The notes below the pieces were generated by a model that worked only from the letters and a program-made list of their open reading frames with translations, made no database searches and was not told the DNA's origin. A DNA stretch of 42,325 bases. Origin: Deltaproteobacteria bacterium (GTDB taxonomy: Bacteria > Desulfobacterota_C > Deferrisomatia > Deferrisomatales > JACRMM01). Shown here piece by piece: positions 1-42,325 of this stretch; within the stretch, counting starts at the first letter, position 1, and each line of letters begins with the position of its first letter. Where the stretch lies: NCBI GenBank assembly GCA_016218905.1, contig JACRCS010000049.1, positions 1 to 42,325 on the forward strand, in the 5' to 3' direction. The position numbers and the translations under genes were made by a program.

Positions 1-452
1 CGGCCAACGCCTGCAAGGCGGGCGCGTCGGTCCTCGTGGAAGAGATCCGCAAAGCCGGTGGCGACTGGAAGCCCGTCGGCACGCTCGTGATCGGGACGGT
101 CAGCGGCGACATCCACGACATCGGCAAGACCCTCGTCGCGACGCTCTTCGAAGCCTCCGGTTTCAACGTCGTGGACCTGGGCGTCAACATCGAGCCGGAG
201 GGCTTCGTGGAAGCCGTGAGGAACCATCGCCCGGATGTCTTGGGGCTCTCGTCCCTCCTCACGACCACCATGGGCGAGCAGAAGATCGTCATCGAAGCGC
301 TCGAACGGGAAAGCCTGCGGGCAGCCGTGAAGGTCCTCGTTGGAGGCGGCGCGGTGAGCCGGGACTGGGCGAGGGAGATCGGTGCGGACGGTTTCGGCGA
401 GAACGCGCAGGAGGCGGTCTGCGCGGCCAAAGCCCTCCTGGGCCTCTCTTAG
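1..452 (+). CDS. Corrinoid (cobamide-binding) methyl-carrier protein, 5' partial
   Basis: Carries the methyl-cobamide cofactor between a substrate:corrinoid methyltransferase and a downstream methyl acceptor; expected in the cytoplasm. The frame is open from base 3, so the N-terminal helical cap domain lies mostly outside the window; a GTG at 36 is internal. The B12-binding Rossmann domain shows the D-x-H-x-x-G signature (DIHDIG, axial His codon at 114-116), then LSSLLTTT and VGGGAV, which line the nucleotide tail in this family. It ends 19 bases before an MttB-family methyltransferase, the usual cognate pair (MttC/MtgC type). Family assignment is firm; the substrate is not defined by this gene. 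Confidence 0.93.
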   Translation, partial: ANACKAGASVLVEEIRKAGGDWKPVGTLVIGTVSGDIHDIGKTLVATLFEASGFNVVDLGVNIEPEGFVEAVRNHRPDVLGLSSLLTTTMGEQKIVIEALERESLRAAVKVLVGGGAVSRDWAREIGADGFGENAQEAVCAAKALLGLS

Positions 453-471
453 CGGGCGAGGGAGATCACAG

Positions 472-1911
472 ATGGCGACGCTAGGCATCGACTACGAACC
501 GCGGCTGAAGCTTCTCGCGGACACGGAGGTCCAAAGGATCCACGAGGCGAGCCTCGAAATCCTCGGGACCAGCGGGATCCGCTTCGAGGCCCCTGAGGCG
601 CTCGAACTTCTCGGAGGCGTCGGCTGCGACGTCGACCGGTCCAAGATGACGGTCCGCATCGAACGCGGCATCGTCGAGCAGGCACTCCAGCGCTGTCCCA
701 AGGAGTTCGTCCAGAAGGGGCGCACCCGCGAGCACGACCTATCCTTCAGCATCTCGCGGGTCTTCTTCGTCAACCACTCGGCCCCGTACATCAGGGACCT
801 CGAAACGGGCGCGCGGCGCGTCCCCACCCTCGCGGACGTCGGAGACCTCGTGCGGCTCATCGACGCGCTGGAGCACATGCACGCGATCTTCATCCCGGCG
901 CTGAACGTCTCGGACCAGCCGAAGGAGATCGCCCTCGAATCCGTCATGGCGGAGATCTTCCGGAAGACGGACAAGCCGACGATCGGGGCTTCTTTCGGCG
1001 GCTGTGCTCCATGGGTGGTCGAACTGGCGAACGCGGTCGGGGAGGACGTCATCGGCTGCGCCAGCGCGGTGCCGCCGATGATCTGGAAGAAGGAGATGTG
1101 CGAGGGCCTCATCACCTATGCGAAGGCCGACCACATCGTCTCTGTCTGTACGGGTATCGGGATGGGCACCTCCGGGCCGGCGACGATCGCGGGGACTCTC
1201 GTCCAGGGCGTGGCGGAGCTCCTCGCAGGAATCGTAATGGTCCAGGCCGCCCGGCCGGGAGTGAGGGTGGCGACGGCGACGCAGGCGGTGCCCATGGACC
1301 TGAAGACCGGCGACCTCGCCACCGGCGCCATCGAGGGAGGTCTCGTCACCGCAGGCTTCACGCAGATGTCCCACTACTACGGGCTGCCGATCCGTTCCCA
1401 GTTCCCGATGACGGACTCGAAGGTTCCCGACCAGCAGGCCGGCTCTGAGAAATGCACGCAGCTCATGCTCATCGCCATGGCCGGGAACAACTACCTCATC
1501 AGCGGCGGGGGGCTGGCGAACGAGTCGATCCTCTCCTACGAGCAGCTCGTCATCGACAACGAAGTCTATGGAATGGTCGGACGGGCGCTGCGAGGAATCG
1601 AGGTGACGGACGAGACCATGGCGGTCCAGGCCATCCGCGAGGTCGCCTCGGGCGCGCAGAACTTCCTCTCCCACCGGCACACCCAGAGGTGGTGCCGCAA
1701 GGAGATGTACCAGCCGAAGCTGAGCGACCGGGCCGTCTTCCAGACGTGGGTAAATGCCGGCTCGAAGGACGTCGCGGAAAGGGCGAAGGAGGTAGCCCGC
1801 CAGATCATCGCGACGCACAGCGCGCCGCCTCTGCCCGCGGAGGTCGAACGGGAGCTTACGTCGATCCTCCAGGCCGCACAGCGCGCAAAGGCAGGAGCAC
1901 GAACGGTGTAG
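472..1911 (+). CDS. Trimethylamine methyltransferase (MttB) superfamily protein, non-pyrrolysine type
   Basis: Predicted to move a methyl group from a quaternary or tertiary amine to the corrinoid protein encoded just upstream. The 479-residue product matches the length and N-terminal pattern of the MttB/MtgB family (LLADTEVQRIHEASLEILG, then GIRFEAPEALELL). The frame could be extended to 382, but ATG 472 follows GAGGGAG by about 8 bases and gives the normal family N-terminus. No in-frame TAG is present, so the pyrrolysine of archaeal MttB is absent. Relatives of this non-Pyl type act on glycine betaine, proline betaine, carnitine or gamma-butyrobetaine; which one applies cannot be read from the sequence. 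Confidence 0.9.
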   Translation: MATLGIDYEPRLKLLADTEVQRIHEASLEILGTSGIRFEAPEALELLGGVGCDVDRSKMTVRIERGIVEQALQRCPKEFVQKGRTREHDLSFSISRVFFVNHSAPYIRDLETGARRVPTLADVGDLVRLIDALEHMHAIFIPALNVSDQPKEIALESVMAEIFRKTDKPTIGASFGGCAPWVVELANAVGEDVIGCASAVPPMIWKKEMCEGLITYAKADHIVSVCTGIGMGTSGPATIAGTLVQGVAELLAGIVMVQAARPGVRVATATQAVPMDLKTGDLATGAIEGGLVTAGFTQMSHYYGLPIRSQFPMTDSKVPDQQAGSEKCTQLMLIAMAGNNYLISGGGLANESILSYEQLVIDNEVYGMVGRALRGIEVTDETMAVQAIREVASGAQNFLSHRHTQRWCRKEMYQPKLSDRAVFQTWVNAGSKDVAERAKEVARQIIATHSAPPLPAEVERELTSILQAAQRAKAGARTV

Positions 1912-1928
1912 CGAAAGACCTTTCACCG

Positions 1929-1946
1929 CCGCCGGAGAGCCGGCGG
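1929..1946 (+). terminator. GC hairpin after the methyltransferase gene
   Basis: CCGCCGG and CCGGCGG form a perfect 7-bp stem with an AGAG loop, 17 bases after the MttB-family stop. There is no U-rich tail, so it may weaken or process the transcript rather than end it. Confidence 0.3.
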
Positions 1947-2009
1947 AGGTTCCAATGGGGAGGAGAGCTCAGTCGTCCAGCAACCGAGCACTCCATGGAG
2001 GCCGCGATC

Positions 2010-3206
2010 ATGAGGAAGACAACAATCGGGTTGATGTTGGTAGTTGCGATTCTTGCGCTCCACCCGTCGGCGAGGGCCGAGGTCGGGGTGACGGACACGA
2101 CGATCCTCGTCGGGACGTCCACCGACTTCTCCGGTCCACTCGTCTTCGCCGGGACAGAGTCGATGGTGGGAGTCGAGTCTTACTTCGAGTATGTCAACTC
2201 CAAAGGAGGCGTACATGGGCGGAAGCTCGCCTGGAAGTGGTATGACCAGGCGTACAAGCCGCAGGAGGCGGTAATGAATGTGAAACGGCTCGTTGAGCAG
2301 GATGGTGTATTCTGTATCCTGATCAACGAAGGAACGGCCACGGTTGCTGCGGTCATACCATACCTTGAACAAAACAAGATTCCGCTGATCTTTCCTTTCC
2401 AGGGAGATTCCGCTTACCACGGCCGGAAGTATATTTTTAACACATTTGCTTATTACGACACCCAGACGAGGATCATCACGCAGTGGCTGATCGAAAAGAA
2501 AGGAATGAAGAAGATCGGGATCATCTACCAGGATGATGTCTACGGCCAGATGTACCTGGACGACCTCAAGAAGGAACTCGCGGCTCACGGGCTCTCCCTC
2601 GCGGCCGCCGAGTCGGTCAAGCGAGGGGCGGTCGACGTCGCCGCTCAGGTGGCCAAGCTCGCGGCGGCCGATCTCGACGCCTGCCTCATGGCCCTCGTCC
2701 CCGGGCCCGGCGCTCAGGTCCTCAAGGAGGCACAGAAGGTCGGCTGGAAGAAGGCGAAGATCGTGTCGGCGGGGCCGCTGACGGATGAGAAGTTCTTGAT
2801 CCTTTCGGGAGGCGCCGGGGAAGGCGTCCTGGGTCTTGCGCTCTGGCCCGACCCGGTGCACTCGCAGTTGCCCGCGATGAAGCAGTACCGCGAGATCGTG
2901 GCCAAGTACCGGCCTGGGCACGAGCCAAACCGCTACAGCCTCTTCGGCTATTTCTACGCCATGCTCTTCGTGGAGGGGCTCAAGGGCGCCGGGAGGGACC
3001 TCACGCGTGAGGGACTCATCAGATCGCTGGAATCCATCAAGAACTGGAAGAACGGGATCATCAACCCGGTGAGCTTCAGCCCCGAGGACCACCACGCGAC
3101 CGACGAAGGGTTCATGGTCGAGGTGCGGGACAACCGGTTCGTCCCCATCAGCGGATGGCTTTCCGTTCGCGGAGGGAAGATCAAGGAGACTCCCTTACAG
3201 CAATAG
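2010..3206 (+). CDS. Branched-chain amino acid/amide-type ABC transporter substrate-binding protein
   Basis: Periplasmic type I binding protein (Leu/Ile/Val-BP family) that would deliver a ligand to a Liv-type permease. ATG 2010 is chosen over the in-frame ATG 1995 because GGAGG at 1997-2001 sits 8 bases before it; it opens a signal peptide (MRKTTIGLMLVVAILALHPS, cleavage near ARA-EV). The mature start VGVTDTTILVGTSTDFSGPL is the standard first strand of the family, and the total of 398 residues is normal. No permease or ATPase genes of this class lie beside it; the nearest are at 18.5-24.0 kb. Its position after the MttB pair suggests a methylated amine ligand (inference). A central stretch near 2280-2520 is distinctly AT-richer than both flanks. 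Confidence 0.9.
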   Translation: MRKTTIGLMLVVAILALHPSARAEVGVTDTTILVGTSTDFSGPLVFAGTESMVGVESYFEYVNSKGGVHGRKLAWKWYDQAYKPQEAVMNVKRLVEQDGVFCILINEGTATVAAVIPYLEQNKIPLIFPFQGDSAYHGRKYIFNTFAYYDTQTRIITQWLIEKKGMKKIGIIYQDDVYGQMYLDDLKKELAAHGLSLAAAESVKRGAVDVAAQVAKLAAADLDACLMALVPGPGAQVLKEAQKVGWKKAKIVSAGPLTDEKFLILSGGAGEGVLGLALWPDPVHSQLPAMKQYREIVAKYRPGHEPNRYSLFGYFYAMLFVEGLKGAGRDLTREGLIRSLESIKNWKNGIINPVSFSPEDHHATDEGFMVEVRDNRFVPISGWLSVRGGKIKETPLQQ

Positions 3207-3211
3207 TGTCC

Positions 3212-3246
3212 GGGCGGCGCGGGTGCTCTCCGTTCCCGCGCCGCCC
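3212..3246 (+). terminator. Strong GC stem-loop between binding-protein gene and V4R gene
   Basis: GGGCGGCGCGGG (3212-3223) pairs perfectly with CCCGCGCCGCCC (3235-3246): 12 bp with an 11-base loop, starting 6 bases after the stop codon. A terminator is the simplest reading, although only a weak T-run follows. Confidence 0.5.
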
Positions 3247-3303
3247 TGAATGAGTCTTGGACGAGCCCGAACGTTTTGACCGACACCCCAAGGAGCCGAC
3301 CCG

Positions 3304-3867
3304 ATGGCCCCCCTCAGCCCGACGCCTCAACCCCCTGTCTCCACCCAGCCTGCTTCGGCCGCGTCCCCGGCATTACCGCTGGAATGGGACGCCGGCGCGG
3401 GCCGCCTCTCGATCGGCGGGCAAGCGTACCTGCTGATTCGACCTCAAACGCTCGCTCCGCTGGGGCAGGCGCCGGACCTCCTGGAGGCGGGCGGACGGGA
3501 GGGGGGCAGCCTCGCTGCGGGCTCCATGCTCGCTCGCGGCCTTTCGGGCCGAGAGGCGTTCGAGGAACTCCTCCGTGCGGGCGGACAAATCGGGTGGGGC
3601 ACCTTCACGCTTCGGAGTTGGGGCGAGTCGCGGGTCGAGGTAGAGCTCCGCAACTCCCCCTTCGCCCAGGCTGCGACGGGCCCCGACGCGCCGGCGTGCC
3701 ACCTGGTTCGAGGGATCCTGGCCGGAGCTCTCGCTCGGATCCTCGGTCGGGATGCTCGGGCCCGGGAGGAGAGGTGTGCGGCCATGGGACAGGAAGCCTG
3801 CCGGTTCGAGATCGAGTTCATGCCGAGGGAAGAGCGTCAGGTCGGGAAGGGCGGGGCCGGGACGTGA
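3304..3867 (+). CDS. V4R (4-vinyl reductase) domain protein
   Basis: Small soluble protein of 187 residues. The C-terminal half carries the V4R pattern: a conserved CHLVRGILAGALARILG segment, then EERCAAMGQEACRFEIEF, with the spaced Cys residues that occur in V4R domains of BchJ, XylR/DmpR-type sensors and archaeal regulators. The first 25 residues are Pro/Ser/Ala-rich and probably disordered. ATG 3304 follows AAGGAG at a suitable distance. V4R domains bind small hydrophobic molecules or metal, so a sensing or carrier role beside the transporter genes is possible, but no effector or DNA-binding domain is attached. Domain assignment is by pattern recognition only. Confidence 0.7.
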   Translation: MAPLSPTPQPPVSTQPASAASPALPLEWDAGAGRLSIGGQAYLLIRPQTLAPLGQAPDLLEAGGREGGSLAAGSMLARGLSGREAFEELLRAGGQIGWGTFTLRSWGESRVEVELRNSPFAQAATGPDAPACHLVRGILAGALARILGRDARAREERCAAMGQEACRFEIEFMPREERQVGKGGAGT

Positions 3868-3957
3868 AGCCCGGTGGAGCACAAAATAATGTTCTATTAG
3901 CATGAAATGCTGGAGGTGAACTCGTCTGCGCACAGGCGCCCACGACGGCGAAGTGCG

Positions 3958-3986
3958 TTGACCGGCAGCAAGTCGTGGTCTAAGCT
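3958..3986 (+). promoter_or_regulatory. Candidate sigma-70 promoter for the NitT/TauT-type transporter operon
   Basis: TTGACC (3958-3963) and TAAGCT (3981-3986) are separated by 17 bases and lie 40 bases before the binding-protein start at 4026. The surrounding 158-base gap (3868-4025) is clearly AT-richer than the genes. Prediction from motif spacing only. Confidence 0.4.
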
Positions 3987-4025
3987 CAACATCAACTACC
4001 ATTCTACTATACGAAAGAGGTCCCC

Positions 4026-5006
4026 ATGAAGACTCTGCTCGGAATCCTTGGGGCGGTACTCCTGGGTGCGACGCCTGTCGCAGCGCCGTGGATCGCGACC
4101 GCGGAGGAGGTGCCGACGATCCGCGTCGGCAGGCAGACGGCCGCGGAAGAGAACCTCTGGCTCATGATCGCAAACCCGAACCTCTCGCCGAATCTGGGCA
4201 AGGCGTACAAGGTCGAGTGGACGCAGTTCCGCGCGTCCGACATGGTCTTCAAAGCCTTCGAGGGCGGTCAGATCGACTTCGGCACCGTCAGCTCGAACGC
4301 CGCAATCGTCGCCATCTCGAAGGGGCTCGACCTGAAGATCCTCGCAAGCCTCAGCCGGGAGTCTGACCGGGGGTCCAAGACCCAGTACCTGGTAAGGGCC
4401 GACGGTCCGACGAAGATCGCCGATCTCAAGGGGAAGACGATCGGGATCAACGGCTACAGGACTTCGATCGAGCTCTGGGCCCGGGCGGCCTTGCGTCACG
4501 GCGGCCTGGATCCGGACCGGGACGTTCAGTGGGCGGTGGTGCCCTTTCCGGCCATGGCGGATGCAATCCGGAACGGCAAGATAGCCGTCGGTGGCCTTCC
4601 CCACGTGTTTTCCCACGGCGAGCTGGCCAAGGGGGACCTGAGGTCGCTCTTCACCTCCAAGACCGGGGTGCCCTTCGACGAGGAGCTCATGCTTCTGGCC
4701 GCCAAGACGGACTTCATCAAGAAGTACCCGGCAGCGACCCGCGCCTTCCTCGCAGATCTGGCGGCGGTGAACCGCTACTACCTGGCGGACCTGCGCCGGG
4801 CTCGGCAGGCCCTTCTCGATGCCAAGCTGATCGCCTTGCCCCCTCAGATCCTCTTCCAGCTGGTCGACTACGTTCGCGATCCCGCGCTGCGGCCGAGCGT
4901 CGAGGCACTGGAGAAGCAGCAGGAGCTCATGTTGTCGCAGGGGTTCCAGGAGACGAAGATCAACATGCGATCGGCCGTCGACGCCTCTTTTCTCCCGCCG
5001 AACTGA
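4026..5006 (+). CDS. NitT/TauT-family ABC transporter substrate-binding protein
   Basis: Periplasmic type II binding protein (SsuA/TauA/ThiY-like) of 326 residues. A signal peptide runs to about residue 27 (MKTLLGILGAVLLGATPVAA, then ATAEE). Family features include IRVGRQTAAEENLWLM at the first strand, GGQIDFGTVSSNAAIVAISKG where such proteins describe the alternative ligand loop, and IADLKGKTIGIN. The stop TGA overlaps the ATG of the ATPase gene (TGATG), so the transporter genes are translationally coupled. This family imports sulfonates, taurine, nitrate, thiamine precursors and other small anions or amines; the ligand here is unknown. Confidence 0.9.
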   Translation: MKTLLGILGAVLLGATPVAAPWIATAEEVPTIRVGRQTAAEENLWLMIANPNLSPNLGKAYKVEWTQFRASDMVFKAFEGGQIDFGTVSSNAAIVAISKGLDLKILASLSRESDRGSKTQYLVRADGPTKIADLKGKTIGINGYRTSIELWARAALRHGGLDPDRDVQWAVVPFPAMADAIRNGKIAVGGLPHVFSHGELAKGDLRSLFTSKTGVPFDEELMLLAAKTDFIKKYPAATRAFLADLAAVNRYYLADLRRARQALLDAKLIALPPQILFQLVDYVRDPALRPSVEALEKQQELMLSQGFQETKINMRSAVDASFLPPN

Positions 5007-5794
5007 TGGCAACACCGCTCATCTCGGCCAGAGGGCTGGAGAAGTCCTTCAGCCGGGCGGGCAAAGAGGTCGTCGCCATGCAGGGCCTGGACCTGACCGT
5101 GGACGAGGGCGAGTTCATCGCGATCGTCGGCCCTTCCGGCTGCGGAAAGACGACACTCCTGCACATGCTCGGCGGCTTCGAACCCGTCAGCAAAGGGGAT
5201 CTCCTCTTCGACGGCGCGCCCGTTGCCGGGCCCGGGACCGACCGGGGGATCGTGTTCCAGGAATTTGCTCTGTACCCCTGGCGCACGGTCGAGGACAACG
5301 TGACCTGGGCGCTGGAGATCCGGGGCAGCAGCAAGGCGGACAGGCGAGCCGTCGCTGACCGCCTGCTCCGCAAGGTCGGCTTGACGCACTTCCGCGACCA
5401 CTACCCTGCCGAGCTCTCCGGCGGGATGAAGCAGCGCGTCGCCATCGCGCGCACGCTCGCGTTCGACCCGCGGATCTTGTTGATGGATGAGCCCTTCGGC
5501 GCCCTCGACGCCCAGAACCGCGAACTCATGCAGGAAGAACTGCAGGCCCTCTGGAACGAGACCCGGAAGACCGTCGTCTTTGTCACCCATGATATCGAAG
5601 AAGCGGTCTATCTCGGGGATCGGGTGATCGTCTTTACGGCTCGCCCGGGCCGGGTGAAAGCGGATGTTCGGATCGAGCTGCCCCGCCCGCGCGCCATCGA
5701 GGTGAAGAAGACGGCGGGCTACCTCGAATACCGGAACCGGGTCTGGGACCTGTTGCGGGACGAGGTACTGGAGACGCGAAAGGAGTTTGCGTAA
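5006..5794 (+). CDS. NitT/TauT-family ABC transporter ATP-binding protein
   Basis: Cytoplasmic ATPase of a SsuB/TauB-type importer, 262 residues. ATG 5006 shares one base with the preceding stop. Motifs in order: Walker A GPSGCGKTT, Q-loop IVFQEFALYPWRTV, signature LSGGMKQRVAIARTL, Walker B ILLMDEPFGALD, and switch His in VTHDIEEAVYL. It is the only ATPase gene for the two permeases that follow, so a homodimer of this subunit would serve a permease heterodimer. Confidence 0.94.
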   Translation: MATPLISARGLEKSFSRAGKEVVAMQGLDLTVDEGEFIAIVGPSGCGKTTLLHMLGGFEPVSKGDLLFDGAPVAGPGTDRGIVFQEFALYPWRTVEDNVTWALEIRGSSKADRRAVADRLLRKVGLTHFRDHYPAELSGGMKQRVAIARTLAFDPRILLMDEPFGALDAQNRELMQEELQALWNETRKTVVFVTHDIEEAVYLGDRVIVFTARPGRVKADVRIELPRPRAIEVKKTAGYLEYRNRVWDLLRDEVLETRKEFA

Positions 5795-6568
5795 TTGCGG
5801 CCGTCGCGCCCTTCTCGTCTGTGGGGAGCCGTGCTGCCCGTCGTCCTGCTGCTCGCGTGGGAGTACTATGCGAGCCAGGGACGCCTGCCAAGGTACTTCC
5901 CCGCTCCCTCGTCGATCGGGCTGCAGTGGCTCGAGATGGCCGGGAGCGGTGAGCTGCTCCGGAACACGGTCTGGAGCCTCTACAGGGCGCTCGCCGCGTT
6001 TGCGCTGGGCGCGTTCTTCGGCGCACTCGCCGGGCTGCTGTCGGGCACGGTGGGGGCCGTAGAGCGTTTCCTCGACCCGATCATTTCCCTTACCTATCCG
6101 ATCCCGAAGATCGCCGCGCTCCCGATCGTCTTTGCCCTCTTCGGGCTCGGCGAGCTGTCGAAGATCGTGATCATCTGCATCTCCGTCTTCTTCCCGGCCT
6201 ATCTGGCGGCGTTCTCCGGCGCCAAGGCGACCTCCCGCGTCCACGTCTGGGCCGCCCGGAACATGGGGGCGCGACCCGTGCAAGTCTTCTTCCGGGTTGT
6301 ACTTCCCTCGGCGCTCCCGGAGTTTTTCAACGGGCTGCGCGTAGCGCTCGCGTTCTCCTTCATCGTGATGTTCGTGGCCGAGGTGGTGTCCTCCACGAAG
6401 GGGCTGGGTCACCTCATCGTCTTCGCCGAAGAGAACACCCGGTTCGACATCATGTACGTCGCGATCATCAGCATCGGCATCATCGGTCTGCTCGCCGATC
6501 GGCTTCTGCTGGCGGTGCGGAGCCGTTTGCTGGTCGGCCAGCTCGCGGTGACGGAGGGCGGCCGTTGA
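5795..6568 (+). CDS. NitT/TauT-family ABC transporter permease (first of two)
   Basis: Inner-membrane permease of 257 residues, SsuC/TauC-like. The start is TTG 5795, directly after the ATPase stop and 10 bases after AGGAG; no ATG gives the normal N-terminus. It has about six hydrophobic segments and the cytoplasmic EAA loop (AARNMGARPVQVFFRVVLPS) that docks on the ATPase. A conserved YPIPKIAALPI segment is repeated almost exactly in the next gene (YPIPKISLYPV), showing an old tandem duplication. Confidence 0.9.
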   Translation: MRPSRPSRLWGAVLPVVLLLAWEYYASQGRLPRYFPAPSSIGLQWLEMAGSGELLRNTVWSLYRALAAFALGAFFGALAGLLSGTVGAVERFLDPIISLTYPIPKIAALPIVFALFGLGELSKIVIICISVFFPAYLAAFSGAKATSRVHVWAARNMGARPVQVFFRVVLPSALPEFFNGLRVALAFSFIVMFVAEVVSSTKGLGHLIVFAEENTRFDIMYVAIISIGIIGLLADRLLLAVRSRLLVGQLAVTEGGR

Positions 6569-7344
6569 CGTTGCGGGCGGGGTGTACGAATCTCTTGCGG
6601 CACTACTACTCGGTGCTCGTGCTCTTCGCCACCTACGAACTGGCGAACCGGCTCGGGCTCGTCTCCCGGCGCCTCTTCCCTAGCCTCGAGGCTATCGGTC
6701 AGCAGCTCTGGAAGTACCTGGAAAACGGCGACCTCGTGTACCACGCCGCCATCTCAATCGGCCGGGCGTTGGGCGGGTTTTCCCTGGCCCTTGCCTTCGG
6801 GGTGCTGCTCGGTACGGCCATGGCCCGGTCCCGGCTGGTGGAGAGTCTGTTCGAGCCGCTCTTCACCTTCGGCTATCCGATCCCGAAGATCTCCCTCTAC
6901 CCCGTGTTCATCTTCATCTTCGGCTTGGGCACGGGTTCCAAGGTAGCTCTGGTCTTCCTGGAGTGCCTCTACCCGATCGCGATCCACGCCTGTGCCGGGA
7001 TGCGCTCCGCGGAGCGAGTGCTGGTGTGGGCCGCCCGGAACATGGGCGCCACCCGCTCACAGCTCTTCTGGAAGGTCCTGGTGCCGTCGGCCCTGCCGAC
7101 GCTCTTTACCGGGATCCGCATCGCGCTGCCGGTGTCGCTCATCGTCACCCTGGTGACCGAGATGATCGGAGAGAGCCGGGGCCTAGGCTACTTCGTTACC
7201 TTCGCCTCGGCCTCTTTCGAGTACGCGCGTGCGCTCGCCGGATTCTTCCTGATCGGGGTGATCGGCTTCTGCCTCGATCGCCTGCTCGTCTCCTTGCGAA
7301 AGCGAGTGATCTTCTGGCAGAGGAGCGCGTTTGCCGCAGTCTGA
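6565..7344 (+). CDS. NitT/TauT-family ABC transporter permease (second of two)
   Basis: Paralogue of the preceding permease, 259 residues, starting at TTG 6565 and overlapping the upstream stop by 4 bases (TTGA). It has its own EAA loop (AARNMGATRSQLFWKVLVPS) and about six membrane segments. Because two related permeases are co-translated with a single ATPase, the natural prediction is a heterodimeric membrane domain, unlike the usual SsuC/TauC homodimer. The TTG at 6571 is an alternative start two codons later. Confidence 0.9.
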   Translation: MTLRAGCTNLLRHYYSVLVLFATYELANRLGLVSRRLFPSLEAIGQQLWKYLENGDLVYHAAISIGRALGGFSLALAFGVLLGTAMARSRLVESLFEPLFTFGYPIPKISLYPVFIFIFGLGTGSKVALVFLECLYPIAIHACAGMRSAERVLVWAARNMGATRSQLFWKVLVPSALPTLFTGIRIALPVSLIVTLVTEMIGESRGLGYFVTFASASFEYARALAGFFLIGVIGFCLDRLLVSLRKRVIFWQRSAFAAV

Positions 7345-7469
7345 CGGAGCTTCGACCCGCAGCACCCGAGAACGGTCCCGTATCCCCTCCGGACGGTAGA
7401 AGTGGGTGACCTCGCCGGAGGATCTCGTCGTCACCCGGAAGTCCCCCTTTTCGAGGAGGTAGAGGCAGC

Positions 7470-8567
7470 ATGAGCACGCTCAAGGTTGCGGTGGTGGGGG
7501 GCGGAAACGGCTCGTACACGATGGCGGCCGACATGGCCCTGGCCGGTCACGAAGTCCGAATGTGTCCGGGGCCCCGAGAGCGGCACCAGGAGGTCTGGGA
7601 GAGCCGCTCGATCCGGATCTCGGGCCTCGGCCGCACGGGGGAGGGGCGGCTCGTGGCCGTGAGCGACGACCTGCGGGAAGTCGTCGTCGGCGCCGACCTC
7701 GTCTTTTGCTCCGATCCCGCCCCCAGCCAGCCTACTCGGGCCAAGACCCTGGCGCCGCACCTGGAGGCGGGACAGGTGGTCTTTCTCTCCCCCGGTTCCC
7801 TGGGCTCCTACCTCTGCGCCAAGATCGTCCGGGAGGAGGGTGGTTCGCAGGAGGTCGCTTTCGTCGAACCCGGAACGCTCCCGTACCTGACGCGGAAGAC
7901 GGGCCCTGCGGAGGTCCAGGTGAGCGGGCGCGCCGCGCACCTCCCGGTGGGGGTCTTTCCCGCGCGGGAGACGGCCCGGGCCCTGGAGCGGGTGCGCCGG
8001 GTCTATCCGGCGGCCCACCCGGTCGAAAACGCCCTCTCGGTCGCCCTCCTGAACGTTGGACCGATCCTCCACTCGGTGCTGGTGCTCCTCAACACGGGGC
8101 CCATTGAACACCTCGCGTCCTGGGACATCCACAACGAGGGGACGAGCCCCTCCGTGAAGAAGCTGATTCTGGCCCACGACGCGGAGCGGATCCGGGTGCG
8201 AACGGCACTCGGCTTCGCCCCGCCTCACTACCCGATGCGGGATCACTACGACCCTTCCGGAGATGCGGAGTGGATGTACGGCCGCAAGGCGCACGTGGAC
8301 CTCGTAAAGAGCGAGAAGTGGCGGGAAAAGCTCAGCTTCTCCCACCGCTACGTGGTCGAGGACGTCCGATGCAACCTAGCGCTCCAGAGTTCGGTCGGAC
8401 GCCTGGCTCGAGTGGAGACCCCGATCGCCGACGCCCTCTTGACTTTGATCGGAACGATCGTCGGAGAGGAATTCAGGCAGACGGGCAGGAGCCGTGCGTC
8501 TCTCGGCCTCGGAGATCTTTCCCTGCCGGAACTGACGCGCCTTCTCGACCGGGGTTTTCGGGCGTAG
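7470..8567 (+). CDS. Octopine/nopaline dehydrogenase-family NAD(P)-dependent oxidoreductase
   Basis: 365-residue enzyme. The N-terminal Rossmann domain begins VAVVGGGNGSYTMAADMALAGHEV, where GGNG plus A is the family's dinucleotide signature, and GADLVFCSDPAPSQ follows. The C-terminal opine-dehydrogenase helical domain contains NVGPILHSVLVLLNTGPIEH; the His in this block matches the catalytic His of octopine dehydrogenases. GAGGAGG precedes ATG 7470 by 10 bases. Family members reductively join, or oxidatively split, an amino acid and a 2-oxo acid (an N-carboxyalkyl amine). Next to amine-demethylation genes a catabolic role on a secondary-amine acid is plausible, but this is inference. Confidence 0.85.
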   Translation: MSTLKVAVVGGGNGSYTMAADMALAGHEVRMCPGPRERHQEVWESRSIRISGLGRTGEGRLVAVSDDLREVVVGADLVFCSDPAPSQPTRAKTLAPHLEAGQVVFLSPGSLGSYLCAKIVREEGGSQEVAFVEPGTLPYLTRKTGPAEVQVSGRAAHLPVGVFPARETARALERVRRVYPAAHPVENALSVALLNVGPILHSVLVLLNTGPIEHLASWDIHNEGTSPSVKKLILAHDAERIRVRTALGFAPPHYPMRDHYDPSGDAEWMYGRKAHVDLVKSEKWREKLSFSHRYVVEDVRCNLALQSSVGRLARVETPIADALLTLIGTIVGEEFRQTGRSRASLGLGDLSLPELTRLLDRGFRA

Positions 8568-8598
8568 CGGCGGCTCCTGAGTGAGAAAGGAGACCGAC

Positions 8599-9612
8599 AT
8601 GGTGAACAGGAGAGTTGCGGTCGTCGGACCGGGACGGATGGGGATAGGAATCGTCACCGCGGTGCTGATGGCGGGTCAGGGGCACTCGGTGATCCTCCTC
8701 GACACAAAGCACCGGGAGCGGGGCCTGGAACGGGACGCGCTCGAGAAGGCACGGGGGCAGGTGGCGGCCAACCTCGAGCTCCTCTGTCGCCTCGGCGCAA
8801 TTGCCGCTTCCTGGGAGCCCCTGCTCGACCACCTCCGTCTCGAGCAGGGCTTCGAACCCCTCCGGGAGTGCTCGCTCGTCTTCGAGGCGCTCCCGGAGAC
8901 GGTGGAGGCCAAACGGCCCTTCTATGAAGAGGCGGGCCGGTTCCTGCGGGAAGGTGCGGTCATCGCCTCTGCCACCTCGACCTTCGACGTCCGGGTCTTC
9001 GCTTCGATGTACGCCCATCCCCGGTGGGCGGTTGCGGCGCACTGGCTCAACCCCGCCTTCCTGATCCCACTCGTAGAGATCGCGCGCACCCAAGAGACCG
9101 CCGCGGACGCCGTGGAAGAGCTGCGGAGCTTCCTCGCCGGGATCGGGAAGATCCCGGTGATCATGAGGAGCAGCCCCGGTTTCGTGGTCCCGCGCATTCA
9201 GGCCGCGGCCATGAACGAGGCGGTGCGGATCCTGGAGGAAGGCGTCGCCAGCGCCGAGGAGATCGATACTGCCATCAAGGCCGGGTTCGGCTTTCGCCTG
9301 GCGGTGCTCGGGCTCATCGAGTTCATCGACCTCGGAGGCGTCGACATCCTGGCACGAGCCGGCGAATACCTCTGCTCGGCCCTCGGGCAGCCTCAGTTTC
9401 GGCCACCCGCCCTGGTGGCCGAAAAGATGGCCTCCGGAGAGATCGGCGCCGGCGTGTCCAAGGGGTTCTTCGACTACACGGGCGTCAATACGCGGGCCCT
9501 TTTTGACTCCCGATACCAGGGTTTCCTGGAGCTGCTCGAGCTCTACCGCCGCTCAGACGTGCTCCATTTCGGCGGTGGCATAACGGAAGCGCCCAAGGCG
9601 ACTCTTCCATGA
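8599..9612 (+). CDS. 3-hydroxyacyl-CoA dehydrogenase family protein
   Basis: 337 residues. NAD-binding motif VAVVGPGRMGIGIVTAVLMAGQ, then the catalytic block HWLNPAFLIPLVEIAR, which keeps the His and Glu of the HAD dyad, and a C-terminal helical domain (PGFVVPRIQAAAMNEAVRI, GLIEFIDLGGVDIL). ATG 8599 is preferred over GTG 8581 because AAAGGAG lies 6-8 bases before it. The family includes 3-hydroxybutyryl-CoA dehydrogenase, but also L-carnitine 3-dehydrogenase and lambda-crystallin. With an MttB-type methyltransferase nearby, a carnitine-like or hydroxyacyl-amine substrate should be considered. It diverges clearly from the second HAD enzyme at 25416-26270. Confidence 0.85.
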   Translation: MVNRRVAVVGPGRMGIGIVTAVLMAGQGHSVILLDTKHRERGLERDALEKARGQVAANLELLCRLGAIAASWEPLLDHLRLEQGFEPLRECSLVFEALPETVEAKRPFYEEAGRFLREGAVIASATSTFDVRVFASMYAHPRWAVAAHWLNPAFLIPLVEIARTQETAADAVEELRSFLAGIGKIPVIMRSSPGFVVPRIQAAAMNEAVRILEEGVASAEEIDTAIKAGFGFRLAVLGLIEFIDLGGVDILARAGEYLCSALGQPQFRPPALVAEKMASGEIGAGVSKGFFDYTGVNTRALFDSRYQGFLELLELYRRSDVLHFGGGITEAPKATLP

Positions 9613-9663
9613 AGCGCGCTGGGCCCAGCCAACGGAAGGATCCGGGCGATCCGCGAGGGGGGC

Positions 9664-11907
9664 ATGGACCAGCGGGCCCCAGAGGATTGCGACCTAGGTG
9701 ACCCCCTCATGCGGGAGCCATGCCGGGGTTCTTGGGAGGCTGCCCTGAGAGGCCTGGACTGCGACGAGTCGAAGACGAGCGCCGAAGGGCTCATTGCCAG
9801 GGCGCTCTCGGAGAACCGCTCGACCTTGAGGCCGCCCGAGGCCGGCGATCTGCTGCGGCTCTACGGGGTGCCCACGGTGCCGGAAGCTGCCGCGCGAGAC
9901 CGGTTCGAAGCCGCAGCGCAGGCCGGCAGGTTGGGCTTCCCGGTCGTCCTCAAGGGGCTCGGTTCGAAACTTCTCCACAAGACCGAGCGCAAGGCGGTCC
10001 GACTGGGGCTGCCGGACAAGCCTGCCGTCTTCGAAGCCGCGTCTGCGATCGGGGCGGCCGCCGGAACGGAGCTGGAAGGTTATCTGGTGCAACCCATGGT
10101 CGCCGGCCGGCGGGAGTTCGTGGCGGGGCTCTTGCGAGACCGGCAGTTCGGCCCCGTCGTGATGTTCGGCCTGGGCGGTGTCTTCGCGGAAGCCCTTCGG
10201 GACGTGACCTTCCGGATCGCGCCCATAGACGAGGCAGAGGCACTCCGCATGCTCGACGAGCTTCGGTCTTCGGGCTTGCTGGGGCCGTTCCGAGGCGAGC
10301 TTCCCGTCGACCGGAGAATGCTCGCCTGCGCGCTCGTGGGCCTCTCCCGCCTCGGCCTGGAGCAGCCGGAGATCGCCGAGGTCGACGTAAATCCCCTCAT
10401 CGCGGGACCCGATGGTCGCCCGGTGGCAGTGGACGCGCTCGTCGTGCTCGGCACACCGCCGACGCGCAGGCCCATCCTCGAAGACGTCTCGTTTCTCGAT
10501 CGCATGCTCTCGCCCCGGAGCATCGCCTTCGTCGGCGCCCGTGGTCGAGACGAGGAGGATTGGCAGGACCTCTTCGCCGCGATTCAAAGCTTCGGCTATC
10601 GCGGCCGTCTCTATCCCGTCAACCCGCGCGCCGCCGAGATCGGCAAGCTCAAAGCCTACCCCGATCTCGGCTCTCTCCCGGAGAGGGTGGACCTCGTTAT
10701 CATCGCCGTCTCGGCTCGACGAGTCCCCGCCGTTCTCGAGGAGTGCGTCGCGACCGGGAACCGCAATGTACACATCTTCACGGCCGGGTTCAGAGAGACG
10801 GGTGAGGAGGAGGGACGTCGGCTTCACGCCGAAATCGAGGTCCTCGCCGACTGGGGAGGACTCAACGTGATCGGTCCCAACTGTATGGGTATCTACAATC
10901 CTCGTGTTCGCCTCGCCACGTTCAGCCCGGCCCCCGCTCCGAGCGGGCCCGTCGCGTTCGTGAGCCAGAGCGGGGGTCACGCCGCATTGCTCGCGACTTA
11001 CGCGGAGCAGTTCGGCATCCACTTCAGCAAGGTCGTCAGCTACGGGAATGCCCTCACCTTGGACTGTGTCGACTTCCTCCGCTACTTGGGAGACGATCCC
11101 GAAACCGAAATCATCTGCCTTTACTTGGAGGGCGTACGAGATGGGGGTACCTTTGCCCGCCTGTTGCTGGAAGTCAACCGGCGCAAGCCGGTACTCCTCC
11201 TGAAGGGCGGACTGACGCACCTGGGCGCGAGGGCGACTCTGTCCCATACCGGTTCGCTGGCCGGCGAAGCCCACCTCTGGAACGCGCTGTATCGTCAGAG
11301 CGGCGCGGTCAGGGTGGGCTCCATCGAAGAGATCACGGACGTCCTGGCGGCTCTCCTGTTTCTCGACCTGCCGGCAGGAAACCGCGTCGGGGTGATCGGA
11401 ACCGGTGGGGGCATCGGGGTGCTGGCGGCGGACTGCCTCGCAAGGGAAGGCCTCGAGTTGCCGGCCCTGGGCGAGGAATCGAGGCGAGACTTGCGGGCCT
11501 TCATCCCCGACGCGGGCAATAGCACCACGAACCCCGTTGACGCTGGGGCCGCGTTTATGCACCCGAGCGCCCTCGAACGCGCCCTGAGGGTCCTTGGCGC
11601 CGATCCACTGCTCGACGTGATCCTGATCACTCTCCCACTCGACTGGTTGTTCACTCCCCACAAAGGGGAGAGCTTGCAGAAGCTCGCCCGCTACCTGGCG
11701 GGACCGGGTCGGAAGCACACGAACGGGAAGCCCTATGCCGTGAGCTACAGCCGAGTCCGTGCAGATCTGGCCCTCGAGGCAGCGGAAGAGGACCTTCGGC
11801 GGACCTTGGTCGAGGGCGGCGTCCCCATCTACCCCGAACTGCGTCGCGCCGCCTTCGCCCTCGGCCGAGTGACCGAGTACTCCGCTTTCCGAAGGAGATG
11901 CGGTTAG
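9664..11907 (+). CDS. NDP-forming acyl-CoA synthetase (acetate-CoA ligase family), ATP-grasp first
   Basis: 747-residue CoA ligase that would interconvert an acid, ATP and CoA with acyl-CoA, ADP and phosphate. Domain order is beta then alpha: ATP-grasp about residues 45-265 (LKGLGSKLLHKTE with His105, EVDVNPLIAG), CoA-binding Rossmann about 280-410 (RSIAFVGARG, IGPNCMGIYNP), then succinyl-CoA-ligase-like domains with FVSQSGGH and SHTGSLAG, whose His528 aligns with the phospho-His of this superfamily. Most fused relatives have alpha first. ATG 9664 follows GAGGGGGG; ATG 9709 is a less likely alternative. It closes the amine-catabolism cluster and may activate the acid left after demethylation (inference); the superfamily also includes DMSP-CoA ligase DddX. 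Confidence 0.85.
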   Translation: MDQRAPEDCDLGDPLMREPCRGSWEAALRGLDCDESKTSAEGLIARALSENRSTLRPPEAGDLLRLYGVPTVPEAAARDRFEAAAQAGRLGFPVVLKGLGSKLLHKTERKAVRLGLPDKPAVFEAASAIGAAAGTELEGYLVQPMVAGRREFVAGLLRDRQFGPVVMFGLGGVFAEALRDVTFRIAPIDEAEALRMLDELRSSGLLGPFRGELPVDRRMLACALVGLSRLGLEQPEIAEVDVNPLIAGPDGRPVAVDALVVLGTPPTRRPILEDVSFLDRMLSPRSIAFVGARGRDEEDWQDLFAAIQSFGYRGRLYPVNPRAAEIGKLKAYPDLGSLPERVDLVIIAVSARRVPAVLEECVATGNRNVHIFTAGFRETGEEEGRRLHAEIEVLADWGGLNVIGPNCMGIYNPRVRLATFSPAPAPSGPVAFVSQSGGHAALLATYAEQFGIHFSKVVSYGNALTLDCVDFLRYLGDDPETEIICLYLEGVRDGGTFARLLLEVNRRKPVLLLKGGLTHLGARATLSHTGSLAGEAHLWNALYRQSGAVRVGSIEEITDVLAALLFLDLPAGNRVGVIGTGGGIGVLAADCLAREGLELPALGEESRRDLRAFIPDAGNSTTNPVDAGAAFMHPSALERALRVLGADPLLDVILITLPLDWLFTPHKGESLQKLARYLAGPGRKHTNGKPYAVSYSRVRADLALEAAEEDLRRTLVEGGVPIYPELRRAAFALGRVTEYSAFRRRCG

Positions 11908-11931
11908 CGCCGTCTGCCGCCGCCCCGGACC

Positions 11932-13089
11932 CTACCCCTTCCGCTCCGCCAGGGGCAGCCCCCGGTTGAGCTCGTCGATCCGCTCCTGCTCCGCCTCGTT
12001 GATTTCGCGGAGATGGGTGGCCATGACGGACTGGAGCCTCGGGTCAAAGAAGCGGTGGAGGCTGTGGTTCGGGACGGCCCGGAAGCCGCGCCGCACCTTG
12101 TGCGGACCGCCGATGCCCGGATCGAAGCGCCGGATGCGGTGCCGGATCGCCCACTCGATGGGCGCGTAGTAGCACGCCTCGAAGTGGAGCGCCTCGACGC
12201 GCTCGGCGCTCCCCCAGAACCGGCCGTAGAGCCCGTCGCCCTTGGTGAGGAGTAGGGACATGGCGAGCGGCTCCTCCCGGCCGGGCCGGCGGGCGGTGAA
12301 GAGGAGGAGGCGGTGCCGGTAACCGAGGAGCCCTTCGAAGAAGGAGGCCGTCAGGTACTTGGCGGCCCAGGGGCCGAACTGGGCGTTCGTGCGCTCATAG
12401 AAGCCATACATGGCCCGCAGGTCCGGGAGACCGATCTCCTCCCCGGTGGACGGACGCACCTCGATCCCCGCGCGCTCCACCGCCCGGCGCTCCCGGCGAA
12501 GGTTCCGGCGCTGGTTGTGGTCGAACGCCGCGACGTAGTCCTCGAAGCTCGCGAGGCCCCGGTTCTCCCAGAGGAAGCTCTGATGGCGCCACGCGAGATA
12601 CCCTCGGGCTTCGAGCAGGGCCTGCCAGGCGGGCTCCGCGTACGGGAAGGAGATCCCCGAGAGGCCGTTCTGCCGGCAGAGGCGCTCGACGGCCTCGAGA
12701 AGCCGGTCGGTCAGCTCCGCTTCGTCCTCCTCGGGGGCGACGAGGAAGCGGTAGCCGGGGATGGGGGTCGCCGGGCTCATGCCGACGAGCTTGGGATAAT
12801 AGGAGAGCCCGAGCTGCTCGGCCACGTCCGCCCAGGCGTAGTCCCACACGAACTCGCCTTCGCTGTGCACCTTCACGTAGAGCGGCGCCGCGGCCACGAG
12901 CCGGCGATCGCGGCGAAGCGTCAGGTGGAGGGGAAGCCAGCCGGTCTCGGGGCAGACGCTGCCCGACGCCTCCAGGCCTTGGAGCCACTCCCACTCGAGG
13001 ATGGGAACGGGCAGGGGCAGAGCGAGCCGGTTCCACTCCTCCCGGGGAATCTCGGAGACGCTCCGGTGCCAGTGCGCTCGCAGGGGCAT
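11932..13089 (-). CDS. GNAT-fold FemAB-like protein (PF04339 type)
   Basis: 385-residue cytoplasmic protein. Recognised by the conserved blocks of the FemAB_like/DUF482 family: APLYVKVHSEGEFVWDYAWA, a central GISFPYAEPAW segment, HNQRRNLRRERRAVERAGI, and FDPGIGGPHKVRRGF near the C-terminus. The family is annotated as GNAT acyltransferases linked to cell-envelope precursors, but its reaction is not firmly established. It lies 7 bases downstream of a monooxygenase gene on the same strand, so the two are probably co-transcribed, and it converges on the acyl-CoA synthetase gene with a 24-base gap that shows no clear terminator. Confidence 0.8.
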   Translation of the reverse strand: MPLRAHWHRSVSEIPREEWNRLALPLPVPILEWEWLQGLEASGSVCPETGWLPLHLTLRRDRRLVAAAPLYVKVHSEGEFVWDYAWADVAEQLGLSYYPKLVGMSPATPIPGYRFLVAPEEDEAELTDRLLEAVERLCRQNGLSGISFPYAEPAWQALLEARGYLAWRHQSFLWENRGLASFEDYVAAFDHNQRRNLRRERRAVERAGIEVRPSTGEEIGLPDLRAMYGFYERTNAQFGPWAAKYLTASFFEGLLGYRHRLLLFTARRPGREEPLAMSLLLTKGDGLYGRFWGSAERVEALHFEACYYAPIEWAIRHRIRRFDPGIGGPHKVRRGFRAVPNHSLHRFFDPRLQSVMATHLREINEAEQERIDELNRGLPLAERKG

Positions 13090-13096
13090 GGCCGCG

Positions 13097-14731
13097 TCAT
13101 GACAGGACGCGAGTGAGGTGGGCGAGCAGCCTCCCGGCGTCGGCCGGCCGCGTCCGAAAACCGATGTAGCGGTCCGGCCGGATGAGGTAGGCGCAGTCTT
13201 CGAAGGCCGCGTAGGCGCGGTGGACGGTCCCCTCCGGGTCGGGGAAGAGGAAGCCGCCCCAGCCCTCCGGCGCCGGTGGAGCGCCGACGAGGACCGTGGC
13301 GATCCGCTCCCCGTACCGGGAAGCCACGGCCGAGGCGGCGTCCAGGACCCGGGCCGCGCTCCCTTCGCCCGGCAGACCGCGGAAGAGGAGGAGCGTGGGC
13401 CGAAGCGGGTCGAGGTGGTCGTAGAGGCGCACGACGCCGCCGAGCGCGTCGGGCGCGCGCCGCCCCGCTGACGTCTTTCCCTCGCCCAGGCCTTCCGGCC
13501 AGTGCTCGTCGACGATCCCGCTCCGGTACGCGAAGTCGAGCTCCGCGACGCCGCGCAGGAGGCGGTGTCCGACGGCGGGCAGCCGGAGGAGGAGGGCCGT
13601 CAGCCGGTTCCGGAGCCGCTGGGCGACGCCCCCCTTGAGCGTCACGAGACGCGTCGCGCGGTGGGTCTCCTTCATCACGGCGAGCGCCACGGGCCGCCTC
13701 TCCTCGTCGTAGGTGCGGAGGAGCTCCTCCCGCGCGAGCCCCTGCTCGACCCAGGCGAGCTTCCAGGAGAGGTTCTCGGCGTCCTGGATGCCGGTGTTCA
13801 TCCCCTGCCCGCCCAACGGACTGTGGATGTGGGCCGCGTCGCCCGCGAGGAAGATTCTCCCCTCGCGGAAGGCCGGAACGATCCGCCGGTGGACGCGAAA
13901 CGACGAGAGCCAGGCGAGGTTGCGGATGCGCGAGGCGCCGGTCCGCGCCTCCTGGAGCCGTTCCACGAAGAGGGCTCCGGTGGCCTCCTCGCTCTCCGAG
14001 AGCAGACCGATCAGGCGGTAGCGGTGCTCCCCGGGTAGCGGGAAGGCCGCCAGAGGGCCGCCCTCGAAGAAGAAGACGTGACCTTCGCCCTCCGGGTACG
14101 ACCACTCGAGCTCCACGTCGGCGAGCGCGAAGCGCTCCTCGTAGGTGGACCCCTCGAAGGGCAGACCGAGGAGCTCGCGGACCGTGCTGTGGGCGCCGTC
14201 ACAGCCGGCGAGCCACCGGGAGCGGAGGCGCTCCTCCGCTCCTTTCGGGCCCCGGCAGGTCGCTTCCACCTCCTCGGGTCCCTGCCGGAGCGCGACGAGC
14301 TCGGTGCCCCTCTCGACCCGGCCGCCGAGGCTCTCCAGCCGTTCCTCGAGCAGGCGCTCCGTCTCGCTCTGGGGGAGCGAGAGGACGAAGGGGTAGGCGG
14401 TGTCGAGGGCCGGAAACGTCAGGGAGAAGGCCGGTTCGCCCTCCCAGTAGGCGTTCAGGCGCGGGACCCTTCGGCCCTCGCGGACCGCCTCCTCCGCCAC
14501 GCCGAAGCGCTCGAGCGTCTCCAGCGTGCGGGCGTGCACCGCCAACGCGCGGGATTCGGACGTGCGCCGGAGATTCTTGTCGACGATGCGACACGAGACC
14601 CCGCGCAGGCGAAGGTCGACGGCCAGGGCGAGCCCTGTCGGGCCCGCTCCGACGATCGTGACCGGCGTAGGCTCGATGTCCGCCCCGGCGTCAAACGAAA
14701 GCTGCTCTGTCGCCATCTGGACCGGCCTCAT
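13097..14731 (-). CDS. FAD-dependent aromatic monooxygenase (PheA/TfdB family)
   Basis: 544-residue class A flavoprotein hydroxylase. It has the N-terminal ADP-binding motif VTIVGAGPTGLALAVDL, the DG motif WLAGCDGAHSTVRELLG and the ribose-binding GD motif LAGDAAHIHSPLGGQGMNTG, followed by a thioredoxin-fold-like C-terminal region typical of phenol hydroxylase relatives. Substrates of the family are phenols and polyketide aromatics; none can be assigned here. ATG 14731 and ATG 14716 are both possible starts and neither has a strong ribosome site. The gene is transcribed away from the thioesterase gene at 15105. Confidence 0.88.
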   Translation of the reverse strand: MRPVQMATEQLSFDAGADIEPTPVTIVGAGPTGLALAVDLRLRGVSCRIVDKNLRRTSESRALAVHARTLETLERFGVAEEAVREGRRVPRLNAYWEGEPAFSLTFPALDTAYPFVLSLPQSETERLLEERLESLGGRVERGTELVALRQGPEEVEATCRGPKGAEERLRSRWLAGCDGAHSTVRELLGLPFEGSTYEERFALADVELEWSYPEGEGHVFFFEGGPLAAFPLPGEHRYRLIGLLSESEEATGALFVERLQEARTGASRIRNLAWLSSFRVHRRIVPAFREGRIFLAGDAAHIHSPLGGQGMNTGIQDAENLSWKLAWVEQGLAREELLRTYDEERRPVALAVMKETHRATRLVTLKGGVAQRLRNRLTALLLRLPAVGHRLLRGVAELDFAYRSGIVDEHWPEGLGEGKTSAGRRAPDALGGVVRLYDHLDPLRPTLLLFRGLPGEGSAARVLDAASAVASRYGERIATVLVGAPPAPEGWGGFLFPDPEGTVHRAYAAFEDCAYLIRPDRYIGFRTRPADAGRLLAHLTRVLS

Positions 14732-15104
14732 TTCTTCCGGCGAGCCGGGGGCTCTTTGCCGGATCAGCGCCCGTTGAGAGGCGAGACCACCGCGATCGCG
14801 GCCTGCACGCCGTTGTTCACCAGTTTGGCAAAGGAAGGGGAGCGGTCAAATCGTGAGCACGGGGGCTGGGAAGGCAGAAGAGGGAGGACGGAATCGTCGG
14901 CCCCGCGGCTCACGCCGCCGCTCGGCGAGCGTGATCGGACGGGTTTGTCCCAAACCTTTCGGGCCCGCGGAGGGTCCGACTTCAGGAGAAAAACTCGCCG
15001 GCTCGCCGAAGAGCTCGCCGACGAGCGTTGCGCGGGAACGCGCGACGGCACTATGATCCGGCGCTTCGGACGGCCCTCGAAACCGTGCCAGGAAGGAGCC
15101 GGTC
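14732..15104. other. Divergent intergenic region between monooxygenase and thioesterase genes
   Basis: This 373-base gap holds no convincing gene; open frames inside it have no family resemblance. Its right end contains the promoter listed at 15028-15057. Toward the monooxygenase, TTGACC on the minus strand near 14843-14848 is followed after 17 bases by AAACTG, only a weak match. Confidence 0.5.
15028..15057 (+). promoter_or_regulatory. Candidate sigma-70 promoter for the thioesterase-SDR pair
   Basis: TTGCGC (15028-15033), an 18-base spacer, and TATGAT (15052-15057), which differs from the consensus -10 at one position. A start about 7 bases later would leave a leader of roughly 40 bases before ATG 15105. 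Confidence 0.5.
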
Positions 15105-15548
15105 ATGTCCCGCGCCCGCCGCAAACAGGAGCTCCAGCGCCTCTTCACGGCGCGCGTCCACATCGCTCAGACCATGGGGATGCGGCTCGACTTCGACGAC
15201 GAGGACCGGCCCGTGGTCACGATGCCCTACGATCCACGCTTCAACCAGGCCGCGGGCGGGATCCACGGCGGCGTCTACGCGACGCTCCTCGACACGGCGG
15301 CGTGGTTCGCGGCGGCCCTGAACCACGGCGATTCGGGGTGGATCGCCACCTCCGAGCTGACCATACACTACCTCAAGCCGGCGGCGGAGACCGACCTGAC
15401 GGCCGTCGGGCGTCTCATCAAGGGAGGGAGGCGGCAGGACATCGCGGAGTCCCACCTCTACGACGTCCGGGGAGAGCTCGTCGGGCACGCCATCGGAACC
15501 TTCATGCTGCTCTCCCACCTGCCCGCGGGGCCTCGAGAAGAGGCCTAG
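15105..15548 (+). CDS. PaaI-family hotdog thioesterase
   Basis: 147-residue acyl-CoA thioesterase of the PaaI/YbgC-like hotdog fold. The diagnostic block is FNQAAGGIHGGVYATLLDTAA, in which HGG(V)xxTLLDxA forms the active-site helix, followed by TSELTIHYLKPAAETDLTA on the adjacent strands. It would release free acids from CoA thioesters as a safety valve for the acyl-CoA pathway encoded downstream. AGGAAGGAG-like purines precede ATG 15105. The SDR gene starts 20 bases after its stop. Confidence 0.9.
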   Translation: MSRARRKQELQRLFTARVHIAQTMGMRLDFDDEDRPVVTMPYDPRFNQAAGGIHGGVYATLLDTAAWFAAALNHGDSGWIATSELTIHYLKPAAETDLTAVGRLIKGGRRQDIAESHLYDVRGELVGHAIGTFMLLSHLPAGPREEA

Positions 15549-15568
15549 GATCGTCGAAGGAGGTCCCT

Positions 15569-16480
15569 TTGAGCATTAGACTCGACGGCCGGGTTGCCAT
15601 CGTGACCGGAAGCGGGGGCGGCCTCGGCCGCGAACACGCGCTCTTGCTGGGGAGGCTCGGCGCCAAGGTGGTCGTGAACGACCTCGGAGTGGCGGTGGAC
15701 GGGACGGGCGGGACCGGCGCCGCCGCGGACCGGGTCGTCGCCGAGATCCGGGCCCTGGGAGGGGAGGCGGTCGCCAACTGCGACAGCGTTTCCGACCCTG
15801 CGTCGGCGCAGCGCATCGTGGACGCGGCGCTCCACGCCTTCGGGCGGGTCGACCTCCTGATCAACAACGCCGGCATCCTGCGGGACCGAAGCTTCGGGAA
15901 GATGACGGCCGAGGACTTCGAGGAGGTCGTCAGGGTGCACCTCCTCGGGACCTTCTACGTCACGAAAGCGGCCTGGCCCCTGATGGTCCAGCAGAAGTAC
16001 GGCCGGATCGTCTTTACGACGTCCACTGCCGCGACGAACGGGAACTTCGGCCAGGCGAACTACTCCGCCGCGAAGCTGGGCGTCGTGGGGATGATGAACT
16101 CCCTGGCGCTCGAAGGCCCCAAGAACAACGTGCTGGTGAACGCCATCGCACCCGGAGCGATGACGCGGATGACCGAAGGCGTCGAGCAGGGACCCCTGAC
16201 CGAGTACCTGCGGGCCGACCTGGTCTCGCCCGCGGTGGCCTGGTTGTGCAGCGCGCGCTGCCGCGAGGCCGGGATGATCATCGCCGCGATGGGAGGCTTC
16301 TACGCCCGGATCCACTACTTCGAAGGGGCCGGCGTGCAGTTCGATCCGACGTTCCCGGTCACGGTCGACGCCTTCGACGAGGCCTTCGGCAGGATCGGCG
16401 ACCTGAGCGAAGCCAGGCCGGTCCGCCCCGGGGCGCTCGGAGACCTCGAGGCGCGCTTGAAGGCCATGGGCCGCCTCTAG
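15569..16480 (+). CDS. Short-chain dehydrogenase/reductase, peroxisomal multifunctional-enzyme type
   Basis: 303-residue NAD(P)-dependent dehydrogenase. It begins RLDGRVAIVTGSGGGLGREHALLLGRLGAKVVVNDLG (the TGxxxGxG cofactor motif with the long HSD17B4/Fox2-like loop), has NNAGILRD, the catalytic Ser in FTTSTAATNG and the YxxxK motif YSAAK. This subclass oxidises (3R)-hydroxyacyl-CoA in beta-oxidation. Translation is placed at TTG 15569, 5 bases after GAAGGAGG; the frame is open far upstream, but that part is only antisense to other genes. Family strong, substrate uncertain. Confidence 0.88.
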   Translation: MSIRLDGRVAIVTGSGGGLGREHALLLGRLGAKVVVNDLGVAVDGTGGTGAAADRVVAEIRALGGEAVANCDSVSDPASAQRIVDAALHAFGRVDLLINNAGILRDRSFGKMTAEDFEEVVRVHLLGTFYVTKAAWPLMVQQKYGRIVFTTSTAATNGNFGQANYSAAKLGVVGMMNSLALEGPKNNVLVNAIAPGAMTRMTEGVEQGPLTEYLRADLVSPAVAWLCSARCREAGMIIAAMGGFYARIHYFEGAGVQFDPTFPVTVDAFDEAFGRIGDLSEARPVRPGALGDLEARLKAMGRL

Positions 16481-16516
16481 CAGAGACCTCCGCCAATAAA
16501 ACATCGTATCGAGATC

Positions 16517-16544
16517 TTGACGGACGTCGGTCGTCTGCTAAGAT
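16517..16544 (+). promoter_or_regulatory. Promoter with overlapping palindromes upstream of the TetR gene
   Basis: TTGACG (16517-16522), a 16-base spacer and TAAGAT (16539-16544). The spacer contains the near-palindrome ACGGACGTCGGT (16520-16531), and CGGACG (16522-16527) is inverted as CGTCCG at 16551-16556 around the -10 element. This is a reasonable TetR self-repression site controlling the thiolase-Liv-FadD genes; not tested. Confidence 0.5.
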
Positions 16545-16596
16545 CCTGAACGTCCGGTATCTGAGACCGCCCCCCGACCCCGACGGGAGCCGCGCG

Positions 16597-17253
16597 GTGA
16601 AGGAACTCGGTCCCAAGAAGCTCCAAGGTGCGCAGACCCGCGCCAAAATCCAGGACGCGGCGACGCGGCTATTCGTCTCTCAGGGTTTCACCCGCACGCC
16701 CATCTCCGAGATCGCGGGGTCCCTCGGGCGCACCAAGGGGGCCCTCTACGCCCATTTCGCGAGCAAGGAAGAGCTCCTGCTGAGCCTCATCGAGCGGTTC
16801 GAGACCGACTACCTTGATCGGGTCATCGACGAGGTGGTGTCCACCGAGGGCAACGCCTGGGCGAAGCTCAACCGCTTCGTGAGCTTCAGCTCCGAGTTCG
16901 CGGAGAAGAACAAGGACCTCTGCCTCCTTCTGACCATCGTCTCGGCGGAGCTCCAGGGCGCCGAAACCCCGGCGAGCCTCGCGCTCTTCCACGCGTACGA
17001 CAAGTACACGGAGTTCGTGGCCCGACTCGTCGACGAGGGGAAGGGGCAGGGGGTCTTCGAGAGCTCCCTCGACACGGACCTGGTGGCCCACGTCATCATC
17101 GCCTTCCACGACGGAGTCCTCTTCCAGTGGCAGCGCACGGGGGGAAGGTTGGGCGGCCCTCCCTTCGTGAAGACCTTCCGCCGAGTCCTTCTTCGCGGGC
17201 TTGCCCCCGCGCCGGAGCCGTCCCCAGGAGGAACACCGCCCGACCAAGCCTGA
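16597..17253 (+). CDS. TetR/AcrR-family transcriptional regulator
   Basis: 218-residue DNA-binding repressor. The N-terminal HTH is typical: AKIQDAATRLFVSQGFTRTPISEIAGSLGRTKGALYAHFASKEELL. The ligand-binding C-terminal domain is all-helical. GTG 16597 is chosen because GGGAG lies 7 bases upstream; the frame is open further back only over the SDR gene's end. Its location directly before thiolase, Liv transporter and acyl-CoA ligase genes suggests it senses an acyl-CoA or fatty acid, as FadR/PsrA-like TetR proteins do (inference). Confidence 0.9.
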   Translation: MKELGPKKLQGAQTRAKIQDAATRLFVSQGFTRTPISEIAGSLGRTKGALYAHFASKEELLLSLIERFETDYLDRVIDEVVSTEGNAWAKLNRFVSFSSEFAEKNKDLCLLLTIVSAELQGAETPASLALFHAYDKYTEFVARLVDEGKGQGVFESSLDTDLVAHVIIAFHDGVLFQWQRTGGRLGGPPFVKTFRRVLLRGLAPAPEPSPGGTPPDQA

Positions 17254-17305
17254 AGCAGCCGCCCCGAGCGACTCGACGGGCGCGAAAAAGAGAGGAAGGG
17301 AGTTC

Positions 17306-18484
17306 ATGGCGAACCGGGTCTATCTCGTCAGCGCGGTGCGCACTCCCATCGGGGACTTTGGCGGCGCGCTGCGCGACCTGAAGCCCCTCGACCTCGTCCA
17401 GCCCGTGCTGCGGGACGCCCTCGGACGCGCCGGGGTCGAACCGGCCCAGGTGAGCCAAGTGGTGCTCGGAAGCTGCCTCTCGCCTCTCGACCAGAACATC
17501 GCACGGATCGCGAGCCTCCTCCTCGGCCTCCCCTATGAAGTTCCCGGCTACACCGTCAACTGTGCGTGCTCCTCCGGGATGCAGGCCGTGATCCTCGGCG
17601 TGAGCGCCATCCGCCAAAGGACCGCGGACGTCGTGGTCGCCGGCGGGGTCGAGTCCATGAGCAACGCTCCCTACATCCTCGAGAGCGCTCGTTGGGGGCA
17701 GCGCCTGCGACACCTGGAGGGCATCGACCTCCTCTGGCGGGGCATGCAGGAGTACCCGGTGGGCGGCGGGATGGGGCTCGCCGCCGAGCGTCTGGCCGAG
17801 CGCTACGGTCTGGGGCGGGAGGAGCTCGACGAGCTCTCCGCCTACAGCCACGCGCGCGCCCTGCGGGCGACGAGAGAGGGCCGGTTCGGCAGGGAGCTCC
17901 TGCCCCTTGAGGTCCCCGAGGGTCGCCGCACCCGCCGGGTAGAGGTCGACGAGCACCCTCGGGAGGACGCCACGGCAGAGGCCCTCGCGCGGCTCAAACC
18001 GGCGTTCCGCCCCGACGGGGTGGTGACCGCGGGAAACGCCTCCGGGATGAACGACGGCGCGGCCGCGGTGGTGCTCGCGTCCGAGGAGCGCGTCCGGGAG
18101 CTCGGCCTGCGCGTCCTCGCCGAGGTCAAGGCCCACGCGCTCACCGCGGTGGATCCGCATCTCGTCGGCATCGCCGCCGTGCCCGCGGTGCGGTCGGTTC
18201 TCGCCCAGGCGGGCCTGACGCTCCGGGACATCGATCTTCTCGAGATCAACGAGGCGTTCGCGTCCTTCTATCTCGCCTGTGAGAAGGAACTCGGGCTCGA
18301 TCGGGAGCGCACGAACGTGAACGGCAGCGGCATCTCCCTCGGCCACCCCGTCGGCGCCACGGGCTGCCGCCTCATCGGCCCGCTGGACCACGAGCTGGAC
18401 CGGCAGGGCGCCCGCCGGGGCGTCGCGGCGCTCTGCGCGGGCGGCGGCGTGGGGACGGCGGTGCTCCTGGAGAGGGAGAGCTAG
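17306..18484 (+). CDS. Acetyl-CoA acetyltransferase (thiolase)
   Basis: 392-residue type II thiolase that cleaves 3-oxoacyl-CoA or condenses acetyl-CoA. All catalytic elements are visible: the nucleophilic Cys in NCACSSGMQA, NEAFA, the His in NGSGISLGHPVGATG, and the second Cys in CAGGGVGTAVL. ATG 17306 follows AGGAAGGGAG. Its TAG stop (18482-18484) is in the same frame as the LivF gene that begins almost immediately after, so the end of this gene also carries the LivF ribosome site (GGAGAGGGAGAG). Confidence 0.94.
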   Translation: MANRVYLVSAVRTPIGDFGGALRDLKPLDLVQPVLRDALGRAGVEPAQVSQVVLGSCLSPLDQNIARIASLLLGLPYEVPGYTVNCACSSGMQAVILGVSAIRQRTADVVVAGGVESMSNAPYILESARWGQRLRHLEGIDLLWRGMQEYPVGGGMGLAAERLAERYGLGREELDELSAYSHARALRATREGRFGRELLPLEVPEGRRTRRVEVDEHPREDATAEALARLKPAFRPDGVVTAGNASGMNDGAAAVVLASEERVRELGLRVLAEVKAHALTAVDPHLVGIAAVPAVRSVLAQAGLTLRDIDLLEINEAFASFYLACEKELGLDRERTNVNGSGISLGHPVGATGCRLIGPLDHELDRQGARRGVAALCAGGGVGTAVLLERES

Positions 18485-18487
18485 CCG

Positions 18488-19282
18488 GTTCTCGAGGTCA
18501 ACAACATCGAAGTCGTCTACAACGACGTGATCCTGGTGCTCAAGGGCATCTCGCTCCAGGTGCCCGAAAGGGGCATCGTGGCGCTCCTCGGAGCGAACGG
18601 CGCGGGGAAGACCTCGACCCTCAAGGCCATCTCCGGCCTCCTGCGGCTCCAGAACGGCGAGGTGACGGGGGGCACGGCGTCCTTTGCGGGCGTGCCCCTC
18701 CATCGCCTCGGCCCGAGCGAGGTGGTTCGGGCCGGCATCGCGCTCGTGCCGGAGGGCCGGCGGGTCTTCGCGGACCTGAACGTGGCCGAAAACCTGCTCG
18801 TGGGCGCCTACACCCGCAATGACCGTTCGGGTGTGCGGGAAGACCTCGAGCGCGTCTTCCACTACTTCCCCGTGCTCCGGGAGCGCCGTCAGCAGCGGGC
18901 GGTCTACCTCTCCGGCGGAGAGCAGCAGATGCTCGCCATCGGCCGGGCGCTCATGGCGCGGCCGAAGCTCATGATGCTCGACGAGCCTTCCCTGGGCCTC
19001 GCGCCTCTGGTGGTGCGTCACATCTTCGAGATCCTCCGCCAGATCAACGAAGAGCAGAGGACGGCCCTCCTCCTCGTGGAGCAGAACGCGCAGCTGGCGC
19101 TCGGGTTCGCCTCCTACGGCTACATCATGGAGAACGGCCGGGTCGTCCTCGATGGCCCCTGCGAAGCCCTGATGCGGAACGCCGACGTGAAGGAGTTCTA
19201 CCTGGGGGTGACCGATAAGGCGAAGAAGAAGAGCTTCGCCGACGTGAAACACTACAAGCGCCGCAAGCGCTGGCTGTCCTGA
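18488..19282 (+). CDS. livF: Branched-chain amino acid-type ABC transporter ATPase LivF, non-canonical start
   Basis: Cytoplasmic ATPase of a Liv-type importer. Motifs: Walker A LLGANGAGKTS, signature YLSGGEQQMLAIGRAL, Walker B LMMLDEPSLGLAP, and the LivF-typical end VKEFYLGV plus a basic tail. The conserved N-terminus LEVNNIEVVYNDVILVLKG is encoded from 18491, but the codon where the initiator should be is GTT at 18488, correctly spaced after GGAGAGGGAG and two codons after the in-frame thiolase stop. The first standard start is GTG 18527, which would remove 13 residues including the first strand and the aromatic A-loop. I report the homology-based extent; the true start may be 18527, or GTT may be a mutated or misread GTG. 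Confidence 0.85.
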   Translation, partial: VLEVNNIEVVYNDVILVLKGISLQVPERGIVALLGANGAGKTSTLKAISGLLRLQNGEVTGGTASFAGVPLHRLGPSEVVRAGIALVPEGRRVFADLNVAENLLVGAYTRNDRSGVREDLERVFHYFPVLRERRQQRAVYLSGGEQQMLAIGRALMARPKLMMLDEPSLGLAPLVVRHIFEILRQINEEQRTALLLVEQNAQLALGFASYGYIMENGRVVLDGPCEALMRNADVKEFYLGVTDKAKKKSFADVKHYKRRKRWLS

Positions 19283-19289
19283 GGCGGAC

Positions 19290-20063
19290 GTGGCCCAGCT
19301 CGAGATCGACGACCTCACGCTGAACTTCGGGGGCATCTGCGCCCTGAGCGGCGTGAACCTGTCCGTAGCCGAAGGTCGGATCCACGCCCTCATCGGTCCC
19401 AACGGCGCCGGCAAGACGTCGCTCTTCAACGTGGTGAGCGGCATCTACCAGGCGAGCAGGGGTTCGATCTGCTTCGAGGGGAAGCCCACGACCGGCCTGA
19501 AGCCCCATCGGATCGCTGCCCTGGGGATCGCCCGAACGTTTCAAAACATCGAACTCTTCAAGCACATGACGGTGATCGAGAACCTGCTTCTCGGCCGCCA
19601 CCTGCACATGCGCACAGGGCCCGTCTCGGCCGCGCTCTTCTACGGGCGGGCCCTCCGGGAGGAGCTCCGCCACCGGGCGAAGGTGGAGGAGATCGTCGAG
19701 TTCCTGGAGATCGAGGGCTACCGGAAGCAGGCCGTCGGCGCACTGCCTTACGGCATCCAGAAGCGGGTGGAGATCGGCCGCGCCCTGGCGGTCGAACCGA
19801 AGCTCCTCCTGCTCGACGAGCCGGTGGCGGGGATGAACCAGGAGGAGACCGAGGACATCACCCGCTTCGTCCTCGACGTGAACGAGGAGTTGGGGGTGAC
19901 GGTGCTCCTCGTCGAGCACGACATGGGCGTCGTCATGGACATCGCCGATCGCGTCACGGTCCTGGACTTCGGGCGCGTGATCTCCGATGGCACGCCCGGC
20001 GAGGTGCAGGCGGACCCGGCGGTGGTCCAGGCGTACCTGGGGGAGCCCGGCAGTGACCGGTAG
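19290..20063 (+). CDS. livG: Branched-chain amino acid-type ABC transporter ATPase LivG
   Basis: 257-residue partner ATPase of LivF, starting at GTG 19290, 7 bases after the livF stop. Walker A is LIGPNGAGKTS; the signature is the LivG-type variant LPYGIQKRVEIGRAL; Walker B is LLLLDEPVAGMN, and the H-loop is LLVEHDMGVVMDIADR. The long insert between Walker A and signature (LFYGRALREELRHRAKVEEI) is usual for LivG. The next gene starts inside its 3' end. Confidence 0.93.
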   Translation: MAQLEIDDLTLNFGGICALSGVNLSVAEGRIHALIGPNGAGKTSLFNVVSGIYQASRGSICFEGKPTTGLKPHRIAALGIARTFQNIELFKHMTVIENLLLGRHLHMRTGPVSAALFYGRALREELRHRAKVEEIVEFLEIEGYRKQAVGALPYGIQKRVEIGRALAVEPKLLLLDEPVAGMNQEETEDITRFVLDVNEELGVTVLLVEHDMGVVMDIADRVTVLDFGRVISDGTPGEVQADPAVVQAYLGEPGSDR

Positions 20064-21879
20064 CCGTCGTTGCGAGCCCGCTGCGGCCACCCTCCCCAAG
20101 CTCTTCGGCGGCAACGTGGCGCGGTACGGAGAACGGGTAGCCCTGCGGGAGAAGAGCCTCGGGATCTGGCAGAGGGTCTCCTGGAACGCCTACTGGGCCC
20201 ACGTCCGGGACTTCGCCCTGGGGCTCCTGGAACTCGGCTTCCGGGAAGGGGACAAACTCTCCATCCTCGGGGACAACTGCCCGGAGTGGCTCTACGCCGA
20301 TCTCGCTACGCAGTCCCTGCGCGGCGTCTCGGTGGGCGTCTACCCGACGAACGTGGCCGTGCAGGTGCGCTACGTCCTCTCCAACTCGGAGTCACGCTTC
20401 GTGGTCTGCCGGGATCAGGAGCAGGTGGACAAGGTGCTCGAAGTGCTCGAGGAGCTGCCGCTCCTCGTGCGGATCATCTACATCGACAAGAAGGGGCTGC
20501 GCAGGTATCGGGAACCGAAGCTGATGAGCTTCGCGGAGGTCCAGGCGCTGGGGCGCGCCCTGCACGAGCGCGAGCCGGAGCTCTTCGACAGCCGCGTCGC
20601 GCAGACCCGGCCCGAGGATACCGCGATCCTCGTCTACACCTCCGGGACCACCGGCGACCCCAAGGGAGCCATGATCTCCCACCGCAACATGGTGTCGATG
20701 GTGGACGGGCTCTCCGAAGTCGTCCGCTTCCGGTCCAGGGACTCCTTCGTCTCGGCCCTGCCGCTCTGTCACATCGCCGAGCGGATGTTCTCCCTCATCT
20801 TCCCCCTCTACGCCGGCTGCACCGTCAACTTCGCCGAGAGCGTGCAGACGCTCCAGGCGGACCTCCGCGAGATCTCGCCGACCGTCTTCCTGACGGTGCC
20901 GCGGATCCTGGAGAAGATGCACTCCGACGTGGTCATCCGGATCAAAAACGCCTTCTGCGTGAAGCGCTGGGTCTACCGGGTCTTCATGCCCGTGGGCGCG
21001 AAGGTCGCCGCCCGCAGGCTCGCCGGCCGAAACCCGGGTCTCTTCTGGCTGGCCCTCTACGGGCTCGGGTACCTGGCGCTCTTCCGCGCCCTGCGCAACC
21101 GGCTGGGCCTCCTCGACTGCACGTTCGCGGCGAGCGGGGCCGCGCCGCTCTCCCACGAGCTCCTGGCCTTCTACCACGCGGTCGGGGTGCCGGTGCGGGA
21201 GGGGTATGGGATGACGGAGTCGACCGGGATCTCCTTCATGCCCCGGGACGGGGAGACCCGGGTCGGGCGGGTGGGGAGGACGATCCCCGGGGTCGAGTTC
21301 AGGCTCGCGGAAGACGGGGAGATCCTGCTCCGGGGCGCCCCCGTGTTTCAGGGGTACTACCGGAACCCGGAGGCGACGGCCGCCGCCTTTACCGAGGACG
21401 GCTGGCTCAAGACCGGGGACATCGGCGCGGTCGCCGGAGACGGGCAGCTCCAGATCGTCGACCGGAAGAAGGACCTGATCATCAACGCCGCGGGCAAGAA
21501 CATCGCCCCCTCCGAGATCGAGAACAAGCTGAAGTTCAGCCCGTACATCAAGGAAGCCATCGTCATCGGAGACCGACGGAGGTACCTGGTCGCGCTGATC
21601 CAGCTCGAGCTCGACACGGTCTCCGACTGGGCCCAGGAGCGGGGGGTGCCCTACACGAATTACAGGAGCCTGGCCGAGAACCCGAGCGTGTACGAGCTGA
21701 TTCGGGAAGAAGTGGACCGGGTCAACGGCCAGCTCGCCCGAGTGGAGAACGTCCGCAAGTTCGCCCTGCTGACCAAGGAGCTCGACCAGGACGACGAGGA
21801 GGTCACCGCGACGATGAAGGTGCGTCGCAAGGTGATCGCGCAGAAGTTCGCGGACGTGATCGAGGGACTCTACGCCTAG
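20053..21879 (+). CDS. AMP-forming long-chain acyl-CoA synthetase (FadD type)
   Basis: 608-residue adenylate-forming ligase that activates carboxylic acids to CoA thioesters. The AMP-binding signature is ILVYTSGTTGDPKGAMISH; later motifs are GYGMTESTG, DGWLKTGDIG and DRKKDLIINAAGKNIAPSEIE. The length and the long insertion (VYRVFMPVGAKVAARRLAGR) fit the bacterial long-chain FAA1-like group. GTG 20053 is selected: it lies 7 bases after GGGGGAG and overlaps the last 11 bases of livG. Acyl-CoA ligase genes inserted in Liv clusters usually imply that the transporter imports a carboxylate that is then thioesterified (inference). Confidence 0.9.
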   Translation: MTGSRRCEPAAATLPKLFGGNVARYGERVALREKSLGIWQRVSWNAYWAHVRDFALGLLELGFREGDKLSILGDNCPEWLYADLATQSLRGVSVGVYPTNVAVQVRYVLSNSESRFVVCRDQEQVDKVLEVLEELPLLVRIIYIDKKGLRRYREPKLMSFAEVQALGRALHEREPELFDSRVAQTRPEDTAILVYTSGTTGDPKGAMISHRNMVSMVDGLSEVVRFRSRDSFVSALPLCHIAERMFSLIFPLYAGCTVNFAESVQTLQADLREISPTVFLTVPRILEKMHSDVVIRIKNAFCVKRWVYRVFMPVGAKVAARRLAGRNPGLFWLALYGLGYLALFRALRNRLGLLDCTFAASGAAPLSHELLAFYHAVGVPVREGYGMTESTGISFMPRDGETRVGRVGRTIPGVEFRLAEDGEILLRGAPVFQGYYRNPEATAAAFTEDGWLKTGDIGAVAGDGQLQIVDRKKDLIINAAGKNIAPSEIENKLKFSPYIKEAIVIGDRRRYLVALIQLELDTVSDWAQERGVPYTNYRSLAENPSVYELIREEVDRVNGQLARVENVRKFALLTKELDQDDEEVTATMKVRRKVIAQKFADVIEGLYA

Positions 21880-21923
21880 CGTCCCTTTTGGAAAGTCCTC
21901 GTCTGCCATTCAGCCCCTGCGAT

Positions 21924-22056
21924 GGCCGAACGGCGCTGATTCGTCGCCATTCGGCCTGCTGGTTGCGATGCACGAACTGACCGGACGGGACACCAGGGGC
22001 CCGTCCGGTCCGAAGGGGACACTGGTACGCAGGGGCGGCCGGACCCGAGAGCCGCC
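21924..22056 (+). promoter_or_regulatory. Structured leader: three consecutive hairpins before livH
   Basis: Hairpin 1: GGCCGAA-C-GGCG (21924-21935) with CGCC-A-TTCGGCC (21945-21956), one mismatch. Hairpin 2: GACCGGACGGG (21979-21989) with CCCGTCCGGTC (22000-22010), 11 perfect pairs. Hairpin 3: GGCGGC (22034-22039) with GCCGCC (22051-22056), extendable by ACTGG/CCAGT at 22021-22025 and 22055-22059. They fill the 189-base gap after the ligase gene; the last ends just before the livH ribosome site. An attenuator, RNA-stability element or partial terminator is possible; no known riboswitch class was recognised. Confidence 0.45.
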
Positions 22057-22068
22057 AGTGGAGGTCCA

Positions 22069-22965
22069 TTGCACAGCCCCGCCACCTATTTCTTTGAGCT
22101 CCTCTTGAGCGGCCTCGCGTCCGGGAGTCTCTACGCGCTCATCGCGCTCGGCTTCGTGCTCATCTACAAGGGGACGGGGATCATGAACTTCGCCCAGGGC
22201 GAAGTGATCATGGTGCCGGCCCTGCTCGCGTTCTTCCTCATCACGCGCTTCGGCCTGAGCGTCTGGGCTGCGTGTCTCATCGCCGTCGCGAGCGCGTTCC
22301 TGCTCGGCCTCCTGACCGAGCGCCTGATCCTCCGGCCCATGCTGGGCGAGCCCGTCTTCTCGGTCGTCATGGTCACCATCGGGCTCAGCATCTTCCTCCG
22401 CGGGGTCGCCGGGATCTTCTTCGGGCACGAGAACAAGGTCTTTCCGAGTCCCTTCCCCGCGGAGCCCCTCCGGATGGGGCCGGTGGTGCTCTCCCATACC
22501 CAGCTCTGGACCATGGCGGTCGCGTTCGGCCTCATGCTGCTCTTCCTGCTCTTCTTCCGGACCTCCCGGGTGGGCCTCGCCATGCGCGCGACCGCGAACG
22601 ACCAGCACACCGCCTGTCTCATGGGGATCAGCATCGAGAGGGTCTTCGCCCTCACCTGGGGGCTCTCCTTCGCGATCGCGGGCCTCGCAGGGATCTTCCT
22701 CGCCAACGTGATGGTGCTCAACGTGGGACTCACGGCCGCAGCCGTGAGCGCCTTTCCGGCCGTCGTGCTCGGAGGGCTCGAGAGCATCCCGGGCGCGATC
22801 CTCGGCGGACTCGCCATCGGCGTCATCGAGAACCTGGCCGGCGGCTACCTGGACGAAATGCTCGGAGGAGGCGTGAAGGACGTCACCCCGTTTGTGGTCC
22901 TCTTCCTGATCCTGATGGTCCGGCCCTACGGCCTCTTCGGCCAGAAGGAAGTGGAGCGAGTGTGA
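22069..22965 (+). CDS. livH: Branched-chain amino acid-type ABC transporter permease LivH
   Basis: 298-residue inner-membrane permease with about eight hydrophobic segments. The LivH hallmarks are GLASGSLYALIALGFVLIYKGTGIMNFAQGE near the N-terminus, MRATANDQHTACLMGI in the cytoplasmic coupling loop, and AVVLGGLESIPGAILGG. The start is TTG 22069, 4 bases after GGAGG, rather close but without a better option in frame. The stop shares a base with livM (TGATG). Confidence 0.93.
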   Translation: MHSPATYFFELLLSGLASGSLYALIALGFVLIYKGTGIMNFAQGEVIMVPALLAFFLITRFGLSVWAACLIAVASAFLLGLLTERLILRPMLGEPVFSVVMVTIGLSIFLRGVAGIFFGHENKVFPSPFPAEPLRMGPVVLSHTQLWTMAVAFGLMLLFLLFFRTSRVGLAMRATANDQHTACLMGISIERVFALTWGLSFAIAGLAGIFLANVMVLNVGLTAAAVSAFPAVVLGGLESIPGAILGGLAIGVIENLAGGYLDEMLGGGVKDVTPFVVLFLILMVRPYGLFGQKEVERV

Positions 22966-24017
22966 TGGCGATCCGGAGCCGGACGTTCTGCGAGACGTAC
23001 GCCGAAGATCTCCAGCTCGTCCGCACGATCTGGGCCCGCTTCTGGCTGGGCGTGCTCCTCGCGGTCCTGCTCGGGCTGCCGTTCCTGGGGGGCGCGTACC
23101 CCGTCTACCTCGCGAACCTCTCCTGCATCGCCATCGTCGGCGCCCTCGGCCTGAACATCCTCACCGGCTTCACCGGCCAGATCTCCCTGGGTCACTCGGC
23201 GTTCCTCGCCCTGGGGGCGTACACGACGGCGCTCCTGGCCAAACGGTTCGGCCTCCCCTTCTGGTTGCTCCTCCCGGCCTCGGGAGGCGTCGCCGCCGTC
23301 GCCGGGATCGCCGTGGGTCTGCCCTGCCTGCGGCTGAAGGGGCTCTACCTCGCGATGGCGACGATGGCCTTCGGCGTGGTCGTGGACCACCTGGTGATCA
23401 CGTGGTCGTCCCTCACCGGCGGAGTGAGAGGGCTCCAGGTCTCGCCCCCGGACCTCTTCGGTCACGCCCTCGAGGGAGACACGAAGATCTACTTCTTTTT
23501 GGTGAGCGTGACGGCTGTCATGCTCGTCGCGGCCAAGAACATCGTGCGCACGAGGGTGGGCCGGGCCTTCGTGGCGATCCGCGATCGAGACGTGGCGGCC
23601 GAGGCGCTCGGCGTCAACCTGACGGCCTACAAGGTACTGGCGTTCGCGATCGGCTCCTTCTACGCGGGCGTGGCGGGCGGCCTCTACGCCTACACCCTCG
23701 GCTACATCCAGCCCGAGCACTTCACGTTCCTGCTCTCGGTCGAGTACATCGCCATGAACATCGTCGGAGGGCTCGGAAGCGTGCTCGGCTCGGTCCTGGG
23801 CGCCGTCTTCATCGTCTGCGCGCCCGAGGCCATCAAGGCGCTCGCCCAGGCGCTCGAGGCGGTCCTCCCGTCGGTCCTGGGCCAGTACAACGAGGAGTGG
23901 AACATCGCCGCCTTCGGTCTCCTGATCATGCTCTTCCTGATCTTCGAGCCCGGCGGCTTGAACGCTATCTGGGGCCGGGTCAGGGTCGGGTTCCGGAATT
24001 GGCCCTTCACGTACTGA
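22965..24017 (+). CDS. livM: Branched-chain amino acid-type ABC transporter permease LivM
   Basis: 350-residue permease forming the membrane dimer with LivH. Family blocks: LNILTGFTGQISLGHSAFLALGAYTTALL, YLAMATMAFGVVVDHL, and the coupling loop VGRAFVAIRDRDVAAEALGVNLTAYK. ATG 22965 overlaps the livH stop by one base; the reading frame upstream of it lies over livH and is not coding. About nine membrane segments are visible. Confidence 0.93.
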   Translation: MAIRSRTFCETYAEDLQLVRTIWARFWLGVLLAVLLGLPFLGGAYPVYLANLSCIAIVGALGLNILTGFTGQISLGHSAFLALGAYTTALLAKRFGLPFWLLLPASGGVAAVAGIAVGLPCLRLKGLYLAMATMAFGVVVDHLVITWSSLTGGVRGLQVSPPDLFGHALEGDTKIYFFLVSVTAVMLVAAKNIVRTRVGRAFVAIRDRDVAAEALGVNLTAYKVLAFAIGSFYAGVAGGLYAYTLGYIQPEHFTFLLSVEYIAMNIVGGLGSVLGSVLGAVFIVCAPEAIKALAQALEAVLPSVLGQYNEEWNIAAFGLLIMLFLIFEPGGLNAIWGRVRVGFRNWPFTY

Positions 24018-24035
24018 GGCGAAGCCGCCCGCGCC

Positions 24036-24051
24036 AGGGGCCGCGGCCCCT
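24036..24051 (+). terminator. Perfect GC palindrome after livM
   Basis: AGGGGCCGCGGCCCCT is fully self-complementary over 16 bases and lies 18 bases after the livM stop in the 142-base gap before livK. A weak terminator or processing hairpin is possible; there is no T-run. Confidence 0.3.
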
Positions 24052-24159
24052 CGATCTTCGGCGGGAAACGCTCACCCCAACAGGAGGAGGATCAGCTCGA
24101 AGCTTCGAAGCACGTGGACTTCCAACAGTCAACGGCGAACAGCTCGCAAAGGAGAAGCC

Positions 24160-25353
24160 ATGGGACGGACGAGATCGGGTTGGACCGCTTGGGCCGGCGC
24201 CTTCGTGCTGGCCGCTCTCCTCGGAACGGGCGCCGCCTGGGCCGCGGGCCGGGGAGTCACCGACACGACGATCAAGATCGGGCTCGTCATGTGCAAGACC
24301 GGACCCGTGGCGACCCTGGGCGAACCCAACGGGCAGGGGCTGTTGGACTACTTCGCGTGGGTCAACGAGCAGGGCGGGATCAACGGCCGAAAGGTGGAGG
24401 TGATCTGGGAGGACGACGAGTTCCAGGCGCCCAAGTCCGTCGCCGCCGTGAAGAAGCTGATGACGCGCGACGAGGTGCTGACGATCATCACCACCGGCGG
24501 CACCAACCAGACCGTCGCCAACCTCGAGAACATCAAGAACTACAAGATCAGCAACATCCCCAACGCCCTCGCCGACGAGTTCTTCAACCCCGTGAACCCG
24601 TACATCTTCGCCATGGGGGCCACCTACGAGGCCCAGTACGAGGCGATCGTCGACTACATCGCGGACGACCTGAAGCTCAAGGACCCGCGCATCGGCGTCG
24701 TCTACGCGAAGAAGGAGTACGGGATGGTGGGGCTGGAGGCCATCAAGAAGCGGGCCGCCAAGTACAAGCTCCCGGTGGTCGCCGAGCTGGTCCTCCCCAC
24801 GGGCGCCGTCGACGCGAGCTCCCAGGTCCTGGCGCTCCAGAAGGAGAGGGCGAACATCGTGATCACCTGCGATGTGCTTCCGCCGGTGGTCTCCTTCCTG
24901 AAGACTGCCCAAAAGTACAACTACTCGCCGGTCGTCTTCGGGTTCAACTGGGCCACCGACGACGCCCTTGTGAAGATGTGCGGCGAGGGGGCCAAGAACT
25001 TCATCGGCGTCAACTTTGTCGGCGGCTGGTTCGAGGACCTGCCGGGGACGAAGCTCGCCCGGGAGATCGCGCAGAAGTACGGCCGCAAACCGGGGCTCAC
25101 GTCGCTCTACATCAACGGCATCGGCGTCTCCTGGCTCTTCACCGAGGCCATGAAGCGGGCGGGGAAAGACCTGACCCCCGAGTCCCTCCAGGCCGCCCTC
25201 GAGACCCTCAGGGGCTACGAGACCGGCGGCATCTTCCCGCCGGTCTCGTACACCTCCGCGAGCCACGCCCCGCCGCAGATGGTCAAGTTCTTCAAGGCCG
25301 ACGTGCCGAACGGTCGATTCGTGCCGCTGACCGGCTGGCGCAAGCCGAAGTAG
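24160..25353 (+). CDS. livK: Liv-type ABC transporter substrate-binding protein
   Basis: 397-residue periplasmic binding protein with a clear signal peptide (hydrophobic core WAGAFVLAALLGTG, cleavage after AWA). The mature protein begins RGVTDTTIKIGLVMCKTGPVA, the usual type I start, and has the FAWVNEQGGINGRKVEVIWEDD block. It follows livHM and is presumably the ligand receptor for that permease. The retained family resemblance to the protein at 2010-3206 is only moderate, so the two probably bind different ligands. GGAG precedes ATG 24160. Confidence 0.92.
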   Translation: MGRTRSGWTAWAGAFVLAALLGTGAAWAAGRGVTDTTIKIGLVMCKTGPVATLGEPNGQGLLDYFAWVNEQGGINGRKVEVIWEDDEFQAPKSVAAVKKLMTRDEVLTIITTGGTNQTVANLENIKNYKISNIPNALADEFFNPVNPYIFAMGATYEAQYEAIVDYIADDLKLKDPRIGVVYAKKEYGMVGLEAIKKRAAKYKLPVVAELVLPTGAVDASSQVLALQKERANIVITCDVLPPVVSFLKTAQKYNYSPVVFGFNWATDDALVKMCGEGAKNFIGVNFVGGWFEDLPGTKLAREIAQKYGRKPGLTSLYINGIGVSWLFTEAMKRAGKDLTPESLQAALETLRGYETGGIFPPVSYTSASHAPPQMVKFFKADVPNGRFVPLTGWRKPK

Positions 25354-25415
25354 GCGGACGGGCGTCTCGGCGGGGGGGGCGAGCCCCGCCTCCCTTCCTG
25401 CGCGAGGAGGTTTCG

Positions 25416-26270
25416 ATGGAGGAGATCCGCAAACTGGCGGTGATCGGCGCCGGACTCATGGGGACCGGCATCACCCAGGTCGCGGCCAGGGCCGGTTTCC
25501 CGGTCGCCGTCCGCGACGTGGAGCCCAGGGCCTTGGCCGGAGCCCAAGCCAAGATCCAGGCTGGCCTCGAGAAAGGCGTCCAGAAGGGGTCCCTCTCCGC
25601 GGAGGACGCGGCCTCCGCCCTCCGCCGGATCACGTTCACGACAAGCCTGGCGGACGCCCTGACCGACGCCGAATACGTCATCGAGGCGGTGCCCGAGAAC
25701 CTTGCGCTGAAGCGCGGAGTCTTCGAGGAGCTCGACCTGGCCGCCTCGCCCCGGGCGATCCTAGCGACGAACACGTCCGAGCTCCGCATCGGGTCCATCG
25801 CGAGCGCTACGGCCCGACCGGACCGCGTCATCGGCACCCACTGGTTCTACCCGGCCCCCGTGATGCGGCTCATCGAGGTGATCCGGGGGGACGCCACATC
25901 CGACAAGACCCTGGCGACGACGCTCGGGTTCTGCCGAGCCCTCGGGAAGGAGACGGTGGTCTGTCGGGACTCCCAGGGGTTCATCACGAGCCGCGCCATC
26001 TCCGCACTCCTCGTCGAGTGCCTCCGGATCCACGCGGAGGGCGTGGCGAGCATCGAGGACATCGACAAGGCCATGCGCCTCGGTTTCAACCATCCGATGG
26101 GACCCTTTCAGCTCGTCGACATGTCGGGCCTGGACGTTGTCTTCCACAACTTGGAGGGGCTCACCGAGGCCTACGGCGAGCGGTTCCGGGCCACCGCGGA
26201 GATGGCCCGGCTCGTGAAAGAGGGAAACCTGGGTCAGAAGACGGGAAGAGGTTTCTACCCCTACCGGTGA
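25416..26270 (+). CDS. 3-hydroxyacyl-CoA (3-hydroxybutyryl-CoA) dehydrogenase
   Basis: 284-residue NAD-dependent enzyme of the beta-oxidation third step. NAD motif LAVIGAGLMGTGITQVAARAG; EAVPENLALKRGVFEELD; ATNTSELRIGSIA; catalytic His-Glu block THWFYPAPVMRLIEVI; C-terminal GFNHPMGPFQLVDMSGLD and the usual end GRGFYPY. GAGGAGG precedes ATG 25416 by 5 bases. It is a textbook member, unlike the divergent relative at 8599-9612. Confidence 0.93.
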   Translation: MEEIRKLAVIGAGLMGTGITQVAARAGFPVAVRDVEPRALAGAQAKIQAGLEKGVQKGSLSAEDAASALRRITFTTSLADALTDAEYVIEAVPENLALKRGVFEELDLAASPRAILATNTSELRIGSIASATARPDRVIGTHWFYPAPVMRLIEVIRGDATSDKTLATTLGFCRALGKETVVCRDSQGFITSRAISALLVECLRIHAEGVASIEDIDKAMRLGFNHPMGPFQLVDMSGLDVVFHNLEGLTEAYGERFRATAEMARLVKEGNLGQKTGRGFYPYR

Positions 26271-26295
26271 AGCCGCGCGGGAGAGGGCGAAACGC

Positions 26296-27429
26296 ATGTA
26301 CCAGGAGGAGCATAGAATCTTTCGCCAGTCCTTTCGGCGCTTCGCGGAGCAGGAGCTGACGCCGTACACCGGCGAGTGGGAGCGGGACGGCATCATCCCC
26401 CGGGAGATCTGGCGCAAGATGGGGGACGCGGGATTCCTCTGCCCCTGGCTGCCGGAGGAGTACGGCGGCAGCGGCGCGGACTTCCTCTACTCCATGATCA
26501 TCGCCGAGGAGCTCGCCCGGGCCGGCGCCGTGAGCCTCCTGACGCCCCTGCACGGTGACATCATCGTGCCCTACCTCTACCAGCTCGGCACCGAGGAGCA
26601 GAAACGGCGCTGGCTGCCGGGGTGCGCCTCCGGAGAGATCATCACGTCCATCGCCATGACCGAGCCGGGCGCCGGCTCGGATCTGGCGGGGCTGAAGACC
26701 AGGGCTGAGCGGGACGGCGACCACTACGTCGTCAACGGGACGAAGACGTTCATCTCCAACGGGATCCAGAGCGACCTCGTCATCACCGCCGTCCGCACCG
26801 ACCGCGGCGCAAAAGACTCCAAAGGGATCAGCCTCCTTGCGATCGAGCGGGGCGCGCCGGGCTTCAAACGGGGCCGCAAGCTCCAGAAGCTCGGGATGCA
26901 CGCGCAGGACACCGCCGAGCTCACCTTCGAGGACTGCCGCGTGCCCGCCTCGAACCTCCTCGGGGAGGAGGGGAAAGGCTTCTATTACCTGATGGAGCAC
27001 CTCCAGCAGGAGCGGCTCGTCGCGGTGATCGAGTGCCAGGCGCTGGCCGAATGCATGCTCGAGATGACCATCCAGTACGCGAAGGACCGAAAGGCGTTCG
27101 GCGCCCCGATCTCGAGGTTCCAGCACAACGCCTTCAAGATGGTCGAAATGGCCACGGAGATCCGCCTCGGCCGCGTCTTCCTCGAGGACCTCGTCGATAA
27201 GCACATGCGGGGCGAGGGCGTGGTGTCCGGAGTCTCCATGGCCCAGGCGTGGACGTGCGAGATGGCCAAGCGTGTCGCCTACCACTGTCTCCAGCTCCAC
27301 GGGGGCTACGGCTACATGGAGGAGTACCCGATTTCGAGGCTCTACCGGGACGTGCGGCCGTACACCATCTTCGGCGGGACGACCGAGATCATGAAGCTCA
27401 TCGTCGCCCGCAACATGGGCCTCCTATGA
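26296..27429 (+). CDS. Acyl-CoA dehydrogenase, long-chain/isovaleryl-like
   Basis: 377-residue FAD-dependent dehydrogenase for the first beta-oxidation step. FAD and substrate blocks: AMTEPGAGSDLAGLKT, NGTKTFISNG, YAKDRKAFGAPISRFQ, QLHGGYGYMEEYPISRLYRDV and IFGGTTEIMKLIVARNMGLL. The position that holds Glu in medium-chain enzymes (YEGT) is Gly here, while a Glu is present in the helix QALAECMLE, where long-chain and isovaleryl enzymes keep their base. That places it with the LCAD/IVD group (inference from alignment by eye). ATG 26296 is 25 bases after the preceding stop. Confidence 0.92.
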   Translation: MYQEEHRIFRQSFRRFAEQELTPYTGEWERDGIIPREIWRKMGDAGFLCPWLPEEYGGSGADFLYSMIIAEELARAGAVSLLTPLHGDIIVPYLYQLGTEEQKRRWLPGCASGEIITSIAMTEPGAGSDLAGLKTRAERDGDHYVVNGTKTFISNGIQSDLVITAVRTDRGAKDSKGISLLAIERGAPGFKRGRKLQKLGMHAQDTAELTFEDCRVPASNLLGEEGKGFYYLMEHLQQERLVAVIECQALAECMLEMTIQYAKDRKAFGAPISRFQHNAFKMVEMATEIRLGRVFLEDLVDKHMRGEGVVSGVSMAQAWTCEMAKRVAYHCLQLHGGYGYMEEYPISRLYRDVRPYTIFGGTTEIMKLIVARNMGLL

Positions 27430-27534
27430 GTGGCCCGAGCGCCGGCACGGGGGGACCGGAAGGAAGCTGTTACGAGTCAGATCGGTGGGGCGCCCGGTCC
27501 CCGGGAACCACTTCGCGCAACCCCAGGAGCGATG

Positions 27535-28701
27535 ATGTCTCCTCGAATGGATTCTGACCCGGAGCAGATCGCCCGCGTCGCCCGCGTCGCCCGCGAGTTC
27601 GCCTTGGCCGAGTTTCCTGCGGTCGCGAGGGAGTGCGACCGCTCGGAGCGCTATCCGCGTGAGATCTGGGAGAAGGCGGGGCGACTCGGTCTCATGGGCA
27701 TCTTCCTTCCCGAGGAGTTCGGCGGCCTCGGTCTGGGAATCCTGCCGCACGCCAGGGTCATGGAGGAGTTCTGGCGGGTCGACCCCGGGGTGGGCAACGT
27801 GCTCCTCGCGGTCTTCGGAGCCGAGATCCTCGCGGCCTTCGGGACCGAGGAGCAGAAGAGGCGCTATCTCCCGGACATCGCCCAGGGCCGGAAGATCTGG
27901 GGCTGCGCGATCACCGAGCCCGACGCGGGGAGCGACATCTTCTCCCAGACCACGACCGCACGCCGGGAAGGCGCTTCCTACGTCCTCAACGGCTCGAAGC
28001 AGTTCAGCTCGAACGGCACCGTCGCGGACCACCTCCTCGTCATGTGTCGCACCAATCCCGAGGAACCGGACCGGCTGCGGCGCTACAGCTTTCTCGTCGT
28101 CGATCGGGGCATGGAGGGGCTCAGCACGGTCAAGCTCACGGGAAAGCTCGGGATCCGGGCTTCGGATACGGCTTCGGTCTACCTGGACGAGGTCGTCGTT
28201 CCCGAAGAGAACCTCGTGGGCGGGGCGGAAGGCAGAGGCTTCCGCCAGGTGATGCACCTCTTCAACATCAACCGGGTGGTGGCCGCTGCGCAGGGGGTCG
28301 GGGTCGCCCAGGGCGCCCTGGACCGGGCCCTCGCGTACACGAAGGAACGCGTCCAGTTCGGGCGGCCGGTCGCTTCCTTCCAGGGGGTGCAGTTCCTTCT
28401 CGCCGAGATGTTCACCCGGATCGAAGCCGCGCGGCACCTCTACCGGATGGTGGCCCAGCAGATCGACGAAGGCCGGTTCGATCCCAAGCTCGTCTCCGCC
28501 GCGAAGCTGCTCGCCGGCGAGACGGGTACATGGGTCACCGCCCAAGCGGTGGAGCTCCTGGGCGGGTCCGGCTGCTTCGCCGACGCCGACGTCGAGCGCC
28601 TCTACCGGGACGCGAAGATCGTGGAGATCTACGAGGGAGCACGCGAAATCGAGAAGGCCACCATCGCGGCCGAACTGCTCGGACGAGGCTTCAAGCGCTA
28701 G
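27535..28701 (+). CDS. Acyl-CoA dehydrogenase, medium/short-chain type
   Basis: 388-residue paralogue of the preceding gene. AITEPDAGSDIFSQTT, NGSKQFSSNG, YTKERVQFGRPVASFQ, and EIYEGAREIEK, in which the Glu of YEG matches the catalytic base of medium- and short-chain enzymes. ATG 27535 is chosen because AGGAG ends 5 bases before it; ATG 27532 is too close and the upstream extension to 27430 has no family resemblance. Together with its neighbour it gives two chain-length or branch specificities. Confidence 0.92.
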   Translation: MSPRMDSDPEQIARVARVAREFALAEFPAVARECDRSERYPREIWEKAGRLGLMGIFLPEEFGGLGLGILPHARVMEEFWRVDPGVGNVLLAVFGAEILAAFGTEEQKRRYLPDIAQGRKIWGCAITEPDAGSDIFSQTTTARREGASYVLNGSKQFSSNGTVADHLLVMCRTNPEEPDRLRRYSFLVVDRGMEGLSTVKLTGKLGIRASDTASVYLDEVVVPEENLVGGAEGRGFRQVMHLFNINRVVAAAQGVGVAQGALDRALAYTKERVQFGRPVASFQGVQFLLAEMFTRIEAARHLYRMVAQQIDEGRFDPKLVSAAKLLAGETGTWVTAQAVELLGGSGCFADADVERLYRDAKIVEIYEGAREIEKATIAAELLGRGFKR

Positions 28702-28847
28702 GCCGGGTCCATGACCGGCCGCGGGTCTCCGCCTTCACCGGCCCTTGCCCAGCCACGCAGCGCCTCCGTGGAGCCTGCCCCGGGAGTATCCTTCCGGAAG
28801 CGGGTCTTGTCCGCGTGGGCGTGCACAGCCAGGCGAACGGAAGGGGT

Positions 28848-28876
28848 GATGGGGTCCCGGGGAGGGGGACCCCATC
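28848..28876. terminator. Bidirectional terminator between convergent acyl-CoA dehydrogenase and MCP genes
   Basis: GATGGGGTCCC (28848-28858) pairs perfectly with GGGACCCCATC (28866-28876), leaving a 7-base loop. It stands in the 193-base gap between convergent genes, 18 bases after the MCP stop on the minus strand. No long T-run is present on either side. Confidence 0.55.
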
Positions 28877-28894
28877 CGTTGCCGACGGGCTTCG

Positions 28895-31618
28895 TCACGA
28901 TCTCTCGAACTCGCTGTCGACCATCTCCGTCAGGATCGTGCCGAGCGCCCCCTCGGCCGAGCTCCCGCGCGGGCACGCAGGGTGGCTGACGAGGCCCTGC
29001 TGCGCGATTCGGCGCCTCACTTTGGGAGGCCTCTTGGACGCCGGCTCTCTCGCTGCGACGGCCCCATCCGCCTGGAAGAAGGCGATGGCGTTCTGGAGTT
29101 GTTCGGCCTGGCCCGAGAGCTCTTCCGCCGTGGCGCTCATCTCCTCCGAGGAGGACGCGTTCTGTTGGATCACGAGGTCGAGCTGCTGAATCGCCCGGTT
29201 GATCTGGTCCGCCCCTCCGTGCTGCTCCTGGGAAGCCGCGCTGATCTCTTGGACGAGCTCGGAGGTCTTCTGGACGTCGGGCAGGATCTTCGAGAGGAGG
29301 TCCCCAGCCTCTTCGGCGACCTGCACGCTCGTGCCGGAGAGCTCGGTGATCTCGCCCGCGGCTCGCTGGCTTCGTTCCGCCAGTTTCCGAACCTCCGACG
29401 CGACCACCGCGAAACCCTTGCCGTGGTCACCGGCCCGGGCCGCCTCGATGGCGGCGTTGAGGGCGAGGAGGTTGGTCTGGCGCGCGATCTCCTCGATGAT
29501 GGAGATCTTGGTGGCGATCTGCTTCATCGCATCGACGGTCTGGGCGACGGCTTGGCCTCCCTGCTTCGCATCCAGCGCGGCCTTGATCGCGATCTTCTCC
29601 GTCTGGCTCGCGTTGTCCGCGTTCTGGCGGATGTTCGAGCTCATCTCCTCCATCGAAGAGGAGACCTCCTCGATCGAGGAAGCCTGTTCCGTCGCCCCCT
29701 GGCTCATCTCCTGCGCGGACGAGCTCAGCTGCTCGCTGCCCGAGGCGACGTTGTCCGCCGCGGCCTTGACGTCCTGAATGACCTCCGTGAGCTTCCGGAC
29801 CATCGCTCCCAAGGCCCGCATCAGCTCGTCCTGTTCGCTCCGCTCGCGCACCTCCACCCGGAGGTTGCCGGCCGCGATCTCCTGGGAGACCTTCGTCACC
29901 TTCTCCATGGCGGCGATGAGGACGTTGAGGTTCTGCTTGATTGCGTCGAAGTCGCCGCTATAGCTCTCGGTGATCGCCGGCGGGATGTCGCCCTTCGAGA
30001 TGCGATCCACGTAGTTGGCCGCCACCGTCAGAGGACCGATGACGGCGTCCAGCGTGTCGTTCACCCCGGCCACGATCTTTCGGAAGTCGCCCTGGTGGCG
30101 GGAGACGTCGGCCCGCGTGCCGAGCCTTCCCTCCAGGGCGGCCTCGGACAGGCTCCTCGCGTCGCCGATCAAGTCGTTCACCGCGTCGATGCACGTGTTG
30201 AGGTTCTCCTTGAGGGTGTTGAAGTCGCCGTTGTAGCTGTCGACGATCTTCGGCGGGATGTCGCCCTTGGAGATCCGATCGACGTAGGTCGCCGCGACGT
30301 TCAGGGGACCGATGACGGAGTCCAGCGTGTCGTTCACGCCTTCGACGATCCTGCGGAAGTCGCCCTGGTGCTTTCCGGCGTCGGCGCGAGTGCTGAGGCG
30401 TCCCTCAACCGCCGCTCGCGATAGCAGGGTCGCGTCCGAGATGAGCGAGTTCACGGCGTCGATGCACGTGTTCAGGTTGTTCTTGATGACGTTGAACTCG
30501 CCTTTGAACTCCTCGGTGATCTTGGCCGGCACGTCCCCCTTCGAGATCCGCTCCACGTATCCTGCCGCGACTCTCAAGGGGCCGACCACCGCCTCGAGCG
30601 TCTGATTCACCCCGGCCACGATATCCCTGTAGCCGCCTTGGAACTTCCCGACGTCTCCCTTGGTCTCGAGCTTGCCCTGGACGGCCGCCTGGGTGAGGAG
30701 CCCGGCCTCGGCGACGAGGCCGCGGAGCGTCGTGACCACCTTTCTCATCGCCTCGCCGAGGACGTCGGCCTCGGACCTGACGGGGGTCTCCACGGACAGA
30801 TCGCCGGCTGCGATGGCCTGGGCCACCGCAGCCTGCCCCTTGATGTTCTCGACCATGTTTCGGAAGGAGGCCGACAGTTGCCCCACCTCGTCGTTCCTGC
30901 TCGCTTCGATCTCGATGCTCACGTCGCCCGTCGCCAGACGGTCGGCAGCCGAGACGAGGTTCGCGATCGGCCGCGTGACGCTCCGGGTGGTGAGCACACC
31001 GAGGAACCAGGCGAAGAGCAACCCCAGGGCAATGCTGGCGAAGGCGACGGCCCTGATCGTTCCGTACCGGGCGTGGGCCGCGTCGTACTCCGCCTTTGCG
31101 ACCACGAGCTGCACCTCAATCAGCTCCGCCAGCTTCTCCGAGACCGGGTCGATCGCCGGGTAGAGCTTCTTCTCCGCGAACTCGGCGAGCGTCGCCTGGT
31201 CCTTCTGTTCCAGGATCCGTTGGAGCTCGTCCACTGCCCGGTCGGCCTGCTTCAGCAGAGGCCGGATTTCCGCGACGAGCTTCCTCTCCTCCTCCACGAG
31301 GTACGTCTTGAGGTACGCGTCCCACTTCTCGCGGATCACGCCGACGGCTTCGTCCACGTTCTTCCGTCCCTCCTCCCAGGATAGGGAGCGGCCGCGGACC
31401 TTGTGGGTCGCGTCGACGATGTTCACCGCGTACCGGTCGGAGATCACCTTCAGGTCCCGCAGGGGAACGACCCGGTCGTTGTAGACCGTCTCGAGCGATT
31501 CGCTCGTGCGCCCGATGCCGAGGAGGCCGACGATGCCGACGCCGACGAGCAGTGCCGAGAGGAAACCGATGAGGGAGAAGAGCCGGGCTCCGATCTTGAG
31601 GTTTTTGAACATGAGCAT
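28895..31618 (-). CDS. Methyl-accepting chemotaxis protein with tandem HAMP-like repeats
   Basis: 907-residue transmembrane chemoreceptor. TM1 about residues 11-35, a periplasmic four-helix-bundle sensor to about 190, TM2 about 191-212, then a HAMP domain ([23 protein letters not shown]). This is followed by tandem 91-residue HAMP-like units and the MCP signalling domain, with the hairpin tip [32 protein letters not shown]. No CheR-tethering pentapeptide is seen at the C-terminus. AAGGAG lies 4 bases before ATG 31618; ATG 31612 is also possible. The 260 bases upstream (31619-31878) hold no recognised gene or clear promoter. No che genes are in the window, so it is an orphan receptor locally. 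Confidence 0.94.
29897..30721 (-). repeat. 273-bp tandem units encoding 91-residue HAMP-like modules
   Basis: Two full units, 30305-30577 and 30032-30304, are followed by a partial third (30031 to about 29897); a half unit precedes them (30578-30721). Each contains YVxRISKGDxPxxI, an [10 protein letters not shown] block, and QGDFRxIVxGVNDTLDxVIGP. Similarity is strong in both protein and DNA, showing duplication inside the gene. Confidence 0.85.
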
Positions 31619-31878
31619 GCCTCTCCTTGGCAGGACGAGTGACCCCCCGAGGTTTCACGGGAGCCGACCTGCACCCGCCAGCCGGAGGACCGACGACGGG
31701 CCGGCACCAATTGCCGTTGACAAACGCCGTTGTAGACGCTCCGCCCCCGTTCAGTAGACCGCTCGCTACATATCGGGAAGCTCTCGGAAGGCTTTAACTT
31801 CTTTTTCGAAGGACTCGTTGAACCTTACAAGTGGCATTGCGGAGCCGATGCGGCGGGGCGCCCCTGGGACGCCGGACA

Positions 31879-32478
31879 CTACGGGTGCCCCTGCACGAAC
31901 CTCACGAGCTCTTCGTAGGGGCGAAAGCCGACGAGGAGGCGGCCGTCGAGGACGTGGGTGGGAACGGAGCCGATGCCGCTGCGCCGGGAGCGCGCCCAGG
32001 CGGCGTCGACGGCGCCGGCGAAACGGCGGGTCCGGAGGACCTCCCGGGCCTCGGCGGGGTCCAGGCCGGCTCGAGTCGCCACGGCGACGATCTCCTCTTC
32101 GAGCCCGATGTTCACGCCCTCGGCGAAGTACGCCCGGAAGGCCGCATTTCGGAACGCCTCTCCAGACCCTTCGGACTCCGCCCACTCCCCGAGCTCCTGG
32201 GCTCGGCGGCTGCTCGTGGTTCGGGTCCGGTCCTTCAGGGGCAGCCCGAGCCCTGCGGCGGTACGGCGCAACCGCTCGTTGGCGGCCGCGAGGTCGATCC
32301 TCCCCCGGAAGAGCTCCTCGAGCTCCATCCCCTCAGGCGGGATCTCCGGGTGCAGCGGAAACGGCGTCCAGCGGACCGTCAGGGAGTGCTCCGAGCTTAG
32401 ACGGGCGACACCGACGGTGTCGAAGTAGCACCAGGGTCAGATGTAGTCGAAGAAGATCTCGAGGGTTCGACGTTCCAT
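31879..32478 (-). CDS. DsbA/FrnE-like thiol oxidoreductase with in-frame UGA at the first redox Cys: candidate selenoprotein
   Basis: Thioredoxin-fold oxidoreductase of the DsbA/FrnE family, 199 residues if UGA is decoded. ATG 32478 is preceded at 6 bases by GAGGAG. Residues 1-13 read MERRTLEIFFDYI; codon 14 is TGA (32439-32437), then PWCYF. Homologues have C-P-W-C here, so UGA replaces the first catalytic Cys and gives U-P-W-C. After it come WTPFPLHPEIPPEGMELEEL and the cis-Pro loop GIGSVPTHVLDG (Pro173), with no further interruption. A hairpin suited to SECIS function follows the UGA. An ATG at 32328 would give a 149-residue form without the active site and strand 1, which is not a sensible enzyme. 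Alternatives are a nonsense mutation or a read error (TGC to TGA). No sel genes are in this window. Confidence 0.75.
32406..32422 (-). promoter_or_regulatory. Candidate bacterial SECIS hairpin
   Basis: Read on the minus strand, CGACACC-GUC-GGUGUCG makes seven perfect pairs with a GUC triloop. The loop G is 22 bases after the UGA, inside the spacing known for bacterial SECIS elements (about 16-37), and G and U in the loop are the bases SelB recognises in E. coli fdhF. The 17-base size equals the fdhF upper stem-loop. The fdhF bulged U is not present. Confidence 0.6.
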
Positions 32479-32554
32479 GGGCGGCTCCTCTCGGTGGTTG
32501 CGTAGAGGAGTACCCCAGCGGGGGCAGATGTCAACCAGACGGTCGTCAGTCAGT

Positions 32555-32594
32555 CTTAGGCTCTAGGTTTTAGCCTTTGGTTTTAGGCTTTAGG
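32555..32594. repeat. Degenerate heptamer repeat tract (consensus YTTTAGG)
   Basis: About six successive units of 6-7 bases: cttagg, ctctagg, ttttagc, ctttgg, ttttagg, ctttagg. It is AT-rich and lies between the upstream side of the DsbA-like gene and the 3' end of the small membrane protein gene. A second tract of similar design is at 36909-36939. Confidence 0.6.
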
Positions 32595-32631
32595 AGTACA
32601 CCTAACACCTATACCTAATGAGGCATCCCAA

Positions 32632-32985
32632 TCAGCCCCGAGCTTCTCCCGCCGAGTTGTCGAAGGGGGACCCGCTCAGCTTCTCCTCTGCGAGGCACAT
32701 GCTGCCGTCATTTCTTACTCGGACCACGCCTGATTGAATCATAGCCTTTAGCGCGTAGGGCTTGTAATCTCTCAGCCCCAGCCGAAGGTCAAACAAACCC
32801 CGAGGCTTCAAGCCTAGCTCATCAACCGTTCTAGGAGTCTCTGAACATGAAGAATGATGTTGGCGGAAAACCTGAATGACTTCCGTCACTGCCGTTTTCA
32901 TACGCGAGGCTGATATTACGACAGCAACGGCGATCAACAAGACGAACGCGGCTACGGCCAGTGCGATATTCGTGATCGGTTCCAT
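32632..32985 (-). CDS. Hypothetical membrane protein with one N-terminal transmembrane segment
   Basis: 117 residues, not recognised. A single hydrophobic helix (IALAVAAFVLLIAVAVVISA) is followed by a soluble part of about 85 residues with two Cys and a LKAMIQSGVVRVRNDGSMCLAEE stretch that could be a small winged-helix-like fold. Codon use is less GC-rich than in the flanking operons, in line with the accessory character of this stretch. No partner gene is evident. Confidence 0.5.
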   Translation of the reverse strand: MEPITNIALAVAAFVLLIAVAVVISASRMKTAVTEVIQVFRQHHSSCSETPRTVDELGLKPRGLFDLRLGLRDYKPYALKAMIQSGVVRVRNDGSMCLAEEKLSGSPFDNSAGEARG

Positions 32986-33313
32986 CCATTGTGTCCTCTG
33001 TCTCGTGCGCGCCCTCTACAGAAGCGCGACGTGGTCCAAGCTCGCTTGAGATCTACGGTAGTGATCGCGGCTTGGCGTTACACCACGAGAAGCTGGGACA
33101 AACGGATAAAGATCGTGACCCGATCGAACCGCGCTGAGGCCGTCGCTCCGGCTGAATCCGGAGTGCGCATAGAGTGGAACGATGCTTCGAAAAGGGAGGC
33201 TTCCGACGCCCTGCTTCACCCGTCAACCGGCGCAGTATGGAACCCGCAAAGAGCGTCCCCCAGTCTGACTCTCGTCGCGTAACCCGTAGGTCCCAGCCAG
33301 AGCAGGAGGAATC
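32986..33313. other. Gene-free stretch before the first PPOX gene
   Basis: 328 bases in which no open frame resembles a known protein. A small hairpin, CTCCGG (33146-33151) with CCGGAG (33158-33163), is the only structure noted. The ribosome site of the next gene (AGGAGGAATC) ends the region. Confidence 0.4.
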
Positions 33314-33688
33314 ATGAACGTCCCGGAAAAGATGCTGGAAGTTCTGAAGCATGACGGAGTAGTTGCCATCGCCACCATGGGAGTGGATGAGCCGCACCTC
33401 GTCAATACCTGGAACAGCTACGTTAGAATCGCCGACGATGGACGCTTGTTAATACCGGCAGGCTACATGCACAAGACCGAGGCCAACATCCAGAAGAAGA
33501 ACAAAGTCTTGCTCACTCTAGGCAGCAGTAAGGTCGCGGGCAAGAACGGTCCTGGTACCGGTTTTTTGATTCAAGGCACCGCGGCTTTCATTACTTCAGG
33601 CCCTGATTTCGACCGGATGAAGGCGAGATTCGCATGGGCCCGGGCAACCTTGGCGGTAACTGTACTCTCTGTCATTCAGACCTTGTAA
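33314..33688 (+). CDS. Pyridoxamine 5'-phosphate oxidase-family (FMN-binding split barrel) protein
   Basis: 124-residue split-barrel flavoprotein. It opens VPEKMLEVLKHDGVVAIATMGVDEPHLVNTWNSYVRIADDGRLLIPAGYMHKTE, a familiar pattern in small PPOX-fold proteins from anaerobes and deltaproteobacteria, and ends with FAWARATLAVTVLSVIQTL. It probably binds FMN, heme or F420 and acts on an unknown small molecule. AGGAGG precedes ATG 33314. The gene appears complete, although foreign DNA (a PIN-toxin fragment) joins immediately after its stop. It is distinct from the PPOX gene at 35804-36226. Confidence 0.8.
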   Translation: MNVPEKMLEVLKHDGVVAIATMGVDEPHLVNTWNSYVRIADDGRLLIPAGYMHKTEANIQKKNKVLLTLGSSKVAGKNGPGTGFLIQGTAAFITSGPDFDRMKARFAWARATLAVTVLSVIQTL

Positions 33689-33693
33689 CGGAG

Positions 33694-33748
33694 TCATCGG
33701 CTCCGGGGCCAGCGGCGCCACGACGACGCTGGCGTCCAGATAGATCAT
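33694..33748 (-). pseudogene. Remnant of a VapC-type PIN-domain toxin gene (N-terminus only)
   Basis: Minus-strand reading from ATG 33748 gives MIYLDASVVVAPLAPEP, the characteristic PIN-domain N-terminus with the first metal-binding Asp. Resemblance stops after about 18 codons, where the sequence becomes the antisense of the PPOX gene end. No VapB antitoxin is recognisable on the other side. Interpreted as a truncated toxin-antitoxin locus. Confidence 0.5.
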
Positions 33749-34040
33749 CAGTAGATTCACCCCACATCCTAGCACTCCGGTGCGGTCCCTCCTATGAATG
33801 GACTAGTTGGGGCCGCGCTTCCACTCCCCGAGCGCCGAAGCGATCAGGCCTCGAGCCGGAGTCCTTTGCGCTGGAGGGACAAAGGGGGACCGAAAAGGCT
33901 TCGTGGGAGTGAAAGAAGCCGGCCAGAGGCGGCTTCGTGCGGAAGGGCTGCCTTCCTGAATCGTCCAGGAGGGGCTTACGGAGGGCCCAAACAACCTCTG
34001 CCTCGTCGACCGGGGACATACCGCGTCGGGCTGCGAACTA
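33749..34040. other. Region between toxin remnant and mqsRA without a recognisable gene
   Basis: Several overlapping short open frames on both strands exist, but none resembles a known protein or has a good ribosome site. The segment probably consists of decayed accessory DNA. Confidence 0.4.
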
Positions 34041-34071
34041 AGCAACTTGCTAAATTATACCGATTAGCTAA
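34041..34071 (+). promoter_or_regulatory. Promoter/operator of the mqsRA operon
   Basis: A sharp AT-rich island just before mqsR. It holds the palindromes AGCAACTTGCT (34041-34051) and TTAGCTAA (34064-34071), centred about 21 bases (two helical turns) apart, around a -10-like TAAATTATAC (34051-34060). MqsA and MqsRA complexes repress their own promoter at palindromes in E. coli, so autoregulation is expected. Confidence 0.45.
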
Positions 34072-34080
34072 GATAAGTGA

Positions 34081-34389
34081 ATGGAGAAGAGGAGGCCTCA
34101 CTACCGTCTGCCCGAGATACAGACGGTCGTAGCCGACCCGGCCAGTCGCCCCTTCACGAGGACGGCGATCGAGGGCGGGCGCGCGATGGGCCTCACCGAG
34201 ACGCAGATGAGGGAGGTAGTGTGTGGTTTGACCCCCTCCAGTTTTTACAAGGCGATGACGACCGAACACGATAGTACCCTGTGGCAGGACGTGTATCACG
34301 CGCAGATATTCACAGGGGAGACCGCGTACATCAAGATCACTGGGTATGCGGACGGTAGACCACCGGTGATTCAGTTCAAGGCGAAATAG
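34081..34389 (+). CDS. mqsR: Type II toxin MqsR (mRNA interferase)
   Basis: 102-residue RelE-fold endoribonuclease; in E. coli MqsR cuts mRNA at GCU. It begins MEKRRPHYRLPEIQ like the E. coli protein, and the catalytic region FYKAMTTEHDSTLWQDVYHA keeps the Lys, Gln and Tyr that line the active site. No good Shine-Dalgarno is present before ATG 34081, which may keep toxin output low. The toxin-first order with MqsA 8 bases downstream matches the E. coli operon. Both genes look intact. Confidence 0.9.
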   Translation: MEKRRPHYRLPEIQTVVADPASRPFTRTAIEGGRAMGLTETQMREVVCGLTPSSFYKAMTTEHDSTLWQDVYHAQIFTGETAYIKITGYADGRPPVIQFKAK

Positions 34390-34397
34390 GAGCTCCT

Positions 34398-34787
34398 ATG
34401 CAGTGTCCAAGCTGTGGATCCAAGAACACTGTTCATGAGATTCGCGATGAGATCATTCGCTATAAAGGTGAGTCGATTACTGTACATGGTCTGACGGGCG
34501 ATCGTTGTCTGGAGTGCAACGAGGTCGTCTTCGATGCACCAAGCTATGACCGCTACCGTGAGGCAAGCGACAGTCTGATCGCCTCGGTCAACAAGCGCAA
34601 TGCTCCCGATATCAGACGCATCCGAAAGAAGCTGGGACTGACTCAGGTCGCAGCCGCCCAGATCTTCGGCGGGGGGGCAACAGCTTTTTCACGCTACGAG
34701 CGAGGCGAAACACAACCTCCCCTGGCACTGACAAAACTTCTCCTGGTGCTCGACAAGCACCCAGAGCTATTGAAAGAAGTTCGCTGA
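34398..34787 (+). CDS. mqsA: Antitoxin MqsA (zinc-binding, HTH-Xre)
   Basis: 129-residue antitoxin and autorepressor. The N-terminal zinc domain has CPSC and CLEC (four Cys ligands); the C-terminal Xre-like HTH is IRKKLGLTQVAAAQIFGGGATAFSRYERGETQP, nearly the same as the DNA-binding helix of E. coli MqsA, and it ends LLLVLDKHPELLKEVR. The palindromic ribosome site AGGAGCTCCT precedes ATG 34398 directly, so translation should be much stronger than for mqsR. Confidence 0.92.
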   Translation: MQCPSCGSKNTVHEIRDEIIRYKGESITVHGLTGDRCLECNEVVFDAPSYDRYREASDSLIASVNKRNAPDIRRIRKKLGLTQVAAAQIFGGGATAFSRYERGETQPPLALTKLLLVLDKHPELLKEVR

Positions 34788-34837
34788 TCTTCTAGCGAGA
34801 GAGAGCAATACCGGACGGCCGTTCAGACTGCACCCGT

Positions 34838-35752
34838 TCAGAAAGAACGCGCGGCGCGCCTCGCAGAAGCCGTTGGTGGCGTTTCTCCCGAGGCGGTGTG
34901 GGCGAAGTCGGACGGAAGTCGGCCGGTCGCTTTCCGAAAGGCCGCCAGAAACTGCGACATCGAGCCGTACCCGACGCCAAGTGCCACTTCGGTCACCGAA
35001 GTGCCCCCGGCGGCGAGCAGGTCCCTCGCCCGTTCGATCCGGTTCGCCGTGAGGACTGCTTTCGGGGTCAGCCCGAGCTCCTTCGCGAAGAGGCGGCGCA
35101 GGGTGCGGACGCTCGCTCCCGACGCCTCGGCGAGAGCCGGGATGGAGAGGGGCTCGGTCAGGTGCTCCCGGAGGTACTTCGTGGCCGCGCGCAGCCTCGG
35201 GTCCCGGGCGGCGCCCTCCAAGTGATCGAGATCCAGGCGCGAATCGCTCGACCCGCAGGTTTCCCCCAGGATCGCGACGAGTGTCTGGACGATCCCGCGG
35301 AAGCCCGCCGTGGCCGGATTCAGGAACAGGTAGAAAAGAAGCTCCCGGATCAGCGGAGGGGCCGACCGCGAGACCGGTGGGAGGACAGTACCCCCGGCCG
35401 CTCGCCAGGCTCCCTCCTCGACGAGCGCAATTAGCCGCTCTCCTCCGCGCTCCGATGCGCGGAAGCCGTGCACCGTCCCAGGCGGCAGATAGAGGAAGCG
35501 GCCCGGACCCGCTCGCACGGCGCCCGACTCGAGAAGCACCTCGATCTCCCCCTGGAGAGGCACGAAGAGGAGGTGCTCCTGCCTTACGGCCCGCCGCAAC
35601 CGCTTTCCCGGCAGGTTCTGGTGGACCAGGTACAGGCCCTCGAAGGCGAGGCCGACGTCTCGGCCCTTCCTCACCGAAGTCCTCCGCCCCTCTCGGACGC
35701 CTGGCCGAAACCCGAAAGGGATCGGCCCCGGACCGAAAGACCGGACCGCCAC
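34838..35752 (-). CDS. AraC-family transcriptional regulator with cupin sensor
   Basis: 304 residues. The N-terminal cupin-like part (HLLFVPLQGEIEVLLESGAVRAGPGRFLYLPPGTVHGF) would bind a small effector; the C-terminal double HTH is typical of AraC/XylS (LSIPALAEASGASVRTLRRLFAKELGLTPKAVL, then VTEVALGVGYGSMSQFLAAFRKATGRLPSDF). It is transcribed divergently from the PPOX gene at 35804 with 51 bases between the starts, so it most likely controls that gene and itself. The coding GC is higher than in the mqsRA segment. Confidence 0.9.
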   Translation of the reverse strand: MAVRSFGPGPIPFGFRPGVREGRRTSVRKGRDVGLAFEGLYLVHQNLPGKRLRRAVRQEHLLFVPLQGEIEVLLESGAVRAGPGRFLYLPPGTVHGFRASERGGERLIALVEEGAWRAAGGTVLPPVSRSAPPLIRELLFYLFLNPATAGFRGIVQTLVAILGETCGSSDSRLDLDHLEGAARDPRLRAATKYLREHLTEPLSIPALAEASGASVRTLRRLFAKELGLTPKAVLTANRIERARDLLAAGGTSVTEVALGVGYGSMSQFLAAFRKATGRLPSDFAHTASGETPPTASARRAARSF

Positions 35753-35803
35753 GCCGAGCTACTCTGTTCGGGAACTCGGAAGCCGAAACGGAGGAGCATG
35801 AGG

Positions 35804-36226
35804 ATGAACACGGCGAGCATGAGAAACACGGTAATTGATTTCCTTTCCAAGAGCCAGGTCCAGCAGCTCGCCACCGTAGGAACCGACAACCGGCCCAAGG
35901 TGCGTCCCTTCCAGTTCATGCTGGAGCGCGAAGGGCGGCTCTACTTCTGCACGTCGAACCAGAAGGAGGTGTACCGGGAGCTGCGGAACAACCCCTACGT
36001 CGAGCTCTGCGCAAGCGGCGAGAACTTCTCCTGGCTGAGGCTGAGCGGGAGAGCCGTGTTCTCGGACGACCTTGACGTGAAAGCAAAGGTCCAGGAGGCG
36101 AGTCCGCTCGTGAAGTCGATCTACGGCACTCCCGATAATCCCGCCTTCGAAGTCTTCTACCTCGAGGCGACGGTTGCGACTATCGCCGACTTCAGCGGAC
36201 AACCTCCCAGGACCTTCATCCTCTAA
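35804..36226 (+). CDS. Pyridoxamine 5'-phosphate oxidase-family flavoprotein
   Basis: 140-residue FMN-binding split-barrel protein: VIDFLSKSQVQQLATVGTDNRPKVRPFQFMLEREGRLYFCTSNQKEVYRELRNNPYVELCA, then FSWLRLSGRAVF. This subgroup resembles small NimA/general-stress-type flavoproteins that may reduce nitro compounds or bind cofactors. GGAGGAG (35790-35796) is 7 bases before ATG 35804, favouring it over ATG 35798 (1 base) and ATG 35819. The divergent AraC gene is the likely regulator. Confidence 0.85.
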   Translation: MNTASMRNTVIDFLSKSQVQQLATVGTDNRPKVRPFQFMLEREGRLYFCTSNQKEVYRELRNNPYVELCASGENFSWLRLSGRAVFSDDLDVKAKVQEASPLVKSIYGTPDNPAFEVFYLEATVATIADFSGQPPRTFIL

Positions 36227-36455
36227 GGCGTTCCTGTCCCGCTTCGCGCCGCCCACGGGCCCGCAGCTCGCGTGCGATCAGCCTGGCGGTGGAATTCGAC
36301 AAGGCTGGGCAGCGGGGCACCGGGCAAAGAGCTGACCCTCGGAGGGATAGGGGCCGAGCGCGCGCCCCTCCGCGAGGACGGCAGAGATTTACGTTGGCAG
36401 CAACCCTCCACGCCGGCCAGTCGAAGTCCGGCGGGCACCAGACGCACACCCATTC

Positions 36456-36478
36456 GCCCGCTTCGTTGGGAAGCGGGC
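36456..36478 (+). promoter_or_regulatory. Perfect hairpin immediately before the small secreted peptide's ribosome site
   Basis: GCCCGCTTC (36456-36464) pairs with GAAGCGGGC (36470-36478), nine pairs and a 5-base loop, ending a few bases before AGGAGAAAGAA. It lies in the 268-base gap 36227-36494, which otherwise shows no gene. It may be a terminator for the PPOX gene or a leader element for the peptide. Confidence 0.4.
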
Positions 36479-36494
36479 AGCACAGGAGAAAGAA

Positions 36495-36659
36495 ATGAAG
36501 ATCAGGAAGAGCATCACCGCCATTGCCATGCTGACGGCCTTCTTCGCGATGAGCGTCGCTTCTCTCGCTAAGGACCTGCGGCCCACCGCTGCCTCACAGG
36601 ACGCTCGAGGTTTGTATGAGGCGCAGTTCAACACCACGGAACTGGAGCACCAGTTCTAG
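36495..36659 (+). CDS. Small secreted peptide (54 aa) with signal sequence, hypothetical
   Basis: Not recognised. MKIRKSITAIAMLTAFFAMS followed by VASLA-KD is a good Sec signal peptide (basic n-region, hydrophobic core, small residues before the cleavage site), leaving a mature peptide of about 29 residues that starts KDLRP and ends LEHQF, acidic toward the C-terminus. AGGAGAAAGAA before ATG 36495 is a good ribosome site. The gene is bracketed by a 9-bp hairpin upstream and a 10-bp terminator-like hairpin downstream, which supports a real single-gene unit. It could alternatively be the 5' end of a decayed longer gene. Confidence 0.55.
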   Translation: MKIRKSITAIAMLTAFFAMSVASLAKDLRPTAASQDARGLYEAQFNTTELEHQF

Positions 36660-36743
36660 CGCCTTCGGGGACTCGCCCCGGCCCCGGGTGGACCGAGAGG
36701 CCCGTTGGGTCGGCGAGCGTAAGAGGGTAAGAAGGACTTGGGG

Positions 36744-36772
36744 AGCCGAGCCCACCGAACGGGGGCTCGGCT
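36744..36772 (+). terminator. Terminator-like hairpin after the small secreted peptide gene
   Basis: AGCCGAGCCC (36744-36753) pairs perfectly with GGGCTCGGCT (36763-36772), 10 bp with a 9-base loop, followed by GTGTT. Likely the end of the peptide transcript. Confidence 0.55.
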
Positions 36773-36810
36773 GTGTTGCGAAAGGGTTGCCTTTGGCGCG
36801 CGTGGGGCGG

Positions 36811-36830
36811 CTGAAGCGAGTGTGCTTCAG
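36811..36830. terminator. Second hairpin in the convergent gap
   Basis: CTGAAGC (36811-36817) with GCTTCAG (36824-36830), 7 bp, 6-base loop, followed on the plus strand by TTGAGTTT. It could act as a backup terminator on the plus strand or for the pst operon on the minus strand. Confidence 0.4.
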
Positions 36831-36871
36831 TTGAGTTTCAGAAGCCTGTTGCGAATTGGCGGAGAATGGCA

Positions 36872-36900
36872 ACACCCTTCCGAAAACCGGGCAAGGGTGT
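36872..36900 (-). terminator. Hairpin downstream of the pst operon
   Basis: ACACCCTT (36872-36879) with AAGGGTGT (36893-36900), 8 perfect pairs and a 13-base loop, about 40 bases after the last pstB stop. No T-run follows on the minus strand, so termination strength is uncertain. Confidence 0.35.
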
Positions 36901-36908
36901 GGTAGGGC

Positions 36909-36939
36909 CTGAAAACCGACAACTGAGAACTGAAAACCG
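36909..36939. repeat. Degenerate heptamer repeat tract (consensus CTGAAAA)
   Basis: Successive 7-base units CTGAAAA, CCGACAA, CTGAGAA, CTGAAAA then CCG; the 10-mer CTGAAAACCG occurs at both ends (36909-36918 and 36930-36939). It starts 2 bases beyond the pstB stop. Compare the YTTTAGG tract at 32555-32594. Confidence 0.6.
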
Positions 36940-36941
36940 CG

Positions 36942-37712
36942 TCAGCCGTACCTTCCTTCGATGTACTCCGCCGTGCGGGGATCCTGGGGATTGAGGAAGA
37001 GGTCCTCGGTGCGGGAGTGCTCGATCAATTCGCCGAGGAGCATGAAGACGCAGTCGTCGCTGACGCGGCGGGCCTGGGCCATGTTGTGCGTGACGACGAC
37101 GAGCGTGTAGTTCCCCCGCAGCTCGAACATCAGCTCTTCGACCGCGCGGGTCCCCTCCACGTCCAGGGCCGAGCAGGGCTCGTCCATGAGGATGATCTCG
37201 GGTTTGAGCGGCAGCAGCCGCGCGATGCAGAGCTTCTGCTGCTGCTCGAGCTGGAGCCCGGTGGCCTTCGCGTGGAGCTTGTCCTTCAAGTCCCTCCAGA
37301 GACCGACCTCGGTCAGCGCTTTCTCGACCGCCTCGTCCATGTCCGGCTTCGTCAGGTGCGCCCGCGGCGTGTGGATGCGGAGCCCGAAGACGACGTTCTC
37401 GTAGACGGAGATGGGCAGCGGGTTCGGGCGCTGGAAGACCATCCCGACGGCCTTGCGGAGCTCGATGAGGGAGACGTCGCTCTCGTAGATGTTCTTGCCC
37501 AGCACGGAGATGAGCCCCGTGATGGTCACGTTCCCGTACCGCTCGTTGATGCGGTTGAAGCACCGCAGGAGCGTGGTCTTGCCGCAGCCGCTCGGGCCGA
37601 TGAGGCCGGTGATGGCGCCCTGGCGCACGTCGAGGGAGACCTCCCGGAGCGCCTGGAAGGCGCCGTACCAGAGGTTCACGGCCTTGGTTCGGATCGCGTG
37701 AGCGTCGGCCAT
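36942..37712 (-). CDS. pstB: Phosphate ABC transporter ATPase PstB, degenerate signature motif
   Basis: 256-residue PstB paralogue, last gene of the operon. The nucleotide-binding half is canonical: Walker A GPSGCGKTT (39-47), Q-loop MVFQRPNP (Gln94), Walker B IILMDEPCSALD (Glu178) and switch His209 in VTHNMAQARR. The ABC signature, however, reads LQLEQQQ (153-159) in place of LSGGQQQ. It therefore cannot supply a normal signature to a partner's site, but could hydrolyse ATP if the partner provides LSGGQ, which the neighbouring PstB does. It starts 3 bases after that gene's stop. Confidence 0.92.
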   Translation of the reverse strand: MADAHAIRTKAVNLWYGAFQALREVSLDVRQGAITGLIGPSGCGKTTLLRCFNRINERYGNVTITGLISVLGKNIYESDVSLIELRKAVGMVFQRPNPLPISVYENVVFGLRIHTPRAHLTKPDMDEAVEKALTEVGLWRDLKDKLHAKATGLQLEQQQKLCIARLLPLKPEIILMDEPCSALDVEGTRAVEELMFELRGNYTLVVVTHNMAQARRVSDDCVFMLLGELIEHSRTEDLFLNPQDPRTAEYIEGRYG

Positions 37713-37715
37713 GGG

Positions 37716-38477
37716 CTACCCGAAGATCCCGTTCACGTATTCGTACGTCTTCCGGTCGGCTGGCCGGCCGGAGAAGACCACCTCCGTCCGGTCGATCTCC
37801 ACGATGTCGCCGTTCCAGAGGAACATCGTGCGGTCGGCGAGCCGCCGCGCCTGTTGCGTGAGGTTCGTGACCAGGATGATCGTGATCTCCCCCCGGAGCT
37901 CCTTCAGGACGTCCTCGATGCGCATCGTCGTGACCGGGTCGATGGCGATGGAGAACTCGTCCAGGCACAGGACCTCGGGCTGGTGCGAGAGAGCTCGGGC
38001 GATGGTGAGCCGCTGCTGCTGTCCGCCGGAGAGCCGGGTCCCGAGGTTCCCGAGCCGGTCCTTTACCTCGTCCCAGAGCGCGGACTGACGAAGGCAGCGT
38101 TCCACCAGGAGGTCGAGATCCGCTTTCCGGGTCATGCCCGCGCAGCGCGGAGCGAACGCGACGTTGTCATAGACGGAGAGCGGCAGTCCCACTGGAAGGG
38201 GCGCGACCATGCCGATCTTTCGGCGGTGCTCGTGGACGTTGGCGACCTTCCGGACGTCGACCCCGTCGACCGCGATCCCGCCGGAGACGTGGGTGCCGGG
38301 GGTGAACTCGATGGTCCGGTTGATGCACCGCAGAAGCGACGTCTTCCCGGACTGGGCGGGGCCGATCACCCCGAGGATCTCGTTGGGGTAGACGTCGAAG
38401 GAGATGCCGTGGAGGACTTCCGTCGTGCCGTAGGCGAGCCGGAGGTCCCGGACCTGGATCTTGGGCGCGGGCGTCAT
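37716..38477 (-). CDS. pstB: Phosphate ABC transporter ATPase PstB, degenerate Q-loop and H-loop
   Basis: 253-residue PstB paralogue. Its signature LSGGQQQRLTIARAL (149-163) is perfect, but its own catalytic side is not: Walker A is GPAQSGKTS (still GxxxxGKT), the Q-loop reads MVAPLPVG with Pro93 where Gln is expected, Walker B is VLCLDEFSIAID (Phe after DE), and the switch His is Asn205 in VTNLTQQARR. These changes complement those of the downstream paralogue. It lies 4 bases after the pstA stop. Function as half of a heterodimeric phosphate ATPase is inferred. Confidence 0.9.
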   Translation of the reverse strand: MTPAPKIQVRDLRLAYGTTEVLHGISFDVYPNEILGVIGPAQSGKTSLLRCINRTIEFTPGTHVSGGIAVDGVDVRKVANVHEHRRKIGMVAPLPVGLPLSVYDNVAFAPRCAGMTRKADLDLLVERCLRQSALWDEVKDRLGNLGTRLSGGQQQRLTIARALSHQPEVLCLDEFSIAIDPVTTMRIEDVLKELRGEITIILVTNLTQQARRLADRTMFLWNGDIVEIDRTEVVFSGRPADRKTYEYVNGIFG

Positions 38478-38481
38478 GGAG

Positions 38482-39381
38482 CTACCACCGCTTCCGGTTG
38501 CGCAGCCAGATCCGCAGCCCGATGGCCGTGGCGTTCACCGCGAGCACGGAGCCCAGGAGGAGCACTGCGGTGGCGGCCGGAATGGACTCCCTCACCCCCG
38601 GCACCTGAGTCGTGACGGTGTAGAGGTGCATGGAGAGGGCCATGCACTGCTCGGTGAGCCCATAGGGAAAGAAATCTCCCCGCTCCACGGCCTTGTAGAA
38701 GACCGCCCCCGTGAACATGATCGGGGCGGTCTCCCCGGCGGCCCGGCTCACCTGGAGGATGACCCCGGTGAGGATCCCGCTGATGGAGTTCGGCAGGACG
38801 ATCGAGCGGATCGTCTGCCAGCGGGTGGCGCCCACGTTCCAGCACGCCTCCCGACAGGAGAGGGGGACCGAGGCCAGCGCCTCCCGGGTGCTCGCGATGA
38901 TCACCGGCAGCGTCATGATGGCCAGCGTCAGGGAGGCCGAGACGATGGAGTAGCCGAAGCGGGCGCCGTAGACGAAGGCGCCGAGTCCGAAGAGCGCGTG
39001 GACGATGCTCGGGACGCCGGCGAGGTTGATCACGGCGAGATTGATCAGCCGGTTGAACCAGCTGTCCTTCGCGTACTCGTTCAGATAGACCGCGGCGAGA
39101 ACCCCGATGGGCGCCGACACCGCCAGCGAGATGCCGACCAGGTAGATCGTGCCGACCAGGGCCGGCCAGATCCCCCCCCCCCGCATCCCCTGCCTCGGGA
39201 TGTCCAGGAGAAACTCGAGGTTCAGCGAAGGCGCCGCCTCCGCGACGAGATAGGCGACGATCGCGAGGAGCGGAAGGATCATGGCCGCGGCCATCGCGAA
39301 GAAGACGAGCTTCGCGACGGTCTCGGCCCGCTCCTTCTTCCGGACGAAGCCGGTCTTCGTGAAGCGTGAGCCCGCGTCCAT
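38482..39381 (-). CDS. pstA: Phosphate ABC transporter permease PstA
   Basis: 299-residue inner-membrane permease with six predicted helices. Family blocks: GGGIWPALVGTIYLVGISL, AVYLNEYAKDSWFNRLINLAVINLAGVPSIVHALFGLG, and the EAA loop REACWNVGATRWQTIRSIVLPNS. A run of 11 C on the plus strand (39172-39182; G11 in the coding strand) encodes the Arg-Gly-Gly-Gly at about residues 67-70; the frame is intact as given. ATG 39381 begins 1 base after the pstC stop. Confidence 0.95.
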   Translation of the reverse strand: MDAGSRFTKTGFVRKKERAETVAKLVFFAMAAAMILPLLAIVAYLVAEAAPSLNLEFLLDIPRQGMRGGGIWPALVGTIYLVGISLAVSAPIGVLAAVYLNEYAKDSWFNRLINLAVINLAGVPSIVHALFGLGAFVYGARFGYSIVSASLTLAIMTLPVIIASTREALASVPLSCREACWNVGATRWQTIRSIVLPNSISGILTGVILQVSRAAGETAPIMFTGAVFYKAVERGDFFPYGLTEQCMALSMHLYTVTTQVPGVRESIPAATAVLLLGSVLAVNATAIGLRIWLRNRKRW

Positions 39382-39382
39382 C

Positions 39383-40345
39383 CTAGTTCCTCTTGATCCC
39401 GCGGATGACGAGGTCCGCCGTCAGGTTGACGGCGAAGGTGATGAGGAAGAGGAGCAGCCCCGTCACGAAGAGAACGCGGTAGTGGTCGGAACCCACCGGG
39501 GCCTCCCCGAGCTCGGCGGCTATGTTGGCGGTGAGGGTCCGCACCGGGTCGAGGAGGCCGTGGGGGATGTTGACCGCGTGGCCGGTGGCCATCAGCACGG
39601 CCATGGTCTCGCCCACGGCCCTCCCGACGCCGAGGAGCACGGCGGCGAGGAGGCCCGTCTTGGCGCCGGGAAGGAGCACCCGGCGGAGCAGCTGCCACCG
39701 GGTGGCGCCCATGGCGATGCCGGCCTCGCGGAAGGAGTCGGGGACGGCCCGGAGCGCGTCCTCGCCGATGGACACGATGATCGGGACGCTCATGAGCGCC
39801 AGGATCAGGCCGCCGTTGAGGACGTTCACGCCCACCGGGGCGCCGGCGTGGTTCACGAGGAGCCTGCTCATCACCGTCAACCCGATGAAGCCCCAGACGA
39901 CGCTCGGGATCGCGGCGAGAAGCTCGATGACGATCTTCAGGGTCTCCTTGAGCTTCGGCCCGCAGAACTCCGAGAGGAAGACGGCGGCGCCGAGGCCGAA
40001 GGGTACCGCGATCACCATGGCCAGGAGCGTCACGGCGAAGGTGCCGGCCGTCAGAGCCAGGGTGCCGTAGCGGACGTTGACCGCGGAGGTCGGGTACCAC
40101 TCCATGCTCGTGAGGAACTGGCCGAGCTTGAAGGTGCCGCCGAAGAGGACGGGCGCGGCTTCCCGGAAGACGAAGAAGAAGATCGCGAGCACGAAGAGGA
40201 TGGCGCTCACGCCGCTGGCGCGAATCACGAGCTCCAGGCCCTTCTCGCCCACGACGGCCCACGCCGGGCGGGTGGGCCGCGCGACGGCTACCGGCCGGCT
40301 CCGGCTCTCGGTCAGCTCGGCTACTGCCGAGTTCTCAAGGGACAA
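39383..40345 (-). CDS. pstC: Phosphate ABC transporter permease PstC
   Basis: 320-residue permease, partner of PstA. TTG 40345 is the chosen start (GGAG 6-7 bases before it and 10 bases after the pstS stop); the frame is open to 40390, but that part overlaps pstS. Family blocks: GLGAAVFLSEFCGPKLKETLKIVIELLAAIPSVVWGF, and the EAA loop REAGIAMGATRWQLLRRVLLPG. An N-terminal cytoplasmic extension of about 40 residues precedes the first helix. Confidence 0.94.
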   Translation of the reverse strand: MSLENSAVAELTESRSRPVAVARPTRPAWAVVGEKGLELVIRASGVSAILFVLAIFFFVFREAAPVLFGGTFKLGQFLTSMEWYPTSAVNVRYGTLALTAGTFAVTLLAMVIAVPFGLGAAVFLSEFCGPKLKETLKIVIELLAAIPSVVWGFIGLTVMSRLLVNHAGAPVGVNVLNGGLILALMSVPIIVSIGEDALRAVPDSFREAGIAMGATRWQLLRRVLLPGAKTGLLAAVLLGVGRAVGETMAVLMATGHAVNIPHGLLDPVRTLTANIAAELGEAPVGSDHYRVLFVTGLLLFLITFAVNLTADLVIRGIKRN

Positions 40346-40355
40346 GGCTCTCTCC

Positions 40356-41267
40356 TCACTTCTTCCGGGCGACGGGCCGGGAGGGAACATAGCCGCTCTC
40401 CTCCACGATCTTCTGGCCGGGCTCGCTCAGGATCCACGACAGGTACTCCTTCACCGCGCCCTCGGGCTCCCCGAGCGTGTACATCTGGAGCGAGCGGGCG
40501 ATGGGGTAGGACCGGTCGAGGGTCGTCTCCACCGTCGGCGGCACCGCCGGAGCTCCGGGTTTGGGGGCCACGCCGAGCATCTTGATGCCCCGCGTCGCGT
40601 ACCCCATGCCGCTGTAGGCGATAGCCCCCGGCGTGTTGGCGACGAGCTCCACGACCTCCTTCGAGCCGTTGAGATCCAGCGACCCGAGCTTGAAGTCCTT
40701 CTTCTTGAGGACGCGCTCTCGGAGGAACTCGTACGTCCCCGAGCTCGACTGGCGGCTGACCCGGATGATCTCGTCCCGACCGCTGGGGAGCCTCACGCCG
40801 AGCTCAGACCACTTCGTGATCCGGCCGCCTTCGGCGTAGATCTGCGCCAGCTGGTTCATGGTGATCTCGTTCAAGGGGTTGTCCTTGTGGACGAAGATCG
40901 CCAGGGCGTCGTAGCCCACTACGAACTCTTTCGGGACCTTCCCGTTATTCTTCTTGGCCTCCTCGATCTCCTTCGGCTTCATGTTGCGGGAGGCGTTGGC
41001 GAGGTCGACCGCTCCCTTGATGAGCGCGGCGATGCCGACCCCTGAGCCGCCCCCAGAGACCTCCACTTCCACGCTCGGAGCGGCCTTCTTGTAGGCCTCG
41101 GCCCAGGCCTGGGCGAGGTTCACCATCGTGTCGGAGCCCTTGTTCTGGATCACGGCCACGGCTCCCGCGGCGCTGTCGCTCCGCTTTCCGCAGCCGGCGA
41201 GCCCCAGGAGAAGGGAGGCGCAGGCGAGGAGGACCGGGAGTCGCCGGGGACTCCTCCTGGAGCTCAC
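40356..41267 (-). CDS. pstS: Phosphate-binding lipoprotein PstS
   Basis: 303-residue phosphate-binding protein. GTG 41267 overlaps the phoU stop by 4 bases (GTGA) and opens a lipoprotein signal (VLLACASLLLGLAGC, lipobox LAGC), so it is membrane-anchored. Family features: IQNKGSDTMVNLAQAWAEAY, EVSGGGSGVGIAALIKGAVDLANASR (phosphate-contact loops), and RQSSSGTYEFLRE. The frame upstream of 41267 runs over phoU and is not coding. Confidence 0.94.
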   Translation of the reverse strand: MSSRRSPRRLPVLLACASLLLGLAGCGKRSDSAAGAVAVIQNKGSDTMVNLAQAWAEAYKKAAPSVEVEVSGGGSGVGIAALIKGAVDLANASRNMKPKEIEEAKKNNGKVPKEFVVGYDALAIFVHKDNPLNEITMNQLAQIYAEGGRITKWSELGVRLPSGRDEIIRVSRQSSSGTYEFLRERVLKKKDFKLGSLDLNGSKEVVELVANTPGAIAYSGMGYATRGIKMLGVAPKPGAPAVPPTVETTLDRSYPIARSLQMYTLGEPEGAVKEYLSWILSEPGQKIVEESGYVPSRPVARKK

Positions 41268-42325
41268 TTCGAGTTCACCTTCGTGCCGAGGATCGCCTCC
41301 ACCAGGGCCCGCACGTGGGCCTCGAAGAAGCTGTAGGTCTCCTGGAACGCCGCCCGGATCTCCTCCGGGGAGCCCTTCGACTGGGACGGGTCCTGGCGGC
41401 TCCAGTCGAGGAAGATCACCCTCCTCGGCAGGCGCGGCAGGGCGCGCTGGACCTCGGGCGCGAGGCCGACGATCACCTGGTAGTGGTCGAGGTTCGGCAC
41501 CTGGAAGAGCCCCCTGGGAGCGACCCGCGAGATGTCGAAGCCCTTCTCCTTGAGAAAGCTCACGGTCTGCGGGTCGAGCGAGCTCGGCTCGAGCCCGGCG
41601 CTCGTGAAGATGAAGTGGGGCTGGTTGAGCGCGCTCGCGATGGCCTGGGCCATCTGGCTCCGGCAGGCGTCGTGCTCGTCGACGAAGAGGATCCGGAAGA
41701 CCTCGCTTCCCTGGTGCTTCGCGTACTCGCCGGTGCAGACGTAGAGCACCTCGAGGCAGATGTTCCGGGCGCGGTCGGAGACGCGTTCGAGCCGCCGGGC
41801 GATGGTGGTGAGGGGGCGCAGGGACTCGAAGGGGATCTTCTGCTCCCGGTAGAGCTCCACCATGTCCGTGTTGAGCTTCGACTTCAGCGTGTCGACGGCT
41901 TCCTCCACCTCGATGGTCTTCCTGGCGAGCTCCGCGTCCTGCCGGAGAAACGCCTGGACCGCGTCGTGGACCATCGTGATCGAGAGCTCCGCGAGCTCCA
42001 CGTAGCGCTCCTTCGAGACGGCAGGCGGGAGCGGCCCGAGCTTCAGGGACTGGCGCGCGATGTTCTCCGCGTAGTCGCCCATCTGCTCGAGCTCCTGGTT
42101 GATCTTGATCGTGCTGTAGGCGAGCCGCAGCATCCCGGCGACGGGCTGCTGCCGCACGAGGAACTCGAGGCAGAGCCGGTCGAGCTCCTTCTCCTTCTCG
42201 TCGATGAAGTCGTCGCGCAGGATGATCCCGTAGGCGAGCTGACGGTTGTCCTCGACGAGCGCCTTGACGCAGTCGCGCAGCGCCCGCTCCGCCAGCTCGC
42301 ACATCTCGGCGACCTTGGCGCGCAG
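41264..42325 (-). CDS. phoU: PhoU fused to an ArsC/LMW-phosphatase-like domain, 5' partial
   Basis: First pst-operon gene in view; its frame is open to the window edge, so Met 42304 is internal (LRAKVAEMCELAERAL is ordinary PhoU sequence). Numbering from Met 42304: two PhoU repeats run to about residue 195, with the metal-binding motifs ELEQMGDYAENIA and RLERVSDRARNIC. A C-terminal domain of about 140 residues follows, similar to arsenate reductase/LMW tyrosine phosphatase (FRILFVDEHDACRSQMAQ, FTSAGLEPSSLDPQTV, FLKEKGFDISR). The nucleophilic Cys of the CX5R loop is Asp209, and the later redox Cys pair is missing, so the domain should be catalytically dead and may bind phosphate or arsenate as a sensor (inference). 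The usual PhoU role is to restrain PstB and PhoR. Confidence 0.9.
   Translation of the reverse strand: MRAKVAEMCELAERALRDCVKALVEDNRQLAYGIILRDDFIDEKEKELDRLCLEFLVRQQPVAGMLRLAYSTIKINQELEQMGDYAENIARQSLKLGPLPPAVSKERYVELAELSITMVHDAVQAFLRQDAELARKTIEVEEAVDTLKSKLNTDMVELYREQKIPFESLRPLTTIARRLERVSDRARNICLEVLYVCTGEYAKHQGSEVFRILFVDEHDACRSQMAQAIASALNQPHFIFTSAGLEPSSLDPQTVSFLKEKGFDISRVAPRGLFQVPNLDHYQVIVGLAPEVQRALPRLPRRVIFLDWSRQDPSQSKGSPEEIRAAFQETYSFFEAHVRALVEAILGTKVNSK

Follow-up and report, generated by a model that had tools for sequence, protein, structure and literature searches.

An FrnE-like oxidoreductase with an almost certain selenocysteine at its active site, and a proposed history of returns to cysteine in its family

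Introduction

The selenoproteins closest in kind to the one described here belong to COG2761, which we take to be the FrnE family. Nine DsbA-like selenoproteins of COG2761 with a UxxC motif were reported in 2005 from the Sargasso Sea set (PMC1088965), and in two other papers the family is listed as PF01323 with UxxC (PMC9312934) and as 'DsbA-like protein form 1', with the same Pfam assignment and motif (PMC13188914, 2026; NIP15863.1). PMC1794560 lists four DsbA-like selenoproteins and a single Cys-to-Sec event for them, and its Table 1 gives no Sec-to-Cys event for this group; it describes Sec-to-Cys changes as limited in number and found mainly in FdhA and SelD, with some cases in other families where a SECIS remnant follows a Cys codon. 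A term search of the main text of PMC8318568 found no mention of DsbA.

Here we analyse a gene of this kind in a 42,325-nucleotide contig of a Deltaproteobacteria bacterium (JACRCS010000049.1, order Deferrisomatales), the whole of which we call the window. A DsbA-like UxxC selenoprotein of COG2761 is a kind already known since 2005 (PMC1088965), which answers the question left by a first-pass annotation of the same DNA, whether this subfamily was known. As described in that paper, the Sargasso Sea proteins share with the window protein the Pfam DSBA family, a UxxC motif with Sec first and a downstream SECIS, a likeness by description only to members from a marine metagenome; the subfamily studied here differs in being found mainly in anaerobe lineages and in having its hairpin at one fixed place. 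The best solved sequence match is Deinococcus radiodurans FrnE (PDB 5cp1, 5co3, 5coh, 5cnw and 5xwh; 9.5e-16), whose fold matches with a TM score of 0.86-0.90 over the query and whose C-P-W-C aligns with U-P-W-C of the window protein, but which has Cys at the site, 25-27% identity and a chain of 260 rather than 199 amino acids. The Rcas_1661 family (seleno)lipoprotein NF041057, termed DsbG-like in PMC13188914, gave a weak match confined to the C-terminal part, and membership was rejected at 21.8 bits against a curated cut-off of 190.

An in-frame TGA at the active site of an FrnE-like gene

The gene occupies positions 31879-32478 of the minus strand, a frame of 200 codons running from ATG (32478-32476) to TAG (31881-31879) with a single internal TGA. 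Direct reading bore out each coordinate given by the first-pass annotation: a candidate ribosome binding site GAGGAG (32485-32490, minus strand) lies 6 bases 5' of the ATG, TGA stands at codon 14 (32439-32437), and it is followed by CCC TGG TGC and then by an open frame to the TAG. The TGC (32428-32430, minus strand) encodes Cys17, the probable resolving partner in U-x-x-C, and the codon at 31960-31962 (minus strand) encodes Pro173, which is on the list of residues at least 90% conserved and stands, by position in the sequence, at the cis-proline place of DsbA-fold proteins. When TGA is translated as Cys, Pfam DSBA matches residues 5-193 (1.8e-30), so the uninterrupted DsbA-fold protein that the first-pass annotation had described after the UGA is borne out by the open frame, the domain match and Pro173. 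The DSBA domain, the UxxC motif and the cis-proline position place the 199-residue product in the FrnE/DsbA family (PF01323), and its in-frame UGA aligns with the redox Cys of homologues, as expected of a bacterial selenoprotein.

The open reading frame found in the same frame with table 11 spans 31879-32328 and encodes 149 amino acids from which the active site is missing, as had been expected of a start at 32328. In the relatives of the gene, however, the codons just 5' of the TGA are conserved, as are codons 15-50, which extend from the TGA to ATG 32328 and include F40, P41, L42, H43, P44, E45 and P47, each at least 90% conserved in the family. The coding region therefore spans the TGA. Standard annotation would shorten the gene, whose internal stop is almost certainly read as selenocysteine in the active site.

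An AlphaFold2 model (C in place of U) has a mean pLDDT of 97.3, and in a Foldseek search its top six matches, with TM scores of 0.86-0.90 over the query, were SCO1869 and five entries for FrnE. Residue 14 is predicted to sit just before the first helix (residues 15-30), and in the model the 149-residue form would lose strand 4-10, helix 15-30 and strand 33-39 together with the active site. By analogy with the family, the selenolate of Sec14, placed before the first helix, would be the attacking residue, and Cys17 would resolve the selenenylsulfide during thiol-disulfide exchange. No signal peptide is apparent by eye at the N-terminus (MERRTLEIFFDY), and a cytosolic role as reductase or isomerase therefore seems more likely than periplasmic oxidation.

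Relatives of the gene and the state of codon 14

A contig scan with alignment A1 yielded at least 497 confirmed relatives, ranked by likeness to the window, and the best 80 were used as the DNA set. Codon 14 is TGA in 79 of these 80 loci and TGT in one (L016), and PWC follows in all 80. Because 79 relatives carry TGA at the same codon, chance is excluded, in agreement with the first-pass argument that a random nonsense mutation at precisely this codon is unlikely; because it is the same single codon in each and the frame continues beyond it, the relatives are not decayed genes either. Because these loci are those ranked highest for likeness to the window, the proportions do not give the share of Sec in the whole family. 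The record titles of the 80 loci name Desulfuromonadales, Geobacteraceae, Desulfobacterales, Desulfarculaceae, Deferrisomatales and 'Deltaproteobacteria', along with some MAGs of Gammaproteobacteria, SAR324 and Abyssobacteria.

Two further sets, both overlapping the first 80 loci, gave a similar picture. In the order of genome G020, 46 of 141 genomes have a match, and among 46 matches with E <=1e-30 there are 42 with one in-frame TGA and four without a stop; the 49 distinct sequences at codon 14 among loci L081-L135 (L113 stops short of the site) comprise 45 TGA, three TGC and one TGT. Three genomes (G015, G029 and G108) carry a Sec copy alongside a Cys copy, and three others (G020, G064 and G137) carry two TGA copies; these are paralogues. 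Plasmid records contributed 36 matches, all below 60% identity, and the five examined have Cys at the site.

A protein search returned 458 homologues. Among the 120 listed, 52 have CPWCY, two have WPWCY (P0038 and P0073) and 66, of 153-198 amino acids (median 178), start after the motif, as would be expected in such protein records if the genes had been truncated at an in-frame TGA. Because its members are so often predicted without the active site, the databases hide the function of the family. The public predictions P0038 and P0073 have Trp at the Sec site, as if the gene caller had used a code in which TGA is Trp, and predictions of this type offer a handle for finding misread selenoproteins.

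A SECIS-like hairpin downstream of the TGA

Downstream of the TGA, at 32405-32423 of the minus strand, lies a bacterial SECIS-like hairpin that the first-pass annotation did not mention and that supports Sec independently of its arguments. In the window it comprises a 7-bp stem (32422-32416 with 32412-32406) and a GUC loop (32415-32413), and the distance from TGA to loop is 20-21 nt across the family and 21 nt in the window. In a gapless 51-nt alignment of the window with the 79 loci that have TGA, the TGT locus being left out, 13 nt separate the TGA from the first stem column, column 17. Stem columns 17-24 pair with columns 28-35 in 85.6% of 624 cells, and pairing falls to 22.3-42.6% when the stem is slid by 1-3 columns. 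Both sides of a pair have changed in 60 cells, compared with 18.3 in shuffles, and six of the eight pairs are involved; the innermost pair is formed in only 14 of 78 distinct rows. Each of the 80 rows has five to eight of the pairs, loop column 25 is G in all 80, and RNAalifold, given no structure, recovers six of the hairpin's pairs.

Since the hairpin stands in coding DNA, pairing was compared with a null model in which synonymous codons were redrawn with each gene's own usage (300 draws). The observed mean of 6.84 of 8 pairs compares with 4.60 expected (sd 0.11; maximum of the 300 draws, 4.94). Taken alone, the window hairpin forms seven of the eight pairs (p = 0.035 under synonymous recoding), and its 51-nt stretch shows no unusual stability (z -0.64; matched by 49 of 200 shuffles). 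With stability and pairing in the window itself weak, the evidence for the hairpin is that of the family.

Published limits for bacterial SECIS elements are a loop of 3-9 nt, a stem of 4-16 bp, a G in the first two loop positions, a distance of 16-37 nt from the UGA and a minimum free energy of -7.5 or lower. The 19-nt hairpin of the window lies within all of them (loop 3 nt, stem 7 bp, G first, 21 nt, -9.7 kcal/mol). Across 81 rows, which include the Cys locus L016, G is within the first two loop positions in 80, and an energy of -7.5 is reached by the 19-nt hairpin alone in 22 rows and over 51 nt in 74; all limits together hold in 22 rows by the hairpin's own energy and in 73 by the 51-nt energy. 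These comparisons show a putative hairpin conserved more strongly than the protein sequence requires, with a spacing from the UGA that fits a bacterial SECIS. We infer that SelB with Sec-tRNA would bind this hairpin and deliver Sec at the UGA.

Selenocysteine machinery and alternative readings of the TGA

Genes for selenocysteine insertion, which the first-pass annotation had proposed as a check, were sought in 28 genomes that we selected from those carrying the 80 loci. Scores over the cut-off were obtained for tRNA-Sec in 25 genomes (best hits 61-79 bits; misses in G011, G023 and G025), for selB in 26 (misses in G023 and G025) and for selA in 25 (misses in G023, G024 and G025), so that 24 of the 28 have all three and four (G011, G023, G024 and G025) lack at least one; the missing genes may be gaps in draft genomes. 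All three are present in G007 and G018, which bear L007 and L025, loci grouped with the window in the smallest clade that is well supported. Among the 14 control genomes, some of which (E. coli, for example) use Sec themselves, the cut-offs were passed in five for tRNA-Sec, two for selB and one for selA; for tRNA-Sec the call rests on the high scores. A search with Rfam, confined to the window, found no tRNA-Sec there.

Aligned homologues, the hairpin and the machinery of relatives thus all favour the claim from which this analysis started, that Sec replaces the first redox Cys. A TGA is one base away from TGC or TGT, and Cys homologues exist (the 52 listed proteins above), so that one might suspect an ordinary FrnE gene of the Cys type that has acquired a nonsense mutation or contains a sequencing error; given that nearly all the examined relatives share the TGA and that the hairpin is kept beyond coding needs, we regard this as very improbable, and at the level of the family the aligned sequences already refute it. 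Still less credible is a real protein that starts at ATG 32328 without the motif, as in standard annotation. The 149-codon frame is open and homologue P0006 is predicted from the equivalent Met, but conservation from the TGA to 32328, and in the codons just before the TGA, speaks against such a start, as does the predicted lack of three N-terminal structure elements and the active site.

The TGA could also be read as another residue, such as Trp, through a change of code or a near-cognate tRNA, and Trp does stand at the site in P0038 and P0073. These two cases are most simply explained by a gene caller set to TGA as Trp; the residue that alternates with TGA at codon 14 is Cys, TGA is the ordinary stop for 12 of the 25 window ORFs with Pfam matches, and Sec machinery is present in relatives, leaving this reading with hardly any probability. 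We are accordingly highly confident that the product is a thiol oxidoreductase of the FrnE/DsbA family with selenocysteine in place of its first catalytic cysteine; this status has good support across the family and is almost certain in the window copy.

These results indicate that the FrnE-like oxidoreductase of Desulfuromonadales and other anaerobe lineages is a selenoprotein in 79 of the 80 loci examined, which were chosen by likeness to a Sec member and include some labelled Gammaproteobacteria and SAR324.

A proposed gain of selenocysteine and returns to cysteine

The new element may be the history of the family, for which the trees suggest a single gain of Sec from Cys followed by about ten reversions; the open-licence literature, as far as its available text goes and supplements aside, yielded no account of returns to Cys in this FrnE-like subfamily. 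On a quick tree with 155 rows, of which 99 were taken as Sec (P0038 and P0073 included by inference) and 56 as Cys, the Sec/Cys label needs ten changes, at least seven of them forced by well-supported branches. A rooted FastTree was built from 125 ingroup rows, leaving out 30 rows of a large Cys clade, and five Cys outgroups from plasmid records. Parsimony on this tree gives one basal Cys-to-Sec gain and ten Sec-to-Cys returns, six of which are single rows whose exact placement is approximate. The 125 ingroup rows form one clade with a base support of 0.458, and the outgroups do not form one clade. A higher cost for gains lets a Sec root tie or win (12 versus 12, then 12 versus 13). Because of this and of the low base support, polarity at the base is weak; the pattern of Cys rows nested within Sec ones is less so.

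Traces of the hairpin were sought in four Cys genes with DNA. L016 retains six of the eight pairs (p = 0.013 under synonymous recoding) and L133, from genome G108, retains seven (p = 0.021), while no remnant was found in L109 (five pairs, p = 0.55) or L081 (four pairs, p = 0.64). The apparent remnants in two of the four genes support the Sec-to-Cys direction, and the genome that carries L016, with its TGT codon, still has selA, selB and tRNA-Sec. We consider it reasonably likely that Sec has been ancestral since a single gain and was dropped about ten times for Cys, in some cases inside Sec-using genomes and in some with SECIS remnants left behind. If true, this history would reverse the picture of few Sec-to-Cys changes drawn in PMC1794560 and go against a published trend of largely one-way change from Cys to Sec. 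The family includes Sec and Cys versions separated by a single atom, and the decay of its hairpin can be traced, which makes it suitable for testing why Sec is retained or lost.

Gene neighbourhood and other features of the window

Flanking ORFs of at least 80 amino acids, within about 5-6 kb per side of the 80 loci and the window, were clustered, and no functional partner emerged from this range. The largest cluster comprises 19 loci, and its representative lies antisense over the selenoprotein gene itself; the next comprise ten loci (window included, two members adjacent) and eight. Other genes of the window bear on the placing of its host. An acyl-CoA-ligase-like protein (9664-11907) matched 11 of 12 genomes in the class of G007, with identities of 45% or less, and does not place it; the chemoreceptor gave matches in mixed taxa. 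The Deferrisomatales match of the PhoU fusion described below, one of few rows with a name, accords with the gene tree, and the host is probably near that order.

Elsewhere in the window, a pair of genes for an MqsR-like toxin (34081-34389) and an MqsA-like antitoxin (34398-34787) lies on the plus strand (Pfam 1.1e-28 and 9.5e-43). A plus-strand gene at 382-1911 encodes an MTTB-superfamily methyltransferase, whose frame is open over profile positions 26-491 of 500; the matched part therefore has no in-frame TAG, and the protein is thus probably a non-pyrrolysine member. A short PNPOx-like frame of 124 amino acids (33314-33688, plus strand) matches Pfam to residue 109, at profile position 97 of 120, and a frameshift near its end is possible. 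On the minus strand, 41264-42304 encodes PhoU fused to a low-molecular-weight phosphatase-like domain, with a 78% match named Deferrisomatales (P0247).
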